From a bacterium (GTDB lineage Bacteria; Patescibacteriota; Microgenomatia; UBA1406; GWC2-37-13): a DNA stretch of 38,755 nucleotides. Location of the stretch: assembly GCA_030647255.1 (NCBI GenBank), contig JAUSJK010000065.1, positions 1 through 38,755 on the forward strand, read 5' to 3'. The notes below the pieces were generated by a model that made no database searches, had not been told where the DNA came from, and saw only the letters and a program-made list of their open reading frames with translations. Positions 1 to 38,755 of this stretch are shown piece by piece. Every line of letters begins with the position of its first letter. Position 1 is the stretch's first letter. The position numbers and the translations under genes are program-made.

Positions 1-9
1 TGATAACCC

Positions 10-67
10 GATACTCTTCATCTGATTCTCTGATCTTCTTGATATCCTTAGTCACTAGATCAATTAG
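10..67 (+). repeat. Dispersed repeat upstream of dnaE
   Basis: This stretch upstream of dnaE aligns over nearly its whole length with 22862-22921 upstream of rsmI. Both begin GATA(C/T)TCTTCATCT and both end GATCAATTAG. No gene is visible in bases 1-89. The role is unknown; it may be an intergenic repeat family of this genome. Confidence 0.5.
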
Positions 68-89
68 AAATTAGAAATTTGTAATCATC

Positions 90-3000
90 ATGTCATTTGT
101 TCATCTTCATACACACACAGAGTATTCGCTTCTTGACGGCATGTGTAAAATTTCGGAATTATTAGAAAAAGCCAAAAGCCTTGGGATGCCGGCTGTAGCG
201 ATCACAGACCACGGTGCTTTATATGGCGCTTTCAAATTTTATATAAAAGCCAAAGAGTTGGGTATTAAACCGATCATTGGAGTCGAAACATACAAAGCAA
301 AAAATTCAAGGCTAGATAAAGAGGTTGGAGAAAGAGATAACTACCATCTCGTACTACTGGCAAAAGATTTGACAGGATATAAAAATCTTCTGAAACTTGT
401 GAGCATTGCCCATTTGGAGGGATTTTATTATAAACCGCGGGTAGATTTTGAGATTCTTGAAAAATATCATGAGGGTATTATAGCGTTATCAGGCTGTCTA
501 AACGGCGAGATTCCCTCACTTCTTAATCAGAACCAACAGAAACAGGCTGAAAAAGTACTTCAAACATATCTCGATATCTTTGGGTCTGACTTTTATTTGG
601 AGATTCAAAGACATCCGAATATGGATATTCTGGATCAAGTAAACAAAGATATACTTGCTATGTCGAGAAAATTTGGTGTGCCTATCGTGGCGACGAATGA
701 CGTTCACTATTTAAATAAAGAAGATGCATACGCTCAAGAAATACTTCTCTGTATTCAGACACAAAGGACAATCGTAGAAAAAAACAGACCTATGTCGATG
801 ATTGATGTCCCCGATTTCTATTTCAAAACAGAACAGGAAATGAGAAGTATATTCAGCGACCTACCCGAAGCGGTGGACAATACAATAAAAATATCCGATC
901 AATGTAATCTTGATCTCCCCTACGGCAAATGGATTTTGCCTATCTATGAAACTCCGGGAAATATACCCGCTGAGAAACATCTCGAAGATCTGGTAAAAGC
1001 GAAAATAAACAGGGTGAGCATGTATGATCAAAAGACTGTTCAGGATAGAATTGATTATGAGCTGAAAATAATTACGACAAAAGGATACGCGACGTACTTT
1101 CTGATTGTCCAGGATTTTGTCAATTGGGCCAAAAGCCATCGGATAGCCGTCGGTCCAGGCAGAGGTTCTGTAGCCGGGTCACTCGTTGCGTACATTCTAC
1201 GAATTACTGATATCAACCCCCTCGAATACAATCTCCCCTTTGAGAGATTTTTAAACCCTGAACGTCCTACACCTCCTGATATTGATATTGATTTTGCTGA
1301 TATTCGTCGGGATGAAGTCTTGCGCTACGTTATTCACAAATATGGAGAGGATAAAGTGGCTCAGATTATCACTTTTGGAACAATGGAGGCTCGCTTAGCC
1401 GTCCGTGATGTGGCGCGGGCACTCGGGATGTCTTACTCAAACGGAGATAGGATTGCGAAGATGATACCGCAAGGAAAGCAAGGGTTTCCCATGAGTATAT
1501 CTCAAGCGGTTGAAGAATCTCCTGCCTTAAAAATGGCTTACAACACTGAGCCGGATATAAAAAAGGTGATCGAAGTAGCCAAAAGAGTTGAAGGATTACC
1601 TCGTCATTCGTCTGTCCATGCCGCCGGTGTTGTCATATCGAACAAACCGCTAACAGAGTATGTACCTCTGCAAAAAGAGTCTAAAGAAGGAAGAATTATC
1701 ACCCAGTATGATATGTACTGTATCGATCTCAATGCCGTTTCCGATAACAAAGCGGTTGGACTTCTTAAAGTTGACTTCTTGGGTCTAAGAAATCTTACCA
1801 TTCTGGAAGAAGCTCTCAAGTTTGTCGAAGTGTCGACGGGAAAAAAGTTAGATATTCATGAGATATCTCTCACCGACACGAAAACATATGAACTGATAAG
1901 CCGGGGCGAGACAATTGGAGTATTTCAACTCGAGTCAGGCGGCATGCGGAGGCTGGCCAAAGATCTGCAGCCGACGAGGATGACAGATATTTCCGCTATG
2001 GTCGCTCTCTATCGGCCCGGACCAATGGACCTCATACCATTGTTTTTGGAGGGAAAGAAAAACCCCAAAAAAATAAAATATTTGCACCCGAATCTACAAT
2101 CGATTCTTGAAGAAACGTACGGGGTTCTTGTCTATCAGGAGCAAGTTATGGAAATTGCAAACAAATTGGCCGGTTATACCATGAGTGAAGGCGACAACTT
2201 CCGTATGGCGATCGGAAAGAAGAAAAAGTATCTCATGGAAAAGGAAAAAGTAAAATTTATCAGCGGGTGTATCAAGCAGGGGTATACCAAAAAACTTGCG
2301 GAAGGAATTTTTAACTTTATAGAAAAGTTTGCTGCGTATGGTTTTAATAAACCCCATTCAGCTTCTTATGCGTTGATTGCTTACTGGACCGCATATATGA
2401 AAGCCAATTATCCCGTTGAATTTATGACAGCACTTCTTACTGCTGAACTTCAGGGAATTGCAGGTCCGATGAGAGAGATCAAGATGGCGCAAGGCATCGA
2501 AGAGTGTAAACGTATGAAAATCGCCGTACTCCCACCAGATATCAATACTTCCGGTTATAGTTTTCAGATAGAAAATGGCACTATCCGGTTTGGTATGTCA
2601 GCAATCAAGCATGTGGGACAGGCGGCGATGGAATCGATTCTGGAAGCAAGAAAAAGTGGTCCCTTTAAGAGTTTTAAGGATTTCTTACTTAGGATAGAGT
2701 TAAGAAAAGCGAATAAAAAAACAGTAGAGAGCCTTATTAAAGCCGGAGCTTTCAAACAGTTTGGCAATATGGCCACTTTGCTAGCCTATTATCCAGAAGC
2801 TCTCAAAGAGGTTGGTGATCATAAAGAATCACTTGAAAAAGGACAGTTCGCACTTTTTACCGGACTTTCAGCACATACTATAGCTGAAGACGACTATACG
2901 AAACTGCCCGAACTTCCCGAAGACGAACTGTCGACGTTTGAAAAGGAAGTCATCGGTTTCCTCATTACCCGCAATCCTCTTGATCCATACAAGGAAATTA

Positions 3001-3314
3001 TCTCTCAAAAAGTCACTAAAAAATTAGGTGAGCTTCAGCAGACAGACACGAATAAAACATATATTGTTGCAGGAATCGTAAGTGGAAGAAAAATTATGAA
3101 AACTAAAAAAGATAATGCAGAGATGGCCGTGATTAATATATTTGACGGCACGGGGTCAACCGAAGTAGTTGTTTTCCCCAAAAGCTATGCCAAACTTAAG
3201 TCGATACTGACGATGAATACAGTCATACTTCTCAAAGGAAAAGTGAACGACAGAGACGGAAGGCTGGGGATCATACTTGAAAACGCCGTCTCACTTGATA
3301 GAATGAAGAGATGA
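90..3314 (+). CDS. dnaE: DNA polymerase III subunit alpha
   Basis: Replicative DNA polymerase catalytic subunit, 1074 aa, slightly shorter than the E. coli protein but normal for the DnaE1 class. The N-terminal PHP domain starts with HLHTHTEYSLLDG (residues 5-17), which keeps the metal-binding His residues. The C-family polymerase active site shows PDIDIDF at residues 396-402, with the catalytic Asp pair. A helix-hairpin-helix region follows, and a C-terminal OB-fold is recognisable near residues 980-1060. The start ATG gives the canonical DnaE N-terminus. There is no clear Shine-Dalgarno sequence; a TGTAAT lies 4 nt upstream of ATG. The stop overlaps the ATG of the next reading frame, so it may be cotranscribed with the ATP synthase operon. 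Confidence 0.97.
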   Translation: MSFVHLHTHTEYSLLDGMCKISELLEKAKSLGMPAVAITDHGALYGAFKFYIKAKELGIKPIIGVETYKAKNSRLDKEVGERDNYHLVLLAKDLTGYKNLLKLVSIAHLEGFYYKPRVDFEILEKYHEGIIALSGCLNGEIPSLLNQNQQKQAEKVLQTYLDIFGSDFYLEIQRHPNMDILDQVNKDILAMSRKFGVPIVATNDVHYLNKEDAYAQEILLCIQTQRTIVEKNRPMSMIDVPDFYFKTEQEMRSIFSDLPEAVDNTIKISDQCNLDLPYGKWILPIYETPGNIPAEKHLEDLVKAKINRVSMYDQKTVQDRIDYELKIITTKGYATYFLIVQDFVNWAKSHRIAVGPGRGSVAGSLVAYILRITDINPLEYNLPFERFLNPERPTPPDIDIDFADIRRDEVLRYVIHKYGEDKVAQIITFGTMEARLAVRDVARALGMSYSNGDRIAKMIPQGKQGFPMSISQAVEESPALKMAYNTEPDIKKVIEVAKRVEGLPRHSSVHAAGVVISNKPLTEYVPLQKESKEGRIITQYDMYCIDLNAVSDNKAVGLLKVDFLGLRNLTILEEALKFVEVSTGKKLDIHEISLTDTKTYELISRGETIGVFQLESGGMRRLAKDLQPTRMTDISAMVALYRPGPMDLIPLFLEGKKNPKKIKYLHPNLQSILEETYGVLVYQEQVMEIANKLAGYTMSEGDNFRMAIGKKKKYLMEKEKVKFISGCIKQGYTKKLAEGIFNFIEKFAAYGFNKPHSASYALIAYWTAYMKANYPVEFMTALLTAELQGIAGPMREIKMAQGIEECKRMKIAVLPPDINTSGYSFQIENGTIRFGMSAIKHVGQAAMESILEARKSGPFKSFKDFLLRIELRKANKKTVESLIKAGAFKQFGNMATLLAYYPEALKEVGDHKESLEKGQFALFTGLSAHTIAEDDYTKLPELPEDELSTFEKEVIGFLITRNPLDPYKEIISQKVTKKLGELQQTDTNKTYIVAGIVSGRKIMKTKKDNAEMAVINIFDGTGSTEVVVFPKSYAKLKSILTMNTVILLKGKVNDRDGRLGIILENAVSLDRMKR

Positions 3315-3751
3315 TACGTCTCCTACGGAAAAAGCGACATCATATGACTCTGCTCAAAGAGGACAGCTCTATTGCTAGCACGTCGATGGGGATGGAAAAT
3401 ATACCTGTTGCCCATTTTTCGGATAATAATCCGTTGACTGAAGAAACACCAGATGCTAAAATAAAGCAACCGGAAGATATATATTCGATAAGTACAGGAG
3501 GAGAAATGGAGAAAGTGGCCTTTAAAAAAAATTTGGTGAAGAAGGGTCATGGAGATTACTCGGTGTATCTCAACTTAGGTTTTTACCTTATTACACCCGT
3601 TCTTTTAGGAGTGGTAGTGGGCGGATTTCTTGATAACCACTTCCATACGAAGCACGTATTCTTTTATATTTTGTTGAGCCTGGGTACTTTGGCATGTTTT
3701 TATAATTTGGTAAAGCTATTTAAACAAGAAGATGCCTCACATAAGCATTAA
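3311..3751 (+). CDS. AtpZ/AtpI-like small membrane protein of the ATP synthase operon
   Basis: The C-terminal 80 residues carry two transmembrane helices (about 87-107 and 116-138) joined by a GGFLDNHF turn. This is the layout of the AtpZ/AtpI accessory proteins that head F1Fo operons and are linked to Mg2+ or c-ring assembly. Its place directly before atpB supports this. The start is uncertain. The ATG used here overlaps the dnaE TGA and yields a hydrophilic 65-residue N-terminal extension. An AGGAGG box at 3496-3501 precedes an in-frame ATG at 3506 by 4 nt and would give an 81-aa protein, the usual family length. Both forms may be made. The 3' end overlaps atpB by 20 nt. Confidence 0.7.
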   Translation: MIRLLRKKRHHMTLLKEDSSIASTSMGMENIPVAHFSDNNPLTEETPDAKIKQPEDIYSISTGGEMEKVAFKKNLVKKGHGDYSVYLNLGFYLITPVLLGVVVGGFLDNHFHTKHVFFYILLSLGTLACFYNLVKLFKQEDASHKH

Positions 3752-4481
3752 AGCAGAACCAATATTTTCTGTATTTAATTTTCCGGTAACAAACTCCTTT
3801 TTGACATCACTTATTGTCACTTTTTTATTCTTTTTTATTGCTTTTTTCTATTACAGTGAGATTAAAAAGACACACAAAAGTACCTTTTTCTATTTATTAC
3901 ACTACGCCTTGAGAACACTTTATAATTTTTTTCAAACTATTATCGGAAATAAGATCAATATTTTTTTTACCCTTCTTGGGGGGATATTTTTTTATATTAT
4001 CCTACAAAACTGGATTGGTCTTTTGCCAGGAGTCGGTAGTATACTGATAAAATCAGCGGTGCACGAAAGTGAACTGGTACCCCTTTTCCGGGGAAATAAC
4101 TCAGATCTCAATACGACCATAGGACTGGCAATATTGGCAGTTTTCCTCATTCAGTATTACAGTATCAAGTACCTTGGTTTACAGGGGTACGTAAAAAGAT
4201 TTTTTAATATTAGGAATCCTGTCGATATATTTGTCGGTGTGCTGGAGGTAATATCAGAATTTTCAAAAGTGGTTTCGTTTTCATTCAGGCTTTTTGGGAA
4301 TGTGTTTGCGGGTGAGGTGCTTATTACCATTCTCGCTTTTTTGATTCCGACAGTTTTGTCGTTTGCTCTTTTTCCTTTTTTGGTTCTTGAAATATTCGTC
4401 GGTTTTATTCAGGCTTTAGTTTTTTCCATGTTGACGGCGGTATTTATAAATATGGCTATTTCCAGCCATCACGAAGAATGA
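3732..4481 (+). CDS. atpB: F1Fo ATP synthase subunit a
   Basis: Membrane stator subunit that forms the proton half-channels against the c-ring. It has 249 aa with about five or six hydrophobic helices. The essential arginine is Arg186 within FRLFGN (185-190), followed by the typical VFAGEVL segment. LQNWIGLLPG (91-100) is the conserved loop before the central helices. The start overlaps the preceding atpI/Z-like gene, as is common in compact operons. Length and motifs agree with the bacterial family. Downstream lies atpE after a 37-nt gap. Confidence 0.96.
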   Translation: MPHISIKAEPIFSVFNFPVTNSFLTSLIVTFLFFFIAFFYYSEIKKTHKSTFFYLLHYALRTLYNFFQTIIGNKINIFFTLLGGIFFYIILQNWIGLLPGVGSILIKSAVHESELVPLFRGNNSDLNTTIGLAILAVFLIQYYSIKYLGLQGYVKRFFNIRNPVDIFVGVLEVISEFSKVVSFSFRLFGNVFAGEVLITILAFLIPTVLSFALFPFLVLEIFVGFIQALVFSMLTAVFINMAISSHHEE

Positions 4482-4500
4482 ATAATTTTTTTTATCAATG

Positions 4501-4509
4501 AAGGAGGTG
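4501..4509 (+). promoter_or_regulatory. Strong Shine-Dalgarno site of atpE
   Basis: AAGGAGGTG lies 9 nt before the atpE ATG. It is close to a perfect anti-16S match, whereas most genes in this window lack one. This fits the need for many c subunits per enzyme complex within a shared operon mRNA. Confidence 0.8.
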
Positions 4510-4515
4510 AAATAG

Positions 4516-4746
<231 letters not shown>

Positions 4747-4758
4747 AGAAAATAGTTT

Positions 4759-5262
4759 ATGGAAAATTTAGGTATAGATTACAAATTGTTGATTGCCCAG
4801 ATAGTAAATTTTTTGCTATTTTTTTTCATTTTTAAGAAATATATAGCCAAACCTTTTTTCCAGTTTTTGCAAGCTGAAAAGAAAAAAGAGCAAGAAAAGG
4901 AGGCTATTCTTCAGAAAGCGGCCAAAATGGAAGAGGAAAATACGCAAAGGGAGAAAGAATGGAAAACTGCAGCCCGAAAAGATAAGGAAAAAATGATGGA
5001 GGATGTGAAAGAGCAAGGTACAAAAGTGAAAGAAGAGATGATGGTTCAGGCAAAAAAGGAAGCGTCTGAGTATGTAGAGAAGGCAAAAAAGCAGATTAAA
5101 GAAGAGAGAATGGCACTGAATAAGGAGATGAAAGAGAGGACTCTTGATTTGAGTCTTTACCTTGTCGATAAAGCGCTCAAAAACTATCTGACAGATGATG
5201 TTAAAAAGGGACTGACTGAATACATTCTTAAAAATTCGTCTAAAGATATAGGGAATATATGA
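4759..5262 (+). CDS. atpF: F1Fo ATP synthase subunit b
   Basis: Peripheral stalk subunit, 167 aa. One N-terminal membrane helix (about 8-27, rich in Phe, Leu and Ile) is followed by a long charged coiled coil (about 38-130) dominated by Lys and Glu, as in bacterial b subunits. The C-terminal part should contact the delta subunit. Its stop overlaps the atpH start by 4 nt (ATGA), so the two are probably translationally coupled. The partner delta is truncated, so the top of this stalk may be built differently from E. coli. Confidence 0.92.
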   Translation: MENLGIDYKLLIAQIVNFLLFFFIFKKYIAKPFFQFLQAEKKKEQEKEAILQKAAKMEEENTQREKEWKTAARKDKEKMMEDVKEQGTKVKEEMMVQAKKEASEYVEKAKKQIKEERMALNKEMKERTLDLSLYLVDKALKNYLTDDVKKGLTEYILKNSSKDIGNI

Positions 5263-5543
5263 AGATAAACAGCCAAGTAAAAGAGGAACTAAAGAAATAT
5301 TTGCAGACGAAGCTGGATGAGGACAAAAAGAATGTGGAGATAGTCGCTCCGTATCCGTTTGGTTCTGAAGATATTGAAATGGTTAAAAAGGAGTTTCCTG
5401 ACATTGCCCATATGGAAATGCATGTTACGGTAGACTCGAGTATTTTGGCTGGTATTATCATCAAAATTGGTACAAAGATGATTGATCTGTCTTTGCAAGG
5501 TGAATTACAAAGTTTAAAACACACGCTGTATGAAATTACTTGA
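5259..5543 (+). CDS. atpH: F1Fo ATP synthase subunit delta, short form (C-terminal domain only)
   Basis: The position between atpF and atpA and the segment [20 protein letters not shown] (59-78) identify the delta/OSCP family, whose conserved C-terminal motif is a D..llGGi.i..G....D.S pattern. Typical delta subunits have about 175-185 aa; this one has 94. The six-helix N-terminal domain, which in E. coli binds the N-terminus of subunit alpha, is absent. The ATG overlaps the atpF stop and the 3' end overlaps atpA by 14 nt, so there is no room for a longer form. No frameshifted N-terminal remnant is apparent, because atpF fills the upstream DNA. Confidence 0.82.
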
Positions 5544-7035
5544 CCAGTATTTGGAAGAGATTAAAAAAGAGCTGGGAAGCTCCGAAAGAAAAGTGAAAAC
5601 AGAAGAAGTGGGCGTGGTCGTCGAGGTAAAAGACGGTGTCACGACAGTAAACGGACTCGATAATATAACGTACGGGGAGATTGTCGAGTTTTCTTCGGGT
5701 GTCAAAGGAATGGTCATCGATTTAGTACAGGATAGTGTTGGAATCATCGTGTTGGGTGAATATTTGCGTATTAAGTCAGGGGATGTGGTCAAGGGTACGG
5801 GAAATACTCTTTCTATCGCTGTCGCGGATGAACTTTTGGGAAGAGTGGTGAATCCATTGAGCGAACCCTTAGATGGTGGGTCAAGGATACCTACACACAA
5901 AATGTATCCGATAGAAAAAGTAGCTCCCGGCGTAGTGGCGAGGAAATCTGTCACTGTGCCAATGCAGACAGGGATAAAAGCAATAGATTCGCTTGTTCCA
6001 ATAGGACGGGGGCAAAGGGAACTTATCATAGGAGACAGAGGAACGGGTAAAACAACCATCGCCGTAGACACAATACTCAACCAAAAAAATCAGGACGTTA
6101 TCTGTATCTATTGTGCCGTGGGTCAAAAAAATTCGAAAGTAGCGACACTGATTGAGTTATTGAAACAGCACGGAGCGATGGACTACACCGTCGTTGTTTC
6201 TGCCTCTGCCTCTGATTCGGCCACGCTGCAATATCTTGCTCCCTATTCTGCTTCTGCTATTGCTGAATATTTTATGGACAAGGGAAAAGATGTAGTGGTG
6301 ATCTACGATGATTTATCCAAACATGCATGGGCTTATCGACAAGTTTCCCTTATTTTACGAAGACCGGCGGGACGAGAAGCATATCCGGGTGACGTATTCT
6401 ATCTTCACTCAAGACTTCTGGAAAGAGCCTGTCGACTCGATGAAAAACACGGCGGCGGTTCTATCACGGCGCTCCCCATCATTGAAACACTAGAGGGAGA
6501 CATCTCGGCGTATATTCCCACGAATGTCATTTCGATTACAGACGGTCAGATATCTCTGGAAGCAGATCTTTTTAATGCGGGTATTCGGCCGGCAATCAAC
6601 GTGGGATTATCTGTTTCACGTGTCGGTAGCAGCGCTCAGGCTAAGGCGATGAAACAGGTAGCGGGTAAGCTGAAACTCGACTTAGCTCAATACCGGGAAA
6701 TGGCGGCCTTTTCACAGTTTGAGTCTGATCTGGATGAAGAAACAAAGAAGTTTCTTCAAAGAGGATCTCGCATCACTCAGGTTCTTCGACAAAAGAAAAA
6801 TGACCCATACAGTTTAGGATTGCAGGTATCAGTGATCTGGGCTGCTACAAAAGGACATCTGGACACGTTATCTATCAACAAGATAGAGGAGTTTGAAATG
6901 AAGTTCGTCGAGTCACTGCGACTAGAGGGAAAAATTTTGATAGACAAAATAAATAAAAGTAAAATAATCGAGAAGGATGATGAAAAAAAACTCGAGAAAA
7001 TGGTCACAGATATAATCGATGATTTAAAGGAATAG
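5530..7035 (+). CDS. atpA: F1Fo ATP synthase subunit alpha
   Basis: Non-catalytic nucleotide-binding F1 subunit, 501 aa, normal length. The P-loop is GDRGTGKT at about 168-175. Other conserved blocks are [15 protein letters not shown] and the [12 protein letters not shown]-like [18 protein letters not shown] region, followed by [15 protein letters not shown]. The first 20 residues form a predicted helix ([13 protein letters not shown]) like the alpha N-terminus that docks on delta elsewhere, even though delta lacks its usual docking domain here. After the stop comes a palindromic repeat, which separates this gene from atpG. Confidence 0.98.
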
Positions 7036-7041
7036 CCAATT

Positions 7042-7160
7042 CGTCATTCTGGCCCCGAAGGGGACCCATTGGGTCTTGTCCAGAATCAAACGAATTGCAA
7101 AAATAGTAAGCGGATTCTGGATGCGTCCCGAAGTTACATCGGGACTTACCAGAATGACGT
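7042..7160 (+). repeat. Cloverleaf palindromic repeat, copy 1
   Basis: It begins CGTCATTCTGG and ends CCAGAATGACG, forming an outer inverted repeat. Inside are two further hairpins: ATTCTGG pairs with CCAGAAT on the left, and GATTCTGG pairs with CCAGAATG on the right, around a CGGGACTT/AAGTTAC-like arm. It lies between atpA and atpG and ends 7 nt before the atpG -10 box. Confidence 0.75.
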
Positions 7161-7167
7161 AAACTTT

Positions 7168-7173
7168 TATAAT
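7168..7173 (+). promoter_or_regulatory. -10 box (TATAAT) of atpG, probably leaderless
   Basis: A perfect TATAAT ends 8 nt before the atpG ATG. A start point 6-8 nt downstream of the box would fall at the start codon. No convincing -35 box is seen. Confidence 0.55.
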
Positions 7174-7181
7174 AAATATCT

Positions 7182-9423
<2,242 letters not shown>

Positions 9424-9460
9424 TTAAATCGGTAGTTATAAAAAGTTTTAAAACATATAT

Positions 9461-9538
9461 CGTCATTCTGGGGAACGTAGTGACTCCAGAATCGTTGTCA
9501 AAGAATTAACAACGATCCTGGACAAGCCAGGATGACGT
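9461..9538 (+). repeat. Cloverleaf palindromic repeat, copy 2
   Basis: This is the cleanest copy. The outer stem is CGTCAT/ATGACG. Three hairpins follow: ATTCTGG/CCAGAAT, CGTTGT/ACAACG and ATCCTGG/CCAGGAT. It sits in the 143-nt gap between atpD and atpC. Confidence 0.8.
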
Positions 9539-9566
9539 GATATAAAAAAGGAATGTTAAATGTTGT

Positions 9567-9989
9567 ATGACTATGAATTTAAAATTGAAAATTATTACAC
9601 CGAGGAAGATTGTACTCGAAAAGGATGTTCAGTCTGTGACAGTGCCTTCGGCTGCGGGTGAGCTGACTATCCTACCTCACCATTCCGATCTTCTCACTCT
9701 TCTTAAGGAAGGGATTATTACCTATCGAATGGGGAAAGATGAAGATTATCTAGCTATCGGCGGAGGATATCTTGAAACAGATGGTGAAGAACTCCAGATA
9801 CTCGTCTCCCGGGCATATCATCAGGATGAGATAAACGAAGAACAGACAAAAAAAGCCATGGTAGAAGCAGAGAAAATTATGTCCCAATCTAAAGATTCTC
9901 AAGAAAGAACCGCCGCACTTTCTACACTTCGACGTTCCGCCATCGACATGAAACTGCTTAAGAAAAGAAGAAGAAATACTTCTGTGTGA
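9567..9989 (+). CDS. atpC: F1Fo ATP synthase subunit epsilon
   Basis: The 140-aa F1 epsilon subunit couples the rotor to the c-ring and can inhibit hydrolysis. The N-terminal beta-sandwich shows LKIITPRKIVLEKDVQSVTV (about 6-25) and AAGELTILPHHSDLLTLL, both typical. The C-terminal two-helix region runs from about 92 to 135 and is rich in Lys, Glu and Arg. An in-frame ATG at 9573 is an equally possible start. It ends the ATP synthase operon and is convergent with the next gene, with an 11-nt gap and no obvious terminator. Confidence 0.93.
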   Translation: MTMNLKLKIITPRKIVLEKDVQSVTVPSAAGELTILPHHSDLLTLLKEGIITYRMGKDEDYLAIGGGYLETDGEELQILVSRAYHQDEINEEQTKKAMVEAEKIMSQSKDSQERTAALSTLRRSAIDMKLLKKRRRNTSV

Positions 9990-10000
9990 GGCGATTACTT

Positions 10001-11113
10001 TTATTCCTGAGGTCCATTAGTACTATTATATGCTCTAGTAAAATCTTCATGACTCGCTATAACTTTATCTGCAGAAAATAGTCCATCATTATTTATCCCT
10101 AAGTCCTTAATTTTACCTTTATATTCATTCATCGAAAAAAAACTTGGTACTCCAGCTTTATCCATTTTCAAAATCCCAATTTGCCGACTTATGGATTGAT
10201 CTCCAGTTTTTGCGTAAGTTGTAGTAGTTTGCATAAGTACTATTGCGTCTCCGCTTTGTCCCAAAACAGACATATCTACATCGTGAGCTGTTTTAATAAT
10301 TGAGCCTTTTTTGGTAGTAAGATCGAAGGCAGCTACGTATGATTCTCTGCCGCTATGCAGTTCTACCGCTCCTACGCCTTCGGGTGTAATAGCCATTTCT
10401 GCTAGTTTTGGATTCGGAATCGCATTTAGATTCAAAGGAATATTTGTTTCTCCAAATCTAAGTAAATTGGTGTCAAAGGGTACTTGTTCTATTATTTTAA
10501 GTTGACTCGATCCCGGTTTATCAACGGGTTTATTTATCCAGGCGGATACGAGAGTTTCTCTTTCAAATGATGGTCTGAAGACATGAAGATGAGGCGAAGA
10601 GTCTCTTTGATACTGACCCATCCATTTGTTTTCCATATGATAGAAGGGTCTTTCTGGTCTTTTGATCATAATTGTCTCCACTATATATTCTCGATTCTCT
10701 TTATCATATTCATATCCATCAAAAATGACAAATTTACCTGAGGGTGAAACCGCTACAAAATCCTTAGTAAACATTTGTCCCAAATCCCAAGACGTATCGA
10801 GAATTTCTAATATAGGAGAAGTACCTTGAGATCTAAAATCACGATATGTAGTTGAGCCTCTTACTACAAGATCAGAGTCTGTCGCGCGAAGAGGTACTTC
10901 AGTCATTGGTATCCCGGATCTTAAAGCTGCTTGTATGATACCTCTCGCAGGTGAAAATACGGCTGCAGCAAGATCGGTATCTGTAATTGTTTTAATTGCC
11001 CCAGAAACAAAAAGAGTTGAGAGCACAAGAGCAGTTAATGGAATAAAGCTTTCTATTCGTCTCCTCACGAGATAGTCTTTCCTAGGTGGTGGTGTGGCGT
11101 TTTGTTCTGACAT
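10001..11113 (-). CDS. Membrane-anchored protein of unknown function
   Basis: I do not recognise this 370-aa protein. A proline-containing, positively charged N-terminus (residues 1-20, with RRR) is followed by one hydrophobic helix (about 23-43). This gives an N-in signal-anchor topology, with the remaining 320 residues outside the membrane. The exported part has repeated beta-rich stretches such as GKFVIFDGYEYD and DAIVLMQTTTTY and reads like a propeller or lipoprotein-type fold, but no family is certain. It contains no cysteine. A TATACT box ends 7 nt before its ATG on the minus strand. It is divergent from the ABC1 kinase gene. Confidence 0.7.
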   Translation of the reverse strand: MSEQNATPPPRKDYLVRRRIESFIPLTALVLSTLFVSGAIKTITDTDLAAAVFSPARGIIQAALRSGIPMTEVPLRATDSDLVVRGSTTYRDFRSQGTSPILEILDTSWDLGQMFTKDFVAVSPSGKFVIFDGYEYDKENREYIVETIMIKRPERPFYHMENKWMGQYQRDSSPHLHVFRPSFERETLVSAWINKPVDKPGSSQLKIIEQVPFDTNLLRFGETNIPLNLNAIPNPKLAEMAITPEGVGAVELHSGRESYVAAFDLTTKKGSIIKTAHDVDMSVLGQSGDAIVLMQTTTTYAKTGDQSISRQIGILKMDKAGVPSFFSMNEYKGKIKDLGINNDGLFSADKVIASHEDFTRAYNSTNGPQE

Positions 11114-11120
11114 AGGTAGT

Positions 11121-11126
11121 AGTATA
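11121..11126 (-). promoter_or_regulatory. -10 box (TATACT) of the minus-strand membrane protein gene
   Basis: Read on the minus strand, TATACT lies 7 nt before the ATG at 11113. This fits the leaderless spacing seen at other genes in the window. Confidence 0.5.
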
Positions 11127-11190
11127 CCATAATACTATAGGATTACAACATGAAGGAAATTTATTAAACTTTATAATAATGATTATAGGG

Positions 11191-11196
11191 TATAAT
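11191..11196 (+). promoter_or_regulatory. -10 box (TATAAT) of the ABC1 kinase gene
   Basis: TATAAT ends 6 nt before ATG 11203. It supports that ATG over the in-frame ATG at 11179, which lies upstream of the box. A second TATAAT at 11172-11177 could serve the upstream ATG. Confidence 0.5.
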
Positions 11197-11202
11197 GTAT
11201 CC

Positions 11203-13002
11203 ATGAATCCTGAGAACTTATCGAAGATGTGGAACGAATTGACAGGTAAAATTGGTAAAGTTGAAAAAGGGTTTTCTGAAGGTGCTCGATTGTCTGAAAA
11301 TAACCCAGAAGAAGCAAGATTAGCCGTAAAAAATAGCCTTAATCTTACGAGAGACCATGTTCTTGAAGGATACGCTCAATTGAACCCTGAACTTAATCTT
11401 AAGAGCACTATTCAAAAGTCTGAAGGTCTATCAGATTTACTTGTTAAAAGTATTGTTGAAGCCACTGCTCAGTATCCCTCACAGACAGACCTTAAGGGTA
11501 GTATGGATGCTCTTATGGGAGTGCTTAATCCAAAAAAACAGTCAGACGAGGATAAGGTGGTATCCGCACTTGTGTTGTTTGAGCTATTTAAGCCGTATCT
11601 TGTCGACCGATTCGTATCAATCAATTGGAACAATGAAACTCAAAAACAGCAAGATCTAGAAAAAATTATAAAGGATACAGGATTATTCTATGCTTTTTAC
11701 CAATCTATTTCTCCCGCTATCGAGTTGAATGTTGAAGGCACAAGTGCCTTGAGCTCTGAACAAATAGCTCTCTCTCTTTTTCAGATAGGACCATTATTTG
11801 TCAAAGCAGCTCAGGCAATTCCTGGAGGGTCAAATCTATTTCAAGGAAAAGCACAATCTCAGAATGGCGAAATTGGGAAGTCTTTTTATGAGAATATCGC
11901 CCCTCCAAAAGACGATGAATTAGAAGAGATCAAGAGAACTATTAGTCCTCTTACGCTTATAGATTCATTAAGTAGTGCTTCGATTGCACACGTGGTCAAA
12001 ACAAAAGATCCTACAGGAAGGGAATGGGCGACAAAAGTGAAACGTACTGGCATAAAAGAAGCCATTAAATCAAACGAAGAAACGTATCAGTTACTTACAA
12101 ACGTAATCATAAGCTACGCGAGCGAACACATCGATAAAGCTAGTCCTTTAGGCACTCAGATGAAAGATATTAAAGAGGCTTTGCCATTTTTCCTCACCGT
12201 CCTAACGAGTGGAATATATGAAGAGTTGGATTTTGTGAGAGAGGCGGCAGATCAAGCTCGGGCTCGGGAAATATTTGCTAAACATCCCGGCATTGTAATA
12301 CCCGAAGTCAATTTTCAACTTTCAAACGGTGAGATGATAACAATGGAACTGATCGATGGAGCTCAACAAATAAAAGATCTGCCCGCAAATAGAGAATATC
12401 TCAAACAAATCGCAATACTCGTGATTGAATCATGGAAAAATAAATTCGGTCATGGAGATATGCACCGCGGAAACATGAAAGGTAAGAAAGAAGGACAACT
12501 TGTTGCGCTTGATTGGGGTAAGACCTTAAAAGACTTGCCTCCGTCTTTTTTTAAAAAAATGGGAATGTTTGCAGCTGCAGTAGGGAATAATGTAGGAAGT
12601 GCGGATTGGCGAGCAAAGCAAATTGCAAAAGCGTATTGTCGGATACAAAGCCCTGATTATTATCAGATTATACCAGAGGAAGCTTTGCCAATCATAGCCA
12701 ACGCGCTCCGAGTTTATGAAGATCAGAAAAAAAGACAAGAAATTGTTAGGTCTGACGATTCACACCACCCCGAAAAATTACGACAGAAAATAAAACTGGT
12801 AGAGTCGATACTATTTTCACTTGGTATGCACAAGCAAACTGTCATGGATATGCGCTACTACACGTTTTTTAAGACGAACCTTCAACTATATACAGTTCTG
12901 TGGGATGAGTTGAATAAACAAGAATATGAGGGTACACATTATCGTACCTTGAGATGGGCATTCGTTCAAGCACTCAAAGAAGTTTATATACCCCATTCAT
13001 GA
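11203..13002 (+). CDS. ABC1/UbiB-family atypical kinase
   Basis: About 599 aa. An N-terminal helical region of some 200 residues precedes an ABC1/UbiB kinase core. The core shows GPLFVKAAQA, equivalent to the family KxGQ motif but with KAAQ; SSASIAHVV and WATKVKR, the Ala-rich nucleotide loop and its lysine; EELDFVREA; FGHGDMHRGN (catalytic loop); and ALDWG in place of DFG. Known members act in isoprenoid-quinone or lipid metabolism as ATPase or kinase-like proteins; the substrate here is unknown. The stop codon overlaps the ATG of a phosphoesterase gene, so the two are coupled. An alternative start at 11179 adds eight residues. Confidence 0.8.
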   Translation: MNPENLSKMWNELTGKIGKVEKGFSEGARLSENNPEEARLAVKNSLNLTRDHVLEGYAQLNPELNLKSTIQKSEGLSDLLVKSIVEATAQYPSQTDLKGSMDALMGVLNPKKQSDEDKVVSALVLFELFKPYLVDRFVSINWNNETQKQQDLEKIIKDTGLFYAFYQSISPAIELNVEGTSALSSEQIALSLFQIGPLFVKAAQAIPGGSNLFQGKAQSQNGEIGKSFYENIAPPKDDELEEIKRTISPLTLIDSLSSASIAHVVKTKDPTGREWATKVKRTGIKEAIKSNEETYQLLTNVIISYASEHIDKASPLGTQMKDIKEALPFFLTVLTSGIYEELDFVREAADQARAREIFAKHPGIVIPEVNFQLSNGEMITMELIDGAQQIKDLPANREYLKQIAILVIESWKNKFGHGDMHRGNMKGKKEGQLVALDWGKTLKDLPPSFFKKMGMFAAAVGNNVGSADWRAKQIAKAYCRIQSPDYYQIIPEEALPIIANALRVYEDQKKRQEIVRSDDSHHPEKLRQKIKLVESILFSLGMHKQTVMDMRYYTFFKTNLQLYTVLWDELNKQEYEGTHYRTLRWAFVQALKEVYIPHS

Positions 13003-14072
13003 GTAAAGAATATACCCCAACTCCCGATCTTCTGGAAAACCAGCGACTATTTCAGATGAATATAAGAAATCCTTATGGCATAACTTCCCGATTTACTGGA
13101 AAAATTGTTGTCGATACTCATGGTCCACTCAAAGATCCCCGTCAAGAACCTAGCTATCAATTTCTACCGTGGGTAGGAGAACAATATATTACCACTCGCC
13201 CTCAGCACTATACAGACAGCATCAAGGTGTTACCAAAAGCAATAGAACGAGTTATGAAAGAAGCTCCTCATTTATTTGATGATACAGGAGGAATCTTCCA
13301 TTTGGGCGACCTTTCGGGAGATAGAGCTGATACAACAGACCAGGAAAGATCTCTTCGGTGGATGTTAGATATTTTTGCGTCACCCGCATTTCAAGGCTAT
13401 CGCCCTTTTATCTTACCAGGAGATCATGATGAGGATAAAAAGCACCGGTTTGAAAACGTGGGCTGGTTTTATAAAAATTTAGGTAAAGGATATTTTTATC
13501 AGGAAGTTGGAGAGGATGTCCTCTTGGTGGGATTAAATACGAACAGTCTGGATGTCGGATGGAGAAATGGAATACGAGTGAAAGTCTCTCAAGAAATTAC
13601 TCATCTAGAGAAATTAATGGAAAAGCACAATAGTTTGGATTATATAACATCACAGATAAAAGATGCGATATATAAGCGGCACAATTATTATCAAAATCTA
13701 TTACAAAATATTCATGAACAAGAGAGGTTGATTGAAGAATGTAAAAAAATGGTAAAAAAGAAGATTGTCATCATGGGCCATAAACCAAAAGAGGTTCTGA
13801 GAGTCGCCAAAGAATTTAAGGCAGAGGAAATATATACATTTGCCGGGCATATTCATACGTCTCTCAAATGGTTGTATGACCGAGGATTTAAGCAAAAGGG
13901 TATAAATCTCCATACAACTCTTGATGCACCAACTGTAGGTGCATTTGGAGTTGAGCGACTGGGCAATATGCAGTTTGCCGTTTTACATATTTCTGAAGCA
14001 GGAAATATTGAAATAGAAATATTTTCTATAGAGGAAGAGTTGACTCAACTGCGAGTTACTCCATTCTATTAA
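12999..14072 (+). CDS. Calcineurin-like metallophosphoesterase
   Basis: The 357-aa protein has the full set of metallophosphoesterase motifs: VVDTHG (D-x-H), HLGDLSGD (GDxxxD), LPGDHDE (usually GNHD, here GDHD), MGHKP and AGHIHTS (GHxH). It is thus expected to bind two metal ions and hydrolyse a phosphomonoester or diester; the substrate cannot be read from sequence. A charged helical insert lies at about residues 205-255. The ATG overlaps the stop of the ABC1-type kinase gene (ATGA). A longer in-frame reading upstream to 12954 overlaps the kinase and lacks support. The opposing chemistries suggest a shared phosphorylated substrate, but this is only inference. Confidence 0.82.
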   Translation: MSKEYTPTPDLLENQRLFQMNIRNPYGITSRFTGKIVVDTHGPLKDPRQEPSYQFLPWVGEQYITTRPQHYTDSIKVLPKAIERVMKEAPHLFDDTGGIFHLGDLSGDRADTTDQERSLRWMLDIFASPAFQGYRPFILPGDHDEDKKHRFENVGWFYKNLGKGYFYQEVGEDVLLVGLNTNSLDVGWRNGIRVKVSQEITHLEKLMEKHNSLDYITSQIKDAIYKRHNYYQNLLQNIHEQERLIEECKKMVKKKIVIMGHKPKEVLRVAKEFKAEEIYTFAGHIHTSLKWLYDRGFKQKGINLHTTLDAPTVGAFGVERLGNMQFAVLHISEAGNIEIEIFSIEEELTQLRVTPFY

Positions 14073-14083
14073 GCGGTACACTG

Positions 14084-14089
14084 TATAAT
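14084..14089 (+). promoter_or_regulatory. -10 box (TATAAT) of topA
   Basis: TATAAT ends 12 nt before the topA ATG, in the 29-nt gap after the phosphoesterase gene. At most a leader of a few nucleotides is possible. Confidence 0.5.
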
Positions 14090-14101
14090 TGAACAATCAT
14101 T

Positions 14102-16228
14102 ATGGCACTTATTGTGGTCGAATCACCAACGAAGGCAAGAACATTCAATAGGATCCTCAAGAGTCAAGAGATGGGAGACTATTTTGTCTTTGCCACCATG
14201 GGACATATTCGAGATCTTCCCGCAAAAACTATTTCTATCGACTATAAGAATAATTTTGAGCCTACATACGAAATAAATCCCAAAAAAGCTGCGGTAGTAG
14301 CTAAGCTCCAGGAACTTGCCAAAGACAGCAATGAGATCATTCTGGCGACAGATCCTGACCGAGAAGGTGAGTCTATCTCCTATCACGTGGCTTATATTCT
14401 AGGGTACATACAAGAAAAGTGGCCGGATCTCGCTTTCAAAGAAGGAAAGTCTCTTAAACGAATTGTCTTTCATGAGATTACACCTACCGCACTGAAAGAG
14501 GCGCTTGATAACCCGGAGACACTGCGGCTACCATTGGTCAAAGCCCAGCAAGCCCGCCGTATTTTGGACAGAGTCGTCGGTTACGAACTCTCGCCCCTTT
14601 TGTGGAATAAAATGGGAAAAAACTGGCTATCTGCGGGCCGTGTTCAAAGCGTAGCTCTTCGGATTATCGTTGAAAGAGAAAAAGAAATAGAAAAATTTAC
14701 AAAAGAAGTCTATTTTCAGATTCAAGGAATTTTTAAAAATGGTCAGGAATTTACGGCCAAACTTATCCGAAAAAATGACCTTGTCTATCAGCAAACATAT
14801 ACGCTTGATCTTTTTGCCGGAACATATACTTACACCAATACGTCTATTAAACCACCCGACGTAGAAGCTCTTGTCCAAGATATAACAGACGACACGTTTA
14901 CGATAAGTGATGTAAAGGAAACTGAGATAAAGCGCTACCCACCTCCACCTTATACAACCTCACTTTTACAACAGGATGGATTTATTCGACATAATTTTTC
15001 CTCCAAGCAGACGATGAGATTGGCACAGGATTTATACGAAAGAGGACTGATCACTTATCATAGAACTGATTCTTTTAATCTTTCGACCCAGTTTGTGTTC
15101 CGAGCCAAAGATTATATAGAAGCAACATACGGAAAAGAATATGCACTTGAAAAACCCCGCGGATACAGGACTAAGTCAAAAATGGCTCAAGAAGCGCATG
15201 AGGCGATCCGCCCAACTAAACTGGATAATACGGTCGATAAAATATTTGATAACGAAAAATTGACTCAAAATCATAAAAAACTGTATAAAATGGTGTTTGA
15301 CAGAGCAGTTGCCACCCAGATGAAAGAAGCCGACATCCAAATTATGAAAATATATATCCAAGGAACCAAAGGATATGTGTTTGAGTCCGAGTATCAAAAA
15401 GTTGTCTTCGACGGATTCTTGAAAATTTTGAATCCCGATTTTGCAGTAAAAAACTCTGTTACCCCCCACGTGGAGACTGGCACGCCTTTACAGCTATCAA
15501 CCCTTACACCAAACGAACTGGCAACGAAGCCTCCGCCAAGATACAACGATGCCTCGCTTATCAAAATAATGGAAGAAAAAGGCATTGGCCGGCCTTCGAC
15601 ATATGCACCGATCCTAAGTCTTATCGAAACTAAGTATTATGTAGAGCGGGAATGGAGAAACTTTATTCCGACACATCTTGGAAAAGCGATCTCCGATTAT
15701 CTTTCTAAAGCTTTCCCTGATCTGTTTAGTCTTGATTTTACCGCCGGTATGGAAGAGTCCCTCGACCAGATCGCCGCTCAAGAAAAAGAGATGGTTCAGG
15801 TTCTTGCCGATTTTTATACACCATTCGAAAAAGTACTCGAAGAGCAAAAAAAGGATAAGGAAGTCATCAATATAGAAGATGATATCAATGAAACATGTCC
15901 CAAATGTAACGGTAAACTGACTGTTCGATTTTCTAAATATGGTAAATTCTATGCGTGCAGTAATTATCCTGCGTGTAAATATATAAAGCCTTTTCTTACC
16001 ATATTAAAAGATAAATTTTGTCCTGTATGTAGTGGTAAAATTGCTGTAAGATATACAAGATCTAAAAAAAGATTTTACGGTTGTGAGAATTATCCCAAAT
16101 GTACCTACTCGGTGTGGGTGATGAAAGATATTGGTAAAATAATCGAAAAGAAGCCGAAAAAGATAGAAATACCGAAGAAGGAAGTGAAGAAGAAAGTAGT
16201 AAAATCTAAAAAAGGGAAAAAGAAATAA
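14102..16228 (+). CDS. topA: DNA topoisomerase I
   Basis: Type IA topoisomerase that relaxes negative supercoils, 708 aa. The Toprim domain begins LIVVESPTKARTF (3-15) and includes TDPDREGE with the metal-binding Asp residues. The active-site tyrosine is Tyr319 in LITYHRTDS, where most homologues have YMRTDS. Two C-terminal four-cysteine zinc ribbons are visible: CPKCNGK...CSNYPAC and CPVCSGK...CENYPKC. The last 25 residues are a lysine-rich tail (KKEVKKKVVKSKKGKKK), probably for DNA binding. Length is normal for short-tailed bacterial TopA. Confidence 0.97.
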   Translation: MALIVVESPTKARTFNRILKSQEMGDYFVFATMGHIRDLPAKTISIDYKNNFEPTYEINPKKAAVVAKLQELAKDSNEIILATDPDREGESISYHVAYILGYIQEKWPDLAFKEGKSLKRIVFHEITPTALKEALDNPETLRLPLVKAQQARRILDRVVGYELSPLLWNKMGKNWLSAGRVQSVALRIIVEREKEIEKFTKEVYFQIQGIFKNGQEFTAKLIRKNDLVYQQTYTLDLFAGTYTYTNTSIKPPDVEALVQDITDDTFTISDVKETEIKRYPPPPYTTSLLQQDGFIRHNFSSKQTMRLAQDLYERGLITYHRTDSFNLSTQFVFRAKDYIEATYGKEYALEKPRGYRTKSKMAQEAHEAIRPTKLDNTVDKIFDNEKLTQNHKKLYKMVFDRAVATQMKEADIQIMKIYIQGTKGYVFESEYQKVVFDGFLKILNPDFAVKNSVTPHVETGTPLQLSTLTPNELATKPPPRYNDASLIKIMEEKGIGRPSTYAPILSLIETKYYVEREWRNFIPTHLGKAISDYLSKAFPDLFSLDFTAGMEESLDQIAAQEKEMVQVLADFYTPFEKVLEEQKKDKEVINIEDDINETCPKCNGKLTVRFSKYGKFYACSNYPACKYIKPFLTILKDKFCPVCSGKIAVRYTRSKKRFYGCENYPKCTYSVWVMKDIGKIIEKKPKKIEIPKKEVKKKVVKSKKGKKK

Positions 16229-16268
16229 GACAAAGATATAGATAGTTCTCGTCACCAAAAAGGTTCCT

Positions 16269-16288
16269 CGAACCGTAATTACGGTTCG
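16269..16288 (+). other. Perfect 20-nt palindrome upstream of pyrG
   Basis: CGAACCGTAATTACGGTTCG is a perfect inverted repeat without a loop. It is enclosed by GTTCTC (16245-16250) and GAGAAC (16299-16304), so a longer hairpin can form. There is no T-run after it. It could be the topA transcript end or an operator for pyrG; the sequence does not decide. Confidence 0.6.
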
Positions 16289-16319
16289 AACGATGAGTGA
16301 GAACTGTCAAGAATCTAAT

Positions 16320-16325
16320 TATAAA
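16320..16325 (+). promoter_or_regulatory. -10-like box (TATAAA) of pyrG
   Basis: TATAAA ends 13 nt before the pyrG ATG. It is weaker than the other boxes but has similar placement. Confidence 0.35.
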
Positions 16326-16338
16326 ATTCTAAATTTTT

Positions 16339-17997
16339 ATGAAGTATATTTTCATTTCCGGTGGAGTAATCTCAGGTATAGGGAAAGGGATCACGTCTGC
16401 TTCTATCGGGCTTCTTCTCAAAACTGCCGGATACAAAATTGCCCCAATTAAGTTTGAAGGATACCTCAACATAGACGCAGGTACAATCAATCCGATTGAA
16501 CATGGAGACCCATTTCTTTGTGAAGATGGAACTGAGGCAGATATGGATATAGGAACATACGAGAAATTTCTGCAGGAACCGATGGGTAAAGATAATTTCT
16601 GTACGATGGGACAGATTTATAAAACCATCATCGATAAAGAACGACGATTTGAGTTTAACGGAGAAGATGTTGAAGCGGTGCATATATGTGAAGAAATACA
16701 TAAAAGGATAGAGAGGGTAGGAAAGAAAAAAGAGGCAGATGTAGTTCTGATAGAGTTGGGGGGCACAGCTGGAGAGTATTGGAACGTATTTTATTATGAA
16801 GCGGCTCGGATATTGACGTTGAAGCATCCGGGAGATGTGATACATGTGCACGTAAGCTATGTGCCGACACCAGGACACTTGGGAGAGCCCAAAACAAAAC
16901 CGACTCAACTGTCTGTCCGAACGTTGAACTCAATGGGAATTCAGCCGGATTTTATTGTGGCGAGATCTGAAAAATATCTAGATCAAAGAAGACGCGACAG
17001 GTTTGCTCTTTTTTGCAATATGCACCCCGAAAATATCATATCGACACCTGATGTCAAAAGCGTCTACGAAGTACCTCTCGTGCTTCAGGAACAACAAATA
17101 GAGACAAAAATAATGCAGAAACTGGGATTGAAAGTAAAAAGGGCGGATATGTCAGAATGGAAGAAACTTGTTGAAAGAATTAATAAAAAAAAAGATACGA
17201 CGTTAGAGATTGTCATCGTAGGGAAATATTTTGGTACAGGGGATTATCAGATGCGAGACTCATACGCAGCTCTTTTTGATGCACTTGACCATGCAGCTTG
17301 GCAGATTGGAGTACACATACAAACCCGCTGGGTCGATGCGCAAAAAATTGAAAAAAAAGGTACTGAACTCATTGGTACGCCAGACGGCATCATTGTTCCT
17401 ATAGGCTGGGGAGAAAGAGGAGCTGAAGGCATGATCAGATCTGCAAGCTATGCCAGAAGAAAAAAAATACCGTATCTCGGTCTTTGTTATGGAATGCAAC
17501 TATCTGTGGTGGCTTTCGCCCGAGACATACTCGGATGGAAAGATGCCAATACGTCAGAGAATGACCCAAATACACCTCATCCGGTTATCCATCTTATTCC
17601 TTCCCAAAAAGAACTGATGAAAAGAAGAGCCTACGGAGGTACGATGAGGTTAGGAGGGTGGGAAGCAGTGGTACAAAAGGGGACACAGGCATACGAAATA
17701 TATGATACATATAACGGGTTTATAAATAAGGAAAAGGGACTCACAAGCGAACGGCATCGACACAGATATGAGTTTAATGATAAGTACGTCAAAGAGTTTG
17801 AAAAGGAAGGTCTCATCATATCTGCCCGTTCGGTAGTCGAACATTTATGTGAAATAGTGGAACTACCTGAAAAAGATCATCCTTTTTACCTCGGAACTCA
17901 AGGACATCCGGAGTACAAGAGTAACCCTCTCTCTCCTCACCCCATATTTATGGGTTTCATTGAAGCTTGTAAAAAAATGAAGAAAATGGTACAATAA
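16339..17997 (+). CDS. pyrG: CTP synthase
   Basis: Makes CTP from UTP with glutamine as the amino donor, 552 aa. The synthetase domain starts MKYIFISGGVISGIGKGITS (P-loop-like). The N-terminal half includes CEDGTEADMDIGTYEKF, close to the canonical DGTE.DLDLG.YERF segment. The glutaminase domain (about 290-552) has nucleophile Cys383 in LGLCYGMQ and the His-Glu pair in GTQGHPEY, where Q-F-HPE is more usual. It is followed closely by rplS. Confidence 0.97.
   Translation: MKYIFISGGVISGIGKGITSASIGLLLKTAGYKIAPIKFEGYLNIDAGTINPIEHGDPFLCEDGTEADMDIGTYEKFLQEPMGKDNFCTMGQIYKTIIDKERRFEFNGEDVEAVHICEEIHKRIERVGKKKEADVVLIELGGTAGEYWNVFYYEAARILTLKHPGDVIHVHVSYVPTPGHLGEPKTKPTQLSVRTLNSMGIQPDFIVARSEKYLDQRRRDRFALFCNMHPENIISTPDVKSVYEVPLVLQEQQIETKIMQKLGLKVKRADMSEWKKLVERINKKKDTTLEIVIVGKYFGTGDYQMRDSYAALFDALDHAAWQIGVHIQTRWVDAQKIEKKGTELIGTPDGIIVPIGWGERGAEGMIRSASYARRKKIPYLGLCYGMQLSVVAFARDILGWKDANTSENDPNTPHPVIHLIPSQKELMKRRAYGGTMRLGGWEAVVQKGTQAYEIYDTYNGFINKEKGLTSERHRHRYEFNDKYVKEFEKEGLIISARSVVEHLCEIVELPEKDHPFYLGTQGHPEYKSNPLSPHPIFMGFIEACKKMKKMVQ
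17990..17995 (+). promoter_or_regulatory. -10 box (TACAAT) of rplS
   Basis: TACAAT lies in the last codons of pyrG and ends 8 nt before the rplS ATG. It matches the leaderless spacing seen elsewhere. Confidence 0.4.
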
Positions 17998-18003
17998 TCC
18001 TCT

Positions 18004-18399
18004 ATGGCAAACAGAGTTAGCTACAAAGAAATACAATTATCCGTCGGTGACATGATCACAGTACACTATAAAATAAAAGAAGGAGAAAAGGAGCGCGTAC
18101 AGCTTTTTAAAGGCGTACTTATCAAAATAAAAGGTATGGACGACGCTAATCGCATGATCACCGTGCGCAAAATGTCTAATGATGGAATTGGGGTCGAAAG
18201 AGTCATGCCTTTGCAGTCGTCTTTTATTGCCAATATCACGATAGATAAAGCGTCAAGCTATACAAAATCAAAACTGTACTTCATCCGTGATCTTTCCGGC
18301 CAACAGCTAAGAAACAAGCTCTACTCTCAAAAAAAAGCCACTGCAGTAAAGAACTCAAAATCCTCCGTAAAAAAAGTAGTAAAGGAACAAAAAGCATAA
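18004..18399 (+). CDS. rplS: 50S ribosomal protein L19
   Basis: 131 aa. Recognisable L19 blocks are VGDMITVHYKIKEGEKERVQ, FKGVLIKIKG, ITVRKMSNDGIGVERVMPL and KASSYTKSKLYFIRDLSG, which correspond to the bL19 core at the 30S-50S interface. The C-terminal 25 residues are a Lys/Ser-rich extension beyond the usual ~115 aa. The gap to pyrG is only 6 nt and no Shine-Dalgarno sequence is visible. Confidence 0.93.
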   Translation: MANRVSYKEIQLSVGDMITVHYKIKEGEKERVQLFKGVLIKIKGMDDANRMITVRKMSNDGIGVERVMPLQSSFIANITIDKASSYTKSKLYFIRDLSGQQLRNKLYSQKKATAVKNSKSSVKKVVKEQKA

Positions 18400-18439
18400 A
18401 CGTCAAACGTAGAACCTAGAACACATTTCTTTCTTATTG

Positions 18440-18581
18440 CGTCATCCTGGCCTGCCTGCCGGCAGGCAGGTAAATCCTTCGGTTTTAATCAGGACGCATC
18501 CAGGATCGTTGTCAATGTAGTAACTACGATTCTGGCGCCGCCCAGAAAGCCCTGCCCGGCGGGAGTCGTTCCCAGAATGAC
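18440..18581 (+). repeat. Cloverleaf palindromic repeat, copy 3 (expanded)
   Basis: It starts CGTCATCCTGG and ends CCCAGAATGAC. An added GC-rich hairpin (CCTGCCTGCCGGCAGGCAGG) sits in the left arm and a GCCCGGCGGG stretch in the right. It fills most of the rplS-yraN gap (18400-18650); no gene is seen there. Confidence 0.7.
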
Positions 18582-18638
18582 AAAATGCTTTCTAACTTTT
18601 TATACTAAATACCGAATACAAAATACGAAATACTTTAA

Positions 18639-18644
18639 TATAAT
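18639..18644 (+). promoter_or_regulatory. -10 box (TATAAT) of yraN
   Basis: TATAAT ends 6 nt before the ATG of the YraN-family gene. A normal start point would fall at or next to the start codon. Confidence 0.55.
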
Positions 18645-18650
18645 TAATTC

Positions 18651-19022
18651 ATGTCTCTTCATAATCGTCAGGTAGGGATTGTGGGCGAAGATATAGCTGT
18701 CGACTATTTACAGAAACGAAACTTCTCTATTGTTAAGCGAAATTTTCACTCCAATTGGGCGGAGCTGGATATTATCGCCATGAAGGAAAATACCCTTCAT
18801 TTTGTTGAAGTAAAAACTCGTATAGGCACACTCAAAGGAAAGCCGTATGAGTCAATTACTACGGCAAAACTCTCACATCTAAAGCGATCGATCCAATACT
18901 TTCTCTTGAAAAACGATTATAAACGCTGTAAGCTTTCCGTAGATGTGGTTGGTATAGTTTTGAAAACAGATTTGTCTGTAGTTGAGATAAAATGGTATGA
19001 GGGAATACCAGTGAATTTTTAA
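18651..19022 (+). CDS. YraN/UPF0102-family endonuclease-like protein
   Basis: 123 aa, the usual family length. The motifs GEDIAVDYLQKRNF, ILKRNFHS-like VKRNFHSNWAELDIIA and FVEVKTR match UPF0102, a PD-(D/E)xK-fold family resembling Holliday-junction resolvases. The ELD and EVK segments supply the presumed metal-binding Glu, Asp, Glu and Lys. The cellular role of the family is still poorly defined. In many bacteria it lies near rplS and rnhB, as it does near rplS here. Confidence 0.88.
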   Translation: MSLHNRQVGIVGEDIAVDYLQKRNFSIVKRNFHSNWAELDIIAMKENTLHFVEVKTRIGTLKGKPYESITTAKLSHLKRSIQYFLLKNDYKRCKLSVDVVGIVLKTDLSVVEIKWYEGIPVNF

Positions 19023-19033
19023 ATTTTATCGCT

Positions 19034-19130
19034 GTCATTCTGGGGAGGAATAGTTCGACAAGTTCACTATGACGACTCCAGAATCGTAGTTAAATAAATT
19101 AACAACGATCCTGGACAAGCCAGGATGACG
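19034..19130 (+). repeat. Cloverleaf palindromic repeat, copy 4
   Basis: It starts GTCATTCTGG and ends CCAGGATGACG, with inner AACAACGATCCTGG like copies 2 and 5. The left arm holds a TTCGACAAGTTCACTATG insert. It lies between yraN and the MscS-like gene. Confidence 0.75.
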
Positions 19131-19151
19131 AAGAAGATATATTAGAAATTG

Positions 19152-19157
19152 TATATT
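19152..19157 (+). promoter_or_regulatory. -10-like box (TATATT) of the MscS-like gene
   Basis: TATATT ends 5 nt before the ATG at 19163. Confidence 0.35.
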
Positions 19158-19162
19158 CATTT

Positions 19163-19819
19163 ATGTTCATTGTTGTCAACGAAATACTTGCCAATTTTTT
19201 CAGAAAGTTGTTCGACTATCTTCCTAACTTTTTTGGAGGAGTCTTTATTCTGGCGATCGGAATAGTTGTTTCTACTTTATTGAAGCGCTTATTACTGTCT
19301 CTTTTTACTTTCTTTAGATTCTCGACCTCACTTGAAAAAACTCATCTTATCACCACCAAGGAAGTCAAAGTATGGGAAGAAGTGCTTGCAGAAGTCCTCC
19401 GCTGGACTATCATCTTACTATTTCTGATTCCGACATTGGAAGCATGGGGACTTTCTCGAGCAACCACAGTTTTAAATCAACTTCTTCTTTATCTGCCAAA
19501 TGTGATTGTTGCTGTAATCATAGGATTTGTAGGACTCATATTGTCTAATCTTGTAGCCGATGTCGTGAGACACAGTATAAAAACAATCGGATCGACAACA
19601 GCTAACACACTGGCGACTTTTGCCAAGTGGACGATGACATTTTTTACCGTACTTATCATCATGAACCAGTTAGGTGTGGCCCAAGACCTGATACGGATAT
19701 TATTCACTGGAATTGTGGCTATGTTAACGATTGCTGGAGGTCTTGCGTTTGGTCTGGGGGGGAAAGATATGGCGAAAGAATCGCTGGAGGAATTGAAGAA
19801 GAATATGGGAGGGAAGTAA
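19163..19819 (+). CDS. MscS/CmpX-like membrane protein without the soluble domain
   Basis: 218 aa with about five hydrophobic segments (roughly 20-42, 76-96, 106-130, 150-166, 170-196). The last ends in ILFTGIVAMLTIAGGLAFGLGG, which resembles the pore helix of MscS-type channels and the conserved TM repeat of CmpX-like proteins. The protein stops about 20 residues later, so the beta domain and C-terminal cage of classical MscS are missing. Its function as a channel is inferred, not shown. It is convergent with uvrB, and 19820-19896 holds no clear gene or strong terminator. Confidence 0.75.
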   Translation: MFIVVNEILANFFRKLFDYLPNFFGGVFILAIGIVVSTLLKRLLLSLFTFFRFSTSLEKTHLITTKEVKVWEEVLAEVLRWTIILLFLIPTLEAWGLSRATTVLNQLLLYLPNVIVAVIIGFVGLILSNLVADVVRHSIKTIGSTTANTLATFAKWTMTFFTVLIIMNQLGVAQDLIRILFTGIVAMLTIAGGLAFGLGGKDMAKESLEELKKNMGGK

Positions 19820-19896
19820 AGTAAATTGACCTACTGCCTCCAGTATACCAAGAAAATCAGAATACCGGATGAAGACTATCTGATAATTTGATATTC

Positions 19897-21960
19897 TCAA
19901 TTACTACTATTCAACTCTTTCACTTTGTCTCGTATTCTTATAGCTAGTTCAAAGTTTAGGTTCTCCGCTTGAGTCTTCATTTCTTTTTCGAGTCTTTTGG
20001 TAATTTTTTTCTTGTCGTAAGGCGTGAGAGACTCCGTTTTGATTTCTGAAAGGTATTTTTCCGTGTACTCAGTAGTTGGTCTATCATAGACCAGATATGC
20101 TTCTTCTGTTTCGATTATTTTTTTTCGTATGGGTTTATAAATAGTTTTAGGTGTAATAGTATGCTCCTGGTTATATTTTTTTTGGTACTCACGTCGTCTG
20201 TCTATCTCCGATACGGCGGCTTTGATGGATTTAGTCTCCACATCGGCATAAATAATGACTTCACCGTCTATATTCCGAGCGGCTCTTCCCATGGTTTGGA
20301 TAAGAGATGTTCGTGATCGCAGAAATCCTTCTTTATCCGCATCGAGAATAGCGACGAGAGTCACCTCAGGAAGATCGAGTCCTTCACGAAGTAAGTTGAT
20401 TCCGATAAGGACGTCGAACTCATTTTTGCGCAAGTTATCGAGGACATCGGATCGTTCAAGCGTATGAATATCTGAATGAAGATAAGCGGCACGAATCTTC
20501 TTGTCTTTCAGATACTCGGTAAGATCTTCTGCTGTTTTTTTTGTCAGTGTTGTGACAAGCACTTTTTCCTTTTTAGCCACTCTTTTTTCTATCTCAAGTA
20601 GTAAATCAGGTATTTCATTAGTGGATGAACGGATAGTGATTTGGGGATCGATGATACCTGTCGGACGGATGAGCTGTTCGACGACTCCTGAATGTGAAGA
20701 AAAATGCTTGAGCTTTACCTCTTCTTTAGCCGTATCCATTTCCCAAGAGTCAGGAGTAGCCGACACATAGATAATATGCGGCGGAATGCGATAAAATTCG
20801 TCAAATCTCATGGGTCTGTTGTCATAGGCAGACTTCAGCCGGAAACCAAAATTGATCAGCGTCTTTTTTCTGGCAAAATCACCGTTATACATACCCCTCA
20901 GTTGCGGCACTGTCATATGAGACTCGTCAATGAATACAAGATACTTATCGCCGTACGCATGACGGAAATAATCAAGAAGCGTATGCGGCGCTTCACCTGG
21001 TTTTCTTCCGTCAAAATAGCGGGAGTAATTTTCGATGCCGTTGACATACCCTACTTCTTTGAGTATTTCTAAATCATAGTTCACTTTTTTGACAAGTCTT
21101 TGTGCCTCAATCAATTTTCCCTGGTCTTTAAGATCGGACGATTCTTTGGCTACGTCCGATCGAATCTGTTCTTCTACGGTCTTAAAGACATTAGGGTCTG
21201 TCATATAGTGTTTGGCAGGGTAGACGATAATATGAGTAAGCGGTTGAGAGTCGGACAGTTCCTTACCTGTGAGAGATTCGAATCTGATGATAGTTTTGAT
21301 CACACCGCCTTCTTCAGTGATGCGATACCCATAATCTTCGTAGGCCGGGTAGATATCGATTCTATTTCCCCGAATTCTGAATGTGCCTCTTTTAAATTCA
21401 AATTCGGATCTATCATATTGAAGTTCGGCCAATCGGACTGCCACTTGGCTCCAGTCAGCGCGCTGACCGACAGAAAGTTCGAGGATAAATTTGCCGTATT
21501 CGATAGGAGAGCCGATGTTGTAGATACAGGAAACAGACGCCACAACGACAGTATTTTTTCTCGTCAAAATATTTGTAGTTGATTTGAGGCGCAACTTATC
21601 GATAAGTTCATTTATCTGGGCTTCTTTTTCAATGTACGTATCTGTCGTTGGGATATAGGCTTCCGGCTGGTAGTAGTCATAGTATGAGACAAAGTAAGAG
21701 ACACCGTCATCAGGAAAAAAATCTCGCATCTCCTGGTAAAGTTGTCCCGCAAGAGTTTTGTTGTGGGAGATAATAAGGGCGGGCATGTTAAGATTCTGGA
21801 TGATGTTTGCCATCGTAAATGTTTTGCCAGATCCAGTTACGCCGAGAAGTACCTGGTTTTTAAGACCGCCTTTTATACCTTTGGATAAACTCTCAATTGC
21901 CTGCGGCTGATCACCTGTCGGTACAAAGCTAGACTTCAAATTAAACATAGGAGTATACAT
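19897..21960 (-). CDS. uvrB: UvrABC system protein B
   Basis: Damage-verifying helicase of nucleotide excision repair, 687 aa from this start. Walker A is GVTGSGKTFTMANI. The beta-hairpin region shows YYDYYQPEAYIP. Helicase motifs include FIDESHMTVPQLRGMY (DESH) and QTMGRAARN. The C-terminal UVR motif is seen in LEKEMKTQAENLNFELAIRI, which contacts UvrC. The reading frame is open upstream to 22005, but homologues begin just before the FNLKSSFVPTGDQPQAI segment, so ATG 21960 or ATG 21948 is more likely. No uvrA or uvrC lies in the window. Confidence 0.96.
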   Translation of the reverse strand: MYTPMFNLKSSFVPTGDQPQAIESLSKGIKGGLKNQVLLGVTGSGKTFTMANIIQNLNMPALIISHNKTLAGQLYQEMRDFFPDDGVSYFVSYYDYYQPEAYIPTTDTYIEKEAQINELIDKLRLKSTTNILTRKNTVVVASVSCIYNIGSPIEYGKFILELSVGQRADWSQVAVRLAELQYDRSEFEFKRGTFRIRGNRIDIYPAYEDYGYRITEEGGVIKTIIRFESLTGKELSDSQPLTHIIVYPAKHYMTDPNVFKTVEEQIRSDVAKESSDLKDQGKLIEAQRLVKKVNYDLEILKEVGYVNGIENYSRYFDGRKPGEAPHTLLDYFRHAYGDKYLVFIDESHMTVPQLRGMYNGDFARKKTLINFGFRLKSAYDNRPMRFDEFYRIPPHIIYVSATPDSWEMDTAKEEVKLKHFSSHSGVVEQLIRPTGIIDPQITIRSSTNEIPDLLLEIEKRVAKKEKVLVTTLTKKTAEDLTEYLKDKKIRAAYLHSDIHTLERSDVLDNLRKNEFDVLIGINLLREGLDLPEVTLVAILDADKEGFLRSRTSLIQTMGRAARNIDGEVIIYADVETKSIKAAVSEIDRRREYQKKYNQEHTITPKTIYKPIRKKIIETEEAYLVYDRPTTEYTEKYLSEIKTESLTPYDKKKITKRLEKEMKTQAENLNFELAIRIRDKVKELNSSN

Positions 21961-21999
21961 TTTATCACTTTGAGGTAGCAATATGAGGAGGGAAAATAC

Positions 22000-22150
22000 C
22001 GTCATTCTGGGGAACGATGATTGTGGGAGTGACTCCAGAATCGTTGTGAATATGATTTTAAAATATTACGAGTTGCGAGTTATGAGTTACGATAAGAAGA
22101 TTAACAACGATCCTGGATGCGTCTCATTCCATTCGACTTACCAGGATGAC
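22000..22150 (+). repeat. Cloverleaf palindromic repeat, copy 5
   Basis: It starts CGTCATTCTGG and ends CCAGGATGAC. The CCAGAATCGTTGT and AACAACGATCCTGG core is kept, but the middle arm is enlarged by an AT-rich insert (about 22050-22100). It lies between uvrB and the dedA stop. Confidence 0.7.
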
Positions 22151-22161
22151 AATCAAAATTG

Positions 22162-22794
22162 TTATTTCTTAATCATCTTTCTTATCATATTCATAATCTG
22201 CTTTCTATGGCCAGGATCTTTGAGTATATGGTAGGCTGTTGGTGCAATAGATCCAATGATAATAAGGATAATGATAGGCAATAAGTAACGGTCGACATTT
22301 GGTATGGCCTGACCTAGGAAGTAGCCGGCAACAGTCACTCCTACTGCCCACAAGAATCCTCCGATAATGTTATACGTAAGAAAGGTTGAATAATGCATAG
22401 TACCGATACCGGCCACTATGGGTGCAAAAGTTCTCACGACTGGCATGAAACGGGCAAGAATAATTGTTTTTTTCCCGTGTCTCTCATAGAACTCTTCAGC
22501 CCTTTTTAAATTATCCTGGTGAAAAAGAAGTGAATCTTTCTTTTGAAAAAGCTTTCGACCTAGTTTGTTCCCAAAAGCATAGCCTACACTATCACCCACG
22601 ACTGCACATACAAAACATACTATAGCTAGGATTTTAATATCGAATACCCCTTGAGAGGCGAGAAACCCAGCGGTAAAAAGAAGACTATCGCCAGGAAGGA
22701 AAAAACCTATAAGAAGTCCCGATTCTGCAAATACAATGGCCGCGATGCCTAGATACCCAATAGCAGGAAGAATTACTTTAAGATCAAAGTGCAT
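22162..22794 (-). CDS. DedA-family membrane protein
   Basis: 210 aa, the usual size. Family features are ESGLLIGFFLPGDSLLFTAG (about 25-44), VVGDSVGYAFGNKLGRKLF and the amphipathic motif ARFMPVVRTFAPIVAGIG, which holds the conserved Arg residues, followed by three hydrophobic helices. DedA proteins are proposed proton-coupled transporters or lipid scramblases that keep membrane composition and undecaprenyl phosphate recycling in order; which applies here is unknown. It is divergent from rsmI, with a 189-nt intergenic region that contains a strong inverted repeat. Confidence 0.9.
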   Translation of the reverse strand: MHFDLKVILPAIGYLGIAAIVFAESGLLIGFFLPGDSLLFTAGFLASQGVFDIKILAIVCFVCAVVGDSVGYAFGNKLGRKLFQKKDSLLFHQDNLKRAEEFYERHGKKTIILARFMPVVRTFAPIVAGIGTMHYSTFLTYNIIGGFLWAVGVTVAGYFLGQAIPNVDRYLLPIIILIIIGSIAPTAYHILKDPGHRKQIMNMIRKMIKK

Positions 22795-22844
22795 AATTGT
22801 TACAGAATTTCTAATTATTCTAATGTACTTAATTGACGTAAAAG

Positions 22845-22869
22845 AGAATATCAGAGTATCTGATATTCT
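22845..22869 (+). other. 10-bp perfect inverted repeat between dedA and rsmI
   Basis: AGAATATCAG and CTGATATTCT pair perfectly across a 5-nt loop. The site is 51 nt upstream of the dedA start and 114 nt upstream of rsmI. It could be an operator or a transcript hairpin; there is no T-run directly after it. Confidence 0.55.
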
Positions 22870-22921
22870 TCATCTCGTTCCTCTGATTCTCTTGATATTC
22901 TTGGGTTATTTGATCAATTAG
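22862..22921 (+). repeat. Dispersed repeat, second copy (upstream of rsmI)
   Basis: This is the partner of 10-67. The two share GATA(C/T)TCTTCATCT at the left and GATCAATTAG at the right, with several changes between. The left end overlaps the hairpin at 22845-22869. Confidence 0.5.
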
Positions 22922-22970
22922 AGGACTTAGACACCCTCTCATATTTCTTGCTACTCGCTACTTACTGCTA

Positions 22971-22976
22971 TATACT
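22971..22976 (+). promoter_or_regulatory. -10 box (TATACT) of rsmI
   Basis: TATACT ends 7 nt before ATG 22984. It supports this start over an upstream in-frame TTG at 22948. Confidence 0.5.
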
Positions 22977-22983
22977 ATCATAC

Positions 22984-23667
22984 ATGCTCTATATCGTCGG
23001 TACTCCTATCGGCAATCTCGACGACATGTCTATCCGTCAGGCCAAAACTCTTTCTCAAGCCGAGATCATATTGGCCGAGGATACACGTTCGACATCGTTT
23101 CTCATCGAAAAAATAAAGGAAAAATTTAATTACTCTATCAACCCGAACCAAAAGATTATCTCATATTATAAAGAAAAAGAATTCGAAAAACTACCTGAAA
23201 TACTTGAGTGGCTGGAGGACGGAAGAAATATTGCTCTATCTTCCGAAGCGGGTATGCCTCTGATATCTGATCCTGGGTTTTTACTCATTTCCACTTGTGT
23301 CAAAAGAAATATTCCTTTTACCGTTATACCCGGACCTTCGGCTGTGACAACCGCTGTCGTCTACTCGGGATTCAATCCTAAACAATATATGTTTCTGGGA
23401 TTTTTGCCCAAAAAGGAATCCGAGTTGATAAAACTGATAGGAAAAATAAAGGAAGTCAAAAAATTATTTCCTGATTCTATATTTGTAGCCTTTGATTCGC
23501 CTATGAGAATAAACGAATCCTTAAAATTGCTACAAGAACACTATATTGAAGGTCAGGTGGTCGTCGCCCGCGAATTGACGAAGAAGTTTGAAGAGATAAC
23601 ACGGGAAAAAATAAAGGAATTAGAGGAAAGAGAATATAAAGGAGAAATAACTCTTGTTTTGAAATAA
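22984..23667 (+). CDS. rsmI: 16S rRNA (cytidine-2'-O)-methyltransferase RsmI
   Basis: 227 aa. It shows the tetrapyrrole-methylase-fold signatures YIVGTPIGNLDDMSIRQ (4-20), ILAEDTRSTSFL, ALSSEAGMPLISDPG and VIPGPSAVTTAVVYSG, all typical of RsmI, which methylates the 2'-OH of C1402 in 16S rRNA using SAM. The family is often about 280 aa; this protein ends near the catalytic domain and lacks the C-terminal extension of E. coli RsmI. The ATG is chosen because homologues begin with LYIVGTPIGNL. Confidence 0.92.
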   Translation: MLYIVGTPIGNLDDMSIRQAKTLSQAEIILAEDTRSTSFLIEKIKEKFNYSINPNQKIISYYKEKEFEKLPEILEWLEDGRNIALSSEAGMPLISDPGFLLISTCVKRNIPFTVIPGPSAVTTAVVYSGFNPKQYMFLGFLPKKESELIKLIGKIKEVKKLFPDSIFVAFDSPMRINESLKLLQEHYIEGQVVVARELTKKFEEITREKIKELEEREYKGEITLVLK

Positions 23668-23714
23668 TGTATTGATCTACTAAATACTACTTGATTTGTG
23701 TAGGAGATTTCATC

Positions 23715-23720
23715 TATATT
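23715..23720 (+). promoter_or_regulatory. -10-like box (TATATT) of the coiled-coil protein gene
   Basis: TATATT ends 10 nt before ATG 23731. An overlapping TGTAAT ends 5 nt before it. Confidence 0.35.
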
Positions 23721-23730
23721 GTAATCTCTT

Positions 23731-24216
23731 ATGAAAACATCAGATGATTTGGCCAAAGTTACTCCGATTGAAGATGCGGAAATAGTTACAGATGAATCTG
23801 CCTTGTCTACCGATGCCGCAACAAATAGTGTCGGTCTGTCTGTCCTCGAAATAGAAAACATAATCAACGGCTATATTGCCGACCTGGAAAAACTTAAGGG
23901 AGACATGAAAGTGCAAAGAGATATGTTCAACGACGCGTTCAATAATGACGCTGAGTATGCGGAACAGCAGAAGAAAGTGAAAGAAGCGACAAGAATAAAA
24001 AGTGGTATCAAACAACGAATACTGAAACAACCTGCGGTTGCTCTTGTCGCCGATAAATTAAAATCAATGAAAGAAGAGATGGCAGATGTGGAAGACGCTA
24101 TGTCCTCATATCTTGAGAAATATCGAGCCATTGCCAACACAAACCAGATCATGGGAACAGATGGAGAAATGAGAGAGATAGTCTACGTCGCAAAACTAGT
24201 CAAAAAGAAAGTATAG
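23731..24216 (+). CDS. Coiled-coil protein of unknown function
   Basis: I do not recognise this 161-aa protein. The first 40 residues are acidic and low in structure. From about residue 44 to 145 it is helical, with heptad-like charged stretches (YIADLEKLKGDMKVQRDMF, EQQKKVKEATRIKSGIKQRI, LKSMKEEMADVEDAMSSYL). There is no signal peptide, membrane helix or cysteine. It lies between rsmI and greA, each with its own predicted -10 box, so the context gives no role. Confidence 0.7.
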   Translation: MKTSDDLAKVTPIEDAEIVTDESALSTDAATNSVGLSVLEIENIINGYIADLEKLKGDMKVQRDMFNDAFNNDAEYAEQQKKVKEATRIKSGIKQRILKQPAVALVADKLKSMKEEMADVEDAMSSYLEKYRAIANTNQIMGTDGEMREIVYVAKLVKKKV

Positions 24217-24222
24217 AAATAA

Positions 24223-24322
24223 CGTCATCCTGGTAAGTCGAATGAAATGAGACGCATCCAGGATCGTTGCCAATGAATTAATAAATACGGATTCTGGAGT
24301 CACTTCGTTCCCCAGAATGACG
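24223..24322 (+). repeat. Cloverleaf palindromic repeat, copy 6 (inverted)
   Basis: It starts CGTCATCCTGG and ends CCCCAGAATGACG, so the CCTGG-type arm comes first, opposite to copies 2, 4 and 5. The inner CCAGGATCGTTG is kept. It fills the gap before greA. Confidence 0.75.
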
Positions 24323-24336
24323 ATGGAAGAATACTA

Positions 24337-24342
24337 TATAAT
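24337..24342 (+). promoter_or_regulatory. -10 box (TATAAT) of greA
   Basis: TATAAT ends 6 nt before the greA ATG. The start codon itself is the likely transcription start. Confidence 0.55.
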
Positions 24343-24348
24343 GTCTTC

Positions 24349-24807
24349 ATGAAACCCGTCCCGATTCTTTTTACTCAAGAAGGGTATACTACCGCGAAAA
24401 AAGAATACGATGATCTTCAGACTGTGAGGGTCGAGGCTGTTGCCAATCTCAAGAAATATCGGGAGATGGGGGACTTGAGCGAAAACTCTGCCTATCGAGC
24501 GGCTAAGTGGAAACTTTCTTCTATCGATGGTCGAATCCGACGACTGGAACAGGTTCTTAAAAGAGCTAAGATAGTCGAAAAAAGATCTTCTGACAAAGTA
24601 GAGATCGGGTCCAAAGTAACCGTCGAAAGTAAATACGGAGTGCAGGAGTTCACTATAGTCGGCAGCTACGAATCAGATATCTCAAAAGGCAATCTTTCCT
24701 ATTTGTCACCATTGGGAAAAGGATTAATGCATAAGAAAATTGGTGATGAGATATCCATCTCACTTCCTCAGGAAATAGCAATTTATAAAATAATTAAGGT
24801 CCTCTGA
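24349..24807 (+). CDS. greA: Transcription elongation factor GreA
   Basis: 152 aa, normal length. The N-terminal coiled coil contains LTQEGY-like FTQEGYTTAKKEYDDLQ and the tip sequence EMGDLSENSAYRAAK. This tip carries the acidic pair (Asp and Glu) that enters the RNA polymerase secondary channel and triggers cleavage of backtracked RNA. The C-terminal FKBP-like domain has VEIGSKVTVESKYG, SPLGKGLMHKKIGDEI and a final hydrophobic strand. It is convergent with the VKOR-DHODH gene (28-nt gap). Confidence 0.95.
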   Translation: MKPVPILFTQEGYTTAKKEYDDLQTVRVEAVANLKKYREMGDLSENSAYRAAKWKLSSIDGRIRRLEQVLKRAKIVEKRSSDKVEIGSKVTVESKYGVQEFTIVGSYESDISKGNLSYLSPLGKGLMHKKIGDEISISLPQEIAIYKIIKVL

Positions 24808-24835
24808 CCCTTCCCAAATTTGTAAAACTACCAGC

Positions 24836-26380
24836 TCAACTTTTATTTCTAATACCAATTGCTTGAGAGATATGGGTGAAGCCGTCTTTTTTCAAAAGAT
24901 CGATTAATCCTATGTTGATCTGGGCGATGAGTTGGGGGCCTTGAAAGATCATACCCGTGATAAGCTGTACCAACGATGCTCCCAAGGTTATTTTTGTATA
25001 CGCGTCCTTACCGCTGAATATACCACCACAGCCGATGATAGTGAAACGTTTTTTATAATGTCTATACGCGAGTTTAATCAATTCGTTAGATCTCGTAAAT
25101 GTCGGTTTACCGCTGAAATAGCCCACACGAAACTGTCGCACCTCTTTTTGGTCTAAGAAGGGATTTTTCCTATCTTTCTGCAGGTTGCCGAAAATAACAC
25201 CCGCAGGTGAATGATCGGCTATTACTTTTAACATGCCCAGTGTTTCTCTATCAGATTTTTCAATGGGCATTTTGATAAAGACGGGTTTCTTAAGGTGAAG
25301 CTTGTCTATCTCAGTTAATAATTCGCTTACATTTTTAGGAGGATAAAAAGTAATATCACCATAGAGATTGGGACAACTGATATTCAGTTCATAATATGAG
25401 TGGGCAACTTTTGATTTTTCAAATGCGGTAAAGGCCTGGATTATATCTTCAATACTTTGCTTTTGAGTTTTTAATGCGACAGTATTTGTTCTCCCGATAC
25501 TTATTCCTACAGGTATCTTAAAATCGAGATTTGAGAGACTGCTGACCATTGTTGCCGCTCCGAGATTTTTAAACCCCTTATTGACCATGAGAGACTGTGA
25601 TTTAGGCAGTCTGCCAAGCATAGGCGACGGATTACCTTTGTAAGGCATATTTGTAATCGTTCCTATACTTTGAAAACCAAATCCGACTGAAGGAAGTATC
25701 TGAGTCAGTCTTCCTTCATAATCAAATCCCGCGGCCAAGCCAACGGGATTCGTGAATATAATACCTTTAATCGTTTGTTCTAATGATTCATTTTTTTCAG
25801 TGCACACCTTTGATAATAGGTTTTTAACTACATTATTTTTTCCCATCATTTCACCCAATGCGACAGTGTGATTGTGCACAGTTTCGGGATCAATTTTGAA
25901 AAGTATTTTTTTGATAACGTACCGATATATCAGGGCCATTTTGAGTAAGGCGAGCATTTTTCTTTCTCTGGAAAAAACGATCTGGACGATGATAAAAAGA
26001 GACGTGCTTATCAAAGCTGAGACCATACAGTAGAGACAGATAGCCTTAATGATGAAAATCTGCAAAAATACTAAATACAATGAGGTTACAAATCCTATGG
26101 TTGTTAGAATGATGAGTGTATATATTCCCTTTCGATTATTCGTCGCAAGAATAAAAAGAGAACTGATGAGTAGGAAGCAGTAATAAAAAATTCCGAAGAG
26201 AGCTAGAGGTATGCCAAATACTGTGGAGTAACTACTCTGTAACACTTTCCCACAATCTGAAAAGAAAATACTCGTTGAGCAGGGGAGAATAATCCGGCTG
26301 TAATGTTCGTACGTCAAGTAGATAGAATCAATAAGACCAACCGAAGCCAAAGCCAATACTGCCAAAAGCCCTTTTTTCAT
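24836..26380 (-). CDS. VKOR domain fused to dihydroorotate dehydrogenase
   Basis: One uninterrupted 514-aa frame. Residues 1-135 are a VKOR-type four-helix membrane enzyme with Cys34 and Cys43 in the loop, SSYSTVFGIPLALFG (49-63) and the active-site pair CLYC (115-118). Residues from about 145 form a dihydroorotate dehydrogenase: IDPETVHNHT (163-172) resembles class 2 enzymes, then NPVGLAAGFD (211-220), GFGFQSIGTIT and the FMN-binding GCGGIFSG. The catalytic base position is NISCPN with Cys336, as in class 1, whereas class 2 has Ser. Both parents of such a fusion can pass electrons to quinone. The fusion implies disulfide formation and pyrimidine synthesis sharing a membrane site. A TATAAT lies 15 nt upstream of the ATG. 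Confidence 0.85.
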   Translation of the reverse strand: MKKGLLAVLALASVGLIDSIYLTYEHYSRIILPCSTSIFFSDCGKVLQSSYSTVFGIPLALFGIFYYCFLLISSLFILATNNRKGIYTLIILTTIGFVTSLYLVFLQIFIIKAICLYCMVSALISTSLFIIVQIVFSRERKMLALLKMALIYRYVIKKILFKIDPETVHNHTVALGEMMGKNNVVKNLLSKVCTEKNESLEQTIKGIIFTNPVGLAAGFDYEGRLTQILPSVGFGFQSIGTITNMPYKGNPSPMLGRLPKSQSLMVNKGFKNLGAATMVSSLSNLDFKIPVGISIGRTNTVALKTQKQSIEDIIQAFTAFEKSKVAHSYYELNISCPNLYGDITFYPPKNVSELLTEIDKLHLKKPVFIKMPIEKSDRETLGMLKVIADHSPAGVIFGNLQKDRKNPFLDQKEVRQFRVGYFSGKPTFTRSNELIKLAYRHYKKRFTIIGCGGIFSGKDAYTKITLGASLVQLITGMIFQGPQLIAQINIGLIDLLKKDGFTHISQAIGIRNKS

Positions 26381-26427
26381 TGTTGTATAAGCCCTATTAT
26401 ATCGTATTATTCATGGGTTATTCTTCC

Positions 26428-27141
26428 TCAATATGGTCGGACAATATAGCCTAATGCTCCGTGGATATCCTTAGATTGTCTTCCATACATTTGAGAAATT
26501 GGTGTAAATTGAACCGCCATGATATCTCCTCGTGTATAATCCTTCCATGACATATTAGGCAAAAGTGCTTGTTGATCTTTTCTACCTAAAACTACAAACG
26601 GCTCTCCTTCTGTAGGGCCTGCTACGCTAGTTCGATCTTCTACATGCAATAGGTACACATACTTGTCTAAAGCTTCCCGTATTTTCTTCGCATCCTCAAA
26701 TTGTTTACCAGAAGATTGTACTCGTGCTCTTTTTACTTCTTGACCATCGACAGTGCGTTCAAAAGCGGGCGTAGTACTTCCTTCTCTCTGAATAGAATGA
26801 TAAATAAGGTCAAAGCTTACAGTACTATCTGGTAATCCATGAAAAGTGACATATGGATTAAGTTCTTGAGAGCGATTTATATCAATTAAATCAACTATAT
26901 CATCTCTTCTATCTCCCACTTTAAACGCCATTTGATCTGCATGAGTTCGAACCCTTGGATTAAATTTTACTCCTATTGCTTGTGAAAGAGCGGCATATGC
27001 GTAAAGAGTTTCAGGGTATAGTTCTGCGATTAAAGATTTCTCATACTCACTTCGTGCTGGATTCCTATCTGGTAACATGAAACCCTTGTCCGTAGTTAAA
27101 AAAATCGAATTAACAGTTCTTAATTCGGCATTACTACCCAT
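26428..27141 (-). CDS. Hypothetical protein
   Basis: A 237-aa protein I cannot assign. It has no membrane helix, signal peptide or cysteine. It contains mixed alpha/beta-looking stretches such as YPETLYAYAALSQAIGVKF, DDIVDLIDINRSQELNP and ALDKYVYLLHVEDRTS, and ends in GALGYIVRPY. The ATG is preceded by a distant TATAAT (about 36 nt upstream). It lies just before the tRNA and accessory region; the 203 nt between it and the tRNA are AT-rich without a gene. Confidence 0.65.
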   Translation of the reverse strand: MGSNAELRTVNSIFLTTDKGFMLPDRNPARSEYEKSLIAELYPETLYAYAALSQAIGVKFNPRVRTHADQMAFKVGDRRDDIVDLIDINRSQELNPYVTFHGLPDSTVSFDLIYHSIQREGSTTPAFERTVDGQEVKRARVQSSGKQFEDAKKIREALDKYVYLLHVEDRTSVAGPTEGEPFVVLGRKDQQALLPNMSWKDYTRGDIMAVQFTPISQMYGRQSKDIHGALGYIVRPY

Positions 27142-27344
27142 ATATTTTAAGAATAAATGAATAATGAGGCCATTATATCATATTACAATTTACTACACTT
27201 TTTAGTACTATTTTGATACAATAGAGAAACCAAAAAAAGTACATTGAAATTTATAACATTTCACTTTTAATTTTTAACTTTTAACTTTTAAATATTAATT
27301 GCGTTAGAAACAATGACGGCCTAGCCTGCCCGCCAGTGCATGTA

Positions 27345-27418
27345 GCTCTCTTCGTCTAGCGGCCTAGGACATCTGGTTTTCAGCCAGAGAATCACGGGTT
27401 CGAATCCCGTAGAGAGCA
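27345..27418 (+). tRNA. tRNA-Glu (anticodon TTC)
   Basis: A full cloverleaf is visible. The acceptor GCTCTCT pairs with AGAGAGC (27411-27417). The D arm contains AGCGGCCTAGGAC. The anticodon stem TCTGG/CCAGA encloses loop TTTTCAG with anticodon TTC at 27379-27381. The T arm is ACGGG-TTCGAAT-CCCGT. The discriminator is A and the CCA end is not encoded. Confidence 0.95.
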
Positions 27419-27430
27419 CAGGCGTTGCAG

Positions 27431-27488
27431 GCGGGGACGGCAGGTTTTCAGCCTGTCTACACCAGTTCGAATCTGGTTGGGGTCACCC
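27431..27488 (+). pseudogene. tRNA-Glu-like 3' half (outer repeat A)
   Basis: An anticodon arm (GCAGG/CCTGT, with one G-T pair, around loop TTTTCAG) and a perfect T arm (ACCAG-TTCGAAT-CTGGT) are followed by a TGGGGTC acceptor strand. No matching 5' acceptor or D arm precedes them. It lies 12 nt after the intact tRNA-Glu. Its 3' end recurs at 36768-36786. Confidence 0.7.
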
Positions 27489-27612
27489 GAAGCCATACTA
27501 CCCTGTGGGAAGTGGCGTATGGATTGATATAACAAGCTAATCAAGCGATTCTATATAACTAATAAGACTTTTGATAACTAGCCTCATACCCTAAAGCCAT
27601 TCGAACTTTTAA

Positions 27613-27618
27613 TATAAT
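27613..27618 (+). promoter_or_regulatory. -10 box (TATAAT) with no full gene behind it
   Basis: TATAAT ends 6 nt before ATG 27625, the exact spacing of real leaderless genes here, but the frame closes after 13 codons at TAA 27664-27666. The remainder of 27489-27689 has only a short CCATAC/GTATGG inverted repeat and no gene. Confidence 0.35.
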
Positions 27619-27689
27619 ACTTTTATGCGATTAATGAATTTCTCAAAGTATAAATTTACCTATTAAGTAAACGACTTGAATAATTTCCC

Positions 27690-27735
27690 AAATTCCTTAA
27701 TTGCTAGTTCGAATAGATATTCGTCGGGGTCGCAC
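27690..27735 (+). repeat. Direct repeat B, left boundary of the accessory cluster
   Basis: This 46-nt stretch aligns without gaps to 36335-36380 at 37 of 46 positions. The shared core is CTAGTTCGAATAG and then CGGGGTC(G/A)CAC. TTCGAAT plus GGGGTC-AC resembles a tRNA T loop and acceptor end, so it may be an old attachment site or tRNA remnant. Confidence 0.6.
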
Positions 27736-27744
27736 TGAACTGGT

Positions 27745-28868
27745 ACCGTTCACAAAACGGTTGGTAGGTTTTAGAAAAGGGTTGGTAGGACAAGCTTCTC
27801 ATTTTTTGTTTTATCGATCGGTCTTTCACCATTTAAATGTCTAAATTTTCCTTCACATCCTGAGAGTCTTGTGAATCTTCTTTTAAGAATGTAGGCATTC
27901 AGCCAGAGGGTAGCGTGTTTAAAACTTTCAAACCCTTTTAATGAGGCCAGTCTATCTTGCAAATGAGAATTAAAACATTCAATGAGATTGGTTGTAGTGG
28001 GAGCTCCTTTAATACCACGGTATGCGAGAAGTTCTTTCTTGTATTTTTCGATGTTGGCAAGTATTGATAGTGTAACTGGATCATGAGCATAATCTTCAAA
28101 GAGTATTCCCATCCATTTGTTAAATACTTCATCTGACAATTTGTGAGAAAGGATACTGTCAACTTCGGAAGAAAAATGAAGATATGTTTTATCAGTCCGG
28201 ACTTTCAATTCGCGTCTGACATTCTCTTTAAAATGATTCGTACATGTTTGTATTTTAACCGTTGGAAAGGCATTGCGAGCTGCCATTTTAATGTTGACGT
28301 TATCATCGCAGACTAAAAGTTGAGGGTGGTGAGAAATGATTCTGAAGAAACTAAAATATCTTGCCCAGGATTGATAGTTTTCACTCGGTGCAAGAGTAAA
28401 TACGGGAATATCATGTGTAAAGTAATCAATTCCCCAGAGCAGGGGAATTTTACCTGCATATCCTTTTACATGAATGTATTTTCCATCAAACAAAAATATG
28501 TGTGAAAAACGAGCGCAGTACTTGTGAGTAAACTCGTTATTTGCCGGTACTTTTTCTAACTCTTCATGACATACTTCCCAGGCTTGAGTTTTACTAATAC
28601 CGTAGGTCGCACCCAAGACTTGAAAGGACATTCCATTAAGGTGATCTCTCAGTAATTGCTTCTTATTAAGGGTAGTATTCATTGAAAAATGTGTAGTACA
28701 CGCTTTACAAAACATTCTCAATACTTTCTTTCGATATCCGTAGCGAATGACTTTATCGGTAGTTAAGTAGGCAGGGCACTTATATTTTTTCATATGCCCC
28801 ATCTTAAACCACTTTAGCAATCTTTATCAGTCTACATTCCTATTCTTACCAACCGCCTGGCGAACGGT
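27745..28868 (-). mobile_element. Insertion sequence with terminal inverted repeats
   Basis: The ends at 27745-27768 and 28845-28868 are inverted repeats matching at 19 of 24 positions. Each begins ACCGTTC and contains CGGTTGGTA. Each end also has a small internal ACCGTT/AACGGT-like palindrome. The element is 1124 nt with one transposase gene. I see no obvious target duplication. It begins 9 nt after repeat B. Confidence 0.7.
27771..28802 (-). CDS. DDE transposase, MULE/IS256-like
   Basis: The 343-aa protein fills the insertion sequence. An N-terminal zinc-ribbon-like part has CP...CKAC. The catalytic domain shows FDGKYIHVKG (first Asp), LLVCDDNVNIKMA (second Asp), CTNHFKENVRREL and TTNLIECFNSHLQDRL (Glu), an arrangement typical of MULE and IS256-type enzymes. 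The ATG at 28802 is preferred; the frame is open to a TTG at 28820. The gene appears intact, so the element may still be active. A finer family name needs a database comparison. Confidence 0.75.
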   Translation of the reverse strand: MGHMKKYKCPAYLTTDKVIRYGYRKKVLRMFCKACTTHFSMNTTLNKKQLLRDHLNGMSFQVLGATYGISKTQAWEVCHEELEKVPANNEFTHKYCARFSHIFLFDGKYIHVKGYAGKIPLLWGIDYFTHDIPVFTLAPSENYQSWARYFSFFRIISHHPQLLVCDDNVNIKMAARNAFPTVKIQTCTNHFKENVRRELKVRTDKTYLHFSSEVDSILSHKLSDEVFNKWMGILFEDYAHDPVTLSILANIEKYKKELLAYRGIKGAPTTTNLIECFNSHLQDRLASLKGFESFKHATLWLNAYILKRRFTRLSGCEGKFRHLNGERPIDKTKNEKLVLPTLF

Positions 28869-28973
28869 GTCTCACATATGCAAGCCATCATATGTTCCTT
28901 TCATATACAGGTGTGAAGAATCTCATCGGAACTGTCGGATCCAAGACAGATTAGTAAATAATTATGCGTATGA

Positions 28974-28979
28974 TATAAT
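28974..28979 (+). promoter_or_regulatory. -10 box (TATAAT) of the P450-to-HAD operon
   Basis: GATATAATC lies 38 nt before the P450 ATG, in the 149-nt gap between the insertion sequence and the operon. The mRNA would have a leader of about 30 nt, unlike the leaderless spacing at core genes. Confidence 0.45.
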
Positions 28980-29017
28980 CTATCACGAAGTAAACACAAA
29001 CTGTAAACTTAAGAAAT

Positions 29018-30250
29018 ATGATTACCAATGAGAGAAAATCAGTCAACGATTATACATACCCTTCCTCATTATTTTTCGAAAGTCCTTATAAATACTACGA
29101 TGATTTAAGACAAAATAATCCCGTTTTTTATTCAAAAGAATTAAAGGCTTGGTTGGTAACAAGTTACGATCTTGTAAAATCTTCTCTAATAAATCCTACA
29201 TTCGCTGCATCTAGAAATGATACGTACTTTGGTATGCTACCTGGAGAAGCTAAAAAAGAGTTGCGCCCACTTAACGAATTTTTTCACCAGTGGATGCTTT
29301 TTTCAGATCCTCCGTATCACGATAAAGTTAAAAATTTGGTACGGGCATCATTTACTCCAAGATTTGTCACATCTATGCAAGATAGTATTCGATTTCAAAG
29401 CAATGCCCAAGTTGAGAAAATGCTTCAAAAAGATGTTGTTGACATTGTACCTGACATCACAACTCCTCTTTCCGTGGGTATCATAGCAGAAGTATTGGGA
29501 GTCTCAAAGAACGATTATTTGCAAATAGTTTCTTGGACTAATAACATTATTGGTTTTATGGGAACCGGAACTCCAGAAGTTGAAAGAGGCAGACAGGCAA
29601 TGAGTTCATATAAGGAACTCCAAAAATATTTGTACGATCTTTTTGATAAAAAGCGTATAAACCCAACAGAAGACTTGGTATCCAACTTGGTACAAAACCA
29701 ACAAGATAATGATGTTGGCGATCAAGAACTACTTGCAACAGTAGCAAATATTTTGATAGACGGTCACGAGCCGTCATCTTTATCTTTGGCAAATGGCATA
29801 AATGCTCTAATTGATAATCCCGAACAATACGCATTACTACAAAGATCACCTGAACTCGCAAATTCTGCTGTTGAAGAAGTATTAAGATATGATCCTGCAT
29901 TTAGTTATGCTGGTCGAAGAACCACCGAAGCTAATATTCTTGGAGGAGTTCCTATTGGCGCTGAACAAAGAATTTTGTTTTTATTTGGAGGAGCTAATCG
30001 AGATCCGTCACAATTTAGCAACCCTCATGATTTTAATATTACTCGCTCTCCAAACAAACACCTAACCTTCGGTCACGGAACGCATTATTGCTTAGGTTCT
30101 GCTTTGGCCAGAGCAACTATTTCCGAAGCACTTATGGCCTTTTCGCAAAGAATTAATAATCCAAAAAAATTGGCTCAGCCTAATTGGAGACACTCAATTG
30201 GTTATAGAGCCTTTGATAACTTACCAATAAGTTTTGACTCTAGAGGTTAA
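29018..30250 (+). CDS. Cytochrome P450
   Basis: A 410-aa soluble bacterial-type P450 and the first gene of the seven-gene operon. The heme-binding loop is FGHGTHYCLG with thiolate Cys358. The K-helix ExxR is EEVLR (286-290). The I-helix oxygen-activation motif, normally AGxxTT, reads DGHEPSS at 248-254: Glu251 is kept but Pro replaces the usual Thr. No ferredoxin or reductase gene is nearby, so electrons must come from elsewhere. The substrate is unknown; a tailoring oxidation of a small molecule is inferred from the neighbours. P450s are, to my knowledge, rare in reduced CPR genomes, which suggests transfer. Confidence 0.93.
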   Translation: MITNERKSVNDYTYPSSLFFESPYKYYDDLRQNNPVFYSKELKAWLVTSYDLVKSSLINPTFAASRNDTYFGMLPGEAKKELRPLNEFFHQWMLFSDPPYHDKVKNLVRASFTPRFVTSMQDSIRFQSNAQVEKMLQKDVVDIVPDITTPLSVGIIAEVLGVSKNDYLQIVSWTNNIIGFMGTGTPEVERGRQAMSSYKELQKYLYDLFDKKRINPTEDLVSNLVQNQQDNDVGDQELLATVANILIDGHEPSSLSLANGINALIDNPEQYALLQRSPELANSAVEEVLRYDPAFSYAGRRTTEANILGGVPIGAEQRILFLFGGANRDPSQFSNPHDFNITRSPNKHLTFGHGTHYCLGSALARATISEALMAFSQRINNPKKLAQPNWRHSIGYRAFDNLPISFDSRG

Positions 30251-30251
30251 T

Positions 30252-31223
30252 ATGAAAGAATTTTCTAGGAAAATTGACGCACATGGACACTTTGGCAACT
30301 CCTTTTTAGGACCAGAAAGTAGAATGGAAGATTATTTACCAGAAGCTAGGAGGATTGGTGTAGTTGGGACAATTGTCTCTCCAGGTCCAACTCCAGAAAT
30401 AATTACAGCTGAAGGAATTTACTACCCTTGCTTATGGAGAAGAGATGAAATGGGAAAAATGACTTATTTCAGTCAATGGTCAAACCCTAACGGCCAAGTT
30501 CTCCGAACTAAAGAAGCGATTGAAAATCCATATAAGGATGTAAATGAATTACTTTTCCGCCGAATACAAAAGTTAAATTCTGTACCCTCAATTTTTGTAA
30601 TGCCAATTCATCACCCCAAATTGGATACAGCCCCAGGATTAAAGGAAACTCTACGAGAGTATCCTACAGTAGCACTCAAAATTCATGGGATATCGACTTT
30701 CACTGGTCCAGAAGATGTCCCTGACTATACTATTGATATACTTAAGGCTGAAGACAAACCGTTAGTTGTCCACACAGACATGTATAGGGGTAAAATTACA
30801 CATGACGTACATGAAGCCTATAGATTGAATGATCCTGTTAAGTGGGTTGAATGGTCGCAAGAAACAGGTGTTCGTACTTTAATTACCCATGGGGCTCGGC
30901 TGTCTGATAAAGCAATTCAATTGGCCTCTAGGGCAGAAAACATAGTTATCGGTATAGCTCCTGACATATTGCTTATGTCAGAACCAGATCGTCTTGCATA
31001 CAAACCTGATAATTACTTAGAAGCTTTGTTAGCCATGGTCCCTGCAGATAAATTGGTGTATGATATAGACTTTGGGTGGAACGTTTCTGAAAGAAATCAG
31101 TGGGAAACGTTGGATTGGCAAATGCATGAACGTATTATTGAGGCTGGATACAAAATTGGTCTTACCGATAGGGCTTTTGAAGACATTTTTTTTAATAATG
31201 CAGTAGAATTTTATAATTTATAG
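30252..31223 (+). CDS. Amidohydrolase-superfamily (TIM-barrel) metal-dependent hydrolase
   Basis: 323 aa from ATG 30252, which follows the P450 stop by 1 nt with AGAGG 5 nt upstream. The TTG six codons earlier is less likely. Metal-ligand motifs are DAHGH (HxH, near the N-terminus), ALKIHG, LVVHTD, LITHGARL and a late Asp in YDIDFGW. This is the pattern of amidohydrolase_2-like hydrolases and decarboxylases. The substrate is unknown. In this operon it could trim an amide or decarboxylate an intermediate. Confidence 0.8.
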   Translation: MKEFSRKIDAHGHFGNSFLGPESRMEDYLPEARRIGVVGTIVSPGPTPEIITAEGIYYPCLWRRDEMGKMTYFSQWSNPNGQVLRTKEAIENPYKDVNELLFRRIQKLNSVPSIFVMPIHHPKLDTAPGLKETLREYPTVALKIHGISTFTGPEDVPDYTIDILKAEDKPLVVHTDMYRGKITHDVHEAYRLNDPVKWVEWSQETGVRTLITHGARLSDKAIQLASRAENIVIGIAPDILLMSEPDRLAYKPDNYLEALLAMVPADKLVYDIDFGWNVSERNQWETLDWQMHERIIEAGYKIGLTDRAFEDIFFNNAVEFYNL

Positions 31224-31233
31224 AAAATGCAGT

Positions 31234-32268
31234 ATGCAAAATAAACACTTTAAAGCACAAAACCATATTAATAATCTGATTGAACAGGATTATTATAAGA
31301 ATTTAATATCACTAAGAAATACAGCCAGTTGTGCTTGCGATGCCTACTTTCAAAACTTAGGTGCTCCAAAAGTCGACTTGTACATGATAGCTAAAAGCGT
31401 TTCTTCACCTATGGGTAAAGGCTCTTATTCTGAGCCAATTCCTTTTAATTTAGGTGACCAACATGTATTCTTGGTTGATAGTGCGCAGTTTGGAATGGAA
31501 CCTTTAGTTCAGAGAGCCTATAAAATGGTCTATTGTTATTTGCCTTCTTTCAGAGGCGAGGACTCAGATTATCGTCACCTAAATCAATTTTATCATTGTG
31601 AAGCTGAACTTAGAGGTGATTTATATGGGGCAATTAGCACTGCAGAATCTTTGGTTAAATCAGTATTAGCTGATGTTTTAATCGCTTTTGACAAAAATAA
31701 ATATAAGTTTGAAAATTCTAATTTTGATTCAATTGAATCAATTATCAATAAGGATTTTATTAAATTAACATTTGATCAAGGTGTAAAGATCCTCAAGAGT
31801 AAAGGGCTTGGGTCTCTAATTGAATCTCATAGTTATGGTCGAGTGATTACAACTAGAGGTGAAATGGAATTGAGTAAATATGTCAACAGTGGGAAAATAC
31901 CTTTTTGGTTGACTCATTACGACAGGGATGCAGTTCCTTTTTATCAGAAGCCTGCTCAAAACTCAAATCAAGTTCTTAACGCTGATTTGATATTTCCTTC
32001 AATCAAAGGCTCTTTTGGTGGTGAGGTTTTAGGATTAGGACAAAGACAAAATAGCAAAGAAGAAATGCTTGAATCAATGAAACGTCAGGGAATAAAAGAC
32101 GTTAACTCTTACGATTGGTACTTATCGATGAGAGAACGAAAAGATTATCAGTCAACTTCTGGTTTCGGCCTAGGTATTGAGCGACTTTTAGCTTGGACAC
32201 TCAATTTAGAATCTATTATTGACACTGCCATCTACCCTGTGCTCAAAGAAGAAAAAGTATATTACTAA
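31234..32268 (+). CDS. AsnRS/AspRS-like class II ligase without anticodon-binding domain (AsnA-like)
   Basis: The 344-aa protein has a class IIb synthetase catalytic core. FLVDSAQFGMEPLVQRA precedes motif 2, FRGEDSDYRHLNQFYHCEAE, which mirrors the AsnRS/AspRS FRAE...RHL.EF pattern with the ATP-binding Arg. Motif 3 is GFGLGIERLLAW. The N-terminal OB-fold that binds tRNA anticodons is absent. Such stand-alone cores include the archaeal AspRS-derived asparagine synthetase, which makes an aspartyl adenylate and amidates it. Here, a biosynthetic amide-forming ligase is inferred. It lies 10 nt after the amidohydrolase gene in the same operon. Confidence 0.82.
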   Translation: MQNKHFKAQNHINNLIEQDYYKNLISLRNTASCACDAYFQNLGAPKVDLYMIAKSVSSPMGKGSYSEPIPFNLGDQHVFLVDSAQFGMEPLVQRAYKMVYCYLPSFRGEDSDYRHLNQFYHCEAELRGDLYGAISTAESLVKSVLADVLIAFDKNKYKFENSNFDSIESIINKDFIKLTFDQGVKILKSKGLGSLIESHSYGRVITTRGEMELSKYVNSGKIPFWLTHYDRDAVPFYQKPAQNSNQVLNADLIFPSIKGSFGGEVLGLGQRQNSKEEMLESMKRQGIKDVNSYDWYLSMRERKDYQSTSGFGLGIERLLAWTLNLESIIDTAIYPVLKEEKVYY

Positions 32269-32274
32269 ATATTT

Positions 32275-33063
32275 ATGAGAGCACATCTTAAAAAAGTAGT
32301 GCATGAAGAGAATGAGTTTTGGTCAAAAATTTTTGATGAAGAAATAAAAAATAACAATATCAATCATTTCTCTTCTTACTGGTGGGAAAACTATTACAGA
32401 GAAATCGCGGCTTATGTCAAGTTTAAATTAAATAAATTTTCAAACCCCAAGGTCTTAGAAGCTGGGGCTGGCTCTGGTAAAGCCTCGATTTTGCTAGGTA
32501 AAAAGCTCGATAGAACCTTACTTGATATATCCGATAAAGCGCTTGATTTTGCTAAAGAATTAGTTAATAAATTTAATGTTGAAAATATTAAGTATGTTAA
32601 AGGCGATGTATTTGATATGCCATTTCGTAAAGACAGTTTTCACCTTGTATGGAACATTGGAGTTGTAGAACATTACAATTTTGAAGAATCTGCGAGAGCT
32701 TTAGCAGAAATGGTTAGAGTTACTAAAGAAAATGGCTACATTGCTTTCGCGGTACCAAATTTTTCTTCAGGTCCTATTTTAAAAGCTAGATTGCTTAAAC
32801 ATACAGTATTCAAATTTATACCTGGTTACCGATTGGGAACAGAGAAGCAATATTTGGAATCAGATTTAATTAGAATACTCAACAAAGCAGTTCAATACTC
32901 AGATAAGTATATTGAAGATTTTGATGTTCAGTACTTTGGTAATCCGCTACCGATGGAAACACCAAAAATTGTTCTAAAGAGTTTTGGAAGACTTATTGAG
33001 AAGTGGTTCCCAAAAAATAGATTTCTAATATTCATAATTGCAAAGTTAAGGAGGAAGAAATAA
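32275..33063 (+). CDS. SAM-dependent methyltransferase (class I)
   Basis: 262 aa. Motif I for SAM binding is VLEAGAGSGKASILL (about 59-73), followed by the acidic LLDISDKALDFAKEL and then GDVFDMPF and VWNIGVVEHYNFEESARAL, typical of the Methyltransf_11/25 group. A C-terminal half of about 80 residues (GPILKARLLKHTVFKFIPGYRLG onward) is more variable and basic at the end. The acceptor is unknown; small-molecule O- or N-methylation fits the cluster. The TAA stop overlaps the ATG of the next gene by one base. Confidence 0.85.
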   Translation: MRAHLKKVVHEENEFWSKIFDEEIKNNNINHFSSYWWENYYREIAAYVKFKLNKFSNPKVLEAGAGSGKASILLGKKLDRTLLDISDKALDFAKELVNKFNVENIKYVKGDVFDMPFRKDSFHLVWNIGVVEHYNFEESARALAEMVRVTKENGYIAFAVPNFSSGPILKARLLKHTVFKFIPGYRLGTEKQYLESDLIRILNKAVQYSDKYIEDFDVQYFGNPLPMETPKIVLKSFGRLIEKWFPKNRFLIFIIAKLRRKK

Positions 33064-34196
33064 TGAAAGATCAATTTCTGTTACGTATTAATGAAACATC
33101 TGTTGATAAAGTTAGCAACCTTTATGGTAATGAGTCTCCAAAACCTGAAGAAATGCAGCAGATCCTTGAGGGGCTAAAAGGTAATTTTTTTGAGTATTAC
33201 TCGGAATTAGGTTACCTTCAACATGAATCAGTAGCTATAAGCTCAGGTATAGATCCATCAGTAAGGTTTATTGGTTCGCACATTAGTGTATTGAAGCCAT
33301 ACATAGAGTCTGATCGAATTCCTAGACCAGGTTACCACATTATGCAAAACTGCATTAGAACAAAAAATCTTCAAGGTCTATTTGATCATGACTACTACCC
33401 TAAATGGGGATCATATTTTCCAAGTCTTGGTACGATAGCTCAGCCGGGCTCAGTCGAACGAGTTACACAAGAAGCTCATGATTTATTAACTGAAAAATTG
33501 GGTATTGATCAGCAGCACGTAATAGCAAGAGTGAATGCCAGTGATTTGGATCTTTTTGAAGCTGCTCAAAGGACGTTTGGACAAGAAAGACTAGAAATCG
33601 GAACTATGCCTGAAAAGTATTATCAACACAAACTTGGCATGTCCGAAGTCAGAGGGAGAAATTTAAATATTGCACTTCGAAATCCTAATGGAAAAGGGTT
33701 TTCAGATATCGGAAATATTATTGTTATAGAAACGCAAAATAAAGAGTTAGGGGTTGAGTTGGCAATTGGTGCGAGTACAACAGTAAAACAGCTATATGAT
33801 CTAGATCATGTATTAGATTGTCATCCAATTCTTGGTTTTGAAGACCAATATCCAGGTGTAAGACGCAAAATTGAAGATTGTATTCTTATTAGCACTGTGC
33901 TTTATAGGGAAGGTCTAAGACCTAGTGGTACTAGTAACCGTGGCAGGTTATTGCGATCATATACTCGTGGGCTATCTTATCTCAGAGCTATGACACTAAC
34001 TGATCCAGATAAGCTGAAACAAACAATTGCAGACTTTGAAATGAGAGAATTTAAAGTGAGCCAGCCAGAAGTAACAGATGAGATTATTGTAGATATGTTT
34101 GAATTTGAAGCTGAGTTGAGAAATAAGGAAAACTTGAGTAATGAAGAAGCTATAATCAAACCAACACTAATAAGTTATCTTAGCAGATATGAGTGA
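33063..34196 (+). CDS. AlaRS-like class II ligase (catalytic core only)
   Basis: 377 aa. Alignment by eye to alanyl-tRNA synthetase: DPSVRFIGSHISVLKPYI fits the DPTLLFTNAGM-QFK block, then MQNCIRTKNLQGL fits SQKCIRAGGKHNDL, and FPSLGTIAQPGS sits where FEMLGNFSFGDY is found. Later GVELAIGASTTVKQLYDLDHVL resembles the DTGMGLER motif 3 area. The editing, tRNA-recognition and C-Ala domains are missing; the protein is under half the length of AlaRS. A function as amino-acid adenylate-forming ligase in a small-molecule pathway is inferred. It overlaps the methyltransferase stop by 1 nt and the MccF gene by 8 nt. Confidence 0.72.
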   Translation: MKDQFLLRINETSVDKVSNLYGNESPKPEEMQQILEGLKGNFFEYYSELGYLQHESVAISSGIDPSVRFIGSHISVLKPYIESDRIPRPGYHIMQNCIRTKNLQGLFDHDYYPKWGSYFPSLGTIAQPGSVERVTQEAHDLLTEKLGIDQQHVIARVNASDLDLFEAAQRTFGQERLEIGTMPEKYYQHKLGMSEVRGRNLNIALRNPNGKGFSDIGNIIVIETQNKELGVELAIGASTTVKQLYDLDHVLDCHPILGFEDQYPGVRRKIEDCILISTVLYREGLRPSGTSNRGRLLRSYTRGLSYLRAMTLTDPDKLKQTIADFEMREFKVSQPEVTDEIIVDMFEFEAELRNKENLSNEEAIIKPTLISYLSRYE

Positions 34197-35181
34197 TTCT
34201 ATTATTTTTCCAAAAAAACTAAAGAAGGGCTCACACTTGAGAGTGATCGCTCCTTCAAGGAGCTTGACTACCATTTCGATAGCGGGCCGTGCATATGCTT
34301 TAAAAAAATTACAAAGTTATGGCTTTGAAGTTTCTTTTGGAAAACATGTTGAAGAGAATGATGATTACAACTCATCTTCAATAGAATCAAGATTGGAAGA
34401 TATTCATGAAGCCTTTAGAGATGATTCTGTAGATGGAATATTGACTGCAATTGGTGGCTATAATTCTAATCAGCTTCTAAAATATTTAGATTATGAATTA
34501 ATTCGCAACAACCCTAAAATATTGTGTGGGTTTTCAGACATTACAGTATTGTCTCATGCAATCTTTGCAAAAACAGGACTCGTGACTTATTCTGGACCTC
34601 ATTTTTCCAGTTGGAGCATGAAGAAAGGATTTGAATACTCTGAAGAATACTTTAAAAAGGCTCTAATGTATGATAAACCATACCTAATCAAATCCTCTCA
34701 GACCTGGAGCGATGATCCTTGGTACTTAGATCAAGAAAATAGGGTTTTTATACAGAACGAGGGCTATTGGGTATTAAACGAAGGTAAAGCTAAAGGAAGA
34801 TTAATTGGCGCCCATGTTCGATGCTTATCTGCATTACAAGGAACGGAGTTCTGGCCGGGTTTTAAAGATAGCCTTTTATTTATGGAGGAAGATGCTGAAA
34901 CCACGCCGACAATCTTTGATCGACTGCTACAATCTTTTATTCACTTACCAGACTTTAAAAATATTCAGGCGATTGTGATAGGTCGATTCCAAAAAGAATC
35001 AGGCATGACAAAAAAAATAATAGGACAAATAGTTGATTCCAAAAAAGAGCTTAAAAATATTCCAATCGTTGCAAATGCTAACTTTGGACATACCACCCCA
35101 GCTATTACATTTCCCATTGGTGGAGAAATTATTCTAGAAGCAGAACAAAAAATAGTAAAACTAGAAATCTTAAAACATTAA
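34189..35181 (+). CDS. MccF-like serine peptidase (S66 family), probable self-immunity protein
   Basis: 330 aa. S66 family catalytic residues are visible: Ser116 in CGFSDIT (113-119), Glu233 or Glu234 in LFMEED, and His301 in FGHTTPAITFPIG. Blocks AIGGYNSNQLLKYLDY and KTGLVTYSGPHFSSW match the MccF branch rather than LdcA. MccF confers immunity to microcin C by cleaving the amide between the amino acid and the nucleotide part of the processed toxin; LdcA members trim murein peptides. The neighbours (two adenylate-forming ligases and a phosphatase) favour the MccF role. This is inference. Confidence 0.85.
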   Translation: MSDSIIFPKKLKKGSHLRVIAPSRSLTTISIAGRAYALKKLQSYGFEVSFGKHVEENDDYNSSSIESRLEDIHEAFRDDSVDGILTAIGGYNSNQLLKYLDYELIRNNPKILCGFSDITVLSHAIFAKTGLVTYSGPHFSSWSMKKGFEYSEEYFKKALMYDKPYLIKSSQTWSDDPWYLDQENRVFIQNEGYWVLNEGKAKGRLIGAHVRCLSALQGTEFWPGFKDSLLFMEEDAETTPTIFDRLLQSFIHLPDFKNIQAIVIGRFQKESGMTKKIIGQIVDSKKELKNIPIVANANFGHTTPAITFPIGGEIILEAEQKIVKLEILKH

Positions 35182-35853
35182 ATGAATGAGAAAATCGAGG
35201 CAGTGCTCTTTGATTTTGATGGCACTTTACTCAATACATTACCTGGCTGGATGAAAGTGATCGACAATAAGTTAAGAGAGATTGAAGGTAGTGCAAGTCT
35301 CATTAAACCTTTGCCGAACACTTACCAAGATATTATGCGCACTCTTGCTGCAGAGTTAATGAGCATAAAGGACTACGGTGTTTCCCACAACGAGGCTTTA
35401 TCGTTTGTTGATTCCGTGATAGTTGGATCGATAAGCGAAATAGAAAAGGCAGATTTACATCATGGAATGCGCAAACTTCTCGCAGAAATAAACAAAAAAA
35501 AAGTTAAAGCGGGCATTGTAAGTAGCACAAAAACTGAAACTATTGTTAATAGCTTACGCAGACTCAAAATAGATACAAATTTTTTAAGTGTTGTAGGGAG
35601 AGATAGAGTGACAAAAACGAAACCCGATCCCGAACCAGTCGAACTGTGTCTAGCTGAGCTCAAAGTAGCACCTTCAAAGGCAATAATGATTGGTGATCAC
35701 GAGTCAGACATTATTGCTGCAAATAGGGCTGGAGTAAAATCAATTTTGTTTTATCCTGAAATTCATGAAGCGTTTTATGATTCTCAGTCAATTGAGTCAA
35801 TAGAAGCTATTCTGGTGAAAAGCATAGAAGAAATAATTAAATTTCTGAAATAA
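35182..35853 (+). CDS. HAD-family phosphatase
   Basis: 223 aa. It has the HAD motifs FDFDGTLLNT (motif I with nucleophile and acid Asp), GIVSSTKTET (motif II Ser/Thr), KTKPDPEP (motif III Lys) and MIGDHESDIIAANRAG (motif IV acidic pair). A helical cap lies between motifs I and II, as in phosphoglycolate phosphatase and beta-phosphoglucomutase types. The ATG directly follows the MccF stop with no gap. In this operon it may dephosphorylate an intermediate or activate a phosphorylated precursor. It is the last gene of the operon. Confidence 0.9.
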   Translation: MNEKIEAVLFDFDGTLLNTLPGWMKVIDNKLREIEGSASLIKPLPNTYQDIMRTLAAELMSIKDYGVSHNEALSFVDSVIVGSISEIEKADLHHGMRKLLAEINKKKVKAGIVSSTKTETIVNSLRRLKIDTNFLSVVGRDRVTKTKPDPEPVELCLAELKVAPSKAIMIGDHESDIIAANRAGVKSILFYPEIHEAFYDSQSIESIEAILVKSIEEIIKFLK

Positions 35854-36334
35854 GTATCTAAATCTCAGAATAGCAACGGCTTCGAAGAATCCAGCGGCAT
35901 AGTAAATTTCCAATTTTTGTTATATATGCAGACTTGTGTTTCAAATAATGGATCTATAAACGTTAAATTTAATTTTTAAGACTACCACATAACATCTTAA
36001 AATCGTGATGATTTTTTATCCTTTAAAAGTAAATAGCCAAAAAAGATAGTTAACCGTTTAAGGTGTTTGTATACCGCGATGATTTGAGAGTTTGGTTTGA
36101 ATCTGAAAGTTTGAATCTTCGAGTGAATTGTTGCTATTGAGGATAAATGGATAATTAATGTAAAAAAATAGATCTTTACTGTCAAACTCAATGACATACC
36201 AGGTCCAATCAAAGATGTCAAAATTTTTGATACTATGAAAATATTGATAAAAGCAATTGTTAAGGAGTTATTACAATAATTTATGAACGCTAATAATATT
36301 ACTCGTTATCCGTATAAATCTTCATAAAATTATT
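35854..36334. other. Intergenic region without a convincing gene
   Basis: This 481-nt AT-rich stretch separates the HAD gene from repeat C. A 74-codon open frame on the minus strand (35997-36221) has no recognisable domain and no start signal. I see no RNA gene. It may be the decayed edge of the accessory element. Confidence 0.5.
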
Positions 36335-36380
36335 AAATTCTTTCATTCCTAGTTCGAATAGCGACGCGCCGGGGTCACAC
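36335..36380 (+). repeat. Direct repeat C, right boundary of the accessory cluster
   Basis: This is the partner of repeat B at 27690-27735, in the same orientation, with 37 of 46 matches and no gaps. It is followed by TTCGGCAAGCTCAGTGCAAG, a palindrome-prone intergenic motif. Confidence 0.6.
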
Positions 36381-36431
36381 TTCGGCAAGCTCAGTGCAAG
36401 CACACTCTAAACTTAAGTAAAATAAAAAAAG

Positions 36432-36719
36432 ATGTGGTATGTGTATATTCTTCTTCGCAATCAAAAAATCTTTTATGTAGGAATGACTGATGACGTTAAA
36501 GAGAGGTTAAGGAAACATAAGGCAAGTCAATCGTTATATACAAAAAGATTTTTTGATATTGAATTTTCCTATTGTGAACGCTACCCAAATAAACATGAAG
36601 CTGCAAAACGAGAAAAGCAGCTCAAAGGCTGGTCTCATGCAAAGAAGAATAAACTGATTAAAGGCGAATTAGGTATAAATACTTGCACTGAGATTGTTGA
36701 AGAGTTAATTTCCAAATAG
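36432..36719 (+). CDS. GIY-YIG domain protein (UPF0213-like)
   Basis: The 95-aa single-domain protein has the GIY-YIG core: YVYILLRN with FYVGMTDDVKERLRKH (the YVY...YVG pair and the catalytic Arg) and a Glu in NKHEAAKREKQLKGW. Such small proteins are common in CPR genomes. Some members may be nucleases, but the role of the stand-alone family is unclear. It sits between tRNA-like repeat C and repeat D, which raises the possibility of a homing-type element, although no split host gene can be shown. Confidence 0.85.
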   Translation: MWYVYILLRNQKIFYVGMTDDVKERLRKHKASQSLYTKRFFDIEFSYCERYPNKHEAAKREKQLKGWSHAKKNKLIKGELGINTCTEIVEELISK

Positions 36720-36734
36720 AGACGAGAACTTGTG

Positions 36735-36767
36735 AGCTTGCCCTGAACGAGCGTAGCGAGCTGAAGG
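36735..36767 (+). repeat. GC-rich dispersed motif after the GIY-YIG gene
   Basis: GAGCTTGCCCTGAACGAGCG is followed by a GCGAGCTGAAGGG stretch. Its GAGCTTGCC matches the reverse complement of GGCAAGCTC in 36381-36405 on the other side of the GIY-YIG gene, so the gene is flanked by short inverted motifs. Confidence 0.45.
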
Positions 36768-36786
36768 GAATCTGGTTGGGGTCACC
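36768..36786 (+). repeat. tRNA-like 3' end D (copy of outer repeat A)
   Basis: GAATCTGGTTGGGGTCACC is identical to the 3' end of the tRNA-Glu half at 27469-27487. It has no tRNA body upstream. Bases 36787-36928 show no gene. Confidence 0.65.
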
Positions 36787-36928
36787 ATTTTGGAAATGGC
36801 AAGAGAATTGGGGGCAGCGCTGCAAAGGCATAATTCAAATTCGCCGAGAGCCGCCGTAAAAAAGAATGAAGAAAACGCAAAATTTTTAAGAACTTGAATT
36901 CAGTCTATCATGCTTGAAATTCAAAATA

Positions 36929-36937
36929 TGATATACT
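36929..36937 (+). promoter_or_regulatory. Extended -10 promoter (TGATATACT)
   Basis: TG-A-TATACT is an extended -10 element. It ends 17 nt before ATG 36955, leaving a leader of about ten bases. It therefore argues against translation from the upstream ATG at 36910. Confidence 0.5.
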
Positions 36938-36954
36938 CTTTCATAGAGATTCAT

Positions 36955-37821
36955 ATGGAAAACCAAGTTAACGCCAGTGACCAAAATACCCAGCAAATCG
37001 GACAAAATCCAGTTAGTCAACGTGTTATTACACCTGAAAAACCAAAAACAAATTATTTGATGATTTGTGGAATAGTTTTGGCTTGTTTTGTGGTTTTTGG
37101 TTTTGGTGGATACTACTTAGGAAAACAGAAGACTAATACAAACAACGTTGTCAGAAATACAGCCTATCCCATACAATCTCCTACATCATTAGTACAACCT
37201 TCACCAACCAACACCCCTATAGTTGATACAAGCACTAAACTGCTTGAACCAAATCTTGCATCAACAGCAAATTGGCGAGTAGTTACTTTTCCCCAGAATA
37301 TAATTGTGAGTCAAGGAGGAGAAAGTAAGCCAGGGAAAATTGAGATGAAGATTCCATCAAACTGGACGACTAAAACTATCCAGACAAGGAATGGTAAAGG
37401 AATTGGTGGTGCTGTTTGCAATGACTTTCAGATTATTAGTGATGATGGGAATACATCGCTTGTTATAAAACCAAGCTGTAGTGACAGTAATAATGATTAC
37501 TTACTCATAAGTGGACAGGTTCAAAAAGTTGAGCTAACAACTAAAGTGGGTAATGATGGCCATGATTCCTATACAGTGCGTTATCTCGATTTATCCAAGA
37601 AGGTTTATCACTACGGAAGTATTGATGTTTCTCCAGGAGCGAGTATTGATATTCAAAAAGATAAAATCTACCCTAATCTTATTCTTCAATATTTGCCCGA
37701 TAGAGGGGAACAATGGATGTGGACAACTGAAGATTTAACTTACAATGGAACTACTGGTAATCAGCAAGTTGCACTGAATACTGTTGATACGATTATCTCA
37801 ACTTTGAAATTGACTGATTAG
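36955..37821 (+). CDS. Single-pass membrane protein with extracytoplasmic domain, unknown
   Basis: 288 aa from ATG 36955. A polar Gln/Asn-rich cytoplasmic N-terminus (1-32) precedes one transmembrane helix (about 34-56). A Pro/Ser/Thr/Asn-rich linker (about 57-95) and a globular domain of some 190 residues follow, probably beta-rich. The globular part has two cysteines (in GGAVCNDF and KPSCSDSN) that could form a disulfide, perhaps with help of the VKOR domain encoded at 24836-26380. I cannot name the family. In-frame ATG 36910 adds 15 residues but lies upstream of the promoter. Confidence 0.7.
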   Translation: MENQVNASDQNTQQIGQNPVSQRVITPEKPKTNYLMICGIVLACFVVFGFGGYYLGKQKTNTNNVVRNTAYPIQSPTSLVQPSPTNTPIVDTSTKLLEPNLASTANWRVVTFPQNIIVSQGGESKPGKIEMKIPSNWTTKTIQTRNGKGIGGAVCNDFQIISDDGNTSLVIKPSCSDSNNDYLLISGQVQKVELTTKVGNDGHDSYTVRYLDLSKKVYHYGSIDVSPGASIDIQKDKIYPNLILQYLPDRGEQWMWTTEDLTYNGTTGNQQVALNTVDTIISTLKLTD

Positions 37822-38142
37822 TCTTTAACTTGCTCGCGAGAGCGAGTGAAAAAAGTCGCGCGCGCTGAAAATAAGCGAGACCGCAGACCGAGCGTACAGA
37901 TAGTGTGGCGACTGGGTGCGCCTGCCCGCCTTTGGAGGGGTCAGCCGCTACCTTTGAAATACGTTCGAATTTGTTCGAAAACGTTCACCTATAGGGACGC
38001 TCACGCATGGTCTTTAAACTTTTAGCTTTGAGTTTCTTCAAAATTAGTTCTGAAAGTTTTTGTTCTTCAACATTTAGCCTCAAATAGGTTCGAGTACCCG
38101 CAGGGTTGTCAAGACCTATAGTTATTTTATGCTATCTTAAGG
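37822..38142. other. Intergenic region without a gene
   Basis: Just after the preceding stop, CTCGCGAGAGCGAG can fold into a hairpin followed by TGAAAAAAG, a possible weak terminator. A GC-rich stretch (about 37855-37950) and TTCGAATTTGTTCGAA (37964-37979) follow. No open frame or RNA gene is convincing. Confidence 0.45.
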
Positions 38143-38148
38143 TATAAT
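38143..38148 (+). promoter_or_regulatory. -10 box (TATAAT) of the interrupted gene
   Basis: TATAAT ends 6 nt before ATG 38155, the usual leaderless spacing in this window. Confidence 0.5.
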
Positions 38149-38154
38149 TCGAGC

Positions 38155-38700
38155 ATGCAACTACTTAAAGAGTGGGTAGGGAGAGTAAGACACGAAAACA
38201 TTGCTAAATTTTCTCCTACTATTAAATTGAGTGATTATGGCATATCTACTTCAGACACTCCTTTGGATTGGTCAGAATCTACTGTATATCAATCAAAGAA
38301 TATGAAGCCAAAAAGAGTTGTAAAAATATTTAATACTCCTTTTTCACATAAGGTAGTTGATCTTGAAACTCTTATAAAATATCAAGAGCTAACTGCTCAA
38401 GCAAGAACGATTGTCGATAAAGGAATGGTATCAAGTGCAGGACAATTTTCAATACCCGTCATTCAAGTTATTCCTATAGAAAGGGTGGGATTATTAGCTG
38501 ACTCTAGAAAATTTCCAGTATCAGTTTCTTCGTATGTTCATGGAGCAACTCTAAGTAGTCCTTCTTTTCAAGGAAGAGAAAACTTACTTGGAGAGATTAA
38601 TATTGAAGATACTCTATACTTGTCCCCATATCTCAGACCACACCCTAAGGTAATATTTGGATATGGGAAATATACGCAGAACGCATACACCAGCGTTTAA
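38155..38700 (+). pseudogene. Unknown gene, 5' part, truncated by an IS3-like element
   Basis: This 181-codon frame has a good start and a leaderless-type promoter. Its last 25 or so codons overlap, in another frame, the start of an IS3-type transposase and probably belong to the insertion sequence. The native part (about 155 residues) is soluble, with no domain I recognise; it includes RVVKIFNTPFSHKVVDLETL and QFSIPVIQVIPIERVGLL. The rest of the gene, if it survives, would lie beyond the window on the far side of the element. Confidence 0.5.
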
Positions 38701-38755
38701 AAAACAAGTCGTGTTGGAGCTGTTAAAAGAAGAGAAGTCTCGTGGGGAGATTGCC
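38621..38755 (+). mobile_element. Left end of an IS3-like insertion sequence, cut by the window edge
   Basis: The transposase start at 38663 fixes the presence of the element. The boundary is a guess: TGTCCCCATATCTCAG at 38621 begins with TG, as IS3-family ends do. Confidence 0.45.
38663..38755 (+). CDS. IS3-family transposase OrfA, N-terminal part
   Basis: The frame from ATG 38663 is open to the window end (31 codons). It reads RRTHTPAFKKQVVLELLKEE and then KSRGEIA, matching the helix-turn-helix start of IS3-family OrfA proteins (typically R..-S/T-PEFK-x-VVLE-LL-x-E-x-T-x-x-E-I-A). The remaining gene and OrfB are outside the window. Confidence 0.7.
   Translation, partial: MGNIRRTHTPAFKKQVVLELLKEEKSRGEIA

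Follow-up and report, generated by a model that had tools for sequence, protein, structure and literature searches.

A new type of VKOR fusion in CPR bacteria: VKOR joined to a remodelled class 2-like DHODH flavoprotein

Bacterial VKORs of the Mycobacterium and Synechococcus type (PF07884) stand alone, whereas VKOR-DsbA (VKOR-thioredoxin) fusions, in which VKOR is joined to a redox partner, occur in cyanobacteria and Clostridium; there the partner is a thioredoxin domain acting as electron donor (PMC12453122). VKOR next to a thiol-disulfide oxidoreductase has already been reported in CPR bacteria by Meheust et al. (PMC6744442). How VKOR and DsbA are re-oxidised where quinone synthesis is missing is unexplained for Clostridia (PMC12453122). 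The CPR protein described here resembles the bacterial VKORs in its fold, its four cysteines, its outward active site (as predicted from hydropathy and charge) and the presence of a DsbA-like partner in the genome. Unlike them, it adds a C-terminal FMN flavoprotein, and its genome is without a detected quinone-type prenyltransferase or terminal oxidase. As in the VKOR-DsbA fusions, VKOR is joined to a redox partner, but this partner is of the DHODH type, is predicted to be cytoplasmic and would stand on the acceptor side.

With class 2 DHODH (PyrD) the fusion shares the whole fold, including the N-terminal tunnel helices (TM-score 0.96 to 8ofw), and three substrate asparagines. It differs in carrying Tyr, Val, Cys and Leu for Lys66, Asn111, Ser175 and Thr247, in a new Lys at Met113, and in lying away from pyr genes in the neighbourhoods read, except in one genome (G030). 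A Cys at the catalytic-base position is shared with class 1 DHODHs (fumarate or NAD type), whereas the sequence, the N-terminal helices and the tree position of the fusion are class 2-type. No description of a VKOR-DHODH fusion was found in the literature searched; among VKOR fusions the type is new, the partner being a remodelled flavoprotein of class 2-like character. Our preferred reading, held at a little short of even confidence, is that it would act as a two-headed membrane redox protein, passing VKOR electrons to a quinone, from there to the FMN domain and finally to an acceptor in the cytoplasm. The coupling, the direction of the electrons, the quinone and the acceptor are all putative.

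The fusion gene and its domains

The gene lies on the minus strand of the window, by which we mean the whole stretch of 38,755 nucleotides that was analysed. Residues are numbered from the ATG as 1; the fusion alignment and the structure model begin at codon 2, hence their numbers are one lower.

24836..26380, minus strand: VKOR-DHODH fusion gene, 514 codons, ATG start, no stop inside
25985..26362, minus strand: VKOR domain with its four transmembrane helices, about residues 7-132 (Pfam PF07884; helices from the model)
26279..26281, minus strand: Cys34, outer-loop cysteine, invariant across 15 aligned fusions
26252..26254, minus strand: Cys43, outer-loop cysteine, invariant across the same 15
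26027..26038, minus strand: Cys115-Leu-Tyr-Cys118, the VKOR active-site CxxC, both Cys invariant (15 fusions)
25802..25972, minus strand: domain-joining helices, residues about 137-193 (model helices; alignment to class 2 structures)
24893..25783, minus strand: DHODH-type FMN barrel, residues about 200-496 (Pfam PF01180; NCBIfam class 2 models)

Pfam matched the 514-residue product to VKOR (E = 5.7e-27; 94.9 bits for PF07884 against a cut-off of 27.5) and to DHO_dh (E = 3.3e-48), with both profiles covered almost end to end, and found no thioredoxin domain anywhere in the protein. The sequence-only reading had proposed a complete VKOR domain, with Cys34, Cys43 and CLYC at 115-118, in a single frame with a DHODH; positions and profiles agree with this. 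The AlphaFold2 model is a single confident chain (pLDDT 90.8, pTM 0.88) running from four membrane helices through tunnel-type helices (136-192 in model numbering) to the barrel. The domain-joining helices are the counterpart of those that build the quinone tunnel at the N-terminus of class 2 DHODHs, and the best structural matches (Foldseek) were likewise class 2 DHODHs, from M. tuberculosis (8ofw, TMt 0.96) and H. pylori (6b8s, TMt 0.93). Two NCBIfam class 2 models were also passed by the DHODH half, TIGR01036 with 236 bits (cut-off 200) and NF003652 with 277 (cut-off 267). The class 2-like character first noticed at the N-terminus thus stands, but it is not limited to the N-terminus, as the whole length matches in both the models and the structures. 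Alignment also places Cys336 at the catalytic-base position, as had been suggested. However, Cys here is not specifically the class 1 trait it was taken for: it marks the whole CPR/DPANN class 2-like clade and is also present in a few Bacteroidota class 2 enzymes. A class 1 identity for the DHODH half was ruled out by profile scores and by the tree.

The VKOR cysteines are predicted to lie outside the cell and the DHODH half inside by the positive-inside rule, because of the charged residues in the N-terminal KK, in an NNRKG loop and in RERK after helix 4. The strand that carries the fusion also has, upstream of it, an ORF of 237 aa without a Pfam match (26428-27141), and about 0.6 kb past this ORF is a Mutator-family transposase-like gene (27771-28820).

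A rebuilt substrate site and its relation to pyrimidine synthesis

In human DHODH, Lys100, Asn145, Tyr147, Ser215 and Asn284 are described active-site residues (PMC12197698). The fusions were compared with a reference set of 50 ordinary class 2 enzymes, defined by their Ser base, in E. coli PyrD numbering. The remaining aligned residues are presumed to have the roles of their E. coli PyrD counterparts.

25718..25720, minus strand: Tyr221, at the position of Lys66 (Lys in 50/50 Ser-base class 2 enzymes, Tyr in 21/21 fusions)
25577..25585, minus strand: Val266-Asn267-Lys268, at the position of Asn111-Arg112-Met113 (alignment to solved class 2 enzymes)
25367..25384, minus strand: Asn333-Ile-Ser-Cys336-Pro-Asn338, with Cys336 at the catalytic-base position, Ser175 (class 2 alignment)
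25181..25186, minus strand: Asn399-Leu400, at the position of Asn246-Thr247 (class 2 alignment)

Asn111 and Thr247, like Lys66, were present in 50/50 of the reference enzymes. Besides the Lys66 to Tyr change, all 21 fusions carried Cys for Ser175 and Leu for Thr247, and Asn111 was replaced by Val (n = 20) or Ala (n = 1). Kept in 21/21 fusions were the substrate residues Asn172, Asn177 and Asn246 (Asn333, Asn338 and Asn399 in the fusion), the FMN residue Lys217 (Lys370) and the tunnel residues His19 and Arg102 (His169 and Arg257). The sequence-only reading took the DHODH half as a complete DHODH; that it is simply a complete orotate-forming enzyme does not sit with the replacement of four residues invariant in the 50 class 2 enzymes. 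The Lys lost at 66 is matched by a Lys gained at 113, so binding of orotate or another carboxylate may persist.

At the same positions the CPR/DPANN clade had Lys, Val and Leu with the Cys base (19/19 each), and the subclade that holds every VKOR fusion had Tyr, Val and Leu with Cys, Met113 being replaced by Lys in all 41 sequences. In the tree, ordinary class 2 enzymes, the Lys/Cys clade and the Tyr/Cys clade formed a nested series with all fusions within the last of these (SH-aLRT 97-99), and fusions arose only inside the Tyr221/Lys268 clade (SH-aLRT 97). Because all of them nest in the Tyr/Cys clade, the Lys-to-Tyr change preceded or accompanied fusion. A large CPR clade of class 2 DHODH-like proteins, labelled orotate-forming by curated models, has a consistently different substrate site, and its current annotation as orotate-forming may be wrong.

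The retained residues (N333, N338, N399, the FMN lysine, tunnel His169 and Arg257) and the class 2 fold speak for a rival explanation, in which two ordinary quinone reducers were joined merely for convenience and draw on one scavenged quinone pool, with the DHODH half still making orotate. The new Lys268 could then stand in for Lys66, but the explanation has to accommodate the loss of K66, S175 and T247 in every fusion and of N111 to Val or Ala. Genome content can be weighed in the same way. Our sample consisted of 57 independently assembled Woesebacteria-type CPR genomes, namely the window's own genome and its relatives, of which 16 have the fusion. The rival draws support from two of these (G019 and G030), which have pyrF and the fusion with no other DHODH found, and in which the fusion could be the orotate maker; in G030 pyrF lies about 5 kb away in the fusion neighbourhood. 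Against this, pyrF was present in 11 of the 16 fusion genomes and 9 of these 11 had a separate DHODH homologue, while pyrF was not found in the other five, three of which (G006, G008, G015) keep the fusion without any other DHODH either. Quinone scavenging, on which the rival relies, has already been suggested for clostridial VKORs (PMC12453122); two quinone reducers would nevertheless depend on something to oxidise quinol, and the searches for both oxidase types found none (see below). We regard the shared pool as unlikely, and retain the preferred reading, that of a two-headed protein delivering VKOR electrons to the cytoplasm.

In the window's genome a second DHO_dh protein lies among pyrC, pyrE and pyrF, and a protein similar to it adjoins pyrC in G014. 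It is divergent and class 1-like, and because its scores fall below the NCBIfam cut-offs its role rests on context. The fusion as the only pyrimidine DHODH was rejected for the window's genome on account of this homologue. Both its presence among the pyr genes and the genomes that keep the fusion without pyrF or another DHODH count against the DHODH half as an orotate enzyme, and on these gene sets its being the pyrimidine enzyme is improbable.

Several unusual pyrimidine loci were seen in these genomes. The pyr cluster of G019 (L144:17-9794, on G019:C2) comprises a carB-like gene, pyrC, three pyrE-like genes and pyrF, without pyrD; it also includes genes for FrdA and FrdB (fumarate-reductase-like) and one resembling aspartate ammonia-lyase, and FrdAB might be a substitute or helper for dihydroorotate oxidation. 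Three tandem pyrE-like phosphoribosyltransferase genes lie beside or near pyrF at L145:1372-3379 and L144:7024-8991. In a further genome, with the fusion and no pyrF found, a class 1 DHODH gene adjoins a class 2 one, the two being divergent (L150:1884-4013, on G012:C60).

Thiol partners, quinone supply and a candidate electron outlet

The window's genome encodes a TM-anchored DsbA-like protein with a CPAC motif (G000:C70) and gave two matches to DsbD/CcdA-type proteins, and stand-alone VKORs of its relatives adjoin DsbA (L230, L231). Neither haem-copper oxidase (COX1) nor cytochrome bd was found in the 57 genomes, and the positive controls worked. No quinone-type prenyltransferase was found in the window's genome, which is 93.6% complete. 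The sole UbiA-family protein found in it resembles decaprenyl-phosphate phosphoribosyltransferase (195.6 bits against a model cut-off of 207), and for this reason own quinone synthesis via UbiA was rejected; such synthesis is the usual setting of a VKOR, though it does not strictly define one. Second UbiA proteins occur in other genomes: in G014 and G008 they hit a prenyltransferase model whose name does not refer to quinone synthesis, and those of G001 and G011 fit no class in the same comparison.

Under the preferred reading, the outward VKOR half would re-oxidise the membrane-anchored DsbA-like protein, and exported proteins would thereby gain disulfides. The C-terminal half would be an FMN protein derived from class 2 DHODH, facing the cytoplasm; its substrate site is remodelled, and it would not be the main orotate maker. 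VKOR electrons, which ordinarily enter a respiratory quinone pool, would here be carried by a quinone, either bound or scavenged, along the class 2 tunnel that the protein has kept. They would so reach FMN, which would hand them to a cytoplasmic acceptor, for which fumarate, another carboxylate and O2 are candidates. The outcome would be an electron outlet for disulfide formation without a respiratory chain. The potential of DsbA is about -0.12 V and that of orotate about -0.25 V, so orotate would be a poor acceptor and fumarate or O2 a favourable one. In its strictest form, a self-contained cross-membrane thiol oxidase in which the fusion itself holds the quinone and the repurposed DHODH flavin passes the electrons to some compound of the cytoplasm that is not orotate, the proposal is doubtful. 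If that form were true, bacteria without quinone synthesis or a respiratory oxidase could still form disulfides outside the cell. The fusion is in any case a physical candidate for the VKOR/DsbA electron outlet in CPR bacteria, and one that is testable with a single gene.

Electrons could also run the opposite way, the FMN half oxidising a cytoplasmic substrate and the quinol so formed driving the reduction of extracellular disulfides by VKOR. Class 2 DHODHs do normally give electrons to quinone, and a quinol oxidase was not found in the 57 genomes. However, known bacterial VKORs oxidise DsbA (PMC12453122; PMC11208910), the DsbD/CcdA-type proteins already provide reductive transporters, and a DsbA-like partner with CPAC is present. 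Moreover, even cysteine counts were favoured in exported proteins of the fusion genomes (43:20 vs 162:239, P = 6e-5). Such a bias is consistent with oxidative folding and is not diagnostic for the fusion, which it does not single out because two relatives that lack VKOR showed it just as strongly (29:12). We therefore consider reverse flow improbable, and the outward-to-inward transfer described above remains the reading we follow.

Association of VKOR with the DHODH clade and distribution of the fusion

In the window's family VKOR was fused in 15 genomes and stood alone in three, one of which also had the fusion. Among 380 CPR genomes, VKOR was present in 58 of 79 with the DHODH clade and in 94 of 301 without it, these counts being uncorrected for relatedness and genome size. 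The co-occurrence persisted when fused genomes were left out (odds ratio 5.6, P = 3e-10, again uncorrected for relatedness and genome size). Unfused DHODH and VKOR genes lay no more than 10 kb apart in 5 of 53 pairs, compared with about one expected (P = 0.004), three of the five coming from one family and relatedness being uncorrected. The link between the two halves that the sequence-only reading had supposed is therefore matched by a phyletic association that holds even when they are unfused; as to its form, the sequence is compatible both with a shared quinone and with direct electron exchange. Against the preferred reading, VKOR was undetected in 21 of the 79 genomes with the DHODH clade, and many genomes have the DHODH domain unfused. 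In the G011 lineage DHODH is present without VKOR (L019).

These data also bear on whether VKOR is a mere membrane anchor for the DHODH half. Support for an anchor comes from CPR family f69, where a related DHODH of the Lys type, with a Cys base, has at its N-terminus a membrane domain of the PAP2 phosphatase type that is undecaprenyl-diphosphatase-like (L195:3382-5034, L196:3371-5023, L197:1253-2905), so that such domains can evidently be acquired. Yet all four VKOR cysteines are invariant, VKOR in the window's family is nearly always this fusion, and VKOR accompanies the DHODH clade when unfused, making a simple anchor improbable by comparison with the redox role preferred here.

The 16 fusion genomes are G039, from the same order, and 15 members of the window's family, among them the genome of the window. 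Full-length homologues with both domains were mostly 50-60% identical within the family. A Woesebacteria genome (L033) and a MAG (L035) also have the fusion, which groups the window with Microgenomates-type CPR, and it was found in three further CPR families, represented by G353 (same class) and by G059 and G064 (other classes, with divergent VKOR). The expectation that the same architecture would turn up in other CPR genomes was thus borne out, and homologues were not always separate proteins. An assembly join, a frameshift or a functionless chance fusion has a negligible probability, since the identical frame and architecture recur in independently assembled genomes and in other families. 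In the VKOR tree, a single origin of the fusion was borderline (AU p = 0.052).

Across 14 fusion loci there was no constant operon partner, and no acceptor gene was consistently tied to the fusion in its neighbourhoods, which counts against the preferred reading. Four genomes have an FAD-dependent oxidoreductase gene adjoining the fusion or close to it (L145:9507-10751, by NF005560 family match; L159:8142-9446, L149:4447-5712 and L154:5094-6473, by eye). In the wider DHODH clade, a pyridoxamine-phosphate-oxidase-like flavoprotein repeatedly adjoins the gene (L033:6513-8283, L020:1022-1492, L050:3710-4999; by eye), with an SDR enzyme also present in two of these three loci (by eye). In a member of the Saccharibacteria, a Lys/Cys-type DHODH sits between cytochrome b-like and type 2 NADH dehydrogenase-like genes (L048:3602-8119, by eye).
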